Positions 1-64,000 of a DNA stretch of 64,000 nt are shown piece by piece (the first letter of the stretch is position 1; each line of letters starts with the position of its first letter). Under the pieces are notes generated by a model, which was not told the origin of the DNA, searched no databases, and was given only the letters and a program-made list of their open reading frames with translations. The stretch spans positions 1,364,001 to 1,428,000 of the forward strand of contig NZ_CP165783.1 of NCBI RefSeq assembly GCF_000513895.2, given 5' to 3'. A program made the translations under genes and the position numbers. This DNA comes from Ensifer sp. WSM1721 (GTDB taxonomy: Bacteria; Pseudomonadota; Alphaproteobacteria; Rhizobiales; Rhizobiaceae).

Positions 1-462
1 CTCGGGGAATTGGTCACTGCTTGCCATGATCGCGACATCGATCTCACCGGCCTCCAGCAGTTCGGAAAGACCGAGAGGTACTCCTTCGACGAGCTGAAGC
101 TGAATGCCGCGATGACGGAGGTTGAAGTCGGTGAGCAGGCCGGTGAAACGGCGCGGCCCGATCGTGCACATGATGCCGACCTTCACATGCGCATCCTCGA
201 GGCAAAGGAAGCGCGACGCCTCCTGCCGAACACCCGACAACTCGTCGACGATCGACTGGAAGCGCGGCCTCAGCAGGTTTCCGAGGTCGGTCAGATGAGT
301 GAGGTTGCGCTCGCGCCGGAACAACAGTCCGCCAACCTCGTCCTCGAGTTGCTGGATTGCGCGGCTCAATGCCGGCTGCGTTACATTGCATTTCTCGGCG
401 GCGCGCGTGAAGTTGCGCGTTTCGCAGACCGCCAGGAAATAGCGAACGTGGTGAATGTCCAT
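1..462 (-). CDS. LysR-family transcriptional regulator, C-terminus outside window
   Basis: Reading the minus strand from the ATG at 462 gives an open frame to the window edge (154 codons seen). The first ~60 residues form a LysR winged helix-turn-helix: MDIHHVRYFLAVCETRNF, then AAEKCNVTQPALSRAIQQLE. The effector-binding domain begins near residue 90. The protein is cut by the edge, so the ligand domain cannot be judged. It is divergent from the hydroxybutyrate dehydrogenase gene at 732, so control of that gene through the 463-731 spacer is a reasonable inference, not shown. Family call is firm; target is not. Confidence 0.9.
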   Translation of the reverse strand, partial: MDIHHVRYFLAVCETRNFTRAAEKCNVTQPALSRAIQQLEDEVGGLLFRRERNLTHLTDLGNLLRPRFQSIVDELSGVRQEASRFLCLEDAHVKVGIMCTIGPRRFTGLLTDFNLRHRGIQLQLVEGVPLGLSELLEAGEIDVAIMASSDQFPE

Positions 463-731
463 ACCTGCCCCCCCCGGAAGGCTTCTACGGCATATTGCTT
501 CGGATCGGATCCGATCTAGAAATCAATCAAAAGTGCTATAGAGACCCGCCATGGGTCCTGGCCGACGCGCAGCGCCGAAGTCGAGGCGATGAACTTCCCC
601 CGTGCGCGCCGCCTTCGCCAATGCAATTCACCTATCGAATTCATAGCACAGTGGCATTTCAGTTGAAATGAATAGAGAGCCATTCTCTTCCCGGAAAGGG
701 CCTTTCGGCCGAAACGTGAGGAGACGCGGAC

Positions 732-1562
732 ATGCTCAAAAGTACCGACGCTGAAATCGACGCGATGTTCGGGCGCAGGGCGCTCGAGGGGCGCAGCGCC
801 ATCGTCACCGGTTCCACCAGCGGCATTGGTCTCGGCATCGCCCAGGCGCTGGCCAAGGCGGGCGCAGCAGTGATGCTCAACGGCTTTGGCGATCCGGCCG
901 AAATCGAACGGCAGCGGGCCGAGATGGCGGAGGAGAACGACGTCGACGTCGCCTATGACAGCGCCGACATGTCGAGTCCGGAGGCCATCCGGATGATGGT
1001 CGAGCGCGCCGGCGCCCGCTTCGGACAGATCGACATCGTCGTGAACAATGCCGGGATCCAGCATGTTGCGCCGATCGCCGAATTCCCTGAGGCCAAATGG
1101 GACGCGATCCTTGGGATCAATCTTTCTGCTGCGTTTCACCTCGTTCGGGCGACCTACGGGCAGATGCGCGCTCGCGGTTACGGACGCGTCATCAACGTCG
1201 CCTCGGCTCACGGTCTCGTCGCCTCGCCCTTCAAGTCCGCTTACGTGGCCGCCAAACATGGGCTTGTCGGACTCACCAAGGTCGTGGCGCTCGAAGGCGC
1301 GGAATTCGGCATTACGGCCAATGCGATCTGCCCGGGCTATGTCTGGACGCCGCTGGTGGAGGCGCAGATCGACGGCCAGGCCAAGTCGCACGGGATCCCC
1401 CGGGACGCGGTTATCCGCGACGTGTTCCTGAAGAACCAGCCGACCAAGCGCTTCGCGACGGTCGAGGAGATGGGGGCGCTCAGCGTCTTCTTGTGCAGCA
1501 GCGCGGCCGCCTCGATCACCGGCGCGGCCATTCCCGTCGATGGCGGGTGGACAGCCCATTGA
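732..1562 (+). CDS. bdhA: 3-hydroxybutyrate dehydrogenase (SDR family)
   Basis: A 276-residue classical short-chain dehydrogenase that would interconvert 3-hydroxybutyrate and acetoacetate with NAD, a step of polyhydroxybutyrate breakdown in the cytoplasm. It has the cofactor motif TGSTSGIG (26-33), NNAG (105-108), catalytic Ser158, Tyr171 and Lys175 in YVAAK, and the C-terminal PVDGGW. Internal stretches such as NNAGIQHVAPI and AICPGYVWTPLV are typical of the PHB-type enzyme rather than of generic SDRs. The start has a GAGGAG ribosome site about 9 bases upstream. The patatin gene follows after 17 bases, so the two are probably one transcript. A paralogous SDR with another substrate is the alternative. 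Confidence 0.85.
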   Translation: MLKSTDAEIDAMFGRRALEGRSAIVTGSTSGIGLGIAQALAKAGAAVMLNGFGDPAEIERQRAEMAEENDVDVAYDSADMSSPEAIRMMVERAGARFGQIDIVVNNAGIQHVAPIAEFPEAKWDAILGINLSAAFHLVRATYGQMRARGYGRVINVASAHGLVASPFKSAYVAAKHGLVGLTKVVALEGAEFGITANAICPGYVWTPLVEAQIDGQAKSHGIPRDAVIRDVFLKNQPTKRFATVEEMGALSVFLCSSAAASITGAAIPVDGGWTAH

Positions 1563-1579
1563 TCGAGAGGAGGAGAGCC

Positions 1580-2665
1580 ATGAACAAGCACACCCATGTG
1601 GGCCTGCCGGAATCCGAGCACCAGGTGCGGCGCTCCAAGGAAGACCTGCGTCCGCCGCGAACGATAAACCTCGCGCTTCAGGGCGGCGGTGCGCACGGCG
1701 CATTCACCTGGGGCGTGCTCGACCGGCTGCTCGACGAGGCGAACCTTTCCTTCGAAGGCATCGTTGCGACCAGCGCCGGCGCGATGAACGCCGCGGTCCT
1801 GGCCTATGGGCTTGCAGAGGGCGGACGCAGCGGCGCGCAAAGGGCTCTCGCCAATTTCTGGCGCCGCATCAGCCATGCGGCAGCCTTCAGTCCGCTGCAG
1901 CCGAGCTTGCTCGACCGCCTGACCGGGTCGAAATCCTTGGAGTATTCGCCGGCCTTCGTCGTCTTCGATATGGTGACGCGGCTGCTATCGCCCTACCAGT
2001 TCAACCCGTTGAACTACAATCCGCTGCGCCAGGTTTTGGAACAGTCGATCGATCTCGATGCGATCCGCATGTCGCGTTGTCCCGTGAAGCTGAACATCTG
2101 CGCGACCAACGTGCGCTCCGGCAAGGTCAAGGTGTTTTCCAATGACGAGATCTCGATCGACGCCGTCATGGCCTCGGCCTGCCTGCCGTTCCTGTTTCAA
2201 GCCGTAGAGATCGACGGCGAGGCCTATTGGGACGGAGGCTACATGGGGAACCCCGCCATTTTCCCGCTGATCTATGGTTGCGACACGCCGGATGTGTTGG
2301 TGGTGCACATCAACCCGCTGGAGCGAACGGAACTGCCGCGCACTGCGGCCGAAATACTGAACAGGATCAACGAAATCAGCTTCAACTCGTCACTACTGAG
2401 GGAGATGCGGGCAATCGCCTTCGTGACGCACCTGATCGATTCCGAGGCCGGTAATTCTCTTGGCCTCAAACGCATCTTCGTACATGGCATTTCCGACGAC
2501 GAGACGATGAGAAACCTCAGCGTCTCCAGCAAGCTCAATGCCGAGTGGGGAGCCCTCGTAGACCTCCGTGACCGCGGTCGACAGTGCGCGGAGGACTGGC
2601 TGATGGCGAACTATGACGCGATAGGGAAGCGTTCGAGCGTCGATATCAGTACGCGTTACCTCTAG
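1580..2665 (+). CDS. patatin-like phospholipase family protein
   Basis: A 361-residue patatin-fold acyl hydrolase. The oxyanion loop GGGAHG is at 35-40, the nucleophile Ser65 lies in ATSAG (family usually GxSxG, so the first Gly is Ala here), and the dyad Asp218 is in WDGGY. No signal peptide or membrane segment is seen, so it is likely cytoplasmic. The ATG at 1580 is preceded by GAGGAGAG; the open frame extends further upstream but would overlap bdhA. The bdhA neighbour suggests a role in lipid or polyhydroxybutyrate granule metabolism. That is inferred from position only; substrate unknown. Confidence 0.85.
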   Translation: MNKHTHVGLPESEHQVRRSKEDLRPPRTINLALQGGGAHGAFTWGVLDRLLDEANLSFEGIVATSAGAMNAAVLAYGLAEGGRSGAQRALANFWRRISHAAAFSPLQPSLLDRLTGSKSLEYSPAFVVFDMVTRLLSPYQFNPLNYNPLRQVLEQSIDLDAIRMSRCPVKLNICATNVRSGKVKVFSNDEISIDAVMASACLPFLFQAVEIDGEAYWDGGYMGNPAIFPLIYGCDTPDVLVVHINPLERTELPRTAAEILNRINEISFNSSLLREMRAIAFVTHLIDSEAGNSLGLKRIFVHGISDDETMRNLSVSSKLNAEWGALVDLRDRGRQCAEDWLMANYDAIGKRSSVDISTRYL

Positions 2666-2750
2666 ACGCCTCAGCGCTTCCCGACCAATCAGGGTGCGTC
2701 GCCACCGCCCGAGCGCACCTCCTTGCCATCTCCCTCCCGATGGCAGTGTT

Positions 2751-2784
2751 GCCCCCCGATCGGCCCGATCCGGGGGGCTTTTTT
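2751..2784 (+). terminator. rho-independent terminator after the patatin gene
   Basis: GCCCCCC and GGGGGGC arms enclose an inner GATC/GATC pairing, followed by TTTTTT. It lies 85 bases after the patatin stop and before the bufferin gene, separating the two transcripts. Confidence 0.85.
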
Positions 2785-2932
2785 CGTCTCAGGTGCCGCC
2801 CGTCGCCGGCGGATAGTTCGGCCTATCGAAACCATGCCTGAACAGCATTTCAAAGAGCTCGAGCGGTCTGCGAAGCTTGTCAGCATCAGGCCGATACCCG
2901 GTCTGAACAACGTCAGATCCAGGAGATGTTCA

Positions 2933-3202
2933 ATGATCAACACTCGTACGCTCATCAGTTCCGCGCTTGCCGCGATCGCCTCCGTCTCGGCGTCGACCGC
3001 ATCGGCAGGACCGGCCGCCCAGCCCGAGTTCTCGTTCGAGAAATGCTACGGCATCGTCAAAGCCGGGCAGAACGACTGCCAGACAGCCACCCATTCCTGC
3101 GCGGGCACCTCGACGATGGACGACCAGGCCGACGCCTGGATCTACGTGCCTGCCGGCACCTGCGGAAAGATCGCCGGCGGCAGCGACGCCCCCAAGGCCT
3201 GA
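2933..3202 (+). CDS. bufA: bufferin-type RiPP precursor (DUF2282 family)
   Basis: An 89-residue exported peptide with a Sec signal (Lys/Arg-poor start, Ala/Ser-rich core, ending near ASTASA at 25-26) and four cysteines in [18 protein letters not shown] and AGTC. This is the DUF2282 pattern. In Caulobacter, DUF2282 members (GigA/BufA1) are copper-induced periplasmic peptides whose cysteines are modified by an MNIO enzyme so that they bind copper. The ATG at 2933 follows AGGAGATGTTC; an in-frame extension upstream would put coding sequence before the signal peptide and is not favoured. The modifying enzyme gene follows 35 bases downstream. Confidence 0.85.
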
Positions 3203-3237
3203 CGGCCTCCGACAACAAGCAAAAAGGGAGTAGACCG

Positions 3238-4269
3238 ATGCCCAAGACGTTTCCAACCCACCCGGTGCCGTGCGCTGCGGGCATCGGCCTCCGTTCGATA
3301 CACATTTCCGAGATGCTTTCCCGCAGGCCTGCTGCGGGTTGGCTGGAAGTCCATGCCGAAAACTACATGGGCCAATCAGCGGCCGTGGAGGCGCTCGAGA
3401 AGCTACGGGAGGTTTATCCGCTTTCGGTGCACGGCGTCGGACTGTCGCTCGGCAGCGCCTCGGGTCTCGACCGAGCGCATCTGGAGCGGCTGCGTCTCGT
3501 CTGTGAGCGCTTCCAGCCGGCGATCGTCTCGGAGCACCTTGCCTGGAGCGTCGCCGACGGCGCCTACCTCAACGACCTCCTGCCGCTCCGTTACGACGAC
3601 GAGGCGCTCACCATCGTTTCCGGGAACATCGGCCGGCTGCAGGATACGCTCAAGCGTCAGGTGTTCATCGAAAATCTCTCCGCCTATCTGGCCTTCGCGG
3701 AATCGAGCATGACCGAGGCAGAGTTCCTGAACGAGCTCGTCAACCGGACCGGTTGCGGCCTGCTGCTGGACGTCAACAACGTCCATGTCTCCGCAAGCAA
3801 CCTCGATTTCGATGCATTGGCGTTTATCGACGCCCTGCCTGCCGACGCGATCGGTGAAATCCACCTTGCCGGCCACGCAGTCAATGAAGTGGACGGCGAC
3901 GTCATTCTCATCGACGACCACGGGTCGCGCGTGCCGCCGGCCGTCTGGTCGCTCTATGCCCACGCTCTCCGCAGGATCGGCCCGCGACCGACACTGATCG
4001 AATGGGACACGGATGTGCCGCCGCTCGAGGTCTTATTGGGCGAAGCCATGTGGGCGGACATGCTCGCCCGCAGTATCGCCTTCGGCGAGCGCCCGGAGGA
4101 GCCGCCGGTCGCCGTGCGGGACAGCCGTTTCGAGACAATGACGCTACCCCGCCGCGACGACGCGAGTGGCATCCGTTTCCCGGCGCTCGCTGCCATCGCG
4201 GCAGTTAGAGCCGCTTGCGGCAACTGCGCAGCGGACCATTGCAGGAGGGACGGCCATGTCCTCCATTGA
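3238..4269 (+). CDS. bufB: MNIO-family (DUF692) bufferin-modifying enzyme
   Basis: A 343-residue TIM-barrel multinuclear iron oxygenase. Visible family motifs are LEVHAENYMG, HGVGLSLGS, ENLSAYL, LLLDVNNVHVSASN, IHLAGHA, DDHGSRV and PTLIEWDTDVPP, which carry the His/Asp/Glu iron ligands. Such enzymes oxidise precursor cysteines, to thiooxazole in bufferins. The C-terminus runs about 50 residues past the barrel and contains two cysteines (CGNCAADHC); the last codons overlap the next gene by 14 bases. The ATG at 3238 has GGGAG upstream. Its partner is the DUF2063 protein encoded next; its likely substrate is the peptide just upstream. Confidence 0.9.
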   Translation: MPKTFPTHPVPCAAGIGLRSIHISEMLSRRPAAGWLEVHAENYMGQSAAVEALEKLREVYPLSVHGVGLSLGSASGLDRAHLERLRLVCERFQPAIVSEHLAWSVADGAYLNDLLPLRYDDEALTIVSGNIGRLQDTLKRQVFIENLSAYLAFAESSMTEAEFLNELVNRTGCGLLLDVNNVHVSASNLDFDALAFIDALPADAIGEIHLAGHAVNEVDGDVILIDDHGSRVPPAVWSLYAHALRRIGPRPTLIEWDTDVPPLEVLLGEAMWADMLARSIAFGERPEEPPVAVRDSRFETMTLPRRDDASGIRFPALAAIAAVRAACGNCAADHCRRDGHVLH

Positions 4270-5056
4270 AACCCTGCAGAGCGTGGTCGCGCGTGCGGTT
4301 CTGACGACCGGGCCCGCAGATATCCTGCCACTCCTCGAGCGGGGTCGTTTCGATCCCGCAAGGCGCCTCAATATCTACCGCAACAATACGTTGGTCTCGC
4401 TCACGACGACGTTGAAGGCCGTGTTCCCCGTGACGGTGCGGCTGCTCGACGAACGCTACTTCAGTTATGTGGCCGGCCGCTTCATCCGCAACAGCCCGCC
4501 ACAAGAGCCGCGCCTTTCGCGCTACGGCGCAGGATTTGCGCCATTCCTCGCGCGCTTCGAGGGAACCGCCGATATGCCCTTCGTTTCCGAGGTGGCGCGC
4601 CTGGAGTGGAAGATCGCCGAAGCGCTCGACGCGCCGCTGGGGCGGCCAAGCACACTCATCGAGCTCTACGAGGGGCTTTCGAGCGGGTCCTTCGCGCTCT
4701 TTCTACAGCCTTCGCTGCGACTTGTTCTGTGCCGCTGGCCCGCCCTCAGCATATGGGCGGCGCACCAGCAGGGAGGTGATCCCGACAGGCTCTCGAATCT
4801 CGAACGCGAACCGGAGCGCATTGCGCTGTGGAGACATGCCGACACCGTTCGCTTCCTGCGCCTCGACGCCGCGGAGTTTGCGTTCTGGCACATGTTGATG
4901 CGGGGCAGCGGACTCGAGGCTGCGGTCGCTCGCGCCTGCCGCCATTCGCCTGAGTTCGATATCGCTCGAGCGCTGGCGGGCCTTTTCGTCAGCGAGCTCG
5001 TCATCGGCATCCATCGCATGAAGGGGTCTTCCAACCAGCAGGAGAGAGTGTCATGA
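4256..5056 (+). CDS. bufC: DUF2063 (HvfC/BufC) partner of the MNIO enzyme
   Basis: A 266-residue protein of the DUF2063 family, which supplies precursor recognition for DUF692 enzymes. The N-terminal half shows the family pattern (FDPARRLNIYRNNTLVSL, then LKAVFPVTVRLLDERYF), followed by FVSEVARLEWKIAEA. The old label 'putative DNA-binding' for this family comes from a weak similarity; in bufferin systems it acts with the oxygenase. The ATG at 4256 follows GGAGGGACGGCC and overlaps bufB; the stop overlaps the next start in ATGA. Translational coupling along the cassette is likely. Confidence 0.88.
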   Translation: MSSIETLQSVVARAVLTTGPADILPLLERGRFDPARRLNIYRNNTLVSLTTTLKAVFPVTVRLLDERYFSYVAGRFIRNSPPQEPRLSRYGAGFAPFLARFEGTADMPFVSEVARLEWKIAEALDAPLGRPSTLIELYEGLSSGSFALFLQPSLRLVLCRWPALSIWAAHQQGGDPDRLSNLEREPERIALWRHADTVRFLRLDAAEFAFWHMLMRGSGLEAAVARACRHSPEFDIARALAGLFVSELVIGIHRMKGSSNQQERVS

Positions 5057-5526
5057 CCACAATGCGCGCAACACCGATCAGTGCTTCCAGAACGATATAC
5101 AGGCTTCACGACACCGTCGTGGAGTGGGCGAGCGCCCTGCCGCTATCGATCGTGCAATTGGCGTCCCGCGTTGCCGTCGCGGAGGTTTTCTGGCAATCCG
5201 CCCAGACGAAGCTCGCATCCTGGCCGGTTACGCTCCAGCTGTTCGCCTTCGAATATCGCGTGCCGCTGCTCGATCCCGGACTGGCCGCTCTTATGGCGAC
5301 AGCGGCGGAACTCAGTGGCGCGGCGATGCTCGCCCTGGGACTGTTCGCGCGGCTCGCCTCGCTGATGCTGCTCGGCGTCGTCGCCACCATCCAGATCTTC
5401 GTCTACCCGGATCATTGGGTCGAGCATCTGATGTGGACAAGCCTGCTCCTGCTCATCCTGTCGCGGGGGGCCGGAGTCATTTCCGTCGATCATCTGGTCG
5501 CCCGACGCATCCGTGCGGGGGGCTGA
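5053..5526 (+). CDS. DoxX-family membrane protein of the bufferin cassette
   Basis: A 157-residue inner-membrane protein with four predicted hydrophobic segments (roughly 30-50, 70-95, 95-115 and 125-145) and a DoxX-like start (ASRVAVAEVFWQSAQTKL). It overlaps bufC by four bases. DoxX proteins are the usual fourth member of DUF2282-DUF692-DUF2063 operons (GigD in Caulobacter). Their role there is not settled; quinone-linked redox support of the oxygenase or of copper handling has been considered. A type II NADH dehydrogenase starting 3 bases downstream fits a redox role. Confidence 0.85.
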   Translation: MTTMRATPISASRTIYRLHDTVVEWASALPLSIVQLASRVAVAEVFWQSAQTKLASWPVTLQLFAFEYRVPLLDPGLAALMATAAELSGAAMLALGLFARLASLMLLGVVATIQIFVYPDHWVEHLMWTSLLLLILSRGAGVISVDHLVARRIRAGG

Positions 5527-5529
5527 ACG

Positions 5530-6846
5530 ATGTCGGTGGCGCCTGTTCAGAGCGGCTCCGTGGCGGGCAAGATTGCGGCCGGCACGGACCAGACAAAGCA
5601 CCGGCCGCGCGTGGTCATTCTCGGTGCGGGCTTCGGCGGCCTGAACGCGGCGTTGGCGCTTCGTCGCGCGCCGGTCGAAGTCACCGTCATCGACCGGCGA
5701 AACTATCACCTGTTCCAGCCTCTGCTTTATCAGGTGGCGACCGCGGGGCTCTCGCCGGCGCAGATTGCCATGCCGATCCGCCGCATTCTTTCGCGGCAGT
5801 CGAATGCCACGGTCCTGATGGACAAGGTCGAGGCGGTCGATACGGCCGCGCGATGCGTCGTGACTGGCAGCCGGCGCATCCCCTATGACTACCTGATCGT
5901 TGCGACCGGCGCCCGCCACACTTATTTCGGCAACGACACCTGGGCGGACCACGCCCCGGGCCTGAAGACAATCACCGATGCGACGGCGATCCGCGCGCGC
6001 ATCCTCTCCGCCTTCGAACGGGCGGAGGTGACCGATGACCCCCGCTTGCGCCAGGCGTTCTTGACCTTCGTTGTCGTCGGCGGCGGGCCGACGGGTGTCG
6101 AACTCGCCGGCGCCATCGCCGAGCTCTCGCGAAGGACGATCGTTCGTGATTTCCGGCGCATCGATTCATCCTCCGCCCGGGTCGTGCTCGTCGAGGCGGG
6201 TGAGCGGATACTGCCGGCGATGCCGCCCTGCCTTTCGAGGAAAGCCCAGAGACAACTCGAAAACCTTGGCGTCGAGGTCCTGCTCGGAAATGCCGTCGCC
6301 GGCTGTGACGACAGCGGCGTACGGCTGGCCGACGGAACAGAAATCGGCTCCGCCTGCATTCTCTGGGCCGCAGGCGTCATGGCTTCGCGCGCCGCCAAGT
6401 GGATCGCCGCGCCGGCCGATCGCGCCGGTCGGGTCCTGGTCGACGGGCGCCTCAATCCGCCTGGGCACGACGAGATATTCGTTATCGGTGACACGGCCTC
6501 GGTGACCGATGCGGCCGGACGTCCTGTACCTGGCGTCGCGCCGGCAGCCAAGCAGATGGGGCGTTACGCGGCCCACGCCATCCTCGCCGGCATGGCGGGA
6601 CGTCAGTCGGCGCCCTTCCGCTATCGTGACTACGGCAATCTCGCGACCATCGGCCGCAAGGCAGCGGTTGCGGATTTCGGCAAGGCCAGGCTCTCCGGTT
6701 ATCCCGCATGGCTCGTCTGGAACTTCGCCCATCTCTGGTTCCTCGTCGGCTTCCGTAATCGCCTCGTGGTCTTTCTCGACTGGGCGGTCGCCTATGCCCG
6801 CAACGATCGCGCCGCGCGGCTGATCACCGGCCAACACGAGGCCTAG
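5530..6846 (+). CDS. ndh: type II NADH dehydrogenase (NDH-2)
   Basis: A 438-residue FAD-dependent pyridine-nucleotide oxidoreductase. The FAD-binding GAGFGG is at 32-37, NYHLFQPLLYQVATAGL follows as in NDH-2 enzymes, and the NADH-binding GGGPTGVE is at 184-191; GDTASV near 320 contacts FAD. The C-terminal third carries the hydrophobic, aromatic membrane-anchoring helix (WLVWNFAHLWFLVGF) expected for a monotopic quinone reductase. It oxidises NADH and reduces membrane quinone without pumping protons. It starts three bases after the DoxX gene, so it appears to belong to the bufferin operon, which is not the minimal cassette layout. Confidence 0.88.
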   Translation: MSVAPVQSGSVAGKIAAGTDQTKHRPRVVILGAGFGGLNAALALRRAPVEVTVIDRRNYHLFQPLLYQVATAGLSPAQIAMPIRRILSRQSNATVLMDKVEAVDTAARCVVTGSRRIPYDYLIVATGARHTYFGNDTWADHAPGLKTITDATAIRARILSAFERAEVTDDPRLRQAFLTFVVVGGGPTGVELAGAIAELSRRTIVRDFRRIDSSSARVVLVEAGERILPAMPPCLSRKAQRQLENLGVEVLLGNAVAGCDDSGVRLADGTEIGSACILWAAGVMASRAAKWIAAPADRAGRVLVDGRLNPPGHDEIFVIGDTASVTDAAGRPVPGVAPAAKQMGRYAAHAILAGMAGRQSAPFRYRDYGNLATIGRKAAVADFGKARLSGYPAWLVWNFAHLWFLVGFRNRLVVFLDWAVAYARNDRAARLITGQHEA

Positions 6847-6848
6847 CG

Positions 6849-8771
6849 ATGTATCGCCCGAAGCTCGCCCAGGTCATCATCGTTATCCTCATGCTGGCGG
6901 TGCTCTCCACCGCAGCGCTGATCCATCTCATCTGGCAGCGCGCAGCCGGCGAGAACATCGAGGAAATCGTCGCGAGTCTCGATGCCCAGACGGCGGGATC
7001 CGTCAGGAACGACCTGTCCCGGACGCTGGCGCTCGTGACGAGCACCGCCGAGGTTGTCCGCTCCATCTTCTTCCAGGGTGCAATCGGCGCCGATGACGAG
7101 GTCAAGCGCGAGTTCCTGTTCCTGTCGCTGCTGCGCGAGCAGCCGGCGATCGCCTGGATCGGCTTCGGCTTTCCGGACGGGCGCTTTTTCGGGTCGCATG
7201 CGACCGCCGACGGCCGGATCGAAATGGTCGAAATCGGCGCTGCGAAAGCCGGCGAGCTCCGTCCGCTGCGGCGCGATCTCTACCGGCCGATCCCGGGCGA
7301 CATCTTTTTCGAGGAGCGCATCAAGGCGGAGAGCGCCTATGTGGCACTCGGCGCCCCCTGGTATCGCTTGGGCAAGGAAACCGGAGAGCCCGTCTGGACG
7401 GTCACCAATGTGCTGCCGAACGGTTTCGAGCCGGCCATGGTGCTGTCGAAGCGCGTCGTGACCTTCGGGAAGTTTACCGGCGTGGTGATGGTGGCCGTGA
7501 GCCTCCGGCGCCTTTCCGAGGCGCTGCAAGCGCTCGAACTACCGGCGCTCGGCAAAGCCTTCGTTCTTGACGAGCGCGCGCGGGTGCTTGCGACATCACA
7601 ACCCTCCGACGGCGTGATGGCGGTACATTTTTCCGATTTTCCTGCCTCCGATGCCGTGGCGACGGCCGCCGCCGAGGCCATCGCGGCCAATAAGGTCGAC
7701 GCCTTCCGCGCCGTAGTGCCGAACGCTTCGCTAGGCCCCGTCTTCGTGTCGTCGTCGCGCCTGCCGTTCGAGAACTGGCGCCTTGTTACCGCCACCCCGC
7801 GCTCGACCTTCGCAAGCGGTATCGACAAGAATATCCGGCGCATAGCCATAGTCGTGCTCGCCATGGCCGCGCTTGCCGCAGCAACTGCCGTCGGCTTTGC
7901 AAATTTTCTCCTCGCCCGGCCGCTCGCCCGGCTGGCGGAGCAATTGCGTGCGGTCGAGCGCTTCTCGCTGGAAAGCATCCGCCATCACCCGACCTTTCTC
8001 GCCGAGCTCAACGACTTGTCCCAGGCGTTGAAGCGAATGGCGGTCGGGCTTTCGGCCTTCGCCCGCTATATGCCGCTCGACGTCGTGCGACCGCTGGTCG
8101 AGGGTGGCATCGAGCCGAAGCCCGGCGGCGAGCTCTGCGAAGTGACGGTCATGTTCGCCGACCTGCCCGGCTTCACCGAGCTGACGGAGAGGCTCGGACC
8201 CGGCGTCGAGCCGCATCTGACGCGCTTCCTGTCTATCGCGGTCGCCGCTATCCATGCCGAGGGAGGCACCGTCGACAAGTTCATCGGGGATGCCGTCATG
8301 GCGATCTGGAATGCGCCGGGCAAACAGGCGGACCATGCTTCCCGCGCCTGCCGCGCGGCTGTCGCGATCCGGACGGCAATGCATGACGACCCGCCAATCG
8401 CTGCCGGCGAGGATGCGATCCGCGTGCGCATCGGGATCAACAGCGGCACGGCGCTGATCGGCAATATCGGCTCCGCCGAGAGGCTGAGCTACACCGCCAT
8501 CGGCGATACCGTCAATCTCGCGAGCCGGCTGGTGAATGTGGCCAAGGAGCGCGGCGTCGAAATCGTGCTCAGCGATGCAACGATGCGGGAACTCGGGGCA
8601 GAGCCGATGACGAGGCCGCTCGGGCTTGCGGCGGTCCGCGGCAAGGCCAGCCCTGTCGGCGTGCATACGATTGACCAGCTAAACGCTCGATCCGCGGGAG
8701 GAAGCGATGGAAATGGCGATTACGACGGTGGCGATGCTCGCTTGCATGCAGCTCAAGCACTTCGTCGCTGA
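6849..8771 (+). CDS. membrane-bound class III adenylate/guanylate cyclase with sensor domain
   Basis: A 640-residue protein: an N-terminal membrane segment (10-30), a periplasmic Cache-like sensor (about 40-320), a second membrane segment (about 325-355), a linker, and a class III cyclase domain (about 430-610). Catalytic features are intact: the metal-binding Asp in MFADLPGFT, the second in KFIGDAVMAIW, and GDTVNLASRL with the transition-state Asn and Arg. Cyclic-nucleotide signalling from an extracytoplasmic ligand is the likely role. It starts 2 bases after ndh and its 3' end overlaps the next gene by 65 bases, tying it to the same operon. The ligand is unknown. Confidence 0.88.
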   Translation: MYRPKLAQVIIVILMLAVLSTAALIHLIWQRAAGENIEEIVASLDAQTAGSVRNDLSRTLALVTSTAEVVRSIFFQGAIGADDEVKREFLFLSLLREQPAIAWIGFGFPDGRFFGSHATADGRIEMVEIGAAKAGELRPLRRDLYRPIPGDIFFEERIKAESAYVALGAPWYRLGKETGEPVWTVTNVLPNGFEPAMVLSKRVVTFGKFTGVVMVAVSLRRLSEALQALELPALGKAFVLDERARVLATSQPSDGVMAVHFSDFPASDAVATAAAEAIAANKVDAFRAVVPNASLGPVFVSSSRLPFENWRLVTATPRSTFASGIDKNIRRIAIVVLAMAALAAATAVGFANFLLARPLARLAEQLRAVERFSLESIRHHPTFLAELNDLSQALKRMAVGLSAFARYMPLDVVRPLVEGGIEPKPGGELCEVTVMFADLPGFTELTERLGPGVEPHLTRFLSIAVAAIHAEGGTVDKFIGDAVMAIWNAPGKQADHASRACRAAVAIRTAMHDDPPIAAGEDAIRVRIGINSGTALIGNIGSAERLSYTAIGDTVNLASRLVNVAKERGVEIVLSDATMRELGAEPMTRPLGLAAVRGKASPVGVHTIDQLNARSAGGSDGNGDYDGGDARLHAAQALRR

Positions 8772-9084
8772 TTATGTGCTGCAGCCCGCCTGGATCCTGC
8801 GCGGCAAAGGAAATTTCCGCATGATCGGCGGCTATGTCCATGCGGGCGGGCACGCGCTCGGAACCCTGCCGGCACTGATGCTCGCCGGCGCTGGCATGAC
8901 GCGCGTCGCCATTCTCGTGCTCGCCGAATTCGTAGCTCACTATCTCATCGACTATGGCAAGGCACTGCTGTCGCGGCATAGCCGCGCCGATACGACGGCC
9001 CGGACCTACTGGGCGATGCACGGAGCCGATCAATTGATGCACCAGCTCACCTATGCGGCGCTGATCCTGGCCGCACTGGTGTAG
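8707..9084 (+). CDS. DUF3307-family membrane protein
   Basis: A 125-residue small membrane protein with the DUF3307 pattern: KHFVADYVLQP near the start, HAGGHALGT in the middle, AHYLIDYGK and DQLMHQLTYA near the end, spaced by hydrophobic helices. The repeated His/Asp in membrane helices are typical, but the family function is unknown. The ATG has GGGAGGAAGC upstream and lies inside the end of the cyclase gene. It is the last gene of the run that begins with the bufferin peptide. Confidence 0.8.
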   Translation: MEMAITTVAMLACMQLKHFVADYVLQPAWILRGKGNFRMIGGYVHAGGHALGTLPALMLAGAGMTRVAILVLAEFVAHYLIDYGKALLSRHSRADTTARTYWAMHGADQLMHQLTYAALILAALV

Positions 9085-9278
9085 GCCCTTTCAACGGACG
9101 ACAACACTGCACGACGTAGCGGATGCGTGTCTCCACCGGCGTCGGGCCTGCTGTCGCTGGAGCCTTTAAGCTCGCGGTGGAGGTTGAGCATCTTTAATAT
9201 TTCCATGATATTTGCTGAGCTTTGATAGTATCATGCCGGAAAACAGCGGAACGCTGTTAGGAGTTGTGCGGCTGTCCG

Positions 9279-12200
9279 ATGGCTACCGGGGGAACACAAG
9301 CACAAGTTGGTGCACTTTCGGGAGAGCGCAGGCAGGTGACCGCGCTCTTCTACGACGTTGTTGGCTCAACAGCCTTGTTGCAACAACTCGATCCCGAAGT
9401 CTTCGGTGTCATATTGAGGACTCTCCACAATGAGGCGACCGCCCTCATCAGCAGCTATGGCGGTCACCTTGAGCGGGCTCAAGGGGATGGCGGCTGTGCC
9501 TACTTTGGGGTCCCGGAGGCGAGGGAGGACGCCGCCGAATGTGCGGTTGCTGCGGCGATTGAGATGGTCGAGCGTTGCCAGCGGCTGGCACAACAGTTCG
9601 GAGTGAGTCTGAAGGTCAGAGTTGGCGTCGCCACCAGCCTTGTCGTAATTGCCGACGGCTCGACAGCAGATTTTCCCAGCTACACAGAAGTCATCGGAAT
9701 CGCGCCGGCGCTCGCTGCCCGCATTCAGTCCGAAGCCGCACCGAATACCGTTGCGGTGGCGGAAGCCACCTATCGGCTGACCACCGGAGCGTTCGAATTT
9801 GAGGAGATCGGGCTTCGGGAGCTCAAGGGCTTCGGCGAACCAGTTCGCTTGTGGCGGCCAGTGGCCCGCCGGCCACAATCCGATCGCTTCACGGCTTACC
9901 GGCGTGTGTCGACGCCCTTCGTCGGCCGCGACGACGAGCTTGAGCTTTGCCGAAGGCGCTGGGCCCGTGCCACAAACGGCAACGGCCAGCTCATTTTTTT
10001 GCATGGCGACGCAGGGATGGGGAAATCGCGGCTGGTTGCGGAGTTCCGTCGTGATCTCGCAGGGAGAGGCGTGGACTGCCTTGTGTTTCAATGCCAGCCC
10101 CGCGGCAATACTGAACCGCTGCATCCGTTTTTGCGGCCGATCAGGCAGGCCGCCGCGGAGGCAATCGAAGAGTCCGAGCCGGATCGGGATGCCATCATTC
10201 GCTTTCTGCGGTCGCTAGGCTCCGAAGTTAGCGAGCTGCACGCCGAGATCGTCGCGTTCCTGCTGGTCGACAAGCCGCAGGAACTGTCAAGCGAAGCCTG
10301 GCAAGTCGATCTCTCGGACCAGGAAATCCGGAAGCGCGCTGTCGAGGCCACGCTGGCGGTTCTGACATCGTACTCCGCAACAAGACCCGTCCTCATCGTG
10401 ATCGAGGACGTGCATTGGGCTGACACGCTCACAAAAGCTCTTATCGCAGGGCTGGCCGAATGGATCGAGTCGAGACCGGTTCTTGCCATTGCAACGTCGC
10501 GTTTGGCCACCGACTCTGATTGTCTGGGTGATCCGAACGTGCTCGACATTGCGTTGCCGCGCCTTACAGATCAAGCGACCCGGCAGCTGGTCGACCGAAT
10601 TTGGGAGACGACGCCTCCGGATGGGCTCGCTGCCTTTGTCTACGAGAAGAGCGACGGTGTCCCGCTCTTCGCCGAACAGCTCGCGCTGCTGCTGAAGGAA
10701 CGCGCCGGGCCAGACGTTCGGGATCAGGCCGGGTGGGAAACACTGCTTCGCGAGGGCCGCATTCTCAATCTGCAGGACCTTATCGCGGCCCGCCTTGCTG
10801 GCCTGGGACGGCTGAGGCGCGTGGCGCAGATCGCAAGTGTCCTCGGGCGGGAGTTCCGACTGAAGCTCCTGGTCGCCGTATTGGAGCCTGAGCCTCTTCC
10901 TGTTCCCCTAGAAGAAGCGATCGAGACGCTCGCCCAGGCCGGGATCGTGCGTCGAACTTCCGCGGGCGCGGCGATCCGATTTCGTCACGTCCTCATCCAG
11001 GAGGCGGCCTACGACAGCCTTCTGAAGTCCGAGCGGCGGGAAATACATGGACGCATTGTCCGCCTTGTACAGTCGGGCTCAGTTTCGCCTCTGCCCGATG
11101 AGGCGATGGCATGGCATTGCGAGCAGGCCGGTGAGCCGTTAGCGGCAGCGCGCCACGCAATTCAGGCGGCGGAGGCGTGCGGCGCTCGCTCTGCCCTGCA
11201 CGAGGCCGACCGCCTGTTGGATTTCGCCGAGAAGCAGCTCGCGGGAGTTGGAGAAGGTGGCGAGGCGAACGATCTGCTGCTTCGCCTGCTCGCGGTGCGC
11301 GGACCGGTTGCTGCCGCGCTCCACGGGAGGGGAGGGGCGCGAGCGCGCTCGATCTATGAACAGGGAGTGTGGCTTTGCGCGGAACGCAAGGATCAGGACC
11401 GCGCGAAATGGTTTCCGCTCTATTGGGGCTGGTGGTTCACTGCCCCGGACTTCGCGACGCAGCGAGTGCGGTCGGACATCCTTTTGCGCGATCTTGAGGG
11501 CTCGGCCGATCCGGAGGTCCGGCTCCAGTCACTCCATTGCGCATGGGCCACGAACGAAGATGCCGGACTGCACGCACACTGTTTGCAGTGCGTCAACGAG
11601 GGTTTGAAGCTCTATGACGAGGACCGAGCCCGATTTAGCCGCGGTCGCTACGGTGGCCATGATGCGAAGGTCTGCGCACTGGGCGAACGAGCCTTCTCTC
11701 TCTGGTTCATGGGCGACAACGCCGGATCGTCGGAAAGCATCGACGCGGCGAAGCATTGGGCTGAGCACATCGATCATCTCCCCAGCGTCCTTCATGCGCT
11801 GGAGTTCGAGATCGAGCTGCAACGATATCGCAATGACCATGCGGGCGTTATCGCCGTTGCTGACAGGATCGCCGAGCTCGCGCAGGACGTGCCGGGCGTG
11901 CTTGCAAAGGCGGCGCTTTTTCGGGCTTGGGCGCACGGCGTGAGCGGGGATGCGGCCACCGGCCTGGCAGAATTCGAAGCCAGGCTGGCACGCCAGCGCG
12001 AGATCGCCACGTATGAAGGCATGCCCATCTATGCCGGCATGCGCGCAGAGCTGTTCGAACGTGCGGGACGCAACGACGAAGCCCTGTCAATCCTCGACGG
12101 CGCAATCGCGGCCTCGACCGGGAGTGGGCAGGTTTTCTGGCTAGCGGAGTTGCTTCGCCAGCGGGCTCTCCTTCGGCATGCACGCCACGAACCGGAGGAA

Positions 12201-12326
12201 GCTGTTGCGTCGGACCTTCACCGCGCGCTCGAAGTCGCCACCGAACAACAAGCCTCGATGCTTGCTTCGCGTGTGCGCCTGGATCTGGAGCGGCTCGGGC
12301 TTCGCGCTCAGACCGGGGATGCATGA
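9279..12326 (+). CDS. cyclase-like domain / AAA ATPase / TPR regulator, cyclase site degenerate
   Basis: A 1015-residue protein: class III cyclase-homology domain (15-195), AAA_16-type ATPase (about 212-480; Walker A GDAGMGKS at 243-250, Walker B LIVIEDVHWAD), then an all-helical TPR-like C-terminal half. The cyclase domain keeps both metal Asp (26 and 70) and Arg148, but the usual Asn of the APNLAAR motif is Ala144 (APALAAR). It may therefore be a weak or inactive cyclase serving as a sensor. ATG 9279 is chosen over an in-frame TTG at 9264 because TAGGAG lies directly against that TTG. Its stop overlaps the YcaO gene start (ATGA), so it is translated with the peptide-modifying enzymes. It has no DNA-binding domain that I can see. 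Confidence 0.85.
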   Translation: MATGGTQAQVGALSGERRQVTALFYDVVGSTALLQQLDPEVFGVILRTLHNEATALISSYGGHLERAQGDGGCAYFGVPEAREDAAECAVAAAIEMVERCQRLAQQFGVSLKVRVGVATSLVVIADGSTADFPSYTEVIGIAPALAARIQSEAAPNTVAVAEATYRLTTGAFEFEEIGLRELKGFGEPVRLWRPVARRPQSDRFTAYRRVSTPFVGRDDELELCRRRWARATNGNGQLIFLHGDAGMGKSRLVAEFRRDLAGRGVDCLVFQCQPRGNTEPLHPFLRPIRQAAAEAIEESEPDRDAIIRFLRSLGSEVSELHAEIVAFLLVDKPQELSSEAWQVDLSDQEIRKRAVEATLAVLTSYSATRPVLIVIEDVHWADTLTKALIAGLAEWIESRPVLAIATSRLATDSDCLGDPNVLDIALPRLTDQATRQLVDRIWETTPPDGLAAFVYEKSDGVPLFAEQLALLLKERAGPDVRDQAGWETLLREGRILNLQDLIAARLAGLGRLRRVAQIASVLGREFRLKLLVAVLEPEPLPVPLEEAIETLAQAGIVRRTSAGAAIRFRHVLIQEAAYDSLLKSERREIHGRIVRLVQSGSVSPLPDEAMAWHCEQAGEPLAAARHAIQAAEACGARSALHEADRLLDFAEKQLAGVGEGGEANDLLLRLLAVRGPVAAALHGRGGARARSIYEQGVWLCAERKDQDRAKWFPLYWGWWFTAPDFATQRVRSDILLRDLEGSADPEVRLQSLHCAWATNEDAGLHAHCLQCVNEGLKLYDEDRARFSRGRYGGHDAKVCALGERAFSLWFMGDNAGSSESIDAAKHWAEHIDHLPSVLHALEFEIELQRYRNDHAGVIAVADRIAELAQDVPGVLAKAALFRAWAHGVSGDAATGLAEFEARLARQREIATYEGMPIYAGMRAELFERAGRNDEALSILDGAIAASTGSGQVFWLAELLRQRALLRHARHEPEEAVASDLHRALEVATEQQASMLASRVRLDLERLGLRAQTGDA

Positions 12327-13537
12327 ACGAAACGCACGCGGCAACGGCGGCTGAACTGGGCGCACAGCTCGAGCGAGAACTATCCACCTGCCGCGATTTC
12401 CGGGGCAGGAAGCCTGAAGCCACCGAAGAGCTCGTCCGCGCGCTCTTCTCCCAAAGGAGTCGCTTTGGCATAACGCGCGTTGGATCGTTGACCCGGCTTG
12501 ATCGCGCTGGAGTAGCGGTCGTCCAGGTGGTACGGCCGCTGTCGCTGTCCAACGCGGTATCCCAAGGCAAGGGCGTCAATATCATGGAGGCGGCGGCATC
12601 GGGCCTTATGGAAAGCCTGGAATGCTGGGCGGCGGAGCGGATTGCGCCTGAGCGGATCAAGGTCGCGAGCGCGCGCGAACTGGGGGATGAGATACGCGAT
12701 CTCTATGCTGGTTGTCGCGTGCACGGTTTCGATGCAGGGTGGGATCAACTGCGGCTTGGCTGGACGGACGGCTACGACCTCTTCACCGGGCGCGTGCGGC
12801 CGGTTCCCGTCGCGATGGTCGATACGATCTACACGCTTCCTTCGCCGCACCCCATTGCGTTTCCGCGATCGACACGGGGCCTCGCCGCGGGCCCGACAAT
12901 GCTTGCTGCGATCATCCATGCAGCACTTGAAATCTTGGAACGGGCGAGCGTCGCCGGGGCGGAGCGATATCCGCGTTCCTATCCGGAGCTTCGGATCGAT
13001 CCGGCCCGCGTCGCCGGACCTCTCTCGTCCGGCATGTTGGCCCGCCTCGAGGCTGCGGATCTTGCTGCGGGTATCTGGCTGGTTCCGGGCGATCACGATA
13101 TGCCCGTCTTTCGCTGCCAGGTCATGGAGACGCAGCGCCATCAGGAAATCGCACCGATGCCGGGCGAGGGATTCGCCTGCGATTTTACCTATGACCGCGC
13201 TCTGGCAAGAGCCCTCATGGAGGCAGCACAGGCGCGGGTCACCGCGCTCGCCGGGGCCCGCGAGGACATTACCCGCGCTGTCTACCCTGAGCGCTACGAC
13301 CGCGAGCACCTTGATGCGTGCCGGCAAGCGTTCCTGTCGCCGAGCGGGACGACCGCGCTTCCTGCCGACCGCGACGAACCCGCCTCCGCGACCACCGCGC
13401 TGACAGCCTTGCTCGGCGCGATCAAGGCCGCAGGTGGGCAGGCGGCCCTGGTCGTGCCCCTCTACAGCAGCAAGGACCTCGACCTGAACGTCGTCCGCCT
13501 TGTCGTCCCGCCGCTCAGGGACCTCGTCAGGGAGTAG
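12323..13537 (+). CDS. YcaO-family peptide-backbone-modifying enzyme
   Basis: A 404-residue YcaO ATPase. The ATP/Mg-binding signature is present: SQGKG at 80-84 followed by EAAASGLMESLECW (acidic residues 97 and 100), and a later AALEILERAS. YcaO enzymes use ATP to activate peptide amide bonds, giving azolines or, with TfuA, thioamides. No separate E1-like/ThiF domain is fused and the C-terminus lacks the PxPxP end of azoline cyclodehydratases. A TfuA gene follows 4 bases downstream, favouring the thioamide class. The substrate peptide is not recognised. Confidence 0.88.
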   Translation: MNETHAATAAELGAQLERELSTCRDFRGRKPEATEELVRALFSQRSRFGITRVGSLTRLDRAGVAVVQVVRPLSLSNAVSQGKGVNIMEAAASGLMESLECWAAERIAPERIKVASARELGDEIRDLYAGCRVHGFDAGWDQLRLGWTDGYDLFTGRVRPVPVAMVDTIYTLPSPHPIAFPRSTRGLAAGPTMLAAIIHAALEILERASVAGAERYPRSYPELRIDPARVAGPLSSGMLARLEAADLAAGIWLVPGDHDMPVFRCQVMETQRHQEIAPMPGEGFACDFTYDRALARALMEAAQARVTALAGAREDITRAVYPERYDREHLDACRQAFLSPSGTTALPADRDEPASATTALTALLGAIKAAGGQAALVVPLYSSKDLDLNVVRLVVPPLRDLVRE

Positions 13538-13541
13538 CGCA

Positions 13542-14327
13542 ATGGTGAGCGAACTGGTCGTCTTCCTCGGTCCGACACTATCGCGCGCCGAGGCTGCCGG
13601 AATTCTCGACGCAACTTACCTGCCGCCGGCCGAGCAAGGATCGGTCGTGCGTGCGGTGCGGGAATATTTGCCTCGGGCGCTCGTCCTAATCGATGGCTCG
13701 TTCGGACGGGTGCCGGCGGTGCGTCACAAGGAGGTCCTCTGGGCGCTTGCGAAAGGCATCCCGGTATTCGGGGCGGCAAGCATGGGCGCGCTCCGGGCGG
13801 CTGAACTCTCCGCTTTCGGCATGCAGGGCTACGGCTTCATCTATCGGTGGTACTCGATGACGCCCCTCGCTGACGACGATGAGGTTGCGGTCGCGATGAG
13901 TCCCCCTGAGCTCGGCACTGCTCCACTGAGCGAAGCACTTATCAATATCCGCCTCACTCTACGCCGCGCAATGCACGCTGGCATCGTAACTGCCGACGAG
14001 CGGAGCAAGCTCGAAACGTTGGCGCGCGACACGCACTTCGTCGAACGCAGCTATCCCCGCCTACTCGCCGATGCGCGGTCTACCTTTTCCGAAGCATCGG
14101 CAGTCGCTCTGGATCGCCTGGCGGACTGGCTGCCGTCGGGGGCACTCGACCGCAAGCGTGAGGACGCGATCGGACTGTTGACGAAACTGGCCCGCGGCTC
14201 GGGATTTGTTGGAAGACCTCTGAACGCTCCGCCCTTCCGCCTGACCGAGGCATGGGCATACGATCTCGACGCGGCAGGGCTTTGGAGCGATGATATCAAA
14301 TTAATTCTTTCGGATGAGGGAAGTTGA
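13542..14327 (+). CDS. tfuA: TfuA-like protein, YcaO partner
   Basis: A 261-residue TfuA-domain protein. The hallmark is HKEVLWALAKGIPVFGAASMGALRAAEL (about 62-90), and the chain opens with a Rossmann-like strand LVVFLGPTLS. TfuA was first named in the trifolitoxin cluster of Rhizobium and is thought to help YcaO deliver sulfur to peptide thioamides, as in McrA thioglycine and thiovarsolin biosynthesis. It lies in an operon with the YcaO gene. Family call is firm; whether the product is a secreted peptide or a modified cellular protein cannot be told. Confidence 0.88.
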   Translation: MVSELVVFLGPTLSRAEAAGILDATYLPPAEQGSVVRAVREYLPRALVLIDGSFGRVPAVRHKEVLWALAKGIPVFGAASMGALRAAELSAFGMQGYGFIYRWYSMTPLADDDEVAVAMSPPELGTAPLSEALINIRLTLRRAMHAGIVTADERSKLETLARDTHFVERSYPRLLADARSTFSEASAVALDRLADWLPSGALDRKREDAIGLLTKLARGSGFVGRPLNAPPFRLTEAWAYDLDAAGLWSDDIKLILSDEGS

Positions 14328-14405
14328 CTTAAGAAAGACCTCGCGTCATCTTCCTCAACTTGGGGAAGACTTTACACCATCCTAAAAACGAGGGGAGCCG
14401 CCTGG

Positions 14406-15602
14406 ATGGATGCGTCCGGACAATGGCCGTCAGAGTTGAATTCGACGGCTTCGCGTCTTGGAACCCGCTTTCTCGTTTTCCCGCAGCCTCCGTTCATTCC
14501 GGGCTATGAGCGGCCGGAGACGATCTGGGTTTCCACGCCTCCAAACCGAATCGGCCCCGGGCCGGCCGACAGCCGAATGTATGTGATCGACCCGATGGTC
14601 GATAAACAACCCTATCAGTTTCCCTATCTGCCCCCCTACGCCGGCGCGTTGAAGCCGCGCACGGTGGCGGGTCCGGACGGTCACTTCGACCACATCCAAA
14701 TCGGTACGCCGGAATTCGAGGCGGCGCATGTCTACGCCTGCGTCCGCCGCACGCTCGACATTTGCGAGAGTTATCTAGGGCGGGATATCCCCTGGTTCTT
14801 TGAATCGACTCACGGCCGTCTCGAAATTGTGCCGCGGCTGCGCTGGGACAACGCGCAGTCAGGCTACGGTTTTCTGGAGATGGGGGAGGACGAGTCGCGG
14901 GGCGAGCCGCACCCCTTCGCGCTCAACTTCGATGCTGTCGCGCATGAGGTTGGGCACCTGATCATCTTCGGCGTGATGGGCGCGCCCCAGTTTGACCCGC
15001 CGCATGAATACTTCGCCTACCATGAAGCGGCCGCTGATTTCATCGCGCTCATCGGCCTTTTACACTTTGACACGGCGCTCGACCTGCTTCTGCGCCGGAC
15101 GCGCGGCAATCTCCTGATCACCAACGAACTCGACCGCTTCGGAGAGCTTTGCGACGAAAAGCAGGTGCGCCTGTTCAGCCATTCGCTGAGGATGAGGGAC
15201 GTCTGCGCCGAGGTGCACGACCTCTCCAAACCCTTCGCAGGCGCGCTGTTCGACGTCCTGGTGGAGATCTACCAAGTCCTGCTTTTCGAGCGCGGGCTTT
15301 CCGATCTCGATCCGCGCGACTTCCGCGACCTCAGGAACGAGCTTTCGGACGAGGAAATGGAGGAACTGTTTTCCGCCTCGCTCGGCGTCAATGACGACCG
15401 GGTGTTCGCCTTGAAATCGGCGCTGGAAGAGGCGCGCGATTTCGTCGGCGAAATCCTGGTGCGTTCATGGGATGAGCTGGAGCCGCACACGCTCGACTAT
15501 CGCGGAGCGGCGGAGGCAATGATCCACGCCGCCGAAACCGGGCGCGCGAACCGCTTTGTCCACAGCATCGCCGACAACTTTGCGTGGCGCGAGATCCTGT
15601 GA
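14406..15602 (+). CDS. gluzincin-type zinc metallopeptidase beside the YcaO/TfuA pair
   Basis: A 398-residue protein with HEVGH at 180-184 and, 23 residues on, YHEAAADF whose Glu207 matches the third zinc ligand of thermolysin-like gluzincins (E-x-x-x-D pattern). There is no signal peptide, so it is probably cytoplasmic. The rest shows no domain I recognise. The ATG at 14406 has GGGGAG about 10 bases upstream; 78 bases separate it from tfuA on the same strand. By position it could trim a leader peptide or process the regulator; both are inference. No close known family is recognised. Confidence 0.75.
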   Translation: MDASGQWPSELNSTASRLGTRFLVFPQPPFIPGYERPETIWVSTPPNRIGPGPADSRMYVIDPMVDKQPYQFPYLPPYAGALKPRTVAGPDGHFDHIQIGTPEFEAAHVYACVRRTLDICESYLGRDIPWFFESTHGRLEIVPRLRWDNAQSGYGFLEMGEDESRGEPHPFALNFDAVAHEVGHLIIFGVMGAPQFDPPHEYFAYHEAAADFIALIGLLHFDTALDLLLRRTRGNLLITNELDRFGELCDEKQVRLFSHSLRMRDVCAEVHDLSKPFAGALFDVLVEIYQVLLFERGLSDLDPRDFRDLRNELSDEEMEELFSASLGVNDDRVFALKSALEEARDFVGEILVRSWDELEPHTLDYRGAAEAMIHAAETGRANRFVHSIADNFAWREIL

Positions 15603-15743
15603 GTAACGGCGCATGGCGAAGGAGAAGACATCGCCAGCGTCAACGGAAGTTCTACGGCCAGGCAATCGGGCTCGCAGGTCCGGTCAGCCGCCGGAAAAAT
15701 CGGGACAGCGTCAACCACGAACCGGTTCAGGGGGAGAATTGAT

Positions 15744-16241
15744 ATGCAGTATGAAACTCATCCAGCGCCGCCGAATCCGCGGACTTATCGGCCGGATCAG
15801 ATCACTCTCTATGGCGTAAGACTTAACGTCGAAAACAACGCTGCATATCTGCCGTTGGACGGAAATAGGCTTAAGCTGGCTGTTGTACCTTTTGGTTCAG
15901 ACGTTGCTGTAGATCCACAGGAGATGGAGATTGCTGTGATCTATGGATATGCGTACGAAGGATACTGCTATCGTTTCGATAAGCCGAAACTCTTTGTGTT
16001 CTCCCCACACACGACCAAAGCGCCCGCGAAAGGATGCGGTTACGAGAACAGTGGATATTTCATGTGGCAGATTACGAAAAAGACCCAGATGATGGAGCTT
16101 TCGACAAGTGCCGACCTGGCTGAGGAGCTCGTCTTGAACGCAAATCTTCCGGGAAATCGTAGCCCTAACACTTACGGCAATAGTATGGCTCTAGCTCATC
16201 GGAGCGGTCGGCTGACTCGCGGTGGTGGAACTCAAGGCTAG
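15744..16241 (+). CDS. hypothetical protein, AT-richer than neighbours
   Basis: A 165-residue protein of no family I recognise. It starts QYETHPAPPNPRTY and has a Tyr-rich middle (YGYAYEGYCYRF), only two cysteines, and a Gly-rich end. It has no signal peptide or membrane helix. The ATG follows GGGGGAGAATTGAT, a strong ribosome site. Base composition is visibly lower in GC than the genes before it. It lies 141 bases after the metallopeptidase on the same strand, so it may belong to the YcaO/TfuA locus as substrate, immunity protein or unrelated cargo. Confidence 0.6.
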   Translation: MQYETHPAPPNPRTYRPDQITLYGVRLNVENNAAYLPLDGNRLKLAVVPFGSDVAVDPQEMEIAVIYGYAYEGYCYRFDKPKLFVFSPHTTKAPAKGCGYENSGYFMWQITKKTQMMELSTSADLAEELVLNANLPGNRSPNTYGNSMALAHRSGRLTRGGGTQG

Positions 16242-16269
16242 CGCTTTATCGCTCCGGGAATTCGCTTCG

Positions 16270-16375
16270 CTACAGCGCCGTGCGTCTTTTCAGACGCACA
16301 ACGGACGCTGTAGCACTTTGAATTGCTGCATCCTTCGTCCTTAAATCGGCTACGATTTAAGGAAACACGCAGTAG
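16270..16375. repeat. RIME1 intergenic repeat, copy 1
   Basis: About 106 bases made of two palindromes: CGTGCGTCTTTTCAGACGCAC within TACAGCGC...GCTGTAG, then TTAAATCG...CGATTTAA flanked by ctgca/gcag. This matches the rhizobial intergenic mosaic element RIME1. It lies in the convergent gap downstream of the 165-residue gene. Confidence 0.88.
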
Positions 16376-16506
16376 AGAAGCAGCAAACGTCATGACGCAA
16401 CGGACTCGTGGAGGTGCAGGTTTCTCAGCCTCTCTCCTTTGGAGGGCTTGCATCGTTGACGAAGCTTGTAGCCGGCGTCGTCCTTTCAAACTTCCTCTTT
16501 GACGTA

Positions 16507-16602
16507 CTATTTTCCCGTTTCCGCTGAGACGGCGACCTCAAAGGCAGGACCGTTAAGCTTTTGAAGCTTAACCTTCGGCTCCCTGCCCTTAACTATATTA
16601 TC
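16507..16602 (-). pseudogene. decayed second copy of the 93-residue gene
   Basis: Minus-strand codons 16602-16507 read DNIVKGREPKVKLQKL, then NGPAFEVAVSAETGK and a stop. This aligns with residues 19-51 of the neighbouring protein (DNLNDAAEPKIKLQRA, then EPPFEVSVSTFDGK). It begins in another frame right at the stop of the intact gene, so it has no start of its own. It is the remnant of a tandem duplicate. Confidence 0.7.
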
Positions 16603-16882
16603 AGCTTGCCTGTGGCGGGAGGTTTGAGTCGTCAATTGGATATAGCTCTTGGTCGCGTACTGTCATTCGAGGATCATGAATATTGTAGTCGGTACCGTTC
16701 CTGCTAACTTCGATTTTTACTTCACCAGTTTTCCCATCGAACGTAGAAACGGAAACCTCAAACGGTGGTTCTCCGGCCTGAGCCCGCTGAAGCTTAATCT
16801 TGGGTTCCGCAGCGTCGTTTAGATTATCTGTGACCTTCAGATATTTGTCCGTACCGGTTGCTGTGAATCTCACGTTCGCCAT
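16601..16882 (-). CDS. hypothetical 93-residue protein
   Basis: A small, charged, cysteine-free protein (starts MANVRFTATGTDKYLKVT, with EPKIKLQ and FEVSVSTFDGKTGEVKIEVS). The alternating hydrophobic pattern suggests a beta-sandwich. No family recognised. GGAGGGAGACAC precedes the ATG, a strong ribosome site. It is AT-richer than its surroundings and is followed by a decayed second copy. It converges on the YcaO/TfuA locus, so membership of that locus is only positional. Confidence 0.65.
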   Translation of the reverse strand: MANVRFTATGTDKYLKVTDNLNDAAEPKIKLQRAQAGEPPFEVSVSTFDGKTGEVKIEVSRNGTDYNIHDPRMTVRDQELYPIDDSNLPPQAS

Positions 16883-17164
16883 GTGTCTCCCTCCAGAGCG
16901 CCATTGGCACTTCTAACTCCCATAGCACTATTTAGAGTGCAACTACTTCGCACTCGTTGTAAAGAAGCGCTACTTGAGAAAGTGCAGACTGTCAGCTGCG
17001 TCCACCACACCACGCCAAGCGTAATAGTCGCCAGAAAGCAATTGGCGGCGGTTCGTTTACTACCTTGCCTCAGCCTGGTCGTTTCAAGAATCTCTCCTTC
17101 GCAACAACGGACGGCAAAGCCCCACCCGGCCCTTCGGCGTGCCTGCTTCTGCTGTTGACCATAC

Positions 17165-17779
17165 TCAGCGATAGCTTCTGGCGATCATCGCGAGGACCGT
17201 CTCGAAAAGCTCGTCCTCTGCCTGTCGGGCGGTGATCTCGCCGGTAGCGGCGGCATGGGACAGGGCGTCGGCGGCTCCGAGCATGGCCCAGAAGCCGGCT
17301 TGTGGAACGCCTCGTGGGCCGATGAAAGAGGCCAGCGCCTTTCGGCATTTCTCGAGAAAGATCCGTTGATAATCCCGCTTGACCCCTTCCAGCTCGGGTG
17401 AACCGGCCAGGGCGGCGAGCACGCCGGGTATCTCGCGCCCTTGTGCCAGAACGCATTCGACATAGGCCGCGGCGAGGACCCTTGCAGTCCCTTCCAGTGT
17501 CGGCTCGCGTGCCTCGAGCGCCGCGTCGATGATCGCCGTCTGTCGCGCATCAAAATCCTTGTAGAGCGCGATCAGCAAACCATTGCGCGTGCCGAAATGG
17601 TCATAGACGACCGGCTTGGTGACGTCGGCTTCTTCCGAAAGCCTCGGGAGCGTCAGGGCGTCCGTGCCTTCCTCCCGCACCAGCCGCCACGAGACGTCCA
17701 GGAGCTGGCGGAGCCGCTCCTCGCGGCTGAGGCGAAGGCGCTTCGGCGCATGCCGGTCTTTTTCCGATGTGCTTGACAT
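17165..17779 (-). CDS. TetR-family repressor, probable regulator of the MFS exporter
   Basis: A 204-residue TetR protein from the ATG at 17779 (an in-frame start 19 codons upstream would read through the operator region and is not used). The helix-turn-helix lies at about 20-65 with TLPRLSEEADVTKPVVYDHF, the rest is the ligand-binding helical domain. It is divergent from the MFS gene at 17911. The spacer carries an inverted repeat CTATATAC...GTATATAG. Autoregulation and ligand-relieved repression of the exporter are the usual arrangement. Confidence 0.87.
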   Translation of the reverse strand: MSSTSEKDRHAPKRLRLSREERLRQLLDVSWRLVREEGTDALTLPRLSEEADVTKPVVYDHFGTRNGLLIALYKDFDARQTAIIDAALEAREPTLEGTARVLAAAYVECVLAQGREIPGVLAALAGSPELEGVKRDYQRIFLEKCRKALASFIGPRGVPQAGFWAMLGAADALSHAAATGEITARQAEDELFETVLAMIARSYR

Positions 17780-17781
17780 GT

Positions 17782-17816
17782 CTATATACCAAAAGTAACT
17801 TACCTTAAGTATATAG
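17782..17816. promoter_or_regulatory. inverted repeat, probable TetR operator
   Basis: CTATATAC (17782-17789) and GTATATAG (17809-17816) form 8-base arms 19 bases apart. They sit directly upstream of the TetR start and about 100 bases before the MFS gene. Confidence 0.55.
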
Positions 17817-17910
17817 AAGCCACCCCTTAACCGCAACCACTCCGCCGGGCTCGTTGCCGGCGGCTGAAGCGGCGTGCCTCAGCGCGCCGTAGAAGGAGGA
17901 TCTTTGCCAA

Positions 17911-19377
17911 ATGACCGATGCTTCCCTTTCCCGCCCCGTTGACCAGAAGGCATGGCTGGGCCTCATGGCGGTGCTGCCACTGGTCCTGATCGTGGCCATG
18001 GACGGTTCCATTCTCTATCTTGCGATGCCGCGCGTGACCTCCGCGCTCACACCCACCGCCGACCAGGCTCTCTGGATTCTCGACATCTACGGCTTCGTGG
18101 TCGGATCGCTGCTGATCACCTTCGGCAATATCGGCGATCGTTACGGCCGGCTGAAGCTGATCATGGTAGGTGCCGTCGTCTTCGGCATGGGGTCCCTCGG
18201 CGCTGCCTATGCGCAGGCGCCTGAAACCCTGATCGCGTTCCGCGCCCTGATGGGCCTTGGCGGCGCCACGCTGCTGCCCTCGGGTCTTGCGATCGTCAGC
18301 GCCCTGTTTCCCGATCCCCGGCTGCGCGCGCAAGTCATCGGCATCTTCGCCGCCACTTTTTCAGCCGGCTTCGCAATCGGCCCGGTCGTCGGCGGGCTTC
18401 TGCTCCAGCATTATACGTGGGGGAGCGTGTTTGTGATCAACGTCCCGGTCGTCATCGCCTTCCTGATCGCCGCGCCGATCCTGCTGCGCGAAGTGCGCTC
18501 CACGCATTACGGGCGCATCGATCTCCCGAGCCTGCTGCTGTCCTTCGCGGGCATCCTGTTGTTCACGTGGTCGGTCAAGGCCGCTGCCGCCCATGGCTTC
18601 ACGGTAGCGCAAGCAACCGCCGGGATCGTCGGCATCGTCGTCCTCGCGCTGTTCCTGCAGAGACAGACGCGGATCGAATATCCGCTGCTCGACCTCAGCC
18701 TCTTCCGGGACCGCATCTTCTCCATTGCGATCCTGACCGGCCTTTTGTCGCTGGTCGTCTGGGCCGCCGCTGGATATCTCTCCGGCATCTATCTGCAATC
18801 GGTCCTGGGGTTCGACGTCCTTTCGGCCGCGCTACTGACCCTGCCAGGCGCAATGGTGCTGACGGCGGTCTGCGTGGGCACAGCCCGGATCGTCGAGCGC
18901 ATCGGCCGCAAGCCCGCGCTGGTCGCCACGCATCTTCTCATCAGCGCGGGCGTATTCCTGCTGCTGTTCACAGGCACCGAAGCCGGTATCGGGGTGTTCA
19001 TCGCCTCGAGCATGATTGCCGGCATCGGTTATGGCCTGTCGTTCAGCCTGGTGGCCGAGGTCGCGGTTTCGGCGGTGCCGCCAGAGCGCGCCGGCGCGGC
19101 AGCCTCTATCGCAGAAACCAGCAACGAGCTGGGCAACGCACTGGGGATTTCGTTGCTCGGCTCTCTGGCGGCACTCAGCTTTCGGCTGCTCGGCCCTGAT
19201 GTGGCCGGCACGCTTAACGAAACTCTGGATCAGCCGGCGCTTACCGCCGAGACGGTGCTCCATGCCAAGCAGGCGTTCCTTACGGGCCTGCATGTGGCTG
19301 TCGCTGCCGGCGGCCTGCTTATGCTCGCGGTCGGGATCATCGCGTGGCTCTGGTTGCCGAGGAAACTACCGGAATAA
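17911..19377 (+). CDS. MFS drug exporter, DHA2 (14-helix) type
   Basis: A 488-residue multi-spanning inner-membrane transporter. The motif-A loop GNIGDRYGRLKL follows helix 2, helix 1 has the DHA2-like VAMDGSILYLAMP, and helix 5 carries GPVVGGLLL (motif C). The length and number of hydrophobic segments fit the 14-helix QacA/SmvA group, which exports cationic drugs or dyes using the proton gradient. A ribosome site AAGGAGGAT lies upstream. The divergent TetR gene is the likely controller. The real substrate cannot be read from sequence. Confidence 0.88.
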   Translation: MTDASLSRPVDQKAWLGLMAVLPLVLIVAMDGSILYLAMPRVTSALTPTADQALWILDIYGFVVGSLLITFGNIGDRYGRLKLIMVGAVVFGMGSLGAAYAQAPETLIAFRALMGLGGATLLPSGLAIVSALFPDPRLRAQVIGIFAATFSAGFAIGPVVGGLLLQHYTWGSVFVINVPVVIAFLIAAPILLREVRSTHYGRIDLPSLLLSFAGILLFTWSVKAAAAHGFTVAQATAGIVGIVVLALFLQRQTRIEYPLLDLSLFRDRIFSIAILTGLLSLVVWAAAGYLSGIYLQSVLGFDVLSAALLTLPGAMVLTAVCVGTARIVERIGRKPALVATHLLISAGVFLLLFTGTEAGIGVFIASSMIAGIGYGLSFSLVAEVAVSAVPPERAGAAASIAETSNELGNALGISLLGSLAALSFRLLGPDVAGTLNETLDQPALTAETVLHAKQAFLTGLHVAVAAGGLLMLAVGIIAWLWLPRKLPE

Positions 19378-19520
19378 TGAAGTCCCTTATCCATGATAAA
19401 AATGCTCTGTCGACGCGGATGGCGACCGCCTCTTCCGCTACTCGCTGAGGTTGGACGCCTGCCAGAGCCGTCCTCTGGGCGCTATCCATTGCGCGCTGCC
19501 GGTGCGACGCACGTCCGTTG

Positions 19521-20186
19521 TTAAGCACCGGCTTCGGAGATGCGAGCAAAGGCGGCAAGCACCGTGCGTTCGGAGTGGGCGAGATAGGCTTCAAGCGCGG
19601 CTGCAGCCTCGGCCATCTTTCCCGCCTCCACCTGCGCGAGAATGGCAGCGTTCATCTCCACATAGGGAGCGTGCAGGAATTCGAGGTCCTCCAGCAGTCC
19701 GAAGCTCAAACGCAGTTCGGCAGCGATCTGACCGTAGAACACGTTCAGTCGAGCGCTGTCGGCGAGATCGACGATCGCCGCATGGAAAGCCATGTTGGCG
19801 CTGCCGACTCCGACCCAATCGTTCGCCGCGCGGTATTCGAGCGCCTTGTCGACCGCAAGGCGCATGCGGGCGACGGCCGGGTGCTGCGGATAGGCCTGCT
19901 CCAGCGCCCGGCACTCGATCACTCGGCGAACGCGGTAAATGTCGATGATCGAGGCCATGCTCGGCGTTGCCACGAATACGCCCCTGTTCGGCTCGTGTCG
20001 CAGCAGCCCCTCTTTGGTCAGCAGCCGAAACGCCTCACGCAGCGAGTTGCGTGACACGTCGAGATCGGAGCTCAGACTCGCCTCCGACAAGCGCTGGCCG
20101 GGCTTCAATTCTCCGGCGATAAGCTTGTTGCGGATCTGCTCTGCCAGCCGCGGCGCCAAGGTGAGTGTTTTATCCTGCTTGGTCAT
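19521..20186 (-). CDS. GntR-family (FCD/FadR-type) regulator
   Basis: A 221-residue protein from the ATG at 20186, which follows CGAGGAGATTT; the longer open frame upstream has no support. The N-terminal winged helix (about 10-75) includes LSEASLSSDLDVSRNSLREAFRLL and GVFV; the C-terminal FCD domain supplies metal/ligand-binding His. It is divergent from the 5-oxoprolinase operon. Two palindromes in the spacer fit the GntR half-site rule TNGTNNNACNA, so direct control of that operon is likely. Confidence 0.87.
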   Translation of the reverse strand: MTKQDKTLTLAPRLAEQIRNKLIAGELKPGQRLSEASLSSDLDVSRNSLREAFRLLTKEGLLRHEPNRGVFVATPSMASIIDIYRVRRVIECRALEQAYPQHPAVARMRLAVDKALEYRAANDWVGVGSANMAFHAAIVDLADSARLNVFYGQIAAELRLSFGLLEDLEFLHAPYVEMNAAILAQVEAGKMAEAAAALEAYLAHSERTVLAAFARISEAGA

Positions 20187-20300
20187 AAATCTCCTCGGCA
20201 CGCGTGAGTTTTCCGTGCCCGTGCACGGCACGCACTTCGCGGCTCGTGATCTTATGCTCATACCGGCGCCCCGCCGATGGATTCGCGACGCGGCTGGAAT

Positions 20301-20313
20301 ATCGTTGAACAAT
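20301..20313. promoter_or_regulatory. GntR-type operator, site 1
   Basis: ATCGTTGAACAAT; its complement contains TTGTTCAACGA, which fits TNGTNNNACNA of the FadR subfamily. It recurs at 20422, so it is likely bound by the adjacent GntR protein. Confidence 0.6.
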
Positions 20314-20421
20314 CCATCGCAAGCAAGCACATGTGCGTCTCGGCTGCTTCATTGCCCATGTTCACGGCGGTCAACGGCCGCTCCCCTCCGCATGCGGAGA
20401 AGTGTAGAACGAACCAATAAA

Positions 20422-20434
20422 ATCGTTGAACAAT
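20422..20434. promoter_or_regulatory. GntR-type operator, site 2, before a TTGACA promoter element
   Basis: The second exact copy of ATCGTTGAACAAT, 121 bases from the first. It ends one base before TTGACA (20436-20441), a candidate -35 for the pxp operon; no good -10 is seen at the right distance. The rest of the 20187-20588 spacer holds nothing further that I recognise. Confidence 0.62.
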
Positions 20435-20588
20435 CTTGACAGAATTGTGAAAAGGCGACCAAGCTGATTGCTGGATGAGCCCAACTCACTCTGGGATGAT
20501 GTTCCTGGTCAAAGGAAGGATGGTACATGGGCTATAAATCGGTTCGGGCCTATCTTCTCGCTCATCAATCCATAAGGGAGGCAGGACC

Positions 20589-21362
20589 ATGACGGCGATC
20601 GATCTCAACAGCGATCTCGGCGAAAGCTACGGTGCCTGGCGCATGGGCGACGACGAGGCGATGCTTTCCATCGTGTCCAGTGCGAATGTCGCATGCGGCT
20701 TTCACGCGGGCGACCCGGCCGGCATACTGAAAACGGTTAAGGCGGCGGCAGAACGGGGCGTCTCGATCGGCGCCCACGTCTCCTACCCCGACCGCGTAGG
20801 CTTCGGCCGGCGCGACATCGACGTGACGAGCCCCGAGCTCGTCGCGGACGTCATCTACCAAATCGGCGCGCTCAAGGGCATCGCAGCCGCAGCCGGCACG
20901 CAGATCCGCTATGTCAAGCCGCACGGGGCACTCTATAACCGCATCGCGACCGACGCCAAGCAAGGTGCAGCGGTCATAGAGGCGATCAAGGCGATCGATC
21001 CCTCGCTGGTGCTGATGGGCCTCGCAAACGCGCCGATCCTCGATCTCGCAGGCAAGGCGGGCCTGAACGTGGTCGCCGAAGCGTTCGCCGACCGGGCCTA
21101 TACGCCGGAGGGACACCTGGTTTCCCGCCGCGAACCGGGTGCCGTGCTGCACGATCCCGCGGCCATCGCACAACGAATGTTGCGGCTGGCAAAGGACGGC
21201 ACGATCGAGGCGATCGACGGCAGCGTGATCCGTATCGATGCGAAATCCATCTGCGTGCACGGCGACAGCGCCGACGCCGTGGCGATCGCCCGCGAAATCC
21301 GCCGGACCTTCGAGGCGGAAGGCATCGCCATACGATCCTTCCTCGCACGAAGCGCCGCGTGA
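20589..21362 (+). CDS. pxpA: 5-oxoprolinase subunit A (LamB/YcsF family)
   Basis: A 257-residue LamB/YcsF protein. The family opening [14 protein letters not shown], the [11 protein letters not shown] segment, GAHVSYPD and VKPHGALYN are all present, and the C-terminus has [11 protein letters not shown]. With PxpB and PxpC it forms the prokaryotic ATP-dependent 5-oxoprolinase that opens pyroglutamate to glutamate in the cytoplasm. GGGAGG precedes the start. It leads an operon with a broken DUF1445 gene, a pxpB-pxpC fusion and a biotin carboxylase, the common rhizobial order. Confidence 0.92.
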
Positions 21363-21454
21363 GGAGGATCGAATGCACGCGAAAGAAGCTCTTCGCCACC
21401 TCGATGCTGCGGCGGCGCGTTATCGTGCTAGCGCGGTCGAGCCGATCTCGGGAT

Positions 21455-21634
21455 CGGGCAAAGCCGGACTTCGGCGCTCCGGTGCGCATCGAGGCGGGCG
21501 AGGTCCCCGTCTTCCGGGCCTGCGGGGTCACGCCCCAGGCGGCGGTCATGGCCTCCCGTGTTCCTTTCGCGATCACCCACGCGCCGGGGGACATGTTCAT
21601 CACCGACGTCCCCGATTCCGCCTATTACACCTGA
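21455..21634 (+). pseudogene. C-terminal remnant of a DUF1445 (D-glutamate cyclase-like) gene
   Basis: The frame at 21455-21634 reads [30 protein letters not shown], then [14 protein letters not shown] and a stop. This is the conserved C-terminal end of DUF1445 proteins (about 260 residues when whole). The preceding 90 bases show no DUF1445 N-terminus in any frame, and a different frame opens at 21374 behind a good GGAGGATC site. The gene seems to have lost roughly its first 200 codons by deletion. DUF1445 genes normally sit in pxp operons, some acting on D-glutamate/5-oxo-D-proline. Confidence 0.75.
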
Positions 21635-21641
21635 GGTCACG

Positions 21642-23267
21642 ATGCGCTTCCTTCCCGTCAGCCTGACGACACTTCTGGTGGAGCTCGCCGACCTGGACGA
21701 AACACTGGCGCTCTTCGCCTCGCTCGCAGCCGATCCCATCGACGGCGTCGAGGAGATGGTGCCGGCCGCACGCACGCTGATGCTCCGCTTTCGGTCGGAA
21801 CGCGTATCGGCGGAAGAGATCGCGGGGGCTATCGCCGATCGTGATCTCTCCGCCCGCATCGCTCCATCCAAGCGGCTCGTGGAAATCCCCGTGCATTACG
21901 ACGGCGAGGACCTGGAAGAAGTTGCCCGGCTGACGGGGCTCAGCGTCGAGGAGGTGATCCGGCGCCATACGCAAAGCGAGTTCACCGTTGCTTTCTGCGG
22001 CTTTGCCCCTGGATTCGCCTATCTCGTCGGCGGCGACCCCGCCCTGCATGTGCCTCGCCGCCAGACACCGCGCACACGCATTCCGGCGGGCTCCGTCGCG
22101 CTCGCGGGTGCCTTCAGCGGTGTCTATCCGCAGGCGAGCCCCGGCGGTTGGCAGATCATCGGCGTGACGCCGCTGAAAATGTGGGACCTGGCGCGCGATC
22201 CGCCGGCGCTCCTTGAGCCCGGCACTCGTGTGCGTTTCTACGACCGGTCCAAGCGCCCCATGCCGGCGCCATCCGCCTCTAAGCTTGTGCCGCGAAGAGA
22301 TGTGACCGAGGGAACGGCTCATGGGAGCGGAAACCGCTTGACGGTGCTCACCGCCCCGATGCCCGCGTTGTTCCAGGATCTCGGCCGCTTCGGCCTGGCG
22401 GGCCAGGGAGTCTCGGCTTCGGGCGCCCTTGATCAGGGAGCACTGAAGTCCGCAAACCGCATCGTCGGCAATCCCAACGGCTTCGCTTGTCTCGAGGTCA
22501 CACTCGGCGGCTTCTCCTTCGAAAGCTCCGGCCGTGCGGTTATCGCGCTCGCCGGCGCCCCTTGCCCGATTACAGTACGGGATCTTTCAGGGGCAAGCTT
22601 CGAAGCCGCCGCCGGCCAGGCGATAGCGCTCGAACCGGGGGATATCGTGACGCTCGGTCATCCGCCGAAGGGCGTACGCTCCTATCTCTCGGTTCGCGGC
22701 GGCTTCGACGTGAAGAGAGTTCTCGGCAGCGCCGCCACCGACACACTCGCGGTCATCGGTCCTGAACCGGTGTCGGCCGGCGCCGTCCTGCCGTTGCGAC
22801 AACTAATCCCGCCGATGGAAAGCGTATCGCTTTCGGAAGTCCCGGCCGAAAACTTGCCGGCCGCCGGCGACACGGTCACACTCGACGTCATCATGGGTCC
22901 GCGCACCGACTGGTTCTCCGCGGCCGCCGTCGCCCGCTTCCATGAGCAGGATTGGCTGGTGACGCCGCAGTCCAACCGCGTCGGTCTCCGGCTTTCAGGC
23001 GAAGTGCCGCTGGAGCGCATCGACAAGGCGGAATTGCCAAGCGAGGGCACCGCGACCGGCGCAATCCAGGTGCCACACAACGGCCAGCCGGTGCTCTTCC
23101 TCGCCGATCACCCGCTGACAGGCGGTTACCCCGTCATCGGCACGGTTGCCGAGTACCATCTCGATCTAGCCGGCCAGGTCCCGGTCAATGCAAAAATAAG
23201 GTTCCGGCCCGTCACGCGCTTCGCCGAAATCCGGCCGATGCGGCGTGCTGCGCGCGTGAGGGAGTGA
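21642..23267 (+). CDS. fused 5-oxoprolinase subunits B and C (KipI-KipA)
   Basis: A 541-residue protein. Residues 1-225 are PxpB/KipI-like ([14 protein letters not shown], then [11 protein letters not shown] and [14 protein letters not shown]); residues 235-541 are PxpC/KipA-like ([22 protein letters not shown], then [14 protein letters not shown]). In Bacillus and E. coli these are two genes; fused forms occur in many bacteria. The short linker holds [10 protein letters not shown]. It would complete 5-oxoprolinase with PxpA. The ATG at 21642 is chosen because the upstream extension reads through the DUF1445 remnant; the next gene begins 10 bases on. Confidence 0.9.
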
Positions 23268-23277
23268 GGAGGCATCG

Positions 23278-25008
23278 ATGAAAAAAGTGCTGATCGCCAA
23301 CCGCGGCGAGATCGCCGTGCGTATCATCCGCGCTTGCCGCGACTACGGCCTTGGCTCCGTCGCCGTCTATGCAGACCCGGACGTGGACGCCCTCTTCACG
23401 CGGCTTGCCGACGAGGCCTACGGTCTTTCGGGCAGCCGCCCGGACGAGACCTATCTCGACATAGCAAAACTCATCGACGCAGCCCGTCGCTCCGGCGCGG
23501 ATGCCGTTCATCCGGGCTACGGTTTCCTGTCCGAACGGGCGGAGTTCGCGCGCGCGGTGATCGACGCCGGCCTAACCTGGATCGGACCGGACCCGCAGGT
23601 GATCGAGGCGCTCGGGGACAAAGTCCAAGCCCGGCGTATTGCCGAGAGCGTCGGGGCGCCTCTCGTTGCCGGCAGCGATGGCCCGGTGGAGAGTGCGGCG
23701 GAGGCTATCGCCTTCGCCGAAAAGCACGGTCTTCCGATTGCAATCAAGGCGGCGCACGGCGGCGGTGGGCGGGGATTGAAGGTCGCCCGGCGCCTCGAGG
23801 AAATCTCCGAGCTTTACGCATCCGCCGTCCGCGAGGCGACGGCAGCCTTCGGACGGGGTGAATGTTTTGTCGAACGCTTCCTGGACCGTCCGCGCCACAT
23901 CGAGGCGCAGGTGCTTGCCGATCGCCATGGCAGCGTGCTCGTGCTCGGTACCCGCGATTGCTCGCTGCAGAGACGCAATCAAAAGCTCGTCGAGGAGGCC
24001 CCTGCCCCGTTCCTGACAGACGGTCAACGAACTGCTATCCACGATGCCGCCAAGGCGATTTGCGCCGCCGCAGGCTACACGGGAGCCGGAACGGTCGAAT
24101 TTCTGCTGGGTGCTGACGGCACCATCTCTTTCCTCGAGGTCAACACCCGTCTTCAGGTAGAGCACCCGGTGACCGAGGAGACGACCGGCATCGATCTCGT
24201 CATTGAGCAGTTCCGCATTGCCGACGGATTTGCGCTCGGGATCACCGAAACGCCGGCGCCGCGCGGGCACGCAATCGAGTTCCGCATCAACGCCGAAGAC
24301 CCCGGCCGCGGTTTCTTGCCGACGCCCGGCCGGATCACCGTGTTCGAGCCCCCCTCGGGCCCCGGCGTCCGGCTGGACGGCGGGGTCGTGGCCGGTTCGG
24401 CCGTTCCCGGCGTCTTCGATTCGCTTGTGGCAAAGCTGATCGTTACTGGGGCGACCCGCGAGGAGGCGCTGAGACGCGCCCGCAGGGCGCTTGCGGAATT
24501 CCGTGTCGAGGGGTTGGCGACCGTCTTGCCCTTCCATCGCGCCGCCATCGACAGCGAAGATTTCATCGGGACGAGCGGCTTCAGGGTTCATACGCGCTGG
24601 ATCGAAACCGAGTTCGTGGACATGCCGCAGGCCGCAAGCAGGCCGGAGCGCGCGCCGGACCCCTCGCTGTTGCGCACCCATATCGAAATCGACGGCCGGA
24701 GGCATGAACTCGCCATTCCCTCCACCCTCCTATCAGGCTTTGCCGCGCCTTTCCAAAGCAACGGCAGCATTCCGGCCGCCAGCACGACGTCTGACCCGGG
24801 CGACCTCGTGGCGCCCATCGCCGGCATGCTGCAGGCCTGGAAAGTCTCCGATGGTGACGGGATTCGGCAAGGCGACCTGGTTGCGGTCATGGAAGCGATG
24901 AAGATGGAAACGCCGATAACCGCACCCCGCGACGGCACCTTCCGCATCATCATCCCCGAAGGCAGCTACGTCCAGGCCGGAGCGATCCTCGGGCGCATCG
25001 ATGACTAG
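23278..25008 (+). CDS. biotin carboxylase fused to a biotinyl carrier domain
   Basis: A 576-residue protein: an AccC-type biotin carboxylase (1-445; [14 protein letters not shown], the Gly-rich ATP-grasp loop [27 protein letters not shown]) followed by a linker and a biotinyl domain with EAMKMET, biotinylated Lys542. It has the layout of acyl-CoA or urea-type carboxylase alpha subunits but no transcarboxylase gene is seen next to it. GGAGGCATCG precedes the ATG. Conserved placement after pxpBC suggests a linked but undefined carboxylation step. Acetyl-CoA carboxylase itself is unlikely given the fusion. Confidence 0.88.
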
Positions 25009-25117
25009 CATGCAGCAGTCGCGGGCGGCTTGTCCTGGTGAGGATTGGATTCCGATCCTTCCGGGCACAACAACTCTGCGCCGCTCGGCGGAGATGATGG
25101 CGGTAGAGGGGTGGATG

Positions 25118-25224
25118 CTACTGCATGTTTCCTTAAATCGTACCCGATTTAAGGACAAAAACATGCAGCAATTCAAAGTGCTACAGCGTCCTTTGTGCGT
25201 CTGAAAAGACGCACGGCGCTGTAG
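25118..25224. repeat. RIME1 intergenic repeat, copy 2
   Basis: A full-length copy (107 bases) in the opposite orientation to copy 1, from CTACTGCATG to GCGCTGTAG, with both internal palindromes intact. It fills most of the convergent gap between the carboxylase and LysR genes. Confidence 0.9.
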
Positions 25225-25277
25225 TTTCCGCGGCGCCGCGCGTTGCAGCACAAGGCCTCGCCGACGGATTCGATGCC

Positions 25278-26177
25278 TCAGGTGGGAATGGTGATTTCGC
25301 AGGCCCGCCGGACTCTCGGCAGATAGGTCCCGCAGAAGTCCAGGTATGTCCTGACGATGGTCGACTGGTGCCGGTGGGGCGGATAGACCAGGTGGATGGA
25401 CCACTCGGGCAGCGGATATTGCGGCAGCAATGCTACGAGACGCTTCTCTCGAATTGGCGCGGCCGCCAGGAAGGGCGGCAACTCGGTTACCACGTCACCA
25501 TCGAGTGCCCGGCAGCATAGATGATCGTAGTCGTTGCTGGAAAGCACCGCGTTTGGTTTGACGAGGTGTCCGCCAAAATCCCACTGCACAGGGACATCGA
25601 CGTGCGAGGCCCAGACCGCACATGGGAAGGCATGAAGCTCCTGCGGTTCTGTCGGCAGGCCGAACCGCTGCACCAGCTCCGGGCTGGCAACGAGAACATT
25701 GCGATAGGACAGGACGTGCCGTGCCACCATCGACTCATAGACGATTGCGCCGACACGAAGAGCCACATCGATGCCGTCCTCGACCAGATCCACCCGACGC
25801 TCGGTCGAATAGACGTGAACCTGGATGTCCGGATAACGACGCTGGAAAGCCGAGAGCAACTCCCACCACGGCCTGAAGGTCTGCGGCAAGGATAGCCGCA
25901 GGCGCCCTTTGAGGCGCGCTTGATCGCTCACCACGGCCTGCTCCGCCTCGAGCAGCGCTTCGATGCCGCGCCCGGCGTGCTCATAGAGCCGCGTTCCAGC
26001 ATCGGTAAGCTTCGCGCCCCGGGCCGATCGCTCCAGCAACTGCACTTTGAGCTGCCGTTCGAGATCGCGTATGCGACGGCTGAGCGTCGCCAGTGGGATT
26101 CCGAGACGACCCGCCGCCGCCGAAAGGCTGCCCGCCTGGACGACGGCAACAAACATGCGCGTGGCGTTGAGATCCAT
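25278..26177 (-). CDS. LysR-family transcriptional regulator
   Basis: A 299-residue LysR protein. The winged HTH occupies 1-60 (MDLNATRMFVAVVQAG, then AAGRLGIPLATLSRRIRDLE), the substrate-binding domain 90-290 (LRLSLPQTF near 95). The subgroup resembles regulators of oxidoreductases or aromatic stress genes, but the inducer is not readable. It is divergent from the DUF1254 gene; the 99-base spacer would hold the shared operator. Confidence 0.88.
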   Translation of the reverse strand: MDLNATRMFVAVVQAGSLSAAAGRLGIPLATLSRRIRDLERQLKVQLLERSARGAKLTDAGTRLYEHAGRGIEALLEAEQAVVSDQARLKGRLRLSLPQTFRPWWELLSAFQRRYPDIQVHVYSTERRVDLVEDGIDVALRVGAIVYESMVARHVLSYRNVLVASPELVQRFGLPTEPQELHAFPCAVWASHVDVPVQWDFGGHLVKPNAVLSSNDYDHLCCRALDGDVVTELPPFLAAAPIREKRLVALLPQYPLPEWSIHLVYPPHRHQSTIVRTYLDFCGTYLPRVRRACEITIPT

Positions 26178-26276
26178 GCGCGGACCCTATCATATGTGAG
26201 AGGCTGCTTGTCAATTGTGCGCCTTCATTTCCATTCCTGGTCAGCTTAGATCGAGGTCTATCAAGAATCCCCTCGA

Positions 26277-27326
26277 ATGATGGACACCATGAAAAAGACC
26301 AGCACGAGAGTTTTGGCAGCCATGACAGTAGTATTAGCTAGTTCCACCGCGTCCGCACAAATGCCGGCCCCGTCGGCTGAGCCGGTCACCGTCGAGAACT
26401 ACAATCGCGCACAGACCGACGTCTATTTTGCCGGGGTGGCCATGACTGGCGGCTTGGGAAAGTTCGGCCATGGCCGCGAGCTTTCCGCGCCCGTGCAGAA
26501 GGGCATACCCCGCCCAAACCGCGACACCTTGTATTCCTTCGCGCTCCTCGACCTCGACGCCGGGCCGGTGACGGTCACGCTGCCGGACGCCGGCAAGCGC
26601 TATATGGGGATGCAGGTCGTCAACCAGGATCAATACACGCCGGCGACCTTTTATGAGCCAGGCCCTCATACGCTGACAAAGGATAGGGTCGGCACCCGCT
26701 ATGCCATCGTTGTCGTCCGTTTCCTCGTCGATTTCGCGAGCGAGAAGGACGTCCGCGAGGTCCATGCGCTGCAGGATGCGATCACGCTCACGCAGCAAAA
26801 CTCAGGTAAGTTCGAAGTGCCCAACTGGGACAAGGCGAGCCTGGAAAAGATCAGATCGGCGCTGCAGCAACTCGCAACCACGATTTCCGATACACGCGGC
26901 ATGTTCGGTGCGAACGAGCATCAGGTCGATCCTGTGAAGCATCTGATCGGAACCGCGATGCTGTGGGGCGGCAATCCCGAAAAGGACGGGCTCTATCTTC
27001 CGATCACGCCAGCCCGGAATGACGGAGAGACGATTTACAAGCTGACCGTCGGCGAGGTGCCCGTCGACGGCTTCTGGTCGCTTACGGTCTACAACAGCCA
27101 GGGTTACCTCCAGCCGAACCTGGATGATGTCTATTCGGTCAACAGCATCACGGCGAGAAAAGCGGCGGACGGCTCGGTCACAATCCAGTTCGGTGGGTGC
27201 GGTGGCGAAGTGCAGAACTGCATTCCGATCACCGAAGGGTGGAATTACACGGTGCGTCTCTTCAAGCCGCGAGCGGAGGTCCTTGACGGCACGTGGCAGT
27301 TCCCCTTGGCGCAAGCCGAAAGGTGA
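26277..27326 (+). CDS. exported DUF1254/DUF1214 protein
   Basis: A 349-residue protein with a Sec signal (MKKTSTRVLAAMTVVLAS, cleavage near ASAQ), a DUF1254 domain (about 40-150; YNRAQTDVYFAG, VQKGIPRPNRDTLYS) and a DUF1214 domain (about 240-340; DGFWSLTVYNSQGYL). The family is common in soil bacteria and of unknown function. Three in-frame ATGs (26277, 26280, 26289) are possible; 26289 gives the most typical signal peptide but none has a clear ribosome site. A small inverted repeat GTGAGCG/CGCTCAC at the stop lacks a T run. A LysR gene is divergent. Confidence 0.85.
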   Translation: MMDTMKKTSTRVLAAMTVVLASSTASAQMPAPSAEPVTVENYNRAQTDVYFAGVAMTGGLGKFGHGRELSAPVQKGIPRPNRDTLYSFALLDLDAGPVTVTLPDAGKRYMGMQVVNQDQYTPATFYEPGPHTLTKDRVGTRYAIVVVRFLVDFASEKDVREVHALQDAITLTQQNSGKFEVPNWDKASLEKIRSALQQLATTISDTRGMFGANEHQVDPVKHLIGTAMLWGGNPEKDGLYLPITPARNDGETIYKLTVGEVPVDGFWSLTVYNSQGYLQPNLDDVYSVNSITARKAADGSVTIQFGGCGGEVQNCIPITEGWNYTVRLFKPRAEVLDGTWQFPLAQAER

Positions 27327-27965
27327 GCGACGCCGCTCACTCCTGCGGGTCCGCACCGACAGGGATGGTGAGTTCATCGCGTAGAGTCTCGAGCCGCGGA
27401 TCCTGGAGGATGATATCGGCTTGGACATGCGCGGTAATCCTGCTGCAGCGCTCGGAGATTGACGCCACGGCGGCCGCAATAGCGGCCGCCGTGATGGACG
27501 TAGGATAGCTCCCGTCGCCACGTCCACTGTTTGTCAGTCGAACATTCGCCTCCGGCCGTTCGGCCGTGGCAGGCGTTTCTTGCAAGCTCGATCGTCAGAA
27601 TGCGCGTCCCGAATAATACGCGTTTAGTATGATGAATCGTCAGACCCATTAATTTTTATTGTTTCTATAAGACTTTCGGATAATATCCTTTCTGCAACGG
27701 CACATCTTCCCGAATTGCCCTTAGAGCTTGCTGTTTCGGCGAGGGAAGAAGCATTGCTGTGTCGATGCTTAATATTGCAATAGATAAAGTTTGAACATGA
27801 TTGAGCCCGGATTGTCACGATCCGGGCTTCTTTCGAATATGCGCGTCACGTCATGTGAGCATTGCTTGCGGTGCCACGCGCCGAGCCCATTCGACTCCAT
27901 CAAAAGACTCGCCATGCCGTTCAGCCCCTGCTCAGGGCCGCGCTCGAAGGTGTTTTCTGGAGTGA
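27327..27965. other. long non-coding stretch, partly AT-rich
   Basis: No convincing gene. Short open frames on both strands lack ribosome sites. From about 27600 to 27800 the sequence is clearly richer in A/T than its surroundings and ends in the hairpin at 27804-27829. A small RNA is possible but unproven. Confidence 0.4.
27804..27829 (+). terminator. orphan terminator-like hairpin
   Basis: AGCCCGGAT and ATCCGGGCT form a 9-base stem with a TGTCACG-type loop, followed by TCTTTC. The nearest plus-strand gene ends 480 bases upstream, so the transcript it ends is not obvious. Confidence 0.6.
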
Positions 27966-27981
27966 TTTAGAATGGTTCTAA
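27966..27981. promoter_or_regulatory. Irr-type iron control element before bacterioferritin
   Basis: TTTAGAATGGTTCTAA: TTAGAA and TTCTAA arms around three bases, matching the rhizobial ICE/Irr box. It lies 70 bases before the bacterioferritin ATG, so iron- and heme-responsive control by Irr is expected. Confidence 0.78.
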
Positions 27982-28050
27982 CAAACCTCGACATAGACAG
28001 CCCGCAGGGATTAAAGTTGCGGATCGACAACTCGCGCGGAGGAGCGTCCG

Positions 28051-28536
28051 ATGAAAGGGGATCCGAAGGTAATCGAGCGTCTGAACGAAGCGTTGTTTCT
28101 CGAGCTGGGGGCGGTAAACCAATTCTGGCTGCATTATCGCCTCGTCGAAAATTGGGGCTACACGAAGCTCGCCAAGAGAGAGCGCGAGGAGTCGATCGAA
28201 GAAATGCACCACGCGGACAAGCTTGTGGTCCGCATCATCTTCCTTGAAGGCCATCCCAACCTCCAGGCGGTTGCGCCGCTGCGCATAGGTCAAAACGTCA
28301 AGGAAGTCCTGGAAGCCGATCTCGCCGGCGAGTACGACGCCCGGAACTCCTACATGGCCTCCCGTGATGTCTGTCGACAGGCCGGAGACTACGTCTCGAT
28401 GAAATTGTTCGAAGAGCTGCTAAGCGACGAAGAAGGTCATATCGACTTTCTCGAAACGCAGCTCGATCTGCTCTCGCAAATCGGCGACAAGAAATACGGC
28501 CTCCTCAACGCGGACTCGGCCGACGAAGCCGATTAG
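28051..28536 (+). CDS. bfr: bacterioferritin
   Basis: A 161-residue ferritin-like four-helix protein that oxidises Fe(II) and stores it in a 24-mer shell. Ferroxidase ligands Glu18, Glu51 and His54 and the heme-binding Met52 (EEMHHADK, 51-58) are present, then FLEGHPNLQ and the later ligand pair in the AxDEEGH region ([13 protein letters not shown]). GGAGGAGCGTCCG-like sequence precedes the ATG. No bacterioferritin-associated ferredoxin gene is next to it. An Irr-type box lies upstream. Confidence 0.93.
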
Positions 28537-28769
28537 TTCAGCAAAGATGGGAATAGATGCAGGCCGGCGGATGGCGGCCGTGTCCAAAATCGATCTCAGA
28601 TGCGCATCACAGGCTGTGACGACAGCCTCTGTATGCTCGATGGCGCGTCTCGCCATCCGGAGCACTTCGCCGACAACGCAGGTCAATAATACCGCACAGC
28701 CGAAGGCGACCCAGTCGGCAGCGTCTGGCGGCGACGCGCTCCCCGTCCGCTGAAGATAAGTTGCCGCAA

Positions 28770-28875
28770 TACAGCGCCGTGCGTCTTTTCAGACGCACAA
28801 AGGACGCTGTAGCACTTTGAATTGCTGCATTTTTTTGTCCTTAAATCGGGTACGATTTAAGGAAACATGCAGTAG
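28770..28875. repeat. RIME1 intergenic repeat, copy 3
   Basis: A full copy (TACAGCGCC to CATGCAGTAG) in the 28537-29127 gap after bacterioferritin. Apart from it, that gap holds only an AT-rich leader to the PilZ gene and short open frames without support. Confidence 0.9.
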
Positions 28876-29127
28876 CCGAAAGCCCGGCTGCGAATGCCAC
28901 CGGTCCTATACCGCCGAACGGCCCGACAAGCAGAACATGTATTTTGTCAATTCTTCAATTAGGAACTAATAAACGTTTTGCGTGCAGTATAGCGCAGTTG
29001 CAACAAAACTGTATTGATAAGATTCCATTACCGACGATCGACGATCCTGGACCATTTCTCAACGACGTCTCAGAATAGCCGAGATATGTCGAACTGAGCT
29101 ACCTCGAGTTAGAGTGCGGAGGAAGAC

Positions 29128-29433
29128 ATGATTCATGAGGGCAACGTTCAGCGCGTCGCTTCGCGCACCCGGACGAGTATCACCGGCAACGTTAGCTGCA
29201 AGACCGGGTCAAGCAACGGTATCGTTAGAGACCTTTCGGAAGAGGGCATCTGTTTCCAGCTCCTCTTCGACATCGGCGCCCAAACCGGACAAGAAGTCAC
29301 GATACGCAGCGAGGAGCTCGGCCTTCTGACCGGGATCGTTCGTTGGACCAGAGGGGACAGGATAGGAATAAAGCTCAAACTGTCGTCCAACACCACAGCG
29401 CAGATTGCCTCGTATTTCAAATTCTTCCGCTAG
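29128..29433 (+). CDS. PilZ-domain protein
   Basis: A 101-residue single-domain PilZ protein. Both cyclic-di-GMP signature parts are present: RVASR (Arg9, Arg13) and DLSEEG (Asp35, Ser37, Gly40). The rest is the PilZ beta-barrel (VTIRSEELGLLTGIVRW). It would bind c-di-GMP and act on motility, polysaccharide or another target by contact. GGAGGAAGAC precedes the ATG. The next gene is on the same strand but unrelated in sequence. Confidence 0.88.
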   Translation: MIHEGNVQRVASRTRTSITGNVSCKTGSSNGIVRDLSEEGICFQLLFDIGAQTGQEVTIRSEELGLLTGIVRWTRGDRIGIKLKLSSNTTAQIASYFKFFR

Positions 29434-29493
29434 CCGGCGTTTTCGAGCCGTGGCGTAGGCGATGTATGTCAAGCACGTTCTGAGTTGGTGAGG

Positions 29494-29826
29494 ATGAGCG
29501 AGTTCCAAAACAAAGCTGTGCGACTGATGGCGGCGCGCAGTGGAGAAGCGTCGGTGAGCGACCTTGCACAGCGCCAGAGAAACCTCCTGTTCGCGGCGCT
29601 CGAGCTCTACCGTGCGCTTGGGGGATCGTTTGAGCAACTTGAGGCAAGCATAATGGAGGATGCGACGGGTGCTCCTCGGCGCGTTGACGTGATCATCGGC
29701 GATCTGATGAACGAGCTGGCGGCCATCAGTCACATGCATGACATGGACCTCATGCAGGCCGCTCACAACACACTCGACATTCGCCTAAGAGAAATCAGGG
29801 CTGTTCTGGCAACCGATGGGACGTGA
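29494..29826 (+). CDS. hypothetical small protein
   Basis: A 110-residue, mostly helical, soluble protein (SEFQNKAVRLMAARSGEAS, then ALELYRALGGSFEQLEASIM). No family recognised; no signal or membrane segment. The ATG at 29494 is preceded by GGTGAGG; TTG and GTG codons just upstream are in frame. It follows the PilZ gene by 60 bases, so co-transcription is possible. Confidence 0.55.
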   Translation: MSEFQNKAVRLMAARSGEASVSDLAQRQRNLLFAALELYRALGGSFEQLEASIMEDATGAPRRVDVIIGDLMNELAAISHMHDMDLMQAAHNTLDIRLREIRAVLATDGT

Positions 29827-29984
29827 TTTCCGCTTCTTTGCCTAGCGCATGTCACCCGGCAAAACCTCTGGCGGCAGCCTTTGTGCACCGAGCGGGTGAA
29901 CCTCACCTCCCCGTATCGCCCACGGCCCGGGATCCCCACATCTTCAACGCTGTCAGGCAGTCGCACAAGCTAGAGCATTTGGCA

Positions 29985-30004
29985 GTCAGGTGAAATCACC
30001 TGAC
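29985..30004. repeat. 20-base palindrome
   Basis: GTCAGGTGA and TCACCTGAC arms around AA form a perfect hairpin. It directly precedes the nnrS remnant. It resembles the short palindromic intergenic repeats of rhizobia but I could not assign it to a named class. Confidence 0.5.
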
Positions 30005-30018
30005 GTAGCCGGCCCTCG

Positions 30019-30271
30019 ATGATGCTGGCGGTCATGACGCGCGCAAGCCGCGGTCACACGGGCCATCCGCTGACGGGCCTCGCGCCTGACCACGGCTTCT
30101 TATGCCTGCGTCGTGCTAGCAGCGGTTCTGCGGCCGCTGGCCGAAATGTTCCCCGATGCCACGGTTGCCCTTTACAGCGTCTCCGGCGTGCTCTGGATCC
30201 TCGCCTTCGCGCTTTTCGCTTTCGAATACGGGCCGCTCCTTGTGGGCAAACGGCGGCACTTGCCAGCCTAG
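30019..30271 (+). pseudogene. nnrS: nnrS remnant, truncated and frameshifted
   Basis: Plus strand 30019 reads MMLAVMTRASRGHTGHP in one frame; after a shift near 30085 the next frame continues SYACVVLAAVLRPLAEMF, then LYSVSGVLWILAFALFAFEYGPLL and stops at 30271. These match the last membrane helices of NnrS, a heme-copper membrane protein (about 390 residues) tied to nitric oxide stress and denitrification. Roughly the first 300 codons are missing. The remaining 30272-30384 holds nothing I recognise. Confidence 0.75.
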
Positions 30272-30384
30272 CAGAAGGAGTGTGTGCGGTTTTCCGCCCG
30301 CATGCCGTTAACTTATTAGAATCGATCACGTTTATGACCAATGCATGTGGCCCAAAGTGTGCAGCGGTCTAAGGTCCGCGACGG

Positions 30385-30882
30385 CTATCTCGACAGGCGG
30401 CTCTCGTCATCGATCAGCGTGAGACGGCATGGGGCGGCATCACCCCATTTCCAGAGCACGAGGTTGAGGTCATCACGGCTCGCCGCGGGAGCGAAGCTCC
30501 TGACGATGAGACCATGATAGCCAGCGGCGATCAGCCGCCGGGCGAAAGACTGGGTCCTGGCCTCTCCGCTGGTCTTCATCTGGTCACGCCATGTGGCGTC
30601 CCCGAGCGCCGCCGCATCCATGGCCTCGTCGGCAAGCGCCGCTTCCTCCCGGCTGTCGAAGACACGCTCGATCTCGGCGTCGTAGCAGACAAGCGTCGTT
30701 GGCTGGAGGTTGCCCACCTGGGTCGCCTCCCTCAACGCCGTCATCACCGACAGGGAGCAATAGAGTGCCTGGACGCCCTTCGGATTGAAGCGGCCGCCAT
30801 GGAGTTCAGCGCCGCGGCCCGAGAGCGGCTCGCGCGCATAGATGGGATTGAGCGCTCGATAGAGCTTTCCTTCATAACGCAT
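30385..30882 (-). CDS. RES-domain toxin of a RES/Xre toxin-antitoxin pair
   Basis: A 165-residue RES protein. Conserved features are the Arg of GGRFNPKG, the Tyr of LYCS and the Glu of ALREA, which line the NAD-binding pocket in this family. Characterised RES toxins deplete cellular NAD or ADP-ribosylate Prs. The C-terminal LNLVLWKWGD is typical. It lies 9 bases after the antitoxin gene on the minus strand, so the two are co-transcribed with the antitoxin first. Confidence 0.88.
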   Translation of the reverse strand: MRYEGKLYRALNPIYAREPLSGRGAELHGGRFNPKGVQALYCSLSVMTALREATQVGNLQPTTLVCYDAEIERVFDSREEAALADEAMDAAALGDATWRDQMKTSGEARTQSFARRLIAAGYHGLIVRSFAPAASRDDLNLVLWKWGDAAPCRLTLIDDESRLSR

Positions 30883-30891
30883 CGCACGGGG

Positions 30892-31266
30892 TCAAGCGTG
30901 CACGCCGGCATCGACAGCGTCGATATAGTCGAGCACCTCTTCGCCCCGGCCGCTGCGGACGAGTTGCATGGCCGTCTGGCCGGAGAAGCCGGGAAGCGGC
31001 TCGGACCGGTACCAGGCATAGGCCATCAAAGCCGAGCCAAATCGGGGCTCGACCTTGTTGACGACCTCGATCATCTCGCGGAGCCGCCGCTGTGTCTTGT
31101 CCGACCGGACGCGGTCCTTCCGCTGGATAGCGTCCTTTCCGAGACCCACCGTGCGCGCGACTTCCTCGCTCGTCGTTCGAAAGGCCTCGGCGATCTTGCG
31201 CGGGGCGAAAACTCCATCCTCCGAATACTGGGCGAGACCCATGACATTCACCTTTGCCGATTTCAT
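30892..31266 (-). CDS. Xre/MbcA/ParS-type antitoxin (DUF2384)
   Basis: A 124-residue antitoxin: an N-terminal Xre-like helical DNA-binding part (FAPRKIAEAFRTTSEEVARTVGL) and the C-terminal DUF2384 toxin-binding part (GSALMAYAWYRSEPLPGFSGQTAMQLV). It would neutralise the RES toxin and repress its own promoter. A perfect palindrome TGACGC...GCGTCA sits directly before its start codon, the probable operator. Confidence 0.88.
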   Translation of the reverse strand: MKSAKVNVMGLAQYSEDGVFAPRKIAEAFRTTSEEVARTVGLGKDAIQRKDRVRSDKTQRRLREMIEVVNKVEPRFGSALMAYAWYRSEPLPGFSGQTAMQLVRSGRGEEVLDYIDAVDAGVHA

Positions 31267-31284
31267 TGACGCAATATAGCGTCA
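31267..31284. promoter_or_regulatory. operator palindrome of the RES/Xre module
   Basis: TGACGCAATATAGCGTCA, 6-base arms around AATATA, begins at the base after the antitoxin ATG on the minus strand, and so overlaps the expected -10/ribosome-binding region. Confidence 0.65.
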
Positions 31285-31437
31285 GAACCACTGGGCTTCA
31301 AGCGCAAGGCCATTGGATGGCACGGGTCCCTCGGCTCCGAGGACAACATTGCAACGCCCCCAAGGAGCGCCGGGTGTTGCCCGCACGCGTGCATCATCCT
31401 CAACTGCCGCAACCATATTTAGGCGAGGTTGGTGACG

Positions 31438-32004
31438 ATGGCGACAGTGATCCTCTTCCATTCCGTCCGTGGCTTGCGCTCGCTCGAGCGCGACGCTGCC
31501 GAGCGTCTCCGGGCGGCGGGGCACGACGTCGCCACCCCCGATCTCTACGACGGCCGCGTCGCCACCTCGATGGAAGAGGGCTTCGCCTTCAAGGACGAGA
31601 TCGGCTGGCCGAACCTTTGCGAGCGCGCGGAGCGTGCCGTCGCGGGGCTTCCGGCAACCGCTGTTCTCGGCGGTTTCTCGATGGGCGCGGCCGTCGCGGC
31701 GAGCCTCTGGGCGAAGCGGCCCGAGACGGCCGCCATCCTCTTCCTCCACAGCATCGCCGAGATTCCGGCAAATGCGCGAAGCGGCCTGCCGGTCCAGGTT
31801 CACCTCGCCGATCCGGACCCCTTCGAGCCGGCGGACGAGGTCGCCGCCTGGCGCGCCGCGGCCGGACGGTCGCCGATCGCTCTTGAAGTGTTCACCTATC
31901 CGGGTCCTGGCCATCTTTATACCGACGCCACGCTTCCTGACTACGATGCAGAAGCCGCCCGTCTCACCTGGAGCCGCGTCGAGCTCCTGCTCGCCGCAGT
32001 GTGA
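31438..32004 (+). CDS. dienelactone hydrolase-like alpha/beta hydrolase
   Basis: A 188-residue alpha/beta hydrolase of the DLH family. The nucleophile elbow is GGFSMGAAVA (Ser, not the Cys of true dienelactone hydrolase), the acid is in HLADPDPF and the His in GPGHLYTD. The start FHSVRGL and ATPDLYDGR match the family. Cytoplasmic; substrate unknown. The ATG at 31438 is preferred over an in-frame TTG nine bases earlier because AGGCGAGG lies at the right distance. The IS element begins 10 bases after the stop. Confidence 0.85.
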   Translation: MATVILFHSVRGLRSLERDAAERLRAAGHDVATPDLYDGRVATSMEEGFAFKDEIGWPNLCERAERAVAGLPATAVLGGFSMGAAVAASLWAKRPETAAILFLHSIAEIPANARSGLPVQVHLADPDPFEPADEVAAWRAAAGRSPIALEVFTYPGPGHLYTDATLPDYDAEAARLTWSRVELLLAAV

Positions 32005-32087
32005 ACAGGCGACCCTAGGCCCTGTTGACAAAGTGGATTCCCAAATCAGTGGAGGCATGATTCAAGACTGTCTTTTAGGAGGCGGGT

Positions 32088-32714
32088 TTGGCTCGTGGCG
32101 ATCTGACGGATTTGAAATGGCGGATCATGGAGGGGCTGCTGCCTACCGAGCGTGGGAGGAAATCTCGCCCCTCTCACGACAACCGGCGATATCTCAACGG
32201 GATGCTGCATGTTCTTCGGATCGGCTGCCCCTGGCGCGACATGCATGAGCGCTACGGCAAGTGGAACTCCGTCTATGTCCGCTTCCGTCGTTGGGCGGAA
32301 CAAGGCGTGTGGGATGGACTTCTCGAAACGCTTGTCGAGTTGGGGCTAACCGACGACTGGCAGCACATGATCGACAGCACCACGGTTCGAGGCCATTCAC
32401 AGGCAGCGAGCGCTAAAGGTGGACTTATAAGGAAGCTTTTGGTCAATGACAGCGGCTTCCTGCGTGAAGAACTGCTGGTCCACGGGATCAGGCCCGTTAT
32501 ACCGCCGAAGGCAAACAGAAAAGAGTCGCCCGTCTGCGACTTTCGGGCCTATAAGGATCGAAACCGTATCGAGCGCCTGTTCAGCAAGCTCAAGCAGTTT
32601 CGGCGCGTAGCCACCCGCCATGATAAAACGGCAAGGTCGTTCGCTGCTATCCTTGCTCTGGCTGCCGTTCGCGTCTGGCTGCCATCATTCACCGGAACGG
32701 TCCACAAGCCATGA
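32088..32714 (+). pseudogene. IS5-family transposase, internally deleted
   Basis: 208 residues in one open frame. The N-terminal half is a normal IS5 transposase (LTDLKWRIMEGLLP, PWRDMHERYGKWNSVY, then the first catalytic Asp in MIDSTTVRGHSQAA) and the C-terminal part keeps the Glu region (KDRNRIERLFSKLKQ). Between AKGG and GFLREELL about 80-100 residues with the second catalytic Asp are missing; the joint reads LIRKLLVNDS. The last residues (FTGTVHKP) are also foreign. It is unlikely to be active. Confidence 0.8.
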
Positions 32715-33134
32715 TGTAATCGCAGCCTCCCCAGTTCGCACGTTTTTGTAGGTCGAGCTGATCTTACTCAGCACCGTCTCATCGTCAGTATCGATCTCGT
32801 AGAACGTGCTGTCGACGGCTCGGATCGTAACCCATGTCTTGCCTGACTGCGTCGGTCCCGAGCCGACAAACTCGCCCCAGATAACCTGCCGCGTCTTCTC
32901 AGCCAGGGCTGCTAGATCGGAGCCCGAAAGCCGGGCGTCGTCCTGCGCCAATTCCTCCAGTTGCTCGCCGCCTTCACCTGTGGCCTCGAACCATTCGTGC
33001 CCAGGTTTGGATGACTTGACGGTCGAAACTGTCCAATTTGCCTCCAAAGACCGAGGTGCCAAAAGCCGCAGTAAGTCTCTGAGATCAAGAGCGAGGACGT
33101 GTTGCTTGAGATCGTAAATCCTAAGTGTCGTCAT
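32685..33134 (-). CDS. hypothetical protein carried inside the IS element
   Basis: A 149-residue acidic soluble protein (TTLRIYDLKQHVLALDLRDL; later YEIDTDDETVLSKISSTYK). No family recognised, no signal peptide. It starts at the ATG 33134 behind GAGGGGGACGCC; the longer frame would begin inside the right terminal repeat. It overlaps the 3' end of the transposase by 30 bases on the other strand. It lies fully between the terminal repeats, so it is a passenger of the element. Confidence 0.6.
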   Translation of the reverse strand: MTTLRIYDLKQHVLALDLRDLLRLLAPRSLEANWTVSTVKSSKPGHEWFEATGEGGEQLEELAQDDARLSGSDLAALAEKTRQVIWGEFVGSGPTQSGKTWVTIRAVDSTFYEIDTDDETVLSKISSTYKNVRTGEAAITSWLVDRSGE

Positions 33135-33233
33135 GGCGTCCCCCTCACGCTGTGGATCGCACTGGCAACAGCACTTTGTCAACAGAACCTAGTTTCAAGC
33201 CGATCGCTGAGCCCGAGCGAGACGAGAACCCAC

Positions 33234-34508
33234 TCAGTTCGGCGCGGCGGCCGTGCCCGTGTCGCCCTGCAAGGTCTCGCCGAGCTTCGGGCGCTTCCTG
33301 CGCGGCACCGGCTCTTCGAGGATTTTCACCGGCGCGGAGATGGTCGCGGCCGCCACGGTGCCGACATTCTTGGCCGTGCCGGCGACGACGGCGCTTATTC
33401 CGTCCCCGAGCGTGATCTGGGAATCGGTCAAGGTTTGCCCCTTGACGATGCGCTGGCCGATCAACTGCACGATCTCGGGGCTGTCGGCGAATTTGCCGTG
33501 GTTCAGACGATCGCCGGATCGCACCTTTGTGAGGTCGATCGCGGTGATGCCGGCCTGCTCGAGCTGGGTGCGATAGGGCTCGGCCGTCGGGTCGATCGCG
33601 CCCAGTCGCGAGACGTCGCCCGAGATGAGGCGCGACAGGGCCAGCGCCCGGTCGTCCTGCGACACGAATATCGTGAATTTCGGCCGCCGCTCGCCAAGCT
33701 CCACGAATTGTTTCGCGAAGACGTCGAGATCGATGTCCGGTGATGCCAAGATCACGTTCTTGATCTTGGGCGCGACCCCTCCGTCGCGGATGCCCATCTG
33801 GCGAAGGGATTCCATCGTCAGCCAGGTTCCCATCGAATGGGCGAGGATCGTAACGTCCTTCACGTCAGGCGCGCGCGCCAGAGACCACAGGGCATCTTCG
33901 AGCGCGGTCCTCGAATAGTTCGTGCTCTCCTTGTCATAGTTGTAGTCGAGCACGCGCGCACGCGACGGCCAGGTGAACAGCATCGGCGTCGCCTGGGCGC
34001 CGGAATCGTGCACGATCTGCGCCAGCCGGAAGACGGAATCCTCATAGGTGTTGTTGAAGCCGTGTACGAACAGTAGCACATGCCCGTCGGCGGTGTGCTC
34101 GCGGAACCAGTTCCGCGCTTCGTCGCGCGACGCCAGCTCGCGCACGCGCGTCACGGCGAAATCGGTCTCGGGATTGGGCGGCAGCCGGCGCGGCCACTGC
34201 ACCGTGCCGGGCTTGCGCCGCGAATCCGGCGGGATCGAGACCGCGACATCCGTCAGCGAAAGCGTCGGACTTCGTTCGCCGGAGAACAATGTGGCCGGGT
34301 CGCCCGAGGGCTGGCGCGTCGTCGCGACAAGCATGTCGACCTGGGACGTCGTAGCCGGATTCGCCAAAGCCACCGGCGTCATCACGCCCTTCGCATGGCC
34401 GCCGCAGCCCGCCAGCAGCAAGAGCGCGACAAGCGCCGAGGCGGCGCGTCCCGGCCCCGCAAACCGACGCGTGCGGACGCGGAGATCCATCTTTTCAGGC
34501 ATCGGCAT
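33234..34508 (-). CDS. lipoprotein alpha/beta hydrolase (DUF900)
   Basis: A 424-residue protein with a lipoprotein signal: Arg-rich start, hydrophobic ASALVALLLLAGC, acylated Cys near position 31. The DUF900 domain (about 60-330) has VLLFVHGFNNTYEDS, the nucleophile ILAHSMGTWLT and a likely acid Asp in FVSQDDRALAL. The C-terminus is a low-complexity Ala/Pro/Lys tail. The ATG at 34508 is chosen because it puts the lipobox at the right place and has AGAGGGA upstream; the 110-codon extension does not look coding. Periplasmic or outer-membrane esterase/peptidase role; substrate unknown. Confidence 0.85.
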   Translation of the reverse strand: MPMPEKMDLRVRTRRFAGPGRAASALVALLLLAGCGGHAKGVMTPVALANPATTSQVDMLVATTRQPSGDPATLFSGERSPTLSLTDVAVSIPPDSRRKPGTVQWPRRLPPNPETDFAVTRVRELASRDEARNWFREHTADGHVLLFVHGFNNTYEDSVFRLAQIVHDSGAQATPMLFTWPSRARVLDYNYDKESTNYSRTALEDALWSLARAPDVKDVTILAHSMGTWLTMESLRQMGIRDGGVAPKIKNVILASPDIDLDVFAKQFVELGERRPKFTIFVSQDDRALALSRLISGDVSRLGAIDPTAEPYRTQLEQAGITAIDLTKVRSGDRLNHGKFADSPEIVQLIGQRIVKGQTLTDSQITLGDGISAVVAGTAKNVGTVAAATISAPVKILEEPVPRRKRPKLGETLQGDTGTAAAPN

Positions 34509-34790
34509 TTCCCTCTGACGACCCCCGATACGGATCCGCGTCACCTGATCGCGGCCGCACGAAGAACGATGACCTTGCGGATATAGCCGCAATCCAGCTT
34601 CGTTCTGAAGGCAGAAAATGGACTTTTCCAAGGGCGATGTCATCTGGCACTGACGATCGGGCTTCGGTGATCCGGGCTCACCTCTGGCCGGGCGGCGCTG
34701 ATTGTGCCAGATGGAAATGGGATGCGAGGTGGACTTCGCGAGATGGATTTGGCGAGATGCACTTGGAATGACAGTGCGGAGATTTGACGA

Positions 34791-35579
34791 GTGAAGCGGC
34801 AGGCACGGGCGGCGGGCAGGAATCGCGATCATGCGCATACCGGCGAGCGCGCGGGCAAACGCGTCACGCTACCGCGCGCGCTTTCCAAGCTCGGCTATTG
34901 TTCGAGAGCGCAGGCGGAGAAGCTAATCGCAGACGGTCGCGTCAGCGTCGGCGGCAGGAAGACGACCGATCTTTCCCATTGGGTCGACATCGAGGAGGAC
35001 AAGATCGCCGTCGATGGCGAGCCGGTGGCCGCGCAAGCGAAGATCTATCTGATGCTGAACAAGCCGCGCGGGCTCGTCACGACGCGCGACGATCCCGAGG
35101 GGCGGGCGACCGTCTTCAGTTGCCTCGATGCGGTCGATGCACGATTCCTCTCGCCGGTCGGTAGGCTCGACAAGGCGAGCGAGGGGCTCCTTCTCTTCAC
35201 CAACGACACCGTGCTGGCGCAGCGCCTGCTCGATCCGGCGATCCATCTCGGCAAGGTCTATCATGTCCAGGTGCGCGGCCTCTTCGACGAGGCGATGGCC
35301 GCGCGGATGGTGGAAGGCGTGGCCGAGGGCGGTGAGACGCTGAAGGCCAAGAGCGTCCACCCGTTGAGAGGCGGCGAGAAGAACAGCTGGATCGAGGTGG
35401 AGCTCGAGGAAGGGCGCAACCGGCAGATCCGCCGCATGCTCGACGTCCTCGGCTTCGAATGCCTGCGCCTCATCCGCGTCTCGATCGGCGAGATCCGGCT
35501 CGGCGACTTGCCGAAGGGGGCGAGCCGCCCGCTGACGGAGCCGGAAATTCTCTACCTCAAGCGGCGCACCGGTATTTGA
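34791..35579 (+). CDS. 23S/16S rRNA pseudouridine synthase (RsuA/RluB/E/F family)
   Basis: A 262-residue protein: an S4 RNA-binding domain (22-80; RVTLPRALSKLGYCSRAQAEKLI) followed by the catalytic domain with SPVGRLDKASEGLLLFTND, which holds the catalytic Asp, and the family end EGRNRQIRRMLDVLGFECLRLIRVSIG. It isomerises a uridine in rRNA. The start is a GTG; GAGATTTGACGA lies upstream. It is monocistronic by position. Which uridine is modified cannot be decided. Confidence 0.9.
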   Translation: MKRQARAAGRNRDHAHTGERAGKRVTLPRALSKLGYCSRAQAEKLIADGRVSVGGRKTTDLSHWVDIEEDKIAVDGEPVAAQAKIYLMLNKPRGLVTTRDDPEGRATVFSCLDAVDARFLSPVGRLDKASEGLLLFTNDTVLAQRLLDPAIHLGKVYHVQVRGLFDEAMAARMVEGVAEGGETLKAKSVHPLRGGEKNSWIEVELEEGRNRQIRRMLDVLGFECLRLIRVSIGEIRLGDLPKGASRPLTEPEILYLKRRTGI

Positions 35580-35929
35580 CGGATGATCTGGCGAGGCTGA
35601 GGCGCTGCCGGCGTTGGACAGGGCCCCTCCCCTTGTGGGTGTACGTACCGGAGACATGGGTAACACATGGAGTCATGGGTCACAGGTTTGTCAGCCGCTA
35701 TGTCTGGCCGAGGTCAGTGTGGGCAATGCGCGATGTGTGGAAATCCACCCACTGCCTGGCGCTTTTGTTTCCGATTCCACCCATCTTTCGCCGCCGGACG
35801 CGGGAAATGCAGGAAACGACCTCGGGCGGCAGTTGTCTGTGGTAAAATCCCGTTTGCTAAATGGGTGAAGCCAGAACCGGTGCGGGAGGATCCATGCCGG
35901 CTGGTCGACAATTCATCCGGGAGGAAAAG
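35580..35929. other. non-coding spacer with CATGGGT direct repeats
   Basis: No supported gene in about 350 bases. Around 35653-35687 CATGGGTAACACATGGAG is followed by CATGGGTCACAGG. The layout resembles the end of an insertion sequence but I cannot identify one. The last bases carry the leader of tctC. Confidence 0.4.
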
Positions 35930-36907
35930 ATGAAGATTCTGAACGCGCTTCTGGGCGCCGTCGCCGCCGTTTCCCTTTTTGCCGCCTCGGCCAGCGCTCA
36001 AGGCTATCCGGAGCGCACGATCACGATGGTGGTGCCCTTCTCGGCCGGCGGTCCGACCGATACGGTCGCCCGTCTCGTCGCCGAGTCCATGTCGAAGGAC
36101 CTCGGGCAGCAGATCATCGTCGAGAACGTCGGCGGTGCCGGCGGCACGCTCGGCGCCGGTCGCGTCGCTCAGGCGGATCCCGACGGCTACACGCTGCTTC
36201 TGCATCATATCGGCATGGCCACCAGCGCGACGCTCTATCGCAAGCTCGCCTATGACACCTTGAATGCCTTCGAATATGTTGGGCTCGTCACCGAAGTGCC
36301 TATGACGATCGTCGCCCGCAAGGATTTCGAGCCGACCGATCTCAAGGGCGTGATCGACTACGCCAAGGCCAACAAGGACACGGTCACCGTCGCCAATGCC
36401 GGCATCGGCGCGGCATCGCATCTCTGCGGTATGATGTTCATGGATGCCATCGACACGCAGCTCACGACCGTGCCCTACAAGGGCACCGGCCCGGCGATGA
36501 CGGACCTGCTCGGCGGCCAGGTCGACATCATGTGCGACCAGACGACGAACACGACGAAGCAGATCCAGGGCGGTACGATCAAGGCCTATGCCGTGACCTC
36601 GCCCAAGCGGCTGAAGATCTTCCCGGACCTGCCGACGGCTGAAGAAGCCGGTCTTCAAGGCTTCCAGGTTGGTATCTGGCACGGCATCTACGCGCCGAAG
36701 GGCACGCCGGCCGAAGTCACCGACCGCCTGTCGAAGTCGCTGCAGAAGGCGCTCAAGGACGAGAACGTCGTTGCCCGTTTCGGCGAGCTCGGCACCGAAC
36801 CGTCAAGCGAAGCGGACGCCACTCCGGCGGCGCTGAAGGCCAAGCTTGAAAGCGAGATCGCGCGCTGGAAGCCGGTGATCGAGGCCGCCGGCCAGTACGC
36901 GGATTGA
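35930..36907 (+). CDS. tctC: tripartite tricarboxylate transporter binding protein (TctC/BugT)
   Basis: A 325-residue periplasmic solute receptor with a Sec signal (KILNALLGAVAAVSLFAASASA). Family marks are YPERTITMVVPFSAGGPTDT, NVGGAGGTLGAGRVAQA, PDGYTLLLHH, VPYKGTGPAMTDLLGGQVD and the C-terminal GIYAPKGTPAEV. It delivers a carboxylate to the TctAB membrane pair encoded 330 bases downstream. The ATG at 35930 follows GGGAGGAAAAG. The gap to tctB is unusually long and carries a RIME and a palindrome. Confidence 0.9.
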   Translation: MKILNALLGAVAAVSLFAASASAQGYPERTITMVVPFSAGGPTDTVARLVAESMSKDLGQQIIVENVGGAGGTLGAGRVAQADPDGYTLLLHHIGMATSATLYRKLAYDTLNAFEYVGLVTEVPMTIVARKDFEPTDLKGVIDYAKANKDTVTVANAGIGAASHLCGMMFMDAIDTQLTTVPYKGTGPAMTDLLGGQVDIMCDQTTNTTKQIQGGTIKAYAVTSPKRLKIFPDLPTAEEAGLQGFQVGIWHGIYAPKGTPAEVTDRLSKSLQKALKDENVVARFGELGTEPSSEADATPAALKAKLESEIARWKPVIEAAGQYAD

Positions 36908-37020
36908 TCTGCTCTGGCGACCCGCTGCCGTTCTGTTCTCCACCAAGAGGGAACGGCAGCGGCATCGCGTCCGACCGGCCGCTTCGGGGGCAGCGGCCGG
37001 TCGGAGAGACGATCACCCGA

Positions 37021-37036
37021 GTTGACAGCAGTCAAC
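37021..37036. promoter_or_regulatory. isolated parS-like palindrome
   Basis: GTTGACAGCAGTCAAC fits the repABC centromere consensus GTTNNCNGCNGNNAAC and differs by one base from three copies near repC. It lies in the tctC-tctB gap, about 19 kb from those. It may be a distant RepB site or a chance match. Confidence 0.5.
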
Positions 37037-37052
37037 TCGCGCAAGAACCCGT

Positions 37053-37155
37053 GCAGCGCCCGCGTCTTTTCAGACGCACGAAGGTTGCTGTAGCGCTTTG
37101 AAGTGCTGCATGTTTTTATCCTTAAACCGGCTCCGGCCTAAGGAACATGCAGTAG
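37053..37155. repeat. RIME1 intergenic repeat, copy 4 (diverged)
   Basis: From TGCAGCGCCCGCGTC to CATGCAGTAG, with several substitutions (for example TTAAACCGG...CCGGCCTAAGG in the second palindrome, changed on both arms). It lies between tctC and tctB. Confidence 0.8.
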
Positions 37156-37236
37156 CGTAGTCGGACAATAAAAAGCGAGGACATTCGCCAAGATCGGTGC
37201 GTAGCGGCCGCGTCCGAGCAACAATATGGGGAACAG

Positions 37237-37698
37237 ATGAAAGCCATCTCCTTCGATACAACCAACGCGCTGTGCGGGAGTATCCTGACGGCCGTTGGCC
37301 TTTTCTTCGCCTGGCAATCCTTCAACCTCGAGCTCGGCACGGCCTTCCGCATGGGGCCGGGCTATTTCCCGCTGCTGCTCTCTGCGGTGCTGACGCTGCT
37401 GGGAATCATCATCCTGGTGCAGTCGGCCCGCGTTCACGGCGAGCCGATGGGACCGATCGCGATCCGCGGCATGTTCTTCATCCTGCCGGCGCCGATCTTC
37501 TTCGGCCTGACGGTACGCGGGCTCGGCTTCGTTCCCGCGATCTTCTTCACGGCGCTGATCGCGTGTTTCGCCTCGCACCGCATGCGACCGCTCTGGGCGG
37601 TGGCCCTTTCGCTGGCGCTCACCGTCTTCTCGGTCGCCGTTTTCAGCTACGGACTCGGCCTGCCGTTCGAGCGCTTCGGCCCTTGGGTCCGGTTCTAG
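37237..37698 (+). CDS. tctB: tripartite tricarboxylate transporter small membrane subunit
   Basis: A 153-residue TctB with four hydrophobic segments (about 12-30, 42-62, 80-100, 115-140) and the motif FRMGPGYFPLLLS after the first. It pairs with TctA in the inner membrane. It starts after a RIME-bearing gap, so it may have its own promoter, and the tctA gene follows 10 bases on. Confidence 0.88.
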   Translation: MKAISFDTTNALCGSILTAVGLFFAWQSFNLELGTAFRMGPGYFPLLLSAVLTLLGIIILVQSARVHGEPMGPIAIRGMFFILPAPIFFGLTVRGLGFVPAIFFTALIACFASHRMRPLWAVALSLALTVFSVAVFSYGLGLPFERFGPWVRF

Positions 37699-37708
37699 GA
37701 GGCGGACA

Positions 37709-39214
37709 ATGGATCTCGTCAGCAATCTCGCCCTCGGCTTCTCCACCGCCGCTTCGCCGGCGAACCTCCTCTTCTGCCTGATCGGCGTCCTTCTCGGCAC
37801 GCTGATCGGCGTGCTGCCCGGCATCGGCGCGACGGCAACCATCGCCATGCTTTTGCCGATCACCTTCCAGTTGGAGCCGGTCTCCTCGCTGATCATGCTC
37901 GCCGGCATCTATTACGGCGCCCAATATGGCGGCTCGACCACGGCAATCCTGATCAACATGCCGGGAGAATCCTCCTCCGCCGTCACCGCCATCGACGGCT
38001 ATCAGATGGCCCGCAACGGGCGCGCCGGCACCGCGCTCGCGATCGCGGCGCTCGGCTCCTTCTTCGCCGGCACCGTCTCGACGTTCCTTGTCGCGCTCTT
38101 CGCGCCGCCCTTGACCGAGATCGCGCTCGAATTCGGTGCGGCCGAGTATTTCTCGCTGATGATCGTCGGCCTCGTCTCCTCCGTCGCGCTTGCGCACGGG
38201 TCGGTCGTCAAGGCGCTCGCCATGGTCGCGCTCGGGCTGCTGCTCGGCCTCGTCGGCACCGACATCTATACCGGCACGCCCCGCTTCACGCTCGGCATCC
38301 GCGAATATGCCGACGGCCTCAATTTCGTGGCGGTCGCCGTCGGCGTCTTCGGTATTGCCGAAATCCTGCGCAACCTGGAAAGCGAAAAGACGCGCGACGT
38401 GCTGATGGCGAAGGTCACCGACCTTTTGCCGACCAAGGACGACTTCAAGCGCATGGTCGCGCCGGTGATACGCGGCACGGTGATCGGCTCGGCGCTCGGC
38501 GTGCTGCCGGGCGGCGGCGCGATCCTCGCCGCCTTCGCCTCCTATACGGTGGAAAAGCGCCTCTCCGACCGGCCGGCGGAGTTCGGCCGCGGCGCGATCG
38601 CCGGCGTGGCGGGGCCGGAAAGCGCCAACAATGCCGGCGCGCAGACCTCGTTCATCCCGCTGTTGACCCTCGGGATTCCGGCAAACCCGGTTATGGCGCT
38701 GATGATCGGCGCGATGATCATCCAGGGCATTGTTCCCGGCCCGAACGTGGCGGTGGAGCAGCCGGCCCTCTTCTGGGGCATCATCGCCTCCATGTGGATC
38801 GGCAACCTGATGCTCGTCGTCTTGAACCTCCCCCTGATCGGGCTTTGGGTGAAGCTCCTGAAGATACCCTATTTCGTGCTCTTCCCGATCATCATGGCCT
38901 TCTGCTCGATCGGGGTCTACAGCGTCAATTCCAACGTCTACGACCTCTATGCCGTCGCCTTCTTCGGCCTCGTCGGCTACCTGCTCCTGAAACTGCGCTG
39001 CGAACCGGCACCGCTGTTGCTCGGCTTCGTTCTCGGGCCGCTGCTCGAGGAGAACCTGAGGCGCGCCATGATCCTCTCGCGCGGCGACCCGACGACCTTC
39101 GTCACTCGGCCGATCAGCGCCGTCCTGCTCGCCATCGCCGCCGCGGTCCTCGTCATCGTCTTCCTGCCGGCCGTAAAAGCCAAGCGCGAGGAAGTCTTCG
39201 TCGAGGAGGATTGA
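37709..39214 (+). CDS. tctA: tripartite tricarboxylate transporter large permease
   Basis: A 501-residue TctA permease with about twelve membrane helices. Hallmarks are GTLIGVLPGIGATATIAMLLP near residue 30 and YYGAQYGGSTTAILINMPGE near 70, both repeated in part later (SALGVLPGGGAILAAFASY; GPESANNAGAQTSFIPLLTLGIP), the internal duplication of the family. GGAGGCGGACA precedes the start. It moves the substrate bound by TctC with sodium or protons. Confidence 0.92.
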   Translation: MDLVSNLALGFSTAASPANLLFCLIGVLLGTLIGVLPGIGATATIAMLLPITFQLEPVSSLIMLAGIYYGAQYGGSTTAILINMPGESSSAVTAIDGYQMARNGRAGTALAIAALGSFFAGTVSTFLVALFAPPLTEIALEFGAAEYFSLMIVGLVSSVALAHGSVVKALAMVALGLLLGLVGTDIYTGTPRFTLGIREYADGLNFVAVAVGVFGIAEILRNLESEKTRDVLMAKVTDLLPTKDDFKRMVAPVIRGTVIGSALGVLPGGGAILAAFASYTVEKRLSDRPAEFGRGAIAGVAGPESANNAGAQTSFIPLLTLGIPANPVMALMIGAMIIQGIVPGPNVAVEQPALFWGIIASMWIGNLMLVVLNLPLIGLWVKLLKIPYFVLFPIIMAFCSIGVYSVNSNVYDLYAVAFFGLVGYLLLKLRCEPAPLLLGFVLGPLLEENLRRAMILSRGDPTTFVTRPISAVLLAIAAAVLVIVFLPAVKAKREEVFVEED

Positions 39215-39239
39215 GGGCGCTCTTCTTCTTGCCCCGCGC

Positions 39240-39342
39240 CTACAGCGCCGCGCGTCTGATCGGATGCGCGGCCCTGTAGCACTTTGAATTGCTGCATGTT
39301 TTTATCCTCAAATCGGCTAGGATTGACGGAAACATGCAGTAG
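39240..39342. repeat. RIME1 intergenic repeat, copy 5 (diverged)
   Basis: From CTACAGCGCCGCGCGTC to CATGCAGTAG. The first palindrome reads GTCTGATCGGATGC, changed from the usual CTTTTCAGAC core, with its outer arms kept. It lies 25 bases after tctA and may act as its transcript end. Confidence 0.8.
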
Positions 39343-39377
39343 AAGACGCAGGGCAAGCGACTTTGCCGCCCGCGGGA

Positions 39378-39683
39378 TCAAGGCCGGCCGACCTCGCTCC
39401 ATCGGCTCGAGACCAGCCTCAGCCATGGTGCCGAGTGGAAGACGGCCATGAGCAAGTACATCGCGGCCATTCCGCTCAGCGGCAGGGGCTCTTGCGCCGA
39501 AGAGCAGATCATATCAGCCCCACCGGTGACGACCGTGAGGAGCGCCATGACCGCGAATGTCGGCGCCGCAGCGAGGGATAGCCAGTCGGCCATGCCCCGC
39601 GCCGCCGGACCGATACCTGCGGCACCGGGAGATTCGTTGCTGGCGCGCGACGTGCCAGTTGGGTGGCTTGACCGGAGCGGCAT
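39378..39683 (-). CDS. small membrane protein downstream of DUF899 gene
   Basis: A 101-residue protein with two hydrophobic helices (WLSLAAAPTFAVMALLTVV and MAAMYLLMAVFHSAPWL). The first 30 residues are less conserved in appearance; an internal start at MADWLS, codon 31, is a real alternative. It begins 3 bases after the DUF899 stop, so the two are co-transcribed. Similar small proteins follow DUF899 genes in rhizobia, from memory. Function unknown. Confidence 0.65.
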   Translation of the reverse strand: MPLRSSHPTGTSRASNESPGAAGIGPAARGMADWLSLAAAPTFAVMALLTVVTGGADMICSSAQEPLPLSGMAAMYLLMAVFHSAPWLRLVSSRWSEVGRP

Positions 39684-39686
39684 CGG

Positions 39687-40478
39687 TCAGTCCTGACCAT
39701 AGCGGTCGTGGTGGCGCCACCAGACACCCGTCTCGTTGCGCCCTTTCGAGGCGCGGTCGAGCCATTGATACACGCCCCAAAGGCCGTCCAGCCCGCGCGC
39801 ATAGCTCGAATAGGTGTGGTAGACGATACCGTCGTCGAGCACGAATGCGCTCACGCCCGGCCTGTCGCGCGTATATGTGGCAACGTCGGTTCCGGTCATC
39901 GCTGCAATCTCGGCGACCGGTCCTTCGTTGCCCCGCCATTCCTGGACGGTCTTGCCTGCGAGCGGCTCGCGTGCCGGCGGCTCGCGCCGATAGTTGTATT
40001 CTATGCCGCCCGCGCGCTGCTCATCCTCGGTGAACCAGACGCTGAAATCGTGGTTGAAGTCGCTGCCGAAGGAGGACGCCCAGGGGAAAGTCCATCCCAT
40101 TCGCTGCTTGAACGCCTCGAGCTTTGTAAGCGGTGCGCGCGACACCGCCGAGAAGGCGACATCATGGTTCTCGAGATGAACGACGATGCCGTTGAAGCCA
40201 TCCGCGATCGAGGAGCAGGAAGGGCATCCGGCCGTATAGTCGGGTCCGAACATGAAATGGTAGACGAGGAGCTGCGATCGGCCCCGGAAGAGGTCCTTGA
40301 GCGAGGCGCTCCCCTCTTCGGTCTCGAATCGGTACTGCTTGTCGATCCTGACCCACGGCAAGGCCTGCCGTTGCTCGGCGAGTTCGTCGCTGCGGCGCGT
40401 CAGCTCCTTCTCCGCCGCGAGCAGTTCGAGCCGCGCCGTCAGCCAGTCTTCACGTGTTCCAGTCAGATGTGCTGTCAT
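39687..40478 (-). CDS. DUF899 thioredoxin-like protein
   Basis: A 263-residue DUF899 protein of thioredoxin fold. It opens with a helical segment (REDWLTARLELLAAEKELTRRSDEL), then the core FGPDYTAGCPSCSSIADGF with a CxxC pair and later DVATYTRDRPGVSAFVLDDG and VYHTYSSYARGLD. Members are annotated as putative dithiol-disulfide oxidoreductases; no substrate is established. It is divergent from the gene at 40598, which may regulate it. Confidence 0.87.
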   Translation of the reverse strand: MTAHLTGTREDWLTARLELLAAEKELTRRSDELAEQRQALPWVRIDKQYRFETEEGSASLKDLFRGRSQLLVYHFMFGPDYTAGCPSCSSIADGFNGIVVHLENHDVAFSAVSRAPLTKLEAFKQRMGWTFPWASSFGSDFNHDFSVWFTEDEQRAGGIEYNYRREPPAREPLAGKTVQEWRGNEGPVAEIAAMTGTDVATYTRDRPGVSAFVLDDGIVYHTYSSYARGLDGLWGVYQWLDRASKGRNETGVWWRHHDRYGQD

Positions 40479-40597
40479 CCTTCTTCTCCTTTGCCTATTT
40501 GTTGTCGTAGCTTTCCTGCGGCGCGTTGCTTGCCGGTCGTGAGCCAGACTAGAACCGGATATCGGATGGTGAGAGTGACAAGTGTGACGGGATTCCG

Positions 40598-41818
40598 ATG
40601 GACTCGATGATCACCGCCGCGGCGCGGGCGCTTGCGGCGGGTGATTCCCTCGGCGCCTTGAAACGGGTCGCGCTGCGTGACGACGCGCCCGCGCTCGCGC
40701 TCAGGGGCATAGCGATGGCGCAGCTCGGCGACTTCGTTCGGGCGAAGGCTCTCCTCAAAAGTGCTGCCCGCGCCTTCGGGCCGAAGGAGGCGGTGGCCCG
40801 CGCACGCTGCATCGTCGCCGAGGCCGAAATCGCACTCGTGTCGCGCGATCTCTCCTGGCCTGCAAAGGCGCTTGATACGGCCTGGGCGACGCTCGAGGGG
40901 CATGGCGATCGCGTGAATGCCGCCCATGCGGGCAATCTCAAGGTGCGACGCCTGCTCCTGATCGGCCGGCTCGACGAGGCCGAGCGCACGCTTGCCGGGC
41001 TCGACCCGGCGCCGCTCCCGCCCGCCTCCACGACTGCCCGCGAACTGGCCATTGCGGGGATAGCCATCCGCCGTCTGAAGACGGAGGTAGCGCGTGCTGC
41101 GCTCACGCGGGCCGCGCACGCGGCGCGGCAAGCGAACATTCCGGCGCTGACGGCGGAGGTCGAGGCCGCTTCGCTCGCCTTGAAAACGCCGGCGGCGCGG
41201 CTGATTGCGCGCGGTGAGGAACGCTCCCTCTTGCTCGACGAGGTCGAGGCGCTTCTGGCGTCCGGCGCGCTCGTCGTGGATGCCTGCCGTCATGTCGTAC
41301 GGCAAGGGGACGCAATGGTCTCGCTGTCGACCCGCCCGGTATTGTTTGCGCTTGCCGGAGCGCTCGCCGAGGGCTGGCCGGGGGACGTGCCGAGAGGCAC
41401 GCTCCTTCGGCGCGCTTTCCGGGCGAAGCACGCCGACGAATCGCACCGCGCCCGTTTGCGGGTCGAAATCGGGCGGCTGCGAGCGGAGCTTAAGGAACTG
41501 GCAGACGTGCGGGCGACGAAGCGCGGTTTCGCGCTTTCGCCGCAGGGTGGCCGCGAGATCGCCGTTCTGGCACCGCCGGTCGAAGGGCAGGATGCGTCGG
41601 TGCTCGCCTTGCTCGCCGATGGCGAGTCATGGTCGAGCTCGTCGCTCGCGATCGCTCTTGGAACCAGCCCCCGTACCGTGCAGCGGGCACTGGAACAGCT
41701 TGCGGCAGCGGGCAAGGTGCAACCGCTCGGCCATGGCCGAGCGCGGCGCTGGATGACGCCGCTCGTGCCGGGATTCCCGACAATCTTGTTACTTCCCGGT
41801 CCACTGCCGAGTGACTAG
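40598..41818 (+). CDS. TPR-like regulator with C-terminal helix-turn-helix
   Basis: A 406-residue protein. Residues 1-200 are an Ala-rich helical repeat region (AKALLKSAARAFGPKEAVARARC), the middle resembles transcriptional activator domains, and a winged HTH closes the chain (SSLAIALGTSPRTVQRALEQLAAAGKVQPLGHGRARRW, about 352-390). Regulation of the divergent DUF899 genes or of the beta-propeller gene 81 bases downstream is likely by position only. Confidence 0.7.
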   Translation: MDSMITAAARALAAGDSLGALKRVALRDDAPALALRGIAMAQLGDFVRAKALLKSAARAFGPKEAVARARCIVAEAEIALVSRDLSWPAKALDTAWATLEGHGDRVNAAHAGNLKVRRLLLIGRLDEAERTLAGLDPAPLPPASTTARELAIAGIAIRRLKTEVARAALTRAAHAARQANIPALTAEVEAASLALKTPAARLIARGEERSLLLDEVEALLASGALVVDACRHVVRQGDAMVSLSTRPVLFALAGALAEGWPGDVPRGTLLRRAFRAKHADESHRARLRVEIGRLRAELKELADVRATKRGFALSPQGGREIAVLAPPVEGQDASVLALLADGESWSSSSLAIALGTSPRTVQRALEQLAAAGKVQPLGHGRARRWMTPLVPGFPTILLLPGPLPSD

Positions 41819-41899
41819 AGTGCCATCGAACCGGATGCAGGCTTCGTCAATCGGCGGCGCAGGGTATCCGCCTCTGAGCACTCCGCAAAGGATGAGAGC

Positions 41900-42532
41900 A
41901 TGAGACGATCCAAGGCCGAAATCCTTCGCGAATACGGACCCTTCCCAGGGGCTGATCAGGTGGCTGGCGTCACCTTCGACGGCCGCCGCGTCTGGTTCGC
42001 CTCGGGAGACAAGCTGAACGCATTCGATCCGGCTAGCGGAGAAACGCTACGCTCGATCGACGTGGCCGCGCATGCCGGAACCGCCTTCGACGGCAAGCAC
42101 CTGTTTCAGATTGCCGAGGATCGCATCTTAAAGATCGATCCGGAGACAGGTCGGGTGCTCGCCAGCATTCCGGCGCCGGAAGACGGCAATTCGGGGCTGG
42201 CCTGGGCCGAAGGGGCGCTCTGGGTTGGGCAGCATCGCGGCCGGAGGATTCATCAGGTCGATCCCGAAACGGGAAAGATCCTCCGCACGATCGAATCCAA
42301 CCGCATGGTCACCGGAGTCACCTGGATCGACGGCGAGCTCTGGCACGGCACCTGGGAAGGCGACGAGAGCGAGGTGCGGCGTGTGGATCCTGAAACAGGC
42401 GAGATTCTGGAGAGGCTGGAAATGCCATCCGGAATAGGCGTGTCGGGACTCGAGTCCGATGGCGGCGACCAGTTCTTCTGTGGCGGTGGCGCAAGCGGAA
42501 AGGTGCGAGTCGTCCGCCGACCCCGTCGTTAA
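41900..42532 (+). CDS. beta-propeller (Vgb/glutamine-cyclotransferase-like) protein
   Basis: A 210-residue protein made of repeating blades of about 40 residues, each with the turn DPETG (DPASGETLRSID, DPETGRVLASI, DPETGKILRTIE, DPETGEILERLE) and a W/H-rich strand (GALWVGQHRGRRIHQ). There is no signal peptide. Such short propellers are annotated as SMP-30/PQQ-like without known reaction. It follows the HTH gene on the same strand and may be its target. Confidence 0.75.
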   Translation: MRRSKAEILREYGPFPGADQVAGVTFDGRRVWFASGDKLNAFDPASGETLRSIDVAAHAGTAFDGKHLFQIAEDRILKIDPETGRVLASIPAPEDGNSGLAWAEGALWVGQHRGRRIHQVDPETGKILRTIESNRMVTGVTWIDGELWHGTWEGDESEVRRVDPETGEILERLEMPSGIGVSGLESDGGDQFFCGGGASGKVRVVRRPRR

Positions 42533-42644
42533 GCCCCCCTACTGGCAGGCCCCGCTTTCGACCCATCCGCGACGGTAAATGCGAAGAACCGACCCAAAGC
42601 GGGTGGCGACATCAAAGTCGGAGCGGGCCGCACCGGAAGCCATG

Positions 42645-43106
42645 TCAAGCGCTGGCGTGCGCCAACTTCTGCAAGCCTCCCCGCGTCGATTCATGCTCAT
42701 CTTTGCCGTTTGGAAGGCCTTGGAAATGCCCCACCGTTTCGTCGAGCTGCACCCACTTATGTTTTGATTGCTCGAATACTGACATGGCAGGTGGCGCGAA
42801 GGCTGGGTCGGCAAATGCACCGACTGCCACCCCGATCCAGGACGGCGAAGCATCGGCCTTCCAGTAGACGGTCGAGCCGCAAGTTGGGCAGAAATGCATT
42901 CGGACCTTGCGACCGCTCTCGGCAGTACGAATGAACTCTGTGGACGTCCCAGAAATTTCGACGCAGTTAATCGAGTAGAACGCATTGGCACTGAACGGTG
43001 CACCAGTTCTTCGCTGGCAAGCGAAGCAGTGACACAGCGCAGTCAATTGTGGCGGTTCGTTGAGCGTCAGTCGAAGGGCGCCACAGGCGCATTGAGCATT
43101 GGCCAT
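42645..43106 (-). CDS. GFA-family (glutathione-dependent formaldehyde-activating-like) protein
   Basis: A 153-residue zinc-binding GFA/CENP-V domain protein. The cysteine pattern is CACGALRLTL, CHCFACQRRTGAPF and FCPTCGSTVYWKAD, which binds two zinc ions. Despite the name, most members have no proven formaldehyde activity. The ATG at 43106 follows GAGGAGTTTCC on the minus strand. A half RIME lies beyond its start. Confidence 0.87.
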   Translation of the reverse strand: MANAQCACGALRLTLNEPPQLTALCHCFACQRRTGAPFSANAFYSINCVEISGTSTEFIRTAESGRKVRMHFCPTCGSTVYWKADASPSWIGVAVGAFADPAFAPPAMSVFEQSKHKWVQLDETVGHFQGLPNGKDEHESTRGGLQKLAHASA

Positions 43107-43182
43107 GGAAACTCCTCCCGCTTGCGCGGTGAGATCGCTTTGGAGTGAGGGCTGAAGCGCAGGCCTCGACCGCTATTCATTG

Positions 43183-43221
43183 CAGTCCTTTGTGCGTCTG
43201 AAAAGACGCACGGCGCTGTAG
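43183..43221. repeat. half RIME1 (first palindrome only)
   Basis: CAGTCCTTTGTGCGTCTGAA followed by AAGACGCACGGCGCTGTAG. The second palindrome is absent, so this is a truncated element. Confidence 0.75.
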
Positions 43222-43290
43222 GTGAGCCTGGAACTGTATCAGGTGAGACTGACGCCCAACAGGGTTGTGGGGTTGATTGCTCCTTGATTT

Positions 43291-43308
43291 ATACCGACCG
43301 TATGGTAT
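43291..43308. promoter_or_regulatory. inverted repeat, probable TetR operator
   Basis: ATACC and GGTAT arms around GACCGTAT, 10 bases before the TetR start at 43318; likely the autoregulatory site. Confidence 0.5.
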
Positions 43309-43317
43309 GTCAGTTAT

Positions 43318-43995
43318 ATGTCAAGACCGACCAAACACTCGCCCGAACGCGGCAATGCGCGGCTCCGCCTCCTCGAGGCGGCGCGTGACATCATTCGTGA
43401 AAAGGGCTTTGCAGCAACAAGCGTCGACGACTTGTGCAAGGCCGCCGCCGTCACCAAGGGCGCGTTCTTCCATCACTTCGGGAGCAAGGAGGCCCTCGGC
43501 GTGGCAGCGGCGGAGTTCTGGGCAGAGACGACGTCGACCTTCTTCGCCGGAGCGCCCTATCACGAACCCGGCGATGCTCTGGCGCGGGTCCTCGCCTATG
43601 TGGCGTTCCGCAAGGCGATCATTGCGGGCGATCTAAAGGAATTCACATGTCTCGTCGGCACGATGGCGCAGGAGGTTTTCGAGACGGCGCCCGATATTCG
43701 CGATGCCTGTGGCCGCAGCATTTTCGGCCATGCGGCGACACTGGAGGATGACATCGAACGGGCGCGGCGGGAGCGCGGCATCACGGCCGACTGGTCGGCT
43801 GCGAGCCTTGCCCGTCACACGCAGGCGGTTCTCCAGGGCGGTTTCGTCCTGGCGAAAGCCGGCAACGATCCCGATTTGGCGCGGGAAAGTCTCGATCATC
43901 TGGAACGGTACATTCGACACCTCTTCAACATCACGGGGGACAGCAATGAACAGAACGACCCATATCGGATGTGCCTGCGGGCAGACGCGCCTTGA
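43318..43995 (+). CDS. TetR-family repressor
   Basis: A 225-residue TetR protein. The HTH lies at about 15-60 (GFAATSVDDLCKAAAVTKGAFFHHFGSK split by a helix turn), the rest is the ligand domain. The last 17 codons overlap the next gene, which suggests translational coupling and a shared operon with two small genes. The inducer is unknown. Confidence 0.88.
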   Translation: MSRPTKHSPERGNARLRLLEAARDIIREKGFAATSVDDLCKAAAVTKGAFFHHFGSKEALGVAAAEFWAETTSTFFAGAPYHEPGDALARVLAYVAFRKAIIAGDLKEFTCLVGTMAQEVFETAPDIRDACGRSIFGHAATLEDDIERARRERGITADWSAASLARHTQAVLQGGFVLAKAGNDPDLARESLDHLERYIRHLFNITGDSNEQNDPYRMCLRADAP

Positions 43996-44482
43996 AGTGC
44001 GGGGAAACCCGATCCTCGTTTCCGAATGTCTGTGCAACTCCTGCCGCGCTGCCGCGGGAAGGCTTGCGGCGCTTCCGGGCGCGAAAAACACCCTGACCGC
44101 CTATCACGCCACGCCGGCCGCGGAGTATCGAAAGGACCGGATAAGCATTCGTTCCGGGGTGGAGAACCTGAAGGAATTCCGTCTCTCCTCCACAGCCGGC
44201 TCACGCCGCGTCGTTGCCACCTGCTGCAACACGCCGGTCTTCCTGGAACTGAAGGGCGCCCACTGGCTCAGCCTCTATCTGCATCTCTGGCCGGCGGAGA
44301 CGCGGCCGAGGCCCGAACTGCGAACGATGGTGGGCGATCTTGCCGATACTTCCGCCCTCCCGAAGGATATTCCCAACCTCAAGAGCCATACGCTCGCCTT
44401 CTACGCCAAGCTGCTGGCGGCCTGGGTCGCCATGGGCTTCCGCAATCCGAAAATCGCCGTCGCGGGGAAGATCGATGTCTGA
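43946..44482 (+). CDS. GFA-like/DUF6151 zinc protein
   Basis: A 178-residue protein with GFA-type cysteine clusters: GCACGQTRLEV, SECLCNSC and a later TCCNTPVFLEL. The domain is longer than the usual GFA protein and continues in a helical tail. It is probably zinc-binding; function unknown. The ATG at 43946 (GGGGGACAGC upstream) lies inside the TetR gene. The next gene starts before its stop. Confidence 0.75.
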   Translation: MNRTTHIGCACGQTRLEVRGNPILVSECLCNSCRAAAGRLAALPGAKNTLTAYHATPAAEYRKDRISIRSGVENLKEFRLSSTAGSRRVVATCCNTPVFLELKGAHWLSLYLHLWPAETRPRPELRTMVGDLADTSALPKDIPNLKSHTLAFYAKLLAAWVAMGFRNPKIAVAGKIDV

Positions 44483-44792
44483 GAAGATTGAAGTCGAGAA
44501 CGTCAACATTCCAGGGCGCACCGAACGGCTGGACCGCACAAAATATATGGCGATGCGCCACGCCCTGCTTGCCGCGCTGCCGGACACACCGCCCGGCATA
44601 ACGGTTGCGCAGGCGCAGGAGGCCCTGCTGCCGCACCTTTCGGAAACGGACTTTCCAGAGCGGCAAAAGGCAGGATGGTGGATGAAGGCCGTACAGCTCG
44701 ACCTCGAGGCGAAAGGTATCATCAAACGAGCGCCGCAGAGGCCGGTTCACCTCTACCGGGTCAAAAGTCAGAGAAGTGATGATTGGGGCTGA
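44475..44792 (+). CDS. DUF6958-like small protein
   Basis: A 105-residue soluble protein (SEKIEVENVNIPGRTERLDR, then KYMAMRHALLAALPDTPPGIT). It looks like a winged-helix-like module (MKAVQLDLEAKGIIKR near the end). It overlaps the previous gene by 8 bases. The operon with TetR and a GFA-like protein is the only clue to function. Confidence 0.7.
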   Translation: MSEKIEVENVNIPGRTERLDRTKYMAMRHALLAALPDTPPGITVAQAQEALLPHLSETDFPERQKAGWWMKAVQLDLEAKGIIKRAPQRPVHLYRVKSQRSDDWG

Positions 44793-44936
44793 ACACGTCC
44801 TATCTTACCCGCTAATTGCGATCCTATGTTCGCTCCGACGCCCGGACGTGTGATGTGGATCGACTTCCAGCAGCGTGGGCCGCGCTCCGTAAGGAAGGCC
44901 CGGGGCGCTCGTACTCAGCAACGCTTTTCGATCGCA

Positions 44937-45419
44937 CTAAACCTGTTCCTGGGCGGCGAACCAAGCGGAGATCGCGGGCATATTGCGCTCGAATCCACCG
45001 GGTATGAAAAAATTGAGCAGCCTCGCGGTCGTTTCTCCGGTATTTCGGAAATCGTGGACGACACCGGGCGGTATTCGCAGGAAAGTCCCCGGCGTGCAAT
45101 GCCGCCAGCAGGTGCCGACGAGGATTTCGGGCACACCCTCGAGCACATAGAAGACCTCGTCATTTGCGATATGGCTGTGCCGGCCGACACCGTTCAGGCC
45201 AGGCTTGAGTATCCACTCTGACACCGAATAGGCCGCCTCCGTCTCAGCTTCGTCGGCCTTGAACACGCCAGTGAGCAGACCGAGCCCGTAGTGCCGCCCT
45301 TTTCCCGGCTGCAAAAGGATGATGTCACGACGGCGGTGCGACAGGCTGTCCTCGCCTACGCTGTTCTCCAAGGGAGCCATGCCCGCTCTTTCAGTTCGAT
45401 TTCCGTCCGCCGAGTTCAT
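44937..45419 (-). CDS. cupin-domain protein
   Basis: A 160-residue single cupin. Motif 1 carries GRHSHIANDEVFYVLEG and motif 2 PGTFLRIPPGVVHDFRN; the metal-binding His/Glu set is nearly complete. No signal peptide. It starts within the last codons of the VOC gene (stop 45416, start 45419), so the two are coupled. Likely a small-molecule dioxygenase or isomerase; substrate unknown. The 44793-44936 gap holds nothing further. Confidence 0.8.
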   Translation of the reverse strand: MNSADGNRTERAGMAPLENSVGEDSLSHRRRDIILLQPGKGRHYGLGLLTGVFKADEAETEAAYSVSEWILKPGLNGVGRHSHIANDEVFYVLEGVPEILVGTCWRHCTPGTFLRIPPGVVHDFRNTGETTARLLNFFIPGGFERNMPAISAWFAAQEQV

Positions 45420-45865
45420 GCTCCGGTCTCCTCGTTCCAGCGGCGCTGCATCTCTTCCGGCGCCACATCCTCGATCTTCTGCGAGAGCATCCACCGATGG
45501 CCGAAAGGATCGACGACCATGGCGACGCGCTCGCCATAGGCTTGATCTGCAGCGGCACGCAGAACGACGGCCCCCGCGTCGACGGCGCGGGCAAGATCGG
45601 CATCGACCGACAGAGTTGCGAGGTGGAAGGTCACGGGAGAGCCACCGATCGTGTCTGGGCTCAATGCACCGAAGTCGGGATACTCGTCGGCAATCATGAC
45701 GGTGCTTTCGCCGATCTTGAGTTCTGCGTGGCCGATCCGACCGTCGCGCGGGTCGGTCATCCGGAAGAGCTCCTCGGCACCAAAGGCGCGACCGTAGAAA
45801 TCAATCGCTAGGCGAGCATTCTTGACGATGAAATAGGGGGTCAGGGACGAAATCGAGGTGGACAT
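45416..45865 (-). CDS. VOC-family (PhnB/glyoxalase-like) protein
   Basis: A 149-residue vicinal-oxygen-chelate fold protein. It opens LTPYFIVKNARLAIDFYGRAFGAEEL and has GHAELKIGESTVMIADE and DPFGHRWMLSQKIEDV, as in PhnB-like members. It is first in a two-gene operon with the cupin and divergent from a TetR gene at 45920, the likely regulator. Confidence 0.87.
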   Translation of the reverse strand: MSTSISSLTPYFIVKNARLAIDFYGRAFGAEELFRMTDPRDGRIGHAELKIGESTVMIADEYPDFGALSPDTIGGSPVTFHLATLSVDADLARAVDAGAVVLRAAADQAYGERVAMVVDPFGHRWMLSQKIEDVAPEEMQRRWNEETGA

Positions 45866-45890
45866 GGTCGGCCCCTTGTCGGCGGCGTAA

Positions 45891-45908
45891 AGTTACGTTA
45901 CGTTACGT
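45891..45908. promoter_or_regulatory. triple GTTAC repeat between VOC and TetR genes
   Basis: GTTACGTTACGTTACG: three tandem GTTAC units in the 54-base divergent spacer (45866-45919), followed by an AT-rich stretch. Probably the binding region of the TetR protein, since no other operator is present. Confidence 0.5.
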
Positions 45909-45919
45909 TTTATAATTAA

Positions 45920-46525
45920 ATGAGTCAACAGCACATGAGCCCACCGAAACGGCGCGGAAGACCGCCAAACCAATTGGCGCAGGCGAGAATCCTGAAAGCG
46001 GCGCACGACATCCTGACGGAGGACGGGTTTGGCCGTCTGACCGTCGAGGCCGTTGCCGCGAGGTCCGGTGTGGGCAAGCCAACGATCTACAGGCATTGGG
46101 CGAACGCCTCCGAACTCGCCATGGCCGCCTTGATGTCCGGAGATCCGGGCATCTTCGCAGGAGGCGGGACAAGTCTGCGATCGGCGCTCGCGGGGCAGAT
46201 GCGATCGCTGATCCAGGCCTTTGCGACGACCAGAGGGCGCCAAATCGCCATGACGCTCGCGGCCGCCGACCCCGAAAGCGAATTCACCAAGGCCTTCCGC
46301 AACCAGGTCATCCTCTCGAGCCGCGAGGCCGGTCGCGCCTTGTTGCTAGAGGCTGCCGCGCGGGGAGAGATTACGTTGCAGCATGACCTCGAGGTGCTGC
46401 TCGACATGATTTACGGACCCGTCTTCTACCGCCTGCTTGTTGGGCATCGCCCACTCGACACGGGCTTCGCCGACAGCATCGTCGCGATTGCCTTGGAAGC
46501 AGTGGCGGCCCGCGCAGATAGGTAG
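45920..46525 (+). CDS. TetR/AcrR-family regulator
   Basis: A 201-residue TetR protein with a basic N-terminus (PPKRRGRPPNQ) and the HTH at about 20-65 (GFGRLTVEAVAARSGVGKPTIYRHW). It is divergent from the VOC-cupin pair, with a short shared spacer, so repression of that pair is likely. No strong ribosome site is seen before the ATG. Confidence 0.88.
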   Translation: MSQQHMSPPKRRGRPPNQLAQARILKAAHDILTEDGFGRLTVEAVAARSGVGKPTIYRHWANASELAMAALMSGDPGIFAGGGTSLRSALAGQMRSLIQAFATTRGRQIAMTLAAADPESEFTKAFRNQVILSSREAGRALLLEAAARGEITLQHDLEVLLDMIYGPVFYRLLVGHRPLDTGFADSIVAIALEAVAARADR

Positions 46526-46593
46526 AAAACGAGAGCGGAACCAAACCCGCTCGCACAACCCGAAATTTACCAGCCCGTTGTGGCCATTACCGA

Positions 46594-46700
46594 CTACTGC
46601 ATGTTTCCTTAAATCGTACCCGATTTAAGGACAAAAACATGCAGCAATTCAAAGTGCTACAGCGTCCCTTGTGCGTCTGAAAAGACGCACGGCGCTGTAA
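46594..46700. repeat. RIME1 intergenic repeat, copy 6 of the full-length set
   Basis: CTACTGCATG to GGCGCTGTA, both palindromes intact; nearly identical to the copy at 25118. It fills the convergent gap between the TetR and SnoaL-like genes. Confidence 0.9.
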
Positions 46701-46756
46701 AAGACGACCGACGTCTTCCTATACAGCTCGCCGAACCGCACCGCAGGTACTGAGCG

Positions 46757-47206
46757 TCAATTGAAGGTATGTAGCTTGATTTTCAGGCTGCCGTCAGACT
46801 GTCGCTCGAAAACATGTGTGGCAACTCCGCCCCAAGGCTGGTCTTTGCCCTGAGCATCTTTGCCCTTTGCCGACCATTTTGCTGCGCCGTAGATCAATTT
46901 CTGGTCGCCATCCACCCTGATCACTTCCAATTTGTGATCCGTCGCGCCCATGCCGAATATGCCGCTGAAAAACTTTTCAACGCCAGCAGGTCCTTCGATC
47001 ACGTCATGACTGGGGGGAAGAAGGAGCGCATCCTCGGTATAGAAGGTGGCAACCGCCTTCGAATCCCCTTTTCCGAAGGCCTCGTCCCAGGCTGTGTAGG
47101 CAGCCTTGACATCCTCTTCTAGCGGACCGGCCCGCACCTCCATCGAGGTCATAGTGATCGAGCAGACTGCAAGCGCAATTAGCCAACCAGTGCGTGTCCT
47201 GGACAT
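46757..47206 (-). CDS. exported SnoaL/DUF4440-like protein
   Basis: A 149-residue NTF2-fold protein with a Sec signal (TGWLIALAVCSITMTSMEVRAG). The fold marks are YTAWDEAFGKGDSKAVATFYTEDALLLPP (split helix), then GPAGVEKFFSGIF. Members act as small-molecule cyclases, isomerases or binding proteins; no catalytic assignment is possible. GGAGGGAAG precedes the ATG. Monocistronic by position. Confidence 0.8.
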   Translation of the reverse strand: MSRTRTGWLIALAVCSITMTSMEVRAGPLEEDVKAAYTAWDEAFGKGDSKAVATFYTEDALLLPPSHDVIEGPAGVEKFFSGIFGMGATDHKLEVIRVDGDQKLIYGAAKWSAKGKDAQGKDQPWGGVATHVFERQSDGSLKIKLHTFN

Positions 47207-47341
47207 AACTTCCCTCCTTTTTTCTTACTGTTATTTATGCTCCTGCAACTTCGTACTATACCACCGCTTCGCCTATAATGGCGCTCTCTGCGGCAGCTCC
47301 AGGACAAGGCCAACTCCCGCACACCACCCGAAAGCCGCCGT

Positions 47342-47985
47342 TCATCGCCCTGCCAAACCGGACAGTCGCGGACTCTCGAGAAGGGCTGCGACACCAAGCG
47401 CCGCGGCCGGCTCCACGACCAGTCCCGAGTGCAGGTAGAGAAGGCGCATGCCTTCCTTGATGCTCTCCTCGCTGACCAGCAGAGCGTCATCGGCGACGTC
47501 CAGCAAGTCATCAAGAACCTCGGGGATCACATAGCGCCCGGCCACGCCGTCGGCGATCGTGTTCGGGGCGCCGAGATCCACGACTCGACCGGCCTGGTAG
47601 GAGAGCGTCATGGCCGGTGCGTTCCCGGGCTGGACGGAGACGACGTCGACATCGGGCCGCCGGCGCTTCAGGGCATAACCGATGCCCGTCGCCATCGTCC
47701 CGGCACCCAGGGAGACGAGGACTGCATCCAGCTGATAGGGCAGCTCCGCGAGCTCGAGCCCGATCGTTGCGGCACCTTCGCAGGTATCGAGATTCTTGCT
47801 GTCCTCCACCAGGAAGGCGCCGGTCCTCTCGGCGTGCTCCAGGGCCGCCTGAAGTGCGGCTTCGATTTCCCCGTCAACGAGCACCACCTTCGCCCCCAGC
47901 GCCCGCGTCTTCTCCACCTCGAGAGTATTGGCCGCCGCAGACGCAGTAACCGTGACATCGAGCAGTCCGTCGGGGCGAGTCGCGC
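47342..47985 (-). pseudogene. 5'-truncated threonine-dehydratase-like PLP enzyme
   Basis: Minus strand from about 47985 reads DGLLDVTVTASAAANTLE, EKTRALGAKVVLVDGE, later VSLGAGTMATGIGYALK and a normal end. This is the C-terminal two thirds of a fold-type II PLP enzyme; the N-terminal part with the PLP-binding lysine is absent. The frame is cut exactly at the stop of the DHFR-like gene (47988-47990), which marks a recombination joint. An internal GTG at 47917 could be used but would give an inactive protein. Confidence 0.75.
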
Positions 47986-47987
47986 GA

Positions 47988-48518
47988 TTAAGCAGGAACG
48001 TAGGTCAACCTGATCACGTCCTCGCCAATTTGATCGCTGGCCACAAGGCGGAGCGGGGGTCGGGGGCCGGCGAAGAATGGCTTGCCGCGACCAAGCACGA
48101 CGGGGTGGAGGTAGAGTCGATACTCATCAATAAGACCAAGGTCGGTTAGGCTTCGCGCTAGGTTTGGTCCGGAAACTCCAATCTCCCCAACGAGCTGAGC
48201 CTTCAGCCCACCTATCACCGCCCCGAGGTCATCCTCCACAAGAGTAGCGTTGGGGCCAACCGACTTCAACGAGCGCGACACCACCCACTTCGGTTGGCTC
48301 CGCCACGCCGCCGCGAAGTCGAGCTCCTCAGCACTCCACTCGGGACGGTCTTCGTCCCAATAACGCATTACCTCGTACATGCGGCGACCGTACACACTGC
48401 CGGTCAGGCCGCGCACGTGCTCTATCCAGTGACGAAAGAGGGCGGGGCCAGGCGCAAATTCCTGGTGGTCGACGTAACCGTCCAGAGACTGGTTCATTCC
48501 AAAGACGAGCTTCGCCAT
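47988..48518 (-). CDS. dihydrofolate reductase-family (RibD C-terminal-like) protein
   Basis: A 176-residue DHFR-fold reductase (AKLVFGMNQSLDGYVDH at the start, VYGRRMYEVMRYW, GPNLARSLTDLGLIDEYRLYLHPVVLGRG). It binds NADPH; members are rarely true DHFR, and the substrate is unknown. The ATG at 48518 is taken over a GTG 15 bases upstream that overlaps the GGTGGAG ribosome site. The stop abuts the truncated PLP gene. Confidence 0.87.
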   Translation of the reverse strand: MAKLVFGMNQSLDGYVDHQEFAPGPALFRHWIEHVRGLTGSVYGRRMYEVMRYWDEDRPEWSAEELDFAAAWRSQPKWVVSRSLKSVGPNATLVEDDLGAVIGGLKAQLVGEIGVSGPNLARSLTDLGLIDEYRLYLHPVVLGRGKPFFAGPRPPLRLVASDQIGEDVIRLTYVPA

Positions 48519-48565
48519 GCTTAAAATCTCCACCCCGGGGTTCTTCAGAATAGCTTGAGCCGACG

Positions 48566-48720
48566 TTGCACAGAAGTGCGGTTGGCGAATGGCTCGGAGG
48601 CTTCGTCGCGTGGGTTTCGTCGACGGTCGACAGCTTCATCCCGCTGGAAGCCGACGGCGAGGTCCAGACCACCGCACTCGATATCGAGCACGGGAAAATC
48701 GCTGCGATCCATGTCCAGAA
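48566..48720 (+). pseudogene. possible C-terminal remnant of a SigJ-type ECF sigma factor
   Basis: The plus frame reads DSFIPLEADGEVQTTALDIE then HGKIAAIHVQK. This resembles the SnoaL-like C-terminal tail of SigJ-group ECF sigma factors, which usually continues NPDKLRHL. Nothing of the sigma domains is left upstream. It lies between the DHFR-like gene and the TetR gene on the opposite strand. Confidence 0.45.
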
Positions 48721-48732
48721 AATGACGAATGT

Positions 48733-49431
48733 TCATTGTCTCGGGGCGAGGCCGTCGAGCAGGAAGTCGAGGCCTCTCCGGAAGGCGCCACCCCAATCGT
48801 CATCCAATAGCAGACGAGAGCGTTCGATTGTCGGATAGCGTTCGCTGAGATGTGTAAGGCGCTGCTGCGCGGCGGCCCTGTCGTCGTCCGAGAGGTCGAA
48901 GCTCGCCCGGGTGACGGTGGCGCCCATCACATAGTTCCAGAGCGACCATATCGCGACGTTCAGATCTGCGTCCGCTACACCGGCTTTGGACAAGGTCTTG
49001 CTCAGCAGTTCCAGGCGACCGAGGATGTTCGGGCCGAGCGCCCGGCGCGGCAACAGCGATGCCGACCAAGGATGGCGCAGCATGCTGCAGCGCCAGTCTT
49101 CGAGCATATGAACGACTTCTCCGCGCCAGTCTGGAGACTCGACTGTTTGCGGCGGTCCGCGATATTCGAGCACCGAGTCGAGCGCCAGATCAAAGACATC
49201 CTCTTTGTTGTCGACGTGCCAATATAGGCTCATCACGCCCGAGCCGAGGCGATCGGCCAGCCGACGCATCGTCAATCCGTCGACCCCTCGGGTGTCCAGC
49301 AGTTCTACCGCCGTCGCCACGATACGTTCCCGAGAGAGAGGCGGTTCACCGCGCGGCTCCTGCACGGACTGGAGGCGCACACTCATCCCTTGAGATCGTT
49401 TGCTTCGTGCGCCGCTGCGTTTTGCTGCCAT
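48733..49431 (-). CDS. TetR-family regulator (TetR_C-type)
   Basis: A 232-residue TetR protein, from the ATG at 49431 behind GAGGAAGACGGA. The HTH lies at about 35-80 (LSRERIVATAVELLD, GLTMRRLADRLGSGVMSLYWHV) and the C-terminal domain resembles tetracycline-repressor-type dimerisation (YVMGATVTRASFDLSDDDRA). Longer starts would run into the operator region. Two operator palindromes lie in the divergent spacer to the exported RidA gene. Confidence 0.85.
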   Translation of the reverse strand: MAAKRSGARSKRSQGMSVRLQSVQEPRGEPPLSRERIVATAVELLDTRGVDGLTMRRLADRLGSGVMSLYWHVDNKEDVFDLALDSVLEYRGPPQTVESPDWRGEVVHMLEDWRCSMLRHPWSASLLPRRALGPNILGRLELLSKTLSKAGVADADLNVAIWSLWNYVMGATVTRASFDLSDDDRAAAQQRLTHLSERYPTIERSRLLLDDDWGGAFRRGLDFLLDGLAPRQ

Positions 49432-49496
49432 TCCGTCTTCCTCGCTGGTCAGAACATCCATCTTGGCCGGCGATGCGACGGATGTCGATCCTGAAC

Positions 49497-49516
49497 CATT
49501 GACTCGTACGCCGTAC
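49497..49516. promoter_or_regulatory. TetR operator, imperfect copy
   Basis: ATTGACTCGTACGCCGTACG: the left arm GACTCGTAC is identical to the perfect operator at 49522, the right arm continues GTACGATG. It is the upstream, less symmetric copy. Confidence 0.6.
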
Positions 49517-49521
49517 GATGC

Positions 49522-49550
49522 GATTGACTCGTACCGCGTACGAGTCAATC
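49522..49550. promoter_or_regulatory. TetR operator, perfect palindrome
   Basis: GATTGACTCGTAC, three bases (CGC), then GTACGAGTCAATC: 13-base perfect arms. It lies 61 bases before the exported RidA start. Confidence 0.75.
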
Positions 49551-49610
49551 GTTCAATCATGCCGGCCGCGAGGGTACGTTGCTTGCGGTCCGCGGAGCCA
49601 AGAGAAAATC

Positions 49611-50099
49611 ATGTCACGCGCAATCAAGCGTCTGCTTATCGGAGGGCTAATCACCATGACCATCGGAGTTCCCGCTGCGACGACAGCGAATGAGAATGAT
49701 CTCAAGCTGACAATCGTCAATCCGCAAGGCCTCTACGACCCCGCCCCTAACGGCTACAGCCACGCCGTGATCGCTCCCGGCGGAAGTCGGATTGCCTATA
49801 TCTCCGGCCAAGGTGGAATGGACAACACGGGGACGCTGTCGCCCGAATTCGCAGTCCAGGTGGAACAGGCATATGCTAACCTGCGCACCGCACTTGAGGG
49901 GATCGGAGCGAAACCCAATCAGGTCATCAAGCTCACGGTCTTCGTGGTCGATCATGACCAATCCAAGCTCGGTGTGCTGACCAAGCACGTCCAGGAAACG
50001 TTCGGCGAGGCGCTACCGGCACAGACATTGATCCCGGTGCCCAAACTGGCGCTCGACAGCATGCTGTTCGAGGTGGAGGCTGTGGCCGTGCTTGATTAG
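49611..50099 (+). CDS. exported RidA-family protein
   Basis: A 162-residue YjgF/RidA/UK114 protein with an N-terminal signal peptide (KRLLIGGLITMTIGVPAATTANA-like). RidA marks are ISGQGGMDNTG, EQAYANLRTALEGIGA, VVDHDQSKL and the end LFEVEAVAV. Cytoplasmic RidA deaminates reactive enamines; an exported form is unusual and must act elsewhere. The catalytic Arg of RidA (before the Glu near the end) is not seen. It is divergent from the TetR gene. Confidence 0.8.
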   Translation: MSRAIKRLLIGGLITMTIGVPAATTANENDLKLTIVNPQGLYDPAPNGYSHAVIAPGGSRIAYISGQGGMDNTGTLSPEFAVQVEQAYANLRTALEGIGAKPNQVIKLTVFVVDHDQSKLGVLTKHVQETFGEALPAQTLIPVPKLALDSMLFEVEAVAVLD

Positions 50100-50106
50100 C
50101 GGCACC

Positions 50107-50134
50107 GCTGGAGGCGTTATCCTTCGCCTCCAGC
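50107..50134 (+). terminator. hairpin downstream of the exported RidA gene
   Basis: GCTGGAGGCG and CGCCTCCAGC form a 10-base stem with an 8-base loop, 8 bases after the stop, then ATTTCGG. The T run is short. The rest of 50135-50459 holds no supported gene. Confidence 0.65.
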
Positions 50135-50459
50135 ATTTCGGATGCAATCGCATACACAGCCGATGTTGACGCTTCCTGCACGCCCACCTTCGAACCCGCG
50201 CACCGGAATGAGGGAGCTTTCGGATCAGGTGCTTTCCAAGCGGCATTGCCGTCGGGGGTCGAACGGTGGCGACACCTCGATCCCTCTCCGGTGCACAGCT
50301 TGGCCCTCCGATTGAACAAAACCCCCGCCTGCTGGTTATCACAACGCCTCGGCATCCTTCGGCTGCCGGGGGATGCGCGCCTTGAATAGCCGCATGTTCT
50401 CTCGCTGATCTGGGCTGATCGCGAACGCATGCGGCAGGAAAATTGCGACGAGAAAGGCG

Positions 50460-51794
50460 ATGGATTTCGTCGAAGCCGTCAACACTGCCCGATCGTGGCT
50501 TCAGACCTTCCTTCTCAACGAGTGGACGCTCTATCAGTTTGCGCTGATCGTCGTCGGCTATTTTGCTTCCGGCTTCCTTGCACGGCGCATCGAGCCGACA
50601 CTGGAGGCTCGAGCGCGCACCATCAAGGGGAATCCGGACCTGCTGCGCGTCATCATCGCCTTCATGCGGCGGCTGCGGTGGCTCTTCCTGATTGCCTGGT
50701 TATGGATCGTCGATGTCGTCCTGCTCCGGTTCGGATGGCCGTCCTACCGGTGGCTGGTCGCCACAGCCCTCACTCTCGTGGCTGCCTGGTTCGTCATCGT
50801 GGTCCTCACGCGCATCATCAGAAACCAGGTGCTGGCCCGTGTCGTTGCCGTCGTCGGCTGGCTCTATTTTGCGCTTTACGCGCTTGGGCTGGACCGCGTT
50901 GCTCTGACGGCACTCGACAGCGTTGCCGTCAACCTCGGTGCTGTTCGGCTTTCGATGCTGCTCGTACTGAAGGCCGTAGTGCTTTCCGGGGCGCTGATCT
51001 GGCTCGCCGTGCTCATCGGCAACATGTCATCGAACTGGATCCAGAAATCCGCCGATCTCACGCCGTCCTTGAAGGTCCTCATCAGCAAGTTGGTGAAGAT
51101 CGGGCTCATTGTCTTTGCCGGCACGGTTGCCTTGTCCGCAACGGGCATCGATCTGACCGCGCTCACCGTCTTTTCCGGCGCAGTCGGCGTCGGCATCGGC
51201 TTCGGCCTGCAGAAGGTGGTGTCCAACTTCATTTCCGGAATCATCATCCTTCTCGACAAATCCATCAAACCGGGCGACACGATCACGCTCGGCGAGACCT
51301 TCGGATCGATCCGCGACCTGCGCTCGCGCTTCGTCTCCGTCATCACGAGAGACGGCAAGGAATACCTGATCCCGAACGAGGACTTCATTTCCAAGCAGGT
51401 GGTGAACTGGTCGTTTTCCAGCGACTACGTCCGCATCGACGTGAACTTCGGAACCTCCCACGACAGCGACCCGCATGAGGTTGCCCGTGTCGCGATCGAG
51501 ACTGCCAAAACCATTCCTCGGGTTGCCAGCCGCTACGCCGAACCGGTCTGCTGGATGACCGGCTTCGGCGGAACATCGCTCGACTTCAGGCTGAGGTTCT
51601 GGATTTCCGATCCGAGCAACGGATTGACGAACATTCGCGGCCAGGTCCTCATGGCGCTCTGGGATGCGTTCAAGGCGGCAGGCATTTCGATGCCCGATCC
51701 GCGCGAAATCATCATGAAGACGCCGGCCCAACCGGAGCCGCGCTCTCTTCGACCGGCTGCGCAGCCCGGCCAACCCACGGCGCCGCGCGTTTAA
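50460..51794 (+). CDS. MscS-family mechanosensitive channel
   Basis: A 444-residue MscS-like channel. Five hydrophobic segments precede the pore helix region (SGAVGVGIGFGLQKVVSNFISGIIIL, about 225-255) which has the Gly/Ala pattern of MscS TM3, followed by the beta domain (DTITLGETFGSIRDLRSRF) and the C-terminal cage domain. It opens under membrane tension to release solutes during hypo-osmotic shock. It is longer than E. coli MscS (286) by N-terminal helices, as in the YbdG/YnaI-type subgroup. Confidence 0.88.
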   Translation: MDFVEAVNTARSWLQTFLLNEWTLYQFALIVVGYFASGFLARRIEPTLEARARTIKGNPDLLRVIIAFMRRLRWLFLIAWLWIVDVVLLRFGWPSYRWLVATALTLVAAWFVIVVLTRIIRNQVLARVVAVVGWLYFALYALGLDRVALTALDSVAVNLGAVRLSMLLVLKAVVLSGALIWLAVLIGNMSSNWIQKSADLTPSLKVLISKLVKIGLIVFAGTVALSATGIDLTALTVFSGAVGVGIGFGLQKVVSNFISGIIILLDKSIKPGDTITLGETFGSIRDLRSRFVSVITRDGKEYLIPNEDFISKQVVNWSFSSDYVRIDVNFGTSHDSDPHEVARVAIETAKTIPRVASRYAEPVCWMTGFGGTSLDFRLRFWISDPSNGLTNIRGQVLMALWDAFKAAGISMPDPREIIMKTPAQPEPRSLRPAAQPGQPTAPRV

Positions 51795-51835
51795 AGTGCA
51801 CACTTTTGGACGACATGCGCTGGTCGATCAAGCCA

Positions 51836-53260
51836 TCATGCAGCCGCCATGAGTGCGGCAAGCTCCCGGAACAGGCGCTCGTCCTGCGACTGGGCAACAT
51901 TGAAGCGCAGGAAACTGCCTGCCGTCTGCGCGTGGCTGAACACATTGCCCGGCGCGAGCACGATGCCCTTGTCGAGGGCCTTTCTGGCGAGATCCGCAGC
52001 ATCGATGCCGTCCGGCAGCCGGCACCAGAGGAACATGCCCGCGCGCGGCTCGATCCAGGGGATAATTCCGATTTCGCCGAGCCTCGCGACCGTGGCGGCC
52101 ATCGCCCGCGCCAGATCCTGGCGGACCATTTCCATGTGCTTGCGGTAGCTGCCGTCCTTCAAGAGCGTCAGCACGAGCTCGGCGGAAAAACCCGCACCGC
52201 CGAAGCTCGTGGCGATCTTGAGGTCCGTCAGCGCTTCGATCCAGTCACGCGGCGCCGTGATGAAGCCGCAGCGCACCGCCGCCGAGAGCGATTTGGAGAA
52301 GCTGCCTATGTGGACGACACGCTCGAGGCCGTCGAAAGCGGCGAGCCGCGGCGCCGGCGTCTCTTCGAAATCGGCGAAGATGTCGTCCTCGACGATCGTC
52401 AGGCCCCACTGGTCCGCGAGCTTGAGCAAGCGATGGGCCACGAGCGGCGACAGCGTCGCCCCGGTGGGATTGTGGAGAGCGGAATTGGTGATGTAGAGCC
52501 GCGGCCGGTGCTCTTCGAGAGCCGCGGCGAAACGGTCGATATCCGGTCCCGACGGCGTGTAGGGCACGCCTATGATCTTCGCCTGATGCGCCCGGAGGAG
52601 CGCATGGAAATTGAAGTAGCAGGGATCGTCGACGAGCACCGCGTCGCCCGGCTTCAGGAGGAAACGGCAAAGGAGATCGATCGCCTGCGTGCCGGATTCG
52701 GTAAGCATGATCTGGTCCGGCGAGGCCTCGATGCCGTGCTGCGCCATGCGGCGCGCGAGGAGCTGGCGCAGCGGCAGGAGGCCGAGCGGCGGACCGTAAT
52801 CGACAAGCGTCGAGAAGTCGCCGCGTGCAAGGCCGCGCAGGGTCCGCCGCAGCCCCTCCTCCGGCATCCATGATGGCGGCAGCCAGCCGCAGCCGGGTCT
52901 GAGCACCCCCTCCCCCGGCTCGAGCGCCTGGCGCGAAATCCACAAGGGATCGACGGCCCGATCCAGGCGCGGGCCGATCTCGGCAAGCGACAATGGCGCG
53001 AGCGGTGCGGCGACGAAGAAGCCGGAGCCCGGCCGCGACCGGATCAGGCCTTCCGCCGCCAGCCTTTCATAGGCCTCGACCACAGTCGACTTGGAGACCT
53101 TCATGGTCACGGCGAAGGAACGGATGGAAGGCAGCTTCGCCCCTGGGGTCAAGCTGCGGCCAGCGATCCGGTGCCTGACCGTCGCCATGATCCGCGCGAT
53201 CAGCGTTTCGCCCTCCCCGTCGATCGCCTGCGGTCTCATCCGTACCTGCTCTTCTACCAT
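51836..53260 (-). CDS. MocR-type GntR regulator with aminotransferase-like domain
   Basis: A 474-residue protein: winged HTH (about 15-85; SIRSFAVTMKVSKSTVVEAYERLAAEGLI) fused to a fold-type I PLP domain (about 120-470) with the internal-aldimine Lys in GSFSKSLSAAVRCGF, Asp/Tyr contacts in VEDDIFADF and an Arg near the C-terminus. The group uses the PLP pocket to sense a PLP adduct rather than to catalyse. It is divergent from the EamA exporter, which it probably controls. Confidence 0.9.
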   Translation of the reverse strand: MVEEQVRMRPQAIDGEGETLIARIMATVRHRIAGRSLTPGAKLPSIRSFAVTMKVSKSTVVEAYERLAAEGLIRSRPGSGFFVAAPLAPLSLAEIGPRLDRAVDPLWISRQALEPGEGVLRPGCGWLPPSWMPEEGLRRTLRGLARGDFSTLVDYGPPLGLLPLRQLLARRMAQHGIEASPDQIMLTESGTQAIDLLCRFLLKPGDAVLVDDPCYFNFHALLRAHQAKIIGVPYTPSGPDIDRFAAALEEHRPRLYITNSALHNPTGATLSPLVAHRLLKLADQWGLTIVEDDIFADFEETPAPRLAAFDGLERVVHIGSFSKSLSAAVRCGFITAPRDWIEALTDLKIATSFGGAGFSAELVLTLLKDGSYRKHMEMVRQDLARAMAATVARLGEIGIIPWIEPRAGMFLWCRLPDGIDAADLARKALDKGIVLAPGNVFSHAQTAGSFLRFNVAQSQDERLFRELAALMAAA

Positions 53261-53353
53261 TACAGTTCTTCACAACCGTACTCCACTGTCTCTGGAAGAG
53301 CCAGCGGCGCGATACCAGAAAAAGCCGACACGGAGAGTTCAAGGAGCATAGGG

Positions 53354-54214
53354 ATGAACAGGACGGCAAGCGGCTGGATGAATGGGCTGGTGGGCGTGAT
53401 GATCTTCAGCGGCTCGTTGCCCGCGACACGGGTGGCGGTCATGGATTTCGATCCGGTGTTCCTGACCGTCGCCCGCGCGACGATCGCCGGCCTCATCGCC
53501 CTCTGCCTGCTCCTTGCCTTTCGCGAAAAGCGGCCCGGCAGCGACGACCTCCTGTCGCTCGGCGTCGTCTCGCTTGGTGTCGTCGTCGGCTTTCCACTGC
53601 TGACGGCGCTCGCGCTCAAACATGTCACCTCGGCCCATTCGATCGTCTTCGTCGGCCTGCTGCCGCTTGCAACCGCAATTTTCGGCGTGCTTCGCGGTGG
53701 CGAGCGTCCGCGTCCTGCCTTTTGGCTTTTTTCCAGTCTCGGCAGCGCCATCGTGATCGGCTTCGCCCTCGGACAGGGCTTCACCGCCTCGCCCAAGGGC
53801 GATCTCCTGATGCTCGCCGCCATCATCGCTTGTGGGCTCGGCTATGCCGAGGGTGCGCAATTGTCGCGCAAGCTCGGCGGCTGGCAGGTCATCTCCTGGG
53901 CGCTCGTTCTCTCCCTGCCGATCATGACGGCGCTGGCGCTCCTCACCATGCCGGCAAGCTTCGCGCGCTTGAACGCCGCGTCCTGGTTCGGCCTTGGCTA
54001 TGTCTCCGTCTTCAGCATGCTGATCGGTTTCGTCTTCTGGTATCGAGGTCTCGCCCAGGGCGGCATCGTTGCCGTCGGGCAATTGCAATTGCTGCAGCCC
54101 TTCTTCGGACTGGCACTGGCGGCAACGCTGCTCGATGAGACGGTAAGCTGGACCATGCTTGCCGCCACGCTTGCGATCGTCGCCTGCGTCGCCGGTGCAA
54201 AAAAGTTCGCATGA
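53354..54214 (+). CDS. EamA/DMT-family transporter
   Basis: A 286-residue exporter with about ten membrane helices and two EamA repeats (residues 10-135 and 148-283). Conserved points are SGSLPATRVAVMDFDPVFLTVAR and the second-repeat AVGQLQLLQPFFGLALAATLLDE. AAGGAG lies 7 bases before the ATG. MocR-EamA pairs are common; known cases export amino acids or metabolites. The substrate is unknown. Confidence 0.88.
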   Translation: MNRTASGWMNGLVGVMIFSGSLPATRVAVMDFDPVFLTVARATIAGLIALCLLLAFREKRPGSDDLLSLGVVSLGVVVGFPLLTALALKHVTSAHSIVFVGLLPLATAIFGVLRGGERPRPAFWLFSSLGSAIVIGFALGQGFTASPKGDLLMLAAIIACGLGYAEGAQLSRKLGGWQVISWALVLSLPIMTALALLTMPASFARLNAASWFGLGYVSVFSMLIGFVFWYRGLAQGGIVAVGQLQLLQPFFGLALAATLLDETVSWTMLAATLAIVACVAGAKKFA

Positions 54215-54351
54215 CTTCAGGCCGAACCGCGAATGCCGCGGTACTCCAGCCGAGCCGATCCGCAACAAGAAGAGCGAAGGGCCGGAACCTTCCGCGCACT
54301 GCGCCGTTCATTCCGCTCCAGCGTTTCGTCCGAAAGGGGAGGTCGACGAAG

Positions 54352-54867
54352 ATGTTGCAGCGAAAGACAATCCGGCTCCTGCTGACCTTGGGCGCGCTTT
54401 CCTTCACCACCGGCTCTGGCATCGCCGACGAGACGGCCTTTCTCGGTTCGCTCGAAGGCAAGTGGACCGGCGGCGGCACGGTGCTGGTGCGCATCAACAG
54501 GGCACCGATCAATGTATCCTGCAACTTCGATTCGCAGGCGAATGGCGCGGCTCTTTCGATGAGAGGAACCTGCCGCGGCTTGCTTGTCGTCTCGCGCTCG
54601 ATCAGCGCGGACTTAAGGTCAAATGGCGTGAACTACACCGGCGTCTATGTCGGCCCGAGAGGCGGCAGGTCCGCTCTGTCGGGCAGCCGACGCGGCAACG
54701 CGATCAATTTCAACGTCCGCTGGGCGAGGGAAGTCAACGGCGACCGCAGCGCTAACCTGATCGTGCAGAAGCTCGGCGAGAACGGCGTGCGGCTGAGCAC
54801 GATCGACGAGGACCCGAATTCGGGTAAGCGCGTCGTGACAAGCGAGATCAATCTGCGCCGGATCTGA
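54352..54867 (+). CDS. hypothetical exported protein
   Basis: A 171-residue protein with a Sec signal (KTIRLLLTLGALSFTTGSGIAD) and a beta-rich body (LGSLEGKWTGGGTVLVRINRAP, SLDIRGTCRGLLVVSR-like repeats). Two cysteines (CNF, CRG) may form a disulfide. No named family with confidence. GGGGAGG precedes the ATG at 54352; the longer frame lacks support. Confidence 0.7.
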   Translation: MLQRKTIRLLLTLGALSFTTGSGIADETAFLGSLEGKWTGGGTVLVRINRAPINVSCNFDSQANGAALSMRGTCRGLLVVSRSISADLRSNGVNYTGVYVGPRGGRSALSGSRRGNAINFNVRWAREVNGDRSANLIVQKLGENGVRLSTIDEDPNSGKRVVTSEINLRRI

Positions 54868-54880
54868 GGGTTCGGCGAGC

Positions 54881-56020
54881 TCAGAGCACGCCCCAGCCGC
54901 GATAGCGGCCCCTGCCCGTCATCTCGCGCAGGCCGAGTTCGCGCACGAGATTGAGGGCGCCGCGCGGCGTCACGCCGAGCTGCCGGGAAATCAACGCGGT
55001 CGAGACGATTGGACGTGAGAGCACGAGGTTGATCAGTCCCGGCAGGTTGCTGTTGGACCGGCGGTCCCTGATCCGCATCTCCATCTGCGTCCTGGCGAGC
55101 GACAGCCGGTCGAGCTCTTTCATGCCGAGATCCGCCGTCATCGACATCGCCTCGAGAAAGGCGTCGAGCCGCGTCAGCCGGTCCTTCGAGCGGCGGCGCT
55201 CGTGACGGATCGTCTTGAGCCCCATGTTGAACGCAAGCACATGTGAAACGACCTTGCCGCGAAAGCGCAGATAAGCGCCGACGAGGAGCGAACCGAGCCA
55301 ATGCTGACGGCGCAGCGGTTCGATGCGCTCCCAGGCATCGAAAAGGATCGCCGCGCCGAGTGAAGCCGGTAGCTGATCGGCGAGCGGCAGGACGGCGCGC
55401 CAGGCATCGAGTCTCGCCGCTTCATCCCACTCCTCGTCAAAGAGCAGCCCGAGTTGCCCCTCCGGCTCCGGCTTCGCGGTTTGCGTCATCGAGGCGACGG
55501 CAGAGACGTGGATGTCCAAGAGGCGCTCGGAGCGCGCGATCGCCGCATCGAGTTCGGCAAACTCGCTCGCGAGCGGGTTTTCGTCCGCGTCCTCCGCCTC
55601 CCGCGATTGCGCCTCGTCCGTATCCGCTCCGGGAGCAGAGATTTCGGCAAGCGCGTCGCTTGCGGCCGCACTCCCCTGCTCGCCCCTAAGGACACCGAGC
55701 CCCGCGGCGGACAAGGCCCAGCCGGCTTCCGCCAGCTCCAGGCGACGCCGAGTCCGCAACACCGCATGGGCGATCGTCAATTCATGTGACGGCGCGCGCG
55801 CGTCCATGTGCGAATCGTGCAAGACAAGGTCCTCGACATGGACGAGTTCGCCGGCGATCCAGAGCGCCGCGGCCGCATCGAAGAACTGCCCGCGTTCGCG
55901 GAAGCCTTCCGCCACCGCATGCCGAGCGGCCCGTTCATCGAGACGTGCGAGTGCATCCTCGGCGGCGATCAGGGCCGGCAACAGGGTCGGATGAAGCGGA
56001 TCGGGCGTCTCGTATCTCAT
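54881..56020 (-). CDS. RHE_PE00001-family plasmid protein
   Basis: A 379-residue protein of the RHE_PE00001 group (DUF1612 and a C-terminal helix-turn-helix). The opening PLHPTLLPALIAAEDALARLDERA and the end VSTALISRQLGVTPRGALNLVRELGLREMTGRGRYRGWG mark it; the latter is the HTH. The middle holds an acidic, low-complexity insert (EISAPGADTDEAQSREAEDA). These genes recur near rhizobial repABC loci; a role in plasmid maintenance is inferred only from that. The stop is 14 bases from the convergent gene. Confidence 0.8.
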   Translation of the reverse strand: MRYETPDPLHPTLLPALIAAEDALARLDERAARHAVAEGFRERGQFFDAAAALWIAGELVHVEDLVLHDSHMDARAPSHELTIAHAVLRTRRRLELAEAGWALSAAGLGVLRGEQGSAAASDALAEISAPGADTDEAQSREAEDADENPLASEFAELDAAIARSERLLDIHVSAVASMTQTAKPEPEGQLGLLFDEEWDEAARLDAWRAVLPLADQLPASLGAAILFDAWERIEPLRRQHWLGSLLVGAYLRFRGKVVSHVLAFNMGLKTIRHERRRSKDRLTRLDAFLEAMSMTADLGMKELDRLSLARTQMEMRIRDRRSNSNLPGLINLVLSRPIVSTALISRQLGVTPRGALNLVRELGLREMTGRGRYRGWGVL

Positions 56021-56221
56021 TCTACAAACGAAGCATTGTCGGTAAAACGGAAGGTAACACGCGATTTTCTTCCGTCACAGCTCTTCGGAGCTTTTCCACT
56101 CCTATTGCCGCAGGCAATGCTGCCACATCAAAAGTCGCAACTTCCTGTGGCGCTCTTGTCGGTTGGGAGTGGCATTTCCGAAAGCATGTCGCGGCTCGAG
56201 GGGTTTTCCTGAGACGCACCA

Positions 56222-56237
56222 GTTGACAGCTGTCAAC
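56222..56237. promoter_or_regulatory. parS-like palindrome, site A1
   Basis: GTTGACAGCTGTCAAC, perfect 16-base palindrome fitting the repABC centromere consensus GTTNNCNGCNGNNAAC. First of three identical copies downstream of repC; RepB binding is expected but not shown. Apart from A1 and A2 the 56021-56570 spacer holds nothing I recognise. Confidence 0.75.
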
Positions 56238-56296
56238 ACAATGCCATCGTCCCTAGCTGAGAGCTGACGGAAACAGTGATCTAGACGTTCGCCGGA

Positions 56297-56312
56297 GTTG
56301 ACAGCTGTCAAC
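56297..56312. promoter_or_regulatory. parS-like palindrome, site A2
   Basis: Second identical GTTGACAGCTGTCAAC, 75 bases after A1, about seven helical turns apart, so both would face the same side of the DNA. Confidence 0.75.
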
Positions 56313-56570
56313 AACGACACGACGCCGTCCTCGACGAAGGTCCGGTTCTCTTCGCGAAAGTCATTGCCAACCCGCTGCATCGTTATGAACTTGCTGCCCA
56401 CCGCTTGCAACTCCGGGGGAATTGCTATTTTTAAGGGTCGAAAATTCGATTGAACTGCCCGCAATTCTCCCGGCGTCGGCAAACGCTAAAAACCGCATAT
56501 CCTGACGGCGACCATCTTTCCTTACGGAACGGGTCGTCGAGCGGGTGCGGAACGAAAAAGGCATGCGCAA

Positions 56571-57413
56571 ATGGCAGCAAACGTTCTCGCCGCAAGCGGC
56601 GGCGTCAAGCAGGTGATCTGCATAAATTGGGGAACGAAATACGGCGCGCCCTTCATCAACCGGCTTTATGCCATGGTCGCGCGCAACATCACGCCGCCTT
56701 TCACCTTCACCTGCTTTACCGACAACCGCGATGGCTTGCGTCCGGAAATTCTGTGCGAGGACCTGCCACCGCTCAACGTCGAGAAGATGCCGGTCAACAC
56801 CAAGGGCATCTGGCCCAAGGCGCGGCTTTGGGGGCCCAAGCTCGGCAGCCTCAAGGGGCCGGTGCTCTTTCTCGACCTCGACCTAGTGATCGTCGGATCG
56901 CTCGACGCTTTCTTCGAGATCGGTGACGCCAATGACGTGGTCATGGCACGCAACCAGACCACTCCTTTCGAGCGGCTCGGGCAGACGTCGCTGTTCCGCT
57001 TTCCGGTCGGCAAGCTGGTTCCATTGCAGGAGAAGTTCCGCGCCGATCCGCAGAAGGTGGCGGATGAATACGAATTCGAGCAGCGCTTCGTGACGCGCAA
57101 TGCGCCGGGCGGCCCGAAATTCTTCCCCCGGCGCTACGTTCTGCACTTCCGCCAGGATTGCCGCTGGCCCCTTCCCTTGAACTATTTCCTGGCGCCCCGG
57201 CTGCCGGCGGATGCCCGCGTGATCATCTTTCCACGCGGCCTGCTGCCGCAGCATGCGATTGACGGGCAGTTCGGCTATAAGGGCCGGCCGGCGACACCGC
57301 TCGGGCATATCCGCGGCCTGTTTTCGCCGGACCGCAGGGAAAAGAACGCCTTCCGCTATTTGCGCCACTACATACTCCCAAGCCCCTGGGTAGCGGAGCA
57401 TTGGCGCGAGTGA
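56571..57413 (+). CDS. glycosyltransferase-like protein
   Basis: A 280-residue protein of the nucleotide-sugar transferase fold: CINWGTKYGAPFINRLYAMV at the start, the DxD-type FLDLDLVIVGSLD near 105-117, and RYVLHFRQDCRWPLP later. No signal peptide or membrane helix. Acceptor and sugar cannot be told. It is flanked by parS-like palindromes on both sides, an unusual place between the replication genes and the RHE_PE00001 gene. Upstream start GTG or further ATG not seen; GAACGAAAAAGGC precedes this one. Confidence 0.78.
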   Translation: MAANVLAASGGVKQVICINWGTKYGAPFINRLYAMVARNITPPFTFTCFTDNRDGLRPEILCEDLPPLNVEKMPVNTKGIWPKARLWGPKLGSLKGPVLFLDLDLVIVGSLDAFFEIGDANDVVMARNQTTPFERLGQTSLFRFPVGKLVPLQEKFRADPQKVADEYEFEQRFVTRNAPGGPKFFPRRYVLHFRQDCRWPLPLNYFLAPRLPADARVIIFPRGLLPQHAIDGQFGYKGRPATPLGHIRGLFSPDRREKNAFRYLRHYILPSPWVAEHWRE

Positions 57414-57425
57414 CCACTGGGTGCT

Positions 57426-57441
57426 GTTGACAGCTGTCAAC
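57426..57441. promoter_or_regulatory. parS-like palindrome, site A3
   Basis: Third identical GTTGACAGCTGTCAAC, 13 bases after the glycosyltransferase-like stop. Confidence 0.75.
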
Positions 57442-57620
57442 TCGGCCATCCCGCAGCGACGGCTTGTCTGGAGCGGTCATGGGGGTCGCGCCTCTGGCTG
57501 AGGCTCCCCGCCGAACGTCCGTCCCCTCTCGGTCCGGCTTCACGGGAACCGGCGACGCTCGGCACCGGCTTGATGCCCGGAGTATGTGTAACCGATCACA
57601 ATGCATGAAAGGCCGCGCAC

Positions 57621-57983
57621 GTGCCGCTCAACAGGTTGGTTCTCTACGCCCAGGATGTCGACGAGACGGCACAGTTCTACGAGAAGCACTTCGGCTTTAA
57701 AGCGAAGAGGCTGCCTGGCGACAGAATCGTGGAGCTTGTGGCGACGAGCGGCGGTGCAAACCTGATGCTCCATCCGGCTATGAAAGGGCAGCGGCGCGGT
57801 CAATCAAGCATCAAACTCGTGTTCGACGTGGAGGACGTCGAGGCTTTCTGCCGCCGATGCGCAGAGAAAGGTCTCGAATTCGGCCCTATCCACAAAGCTG
57901 ACGGCTATCTGTTCGCCAACACAAAAGATCCCTGCCGGAATTCGATTTCGGCCTCCAGCCGAGCCTTCCGCAAAGACGGTTGA
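57621..57983 (+). CDS. VOC-family (glyoxalase-like) protein
   Basis: A 120-residue VOC protein from a GTG start (NRLVLYAQDVDETAQFYEKHFGF). Metal-ligand positions are partly kept (His in LMLHPAM, Glu-type end YLFANTKDPCRNSISASSRAF). Single-domain size. No neighbour on the same strand. The 57984-58326 stretch after it, downstream of repC, holds only an open frame without support. Confidence 0.8.
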   Translation: MPLNRLVLYAQDVDETAQFYEKHFGFKAKRLPGDRIVELVATSGGANLMLHPAMKGQRRGQSSIKLVFDVEDVEAFCRRCAEKGLEFGPIHKADGYLFANTKDPCRNSISASSRAFRKDG

Positions 57984-58326
57984 AAGAGCAGCACGAGCCC
58001 TGACGAAAATGATGCGATCGCCGCCGTCTGGCGCAAATCGTGGCCGTCCGTCTAGCGGAAATTATCGGCTGTTTAGCTTCCGTGAGGCGGGAGGAAAGGC
58101 TTTTTTGCCAATGGCTTACGATAGACGCAAAACTGTTAAGAACAGGTAACGGATCGACGTCTCAGCGAATCCACGTGCAAAGCCAGTTTCTGGCATTTCT
58201 GGCCGTAAAGCAATGGCCCGGCCAATGACGGCCGGCATGTTTCCACGGCTGTCATGGGAAGGCAGTGCTGCCGCCTGCCCTCCCCGGCCAACGTTCTGGA
58301 TCACCCACGACAGTTTAAAATCAGCG

Positions 58327-59637
58327 TCAACTCGCCATCGGCAAGACTGTCCTCCTGGCGCGGGTCAACGCGCTCACCATCGGTGCGATCGAGAATGCCT
58401 GCCGTCTCGCCCTTTGGGTGAGATCCCGCAGGTAGCCGCCCGGAGAGCTTATCCGATCGGCTCTTTCAAGAATACAGGCGATGACGGTGGCGGCATTTTC
58501 GTAACCGAGAACGTGACACGCCTCGTCGTAGGCGTCGGCGCTCACATTCAGCATGGTCCTGACGACGATTGCGGCGGTGAGGAGGTCTTTCCAGCTCTCG
58601 ATCCGGCCGCGGGGGCCATAGTCGGCGATCTGCGGGCAGGCGTTGAGGACGACGGGCAGGGGGATCTCACGACCAAGCCCCGCCACCGGCAAAGGTGCGA
58701 CGGCGAGGATTACCGGCCGTTCCGGCTCTTTGGTGGTCAACGCTGCGGTGGGCCTCTCCTGCGGCAGAGCCGGGTTTGCAGTCGGCATTTGCCGCTCCGG
58801 CGAAAAGGCCTCCCGTCCCTTTCCGAAGCCAGGTTCAGATTCAGATCGAGAGTCTGGATGTGAATTCTGTTTGTGCCATCCATTCTGGCGATCATTGGTG
58901 TCCGTTTTTCGCAAATTAAGCAATTTTTCCAAATGATTGGCGAGATCGTCGCGAAGCTGCGCCAGTATTTCGCAAAGGGCTTCGAAATCCGCGGCGGATG
59001 CGTTGCGGGGTAGAGGAGCGGCGAGTTCCTCGAAGCGGGAGCGATATGCCTGCCAATCGCCTTGCGGTGCGGTTTCGCAGATGAGCTCGAGCAGCTTGGC
59101 GACATCCCGCCGATGGAGGCTCAGCCTCTCGCGCATCAACCGGAGATGCTGTTTCTCCGCCGCGAGCTCTGCCGCGGCGGTCTTGAATTCCTCGGCCCGG
59201 GAGACGAGCGGAGAGAGGTCGAATCCGAAGGCTTCGCCGACAGCGCCATTGCGAGCTCTACGGGCATAGCGCTTGCCGTTCGGACTGTCGCGACGAAGGA
59301 TCAGGCCGGCTTCGACGAGGCAGGCGAGGTGGCGGCGCAGCGTCGTTCCGGCCATGCCGTGGGCGCGAAGCGAAAGCTGCGCATTCGAGGGAAAGACTAC
59401 GAGGCCGGTTTCCCCGGAGAGTTCGGCTGCGGGATAGAAGCTCAAAAGCGCGTTCAGGACTGCAAGCGAACGATCGGACACGCCGATCACCGTTTTCGCT
59501 TCACAGACGGAACGGAACAATTTCCACTTGTCGATCGATCGCTCCGGCGGAATGTCGCCGGCAGCAATCTGACTTGCGAGCATGCCAAGCGTCATCGCCC
59601 GCCGCCCAAAGGGCGTCGTCACATTTCCACGTTCCAT
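58327..59637 (-). CDS. repC: replication initiator RepC
   Basis: A 436-residue RepC, the only initiator required by repABC plasmids; it binds and opens the origin that lies within its own coding sequence. The N-terminal winged-helix DNA-binding part (FGRRAMTLGMLASQIAA, VIGVSDRSLAVLNALLSFYP) and the C-terminal region (PQIADYGPRGRIESWKDLL, GGYLRDLTQRA) are typical. It is separated from repB by 156 bases that encode the antisense RNA. Confidence 0.95.
   Translation of the reverse strand: MERGNVTTPFGRRAMTLGMLASQIAAGDIPPERSIDKWKLFRSVCEAKTVIGVSDRSLAVLNALLSFYPAAELSGETGLVVFPSNAQLSLRAHGMAGTTLRRHLACLVEAGLILRRDSPNGKRYARRARNGAVGEAFGFDLSPLVSRAEEFKTAAAELAAEKQHLRLMRERLSLHRRDVAKLLELICETAPQGDWQAYRSRFEELAAPLPRNASAADFEALCEILAQLRDDLANHLEKLLNLRKTDTNDRQNGWHKQNSHPDSRSESEPGFGKGREAFSPERQMPTANPALPQERPTAALTTKEPERPVILAVAPLPVAGLGREIPLPVVLNACPQIADYGPRGRIESWKDLLTAAIVVRTMLNVSADAYDEACHVLGYENAATVIACILERADRISSPGGYLRDLTQRARRQAFSIAPMVSALTRARRTVLPMAS
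58883..58943. other. AT-rich stretch inside repC, candidate origin
   Basis: The most AT-rich segment of repC (TTTTTCGCAAATTAAGCAAT and the following TTTTCCAAATG). In repABC plasmids the origin maps inside repC, so this is a candidate unwinding region. Position is inference. Confidence 0.4.
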
Positions 59638-59696
59638 TTTTCTTCACCTTTTCCAAGGCAAAAGAAAACCGTTCGCCGAAACGACGTCAAAAACGC

Positions 59697-59783
59697 TTGA
59701 CACTGATTCGCGGAAATGGGAATCTCAAGTCGCTACACGAGAGAAGGGTTTCCGCAGCGCTAGTCGTTCGGAAGCCTTTTTCT
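59697..59783 (+). ncRNA. antisense counter-transcribed RNA (incA/ctRNA)
   Basis: The repB-repC spacer carries, on the strand opposite to the rep genes, TTGACA (59697-59702), a weak -10 GAATCT 17 bases on, and a terminator GGTTTCCG...CGGAAGCC (59747-59776) with TTTTTC after it. The transcript would be about 50 nt, the usual ctRNA size, and would pair with the repC leader to limit RepC synthesis; it is also the incompatibility factor. The start site is estimated. Confidence 0.75.
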
Positions 59784-59793
59784 TTTGCTCTGT

Positions 59794-60798
59794 TTAATCT
59801 CCTGTTTCCTGTTGGTATTCGAGGTACAGAGCTTCCAGTCTCTGCCTCACGAAATCTGCAAAGCCCGGCGCTGCCTTCTTGCTGAAGGCAAGCGTCGTCT
59901 CCGAATCCGTTTCGCGAATGCGCACGGCGCGGCTCCTATCGGGCGCAAGCCAAGTCTCCGCCTTTGGCCGCTCCTTGGTGACGCTCAGGAAGGCGAAGAG
60001 CTTTTCGAAGCGCTGGTCGCTTTCACTCATCGAAAACGCGGGCTCGGCGACAAAGCCAAGCGCCTTCGAACGCTGCCCCTCGCGATCAAGGAGATCGGCA
60101 AGTTCTATCCACCGCCTGCGGCCGAAGCCGGGTGCGGCACCGACGGCTTCGATGATTTCCACCGGCAGGCGGTTCACCAGGGTGATCATCTTCGAGAGCG
60201 CCGCCTTGTCTACGCCGAGCGCCGACATAATCGTGTCGCGGGAAAAGCCGCGCTCCTCCAGGCGTGCGGCGAACAGCGCGCGCTCGATGAACGAAAGATC
60301 GGTGCGGGCGTTGTTCTCCTGACCCTGCGAAATAACGAGTTGCTCGTCGCTCAACTCGCGAATGACCGCCTTGACCTTGCCGCCGATCTCGCGCACCGCG
60401 GCAAGCCGTCGGTGACCATAGGCCACCTGGTAACGATCCTTCTCCGTCGGATGCGGCCGCACAAGGATCGGGACCTGTTGTCCGTGGTCCCGGATCTGCT
60501 CCACCAGTGCAGCCTGGGCCCCGGGTGCGACGCCAAGCCGGTCGGTTATGAAGGATGCATCGATCAGCGACGGGTCGAGCTCGACGATCGCATGGCCTTG
60601 CGCCAGCCGCCGCTCCAGTTCCTCGGCGCGCTCCACCTTCTGGGTGATGTTGGTGAGCGATTTGGTGATGCCGCCGACGAGGCCGCTCGTCCGATGATTT
60701 GGCGCGAGACCGGCGATCGGGCGCGCGACGGCTGGCCGCTCTCTGTCCCCCGGAGGGGCAGGGCTATCGGAAATGCCGATCAGGTTCTTGCGCGCCAT
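59794..60798 (-). CDS. repB: plasmid partitioning protein RepB (ParB-like)
   Basis: A 334-residue ParB-family protein that binds parS sites and links them to RepA. The ParB N-terminal domain has LVEQIRDHGQQVPILVRPHP and YQVAYGHRRLAAVREIG; the HTH is FSRDTIMSALGVDKAALSKMI. It starts 3 bases after the repA stop. Confidence 0.95.
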   Translation of the reverse strand: MARKNLIGISDSPAPPGDRERPAVARPIAGLAPNHRTSGLVGGITKSLTNITQKVERAEELERRLAQGHAIVELDPSLIDASFITDRLGVAPGAQAALVEQIRDHGQQVPILVRPHPTEKDRYQVAYGHRRLAAVREIGGKVKAVIRELSDEQLVISQGQENNARTDLSFIERALFAARLEERGFSRDTIMSALGVDKAALSKMITLVNRLPVEIIEAVGAAPGFGRRRWIELADLLDREGQRSKALGFVAEPAFSMSESDQRFEKLFAFLSVTKERPKAETWLAPDRSRAVRIRETDSETTLAFSKKAAPGFADFVRQRLEALYLEYQQETGD

Positions 60799-60801
60799 GG
60801 A

Positions 60802-61998
60802 TTACTTCCTCCCCCAGACCTTGCGGACCATCTCTTCGATCTCCGCATTGACGAGTGAAAGCGAATCCATCGCCCGATCATAGGTGCCCCGGATGAACTG
60901 CGAGCGCTCCACCTCGTAGAGCGTCTGCTTAGTCACGCCCGCGTCCGAGATCGCCGTCGATTTGACCATCGCGTTCTGTAGCATGCGGTTGCCGAAGATC
61001 GCCCGCATGAACCCTGTCATCTGGCTTTGTGGACCGTCATTCGGCTCGAAGCGCGTCACCAGGTAGCGCATCCAATCGTAACTTGTCCTCCCTCCGGCCT
61101 TTTCCACCACCGCCATCAGTTCGCTCGTCATCGACAGGAACTGCGACATCGACATGACGTCGAGCATCTGCGGATGAACCGTGATGAGCACCGACGTCGC
61201 GGCGCAGAGCGCGGACATCGTCAGAAAACCGAGCTGTGGCGGGCAATCGATGACGACGATGTCGTAGAAGCTTTCGATCTCGGAGAACGCTTCGCCGATC
61301 CGCGCGAAGAACAAGGTCTCCGCGGAGCCCCCGATCATCGCCTTCGGCGTCTCGTGCTCGAACTCCATGAGTTCGAGATTGCCGGGGATGAGATGCAAAT
61401 TGGTGGTATAGGTTGAACGGACCACATCGGCGACCGGACGCGGGTTCTCGTAGCGGATGGCGCCGTAGAGCGTTTCAGCTTCGCCGACGTCGAGTTCCGG
61501 CTGGTGACCGAAGAGAGCGGAGAGCGAGGCCTGGGGATCGAGGTCGATCGCGAGCACCCGATAGCCGCGCAGCGCGAGATATTGCGAAAGGTGGGCCGCG
61601 GTCGTCGTCTTGCCGGACCCGCCCTTGAAATTCATGACCGAGATGACCTGCAGCTTTTCGCCCGGCCGGCGATGCGGAATGTATTTCCCTGTCTTGACTC
61701 CCTCGTCGAGCACGCGGCGGATGCGGTCGATGTCGCCCACCGAATACATGCGCCGGCCGTTTGACAGCGGCGGCGGCCCATGGCCTTCTGACGCGATCTG
61801 GCGCAGATAGCCTTCACCGATTCCGATGAAGGCGGCCGCCTCCGCCGGGCTGAACAGCCGCATGGTTTTCTGTGCCGTCGGGGAGAAGATCTTCTTTTGA
61901 TGTTCCTGCAGTTGATGAGCGAGTTCCTGAGCGTCGGCAGCCAGCAGCGAAGGCAAATGCTCCTGCTCCTCAAGACTCTGGATTCTCTGCTGCAACAT
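60802..61998 (-). CDS. repA: plasmid partitioning ATPase RepA (ParA-like)
   Basis: A 398-residue ParA ATPase that segregates the plasmid with RepB and represses the operon. It has a MerR-like N-terminal helical/HTH part (RLFSPAEAAAFIGIGEGYLRQI), the deviant Walker A NFKGGSGKTTTAAHL, IDLDPQASLSAL and VVIDCPPQLGFLT. The ATG at 61998 has GGAG seven bases upstream; an in-frame TTG lies 24 bases earlier. Promoter and operator lie in 62023-62150. Confidence 0.95.
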   Translation of the reverse strand: MLQQRIQSLEEQEHLPSLLAADAQELAHQLQEHQKKIFSPTAQKTMRLFSPAEAAAFIGIGEGYLRQIASEGHGPPPLSNGRRMYSVGDIDRIRRVLDEGVKTGKYIPHRRPGEKLQVISVMNFKGGSGKTTTAAHLSQYLALRGYRVLAIDLDPQASLSALFGHQPELDVGEAETLYGAIRYENPRPVADVVRSTYTTNLHLIPGNLELMEFEHETPKAMIGGSAETLFFARIGEAFSEIESFYDIVVIDCPPQLGFLTMSALCAATSVLITVHPQMLDVMSMSQFLSMTSELMAVVEKAGGRTSYDWMRYLVTRFEPNDGPQSQMTGFMRAIFGNRMLQNAMVKSTAISDAGVTKQTLYEVERSQFIRGTYDRAMDSLSLVNAEIEEMVRKVWGRK

Positions 61999-62040
61999 CC
62001 CGATCTCCGAAAAACTGCGCAAAATTCGGCAATAAAGGCC

Positions 62041-62054
62041 TATCTGCGCAGATA
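62041..62054. promoter_or_regulatory. palindrome in the repABC promoter, candidate RepA operator
   Basis: TATCTGCGCAGATA, perfect 14-base palindrome 43 bases before the repA ATG. On the minus strand it overlaps a possible -10 (TATATC), with TTGGCA 16 bases further upstream as -35. RepA is known to repress its own promoter in repABC plasmids. Confidence 0.6.
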
Positions 62055-62151
62055 TACTATGCGCCGATTCGTTGCCAATTTACAAACGCTTAACAAAAAG
62101 CGCCTTTATGCCGGCCCGCCGTCGCAGTTTTATGAATTTCGCTGTTCATGA

Positions 62152-62167
62152 GTTGTCCGCGGACAAC
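62152..62167. promoter_or_regulatory. parS-like palindrome, site B1
   Basis: GTTGTCCGCGGACAAC fits GTTNNCNGCNGNNAAC but differs in its variable bases from the A sites. It lies 154 bases before the repA ATG. Confidence 0.8.
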
Positions 62168-62179
62168 TTCTTCTGAGTG

Positions 62180-62195
62180 GTTGTCCGCGGACAAC
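62180..62195. promoter_or_regulatory. parS-like palindrome, site B2
   Basis: Second identical GTTGTCCGCGGACAAC, 28 bases from B1. Confidence 0.8.
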
Positions 62196-62403
62196 TGCCT
62201 GCCCGCAAGCGGACCCATACGGCGGCGAGGCGCCCCCGACGTGCATCACCTTTCCGCCGGACCGGGGTCGCCGCGCCGTAGAATGCTGTCAGTCACCGTG
62301 CAGGGAAGGAGTTCGGTTAGACCACTAATTTGGTAGACTATTGACAGATCGGCGGATTGTGGCAGGATCGTGTTGACGTCGGACGGGAAGGGAAGGGTGC
62401 AGC

Positions 62404-62595
62404 ATGTTCTATCTCGGCGGAATGACACTCGGCTACTTCGCCCCACCTGCCCGGACGACCGCAGTTCGCAAGGAAGCGATCACGTCGCGCCCGGCCCCAC
62501 GGGAAATCTGCGAGGCGTGCGACGATGAGGAGCAGCATCGGAAGGAACAGGAGTGGGCCCGCGCCTTCCTGACGCCTTGGCACCTCTTTTATTAG
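62404..62595 (+). CDS. hypothetical 63-residue protein
   Basis: A small protein (FYLGGMTLGYFAPPARTTAV, with the acidic stretch EICEACDDEEQHRKEQEW). No family recognised. GGGAAGGGTGCAGC gives a good ribosome site; TTGACA at 62341 could be its -35. An imperfect inverted repeat lies just upstream of that. Real but unexplained, or a leader; moderate confidence. Confidence 0.45.
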   Translation: MFYLGGMTLGYFAPPARTTAVRKEAITSRPAPREICEACDDEEQHRKEQEWARAFLTPWHLFY

Positions 62596-62751
62596 TTAAG
62601 CCGGGGGATAGGGCGGAAATCGCGCGAACTTTTCGCCCCGACCCCGCCTAGCGGCCTATGCTGGTAACGCAAGTCCGGCAATAATGGACCAAGACTTGCG
62701 TGGATTCCCGGCCGGCGATCCTCTACATTTGCAGGTGGGAGGGCTTGGTTC

Positions 62752-64000
62752 TTGGAACGCCGCCTCGCCGCCATTATGGCTTCCGATGTCGTTGGCTACT
62801 CGCGTCTTATTCGGACTGACGAGGAGGGGACGCTCGCGGCCCTCAAGTCGCTGCGCACTGACCTCATTGCTCCGAAGATCGCGGAACATCACGGGCGTAT
62901 CGTCAAGCTCATGGGTGACGGGTTGCTGGCGGAGTTCCCGAGCGTCGTGGAGGCTGTACGGGCCGCCACCGAAATGCAGCAGGCGATCGCTGATCGCAAT
63001 GTTGCCCTGCCAGAAGGGCAGGGCATCGAGTTCCGCGTCGGCATCAATCTGGGTGATGTCGCCATCGACGGCGAGGACATTTATGGCGACGGGGTCAATG
63101 TCGCAGCCCGTCTCGAGGCGATGGCCGAGCCGGGCGGAGTCTACGTTTCCGCGGCCGTCCACGACCAGGTGCGTGATCGCCTCGGGCTTCAGTTCGAGGA
63201 CCTGGGAAAGCAGCAGGTCAAGAACATCGATCGGCCGGTTCGTGTTTGGCGCTGGCTGCGCGAGGCCACCGGGACCGGTCCCAAGGTCGTGCGGACGGAA
63301 AGGGCGGTGCCGGACAGGCGATCGATCGTTGTCCTTCCCTTCAACAATATGAGCCGCGATGCCGATCAGGAGTATTTCAGCGACGGAATCACCGAGGATA
63401 TCATTACCGATCTCAGCAAGGTCTCCGCTTTGTTCGTCATCGCGCGCAATTCGGCATTCGTCTACAAGGACAAGGCGTTCAGCGTCCCTCACGTCTGCCG
63501 TGAGCTCGGCGTCAAGTTCGCGCTTGAGGGCAGCATTCGCAAGGCGGGCAACCGGGTTCGCGTCACCGCTCAGCTGATCGACGGATCGAGCGGCGGCCAT
63601 ATCTGGGCTGAGCGTTACGACCGCGAGCTCACCGATATCTTCGAGGTCCAGGACGATATCACACAGCAGATCGTGACGGCCTTGAAGGTCACGCTGAGTG
63701 AAGCGGAAAAATCACGCATCGCTGAGGCCGGCACGAAAGACGCCGACGCCCATGATCTGTTCCTGAAAGGGCGGGAATTGCTCCGCGGCGTCAAGAAAGA
63801 TCGCGAGATGTTCGATCAGGCAACGGGGTGCTTTCGACGGGCGATCGAGCTCGATCCGAGCTACGCCTCCCCCTTTGCCGGCCTGGGCATGGCCTATTTG
63901 CTCGATTATCAGAACCACTGGAGCGAGGCGCCCGAGACCTCCCTCGAGCAGGCGGCGCGCTTCGTAAGCGAGGCGATCGAGAGGGACGAGCAGGACCCTT
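62752..64000 (+). CDS. class III adenylate cyclase with TPR region, 3' end outside window
   Basis: An open frame to the window edge (416 codons seen). It starts at TTG 62752 (ERRLAAIMASDVVGYSRLI; GGTGGGAGG upstream), the usual cyclase opening. The domain is complete and intact: metal Asp in MASDVVGYS and in KLMGDGLLAEF, then GDGVNVAARLEAMA with Asn and Arg. It continues into a FlgO/CadC-like region (SIVVLPFNNMSRDADQEYFSDGITEDI) and TPR repeats (LFLKGRELL, AIELDPSYASPFAGLGMAYLL). Soluble. This layout is frequent in Sinorhizobium; input and target unknown. Confidence 0.88.
   Translation, partial: MERRLAAIMASDVVGYSRLIRTDEEGTLAALKSLRTDLIAPKIAEHHGRIVKLMGDGLLAEFPSVVEAVRAATEMQQAIADRNVALPEGQGIEFRVGINLGDVAIDGEDIYGDGVNVAARLEAMAEPGGVYVSAAVHDQVRDRLGLQFEDLGKQQVKNIDRPVRVWRWLREATGTGPKVVRTERAVPDRRSIVVLPFNNMSRDADQEYFSDGITEDIITDLSKVSALFVIARNSAFVYKDKAFSVPHVCRELGVKFALEGSIRKAGNRVRVTAQLIDGSSGGHIWAERYDRELTDIFEVQDDITQQIVTALKVTLSEAEKSRIAEAGTKDADAHDLFLKGRELLRGVKKDREMFDQATGCFRRAIELDPSYASPFAGLGMAYLLDYQNHWSEAPETSLEQAARFVSEAIERDEQDP

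Follow-up and report, generated by a model that had tools for sequence, protein, structure and literature searches.

The thiovarsolins are described as products of a YcaO enzyme and a TfuA protein, which modify the repeats of the precursor VarA at the Pro-Arg bond (PMC6511847). In the same description, the VarA family ranges from a non-repeating form to one with up to five repeats, and the cluster is presented without a specific protease. The Ser-Lys pair of TfuA is reported to free sulfide from ThiS-COSH, for use by YcaO in thioamide formation (PMC13185837). A leader-core peptide encoded with YcaO and TfuA is, as such, an already known kind of system. We consider it probable that the locus described here is a self-contained RiPP-type cassette, in which a 165-aa protein would be the precursor, with a tail modified by YcaO/TfuA and cut by a gluzincin metallopeptidase.

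The cassette was found in a window of 64,000 nucleotides (the whole stretch of DNA that was analysed), carried by a 1.7-Mb contig of the 6.3-Mb genome of Ensifer sp. WSM1721. Among the named loci of the species collection, that of E. aridi (Ensifer aridi) is closest, with YcaO, TfuA and peptidase 98% identical. Genes for a cyclase-ATPase, YcaO, TfuA and an M4-like HEVGH gluzincin follow one another in tandem on a single strand. The ORF coordinates agree with the first-pass annotation that the first three are closely joined: an ATGA overlap links the regulator to YcaO, and 4 bases separate YcaO from TfuA. The features are as follows.

9264..12326 (+): class III nucleotide cyclase and AAA ATPase regulator; alternative ATG at 9279
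12323..13537 (+): YcaO enzyme, from Pfam, NCBIfam and motif alignment
13542..14327 (+): TfuA, presumed sulfur-delivering partner of YcaO, from Pfam and NCBIfam
14406..15602 (+): gluzincin metallopeptidase, M4-like HEVGH...EAAAD, presumed maturation protease, from motif and co-conservation
15744..16145 (+): precursor, N-terminal beta-rich leader domain, residues 1-134, from alignment and AF2
16146..16238 (+): precursor, C-terminal tail, residues 135-165, presumed core, LPGNRSPNTYGNSMALAHRSGRL..., disorder predicted from 138
16601..16882 (-): 93-aa small protein outside the conserved core, its gene retained nearby only in the five closest relatives, window included

Just 3′ of the gene for the 93-aa protein, at 16507-16608 (-), lies an apparent degenerate second copy of its middle part, in a frame that gives EPKVKLQKLNGPAFEVAVSAETGK and then a stop. 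Upstream of the cassette is a second nucleotide cyclase gene (6849-8771, +; Guanylate_cyc and a sub-cut-off dCache match), and downstream are a TetR-type regulator and a divergent MFS efflux-type transporter (17165-19377; Pfam, NCBIfam). Three more YcaO genes occur in the same genome (L060, L061, L062): one is accompanied by TfuA and a SAM-domain cyclase-ATPase regulator, another has no TfuA in its vicinity, and the third again has TfuA. The peptidase and the leader-tail protein were both absent from the 20 kb surrounding each of them.

The window YcaO matched the Pfam YcaO family at 1.6e-49, above the cut-off of the domain model, and the window TfuA matched the TfuA model at 4.6e-43; adjoining YcaO and TfuA genes, by which a YcaO-TfuA thioamidated RiPP locus is recognized, are present. 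The best NCBIfam match of YcaO was the McrA-glycine thioamidation model, below its cut-off. The HKE at residues 62-64 and the SMG at 80-82 of TfuA presumably hold the catalytic Lys and Ser, and both literal motifs were found in 45 of the 57 TfuA proteins examined. In the SxxxExxER motif of YcaO, the Arg is replaced in all aligned peptidase-linked YcaOs and in some other TfuA-linked ones, and is retained in four archaeal YcaOs. Many repeat-type loci (L048, L050, L052-L054, L056-L059, L074) encode a TfuA that is ~180 residues longer at the C-terminus; a Pfam search with this extension from L053 gave no match.

Guanylate_cyc and AAA_16 were the Pfam domains of the regulator, which has a Walker A sequence (GDAGMGKS) and the cyclase Asp motifs. 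It aligned to positions 272-1265 of TIGR03903 (TOMM kinase/cyclase) with 329.8 bits, below the cut-off of 705.75. It thus resembles the C-terminal ~1000 positions of this model, and with the kinase part missing and a sub-cut-off score it does not classify as a TIGR03903 kinase and cyclase fusion. The long form of the regulator was found in 24 of 45 loci with peptidase and precursor. At least 12 of the remaining 21 have a second cyclase type nearby, as judged from ORF start, annotation or a weak match, and Pfam-confirmed in L054 only.

The first-pass annotation had also placed a zinc metallopeptidase 3′ of TfuA. This gene, with HEVGH encoded at 14943-14957, has a product for which no match was found in Pfam, M4 included, or NCBIfam at E 0.001. 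Its motifs contain the HExxH and the third-ligand Glu in ExxxD that define gluzincins, with a HEVGH...EAAAD spacing that we take to be M4-like. An alignment of 28 peptidases, counting that of the window, showed no substitution at H180, E181 and H184 (HExxH), E207 or D211, so the enzyme is probably active. Matches occurred in 26 of 297 genomes of the order, 18 of them strong; the eight weak matches are longer, different proteins. All 18 strong peptidase genomes have YcaO and TfuA adjoining the peptidase, so that this association is more than chance. No peptidase match was found outside the class in the phylum sample (398 genomes). The search of plasmid records returned one match on a Nostoc plasmid. 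The peptidase of R. etli IE4771 (L096, about 7842-8978) is an open frame that is missing from the incomplete gene table of its plasmid.

The ORF that follows the peptidase, at 15744-16241, encodes 165 aa at 51% GC, against 62-66% for the four preceding genes. No precursor had been evident to the first-pass annotation, which proposed as substrate either one of the AT-rich small proteins or a protein encoded elsewhere. The ORF, with its leader and tail and its linkage to the peptidase, corrects the former view and favours the small proteins; a need for a substrate encoded elsewhere is not supported. The protein had 35 database relatives at E 0.001. In an alignment of 22 sequences, YGY-x-x-EG-x-CYR, A-x-GCG and Y-x-MW were invariant, and PG-x-R-x-PNTY and HR were found toward the C-terminus. 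AF2 predicted a beta-rich domain, in which blocks within residues 11-120 reached pLDDT 83-93. Confidence was lower in the part that follows, which contains a short helix at 126-134, and residues 138-165 were unstructured (pLDDT <50). In contrast to many RiPP cores, the tail is conserved above the leader: among the 22 relatives, residues 134-157 form the most conserved 24-residue stretch (0.84, with 0.82 for the best leader stretch). In architecture and linkage, the respects in which the assignment holds, this corresponds to the linked precursor with leader and core that marks a RiPP. At E 0.001 no Pfam or NCBIfam leader model, NHLP/Nif11 included, matched the window precursor, a search that remote homology could escape, and no NCBIfam leader model matched the L053 form. 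Transporter and leader-binding (RRE) models of Pfam and NCBIfam were without a match among the cassette proteins.

A profile made from the 22 sequences identified the same-strand ORF right 3′ of the peptidase in far more distant loci, where the N-terminal domain is conserved and short units in an array make up the tail. The loci compared came from every strong peptidase match in the order and class samples, from 14 stretches in the genus sample and from 5 of 127 plasmid records; those cut by contig ends (L049, L055, L073, L116) were dropped. In all 45 untruncated loci, the peptidase gene is directly followed, in the same orientation, by a member of the precursor family, 149-291 aa long in the loci examined. 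Measured to the first start codon, the gap between the two ranges from -173 to 283 bp, with a median of 33 bp. TfuA is present in 39 of these loci and YcaO in 38, both together in 38; in L076, TfuA is present and YcaO was not found. The first-pass reading of a YcaO/TfuA RiPP-like locus with a co-conserved peptidase and regulator is upheld; a lack of such co-conservation, which it had named as refuting, was looked for in these loci and not observed. The comparison of ORFs near orthologous loci that had been suggested as a check separates the two small proteins: the 165-aa family was kept throughout, and the 93-aa, AT-rich protein in the five closest loci only (window counted).

Where the peptidase was absent, so was the precursor. 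The leader-tail protein was not found, even at E 10, in 11 alphaproteobacterial TfuA loci without peptidase (L060, L062, L079-L087), or in four archaeal TfuA loci, two of them on short contigs. The former represent 11 of 36 such rows, the others being covered by the genome search only. That search used a leader-only profile and was limited to 12 scored candidates for each genome. Of the 297 genomes of the order, 17 gave a match, in every case at the locus of the peptidase; the one remaining strong-peptidase genome of the 18 has a contig that breaks off 380 bases past this gene. As 15 of the 17 matched genomes had supplied rows to the profile, the informative results are the absence elsewhere and the two non-supplying genomes. 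Patristic distances of the YcaO, TfuA, peptidase and precursor trees correlated at 0.87-0.89 across 38 loci, as expected of a jointly inherited unit; shared descent alone would also suffice.

Tail sequences divided the 45 loci into 21 with a single tail of the window type, 23 with repeats, and one (L074) with an Arg-rich tail without repeats. In the peptidase tree, the 21 single-tail loci group together as a clade (support 0.998). Their tail, like that of the window protein, consists of a single conserved segment of the LPG-x-R type, with a variant ending in L099. Outside this clade, 23 of 24 loci have a tandem array of 4-7-residue units in the tail position. Units include VRGAS (×9), VSGAR (×8), VSGSR (×10), GSGANL, SGGKAY, TGRSMM, MASRAV (×10), GMNV, DLVGRS, ARGMS and MGRSGGA. 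Many approach an aliphatic-small-Gly-x-basic pattern; GSGANL and GMNV are exceptions without a basic residue, and MASRAV is one without Gly. For a repeat form (P0157), AF2 was less certain of the leader and predicted the array to be disordered, with mean pLDDT 62. Codon differences within 14 arrays, summed pairwise with copies of more than one mismatched residue omitted and hence biased, were 839 synonymous and 108 non-synonymous. This excess indicates that the array peptide is held constant while the DNA drifts. A repeat-form query returned 1102 database relatives at E 0.001, some of which may match through repeats alone, as the query itself held repeats; each of the 120 matches listed of these 1102 contains, by the script's test, an array with a period of 5 or 10.

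A branch without the modifying enzymes is what weighs most against calling the system a 'thioamide RiPP' in the strict sense. Six loci, those of R. etli CFN 42 (p42c), R. ruizarguesonis (pRlX3) and four genomes of one genus, keep the cyclase, peptidase and repeat protein, with YcaO and TfuA absent from the fetched stretch. In a sample of 99 genomes from one genus of the same family, presumably Rhizobium, 33 peptidase match rows fell in 30 genomes, 25 with TfuA and five without. No YcaO was found anywhere in the genomes of these five; four have intact 7-mer arrays (e.g. MGRSGGA), and the fifth is cut by a contig end. Because such genomes retain the peptidase and intact repeat arrays, the peptidase-precursor pair is separable from the modification. 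It could be argued from the persistence of these repeats that a protease with a dedicated repeat substrate is the real unit, as a peptide-release or surface system, to which YcaO/TfuA are optional and from which they were lost in one lineage. We regard this as unlikely, given that 38 of 45 loci retain both enzymes. In the midpoint-rooted peptidase tree, moreover, the six loci are one clade (support 1.0) within a group of 21 (0.97), and since this clade nests inside a YcaO-bearing group, loss of YcaO/TfuA would be the simpler reading. Loss of one step is also compatible with a modified precursor.

Two further explanations would take the 165-aa protein out of the role of substrate, and we give both very little weight. 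The repeat tail could be a structural pentapeptide-repeat beta-helix, and the protein an ordinary folded accessory. Pentapeptide repeat (PF00805) is the name or type given to some of the database relatives, and units such as ANVRG presumably resemble that motif. However, unit length varies among relatives (4, 5, 6 or 7), the array is predicted to be disordered in a low-confidence model, and the window's clade has no array at all. Equally improbable is that YcaO and TfuA act on a housekeeping protein, their neighbours being unrelated to the substrate. Protein substrates of YcaO enzymes do exist: McrA is a known one, and the McrA-type model is the best NCBIfam match of the window YcaO. Another is ribosomal protein uL16, on which E. 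coli YcaO is reported to act (PMC13063428). Against this explanation, the cassette is patchy, with a strong peptidase in 18 and TfuA in 44 of the 297 genomes of the order, and every untruncated peptidase locus examined has its own leader-tail protein.

The best reading is a new family of repeat-core, YcaO/TfuA-modified RiPPs. The folded leader domain would present the disordered C-terminal tail; YcaO and TfuA would bind the precursor and swap a backbone carbonyl oxygen for sulfur in the tail. As many units approach aliphatic-small-Gly-x-basic, this is the probable site, and modification would be expected in LPGNR and/or HRSGR in the window and once per repeat in many relatives. The gluzincin may then cut the tail, or between repeats, to give short modified peptides, and the cyclase-ATPase may control expression of the cassette. 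More tentatively, and with the balance tipped slightly against it, the loci may represent a large, hitherto undescribed family in which a folded leader carries up to about ten near-identical cores of 4-7 residues, each sulfur-modified by YcaO/TfuA and released by the gluzincin, and in which the pair can lack YcaO/TfuA. If so, the product would be either a very small thioamide peptide in numerous copies or a single poly-thioamide chain.

The precursor family offers a candidate for the missing substrate in one group of YcaO-TfuA cassettes, which occur in rhizobia and, going by the database names of its relatives, in Ruegeria, Roseovarius and Leisingera. The RiPPER study is described as using a precursor window of 20-120 aa in all analyses (PMC6511847), and a later global survey as using RiPPER at standard settings (PMC8120280). 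Of all surveys, these two were the likeliest to have included the family, but proteins of 149-291 aa exceed the 20-120 aa range. The substrate question of these YcaO-TfuA pairs becomes addressable in cultured rhizobia, e.g. R. johnstonii 3841, in which ycaO, tfuA, the peptidase gene and the precursor gene are RL_RS31040, RL_RS31035, RL_RS31030 and RL_RS31025 on pRL11, and the clades with and without YcaO/TfuA provide a natural comparison for the contribution of sulfur.

Several known systems share parts of this arrangement. TOMM kinase/cyclase fusions (TIGR03903) likewise have a cyclase and ATPase regulator adjoining the YcaO gene, but the window regulator has no N-terminal kinase part and scores below the cut-off. 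Archaeal McrA-glycine thioamidation supplies the best-matching curated models for both the window YcaO and TfuA; both fall below the cut-offs, the substrate there is a large enzyme, and the four archaeal loci examined gave no peptidase or leader-tail match. Proteusins (NHLP/Nif11-type) are described as carrying a long, pre-folded leader, after which come a disordered part and the core (PMC10858898), whereas the window leader is predicted to be beta-rich and matched no leader model. With the thiovarsolin (var) system of Streptomyces varsoviensis, the likeness extends to the YcaO and TfuA pair, a precursor family that ranges from a non-repeating form to several repeats, and a basic residue within the unit (APR in var). 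The single-segment tail of the window parallels one var-family member described as without repeats. Here, however, the leader domain is large, the units are of 4-7 residues, and there are a dedicated gluzincin and a cyclase regulator. Likened to VarA by description, the window cassette appears to resemble thiovarsolin logic, with a folded leader and a protease in addition. As far as the literature was searched, four elements are new: the family of precursors, the logic of its repeats, the constant pairing with a gluzincin, and the branch without YcaO.
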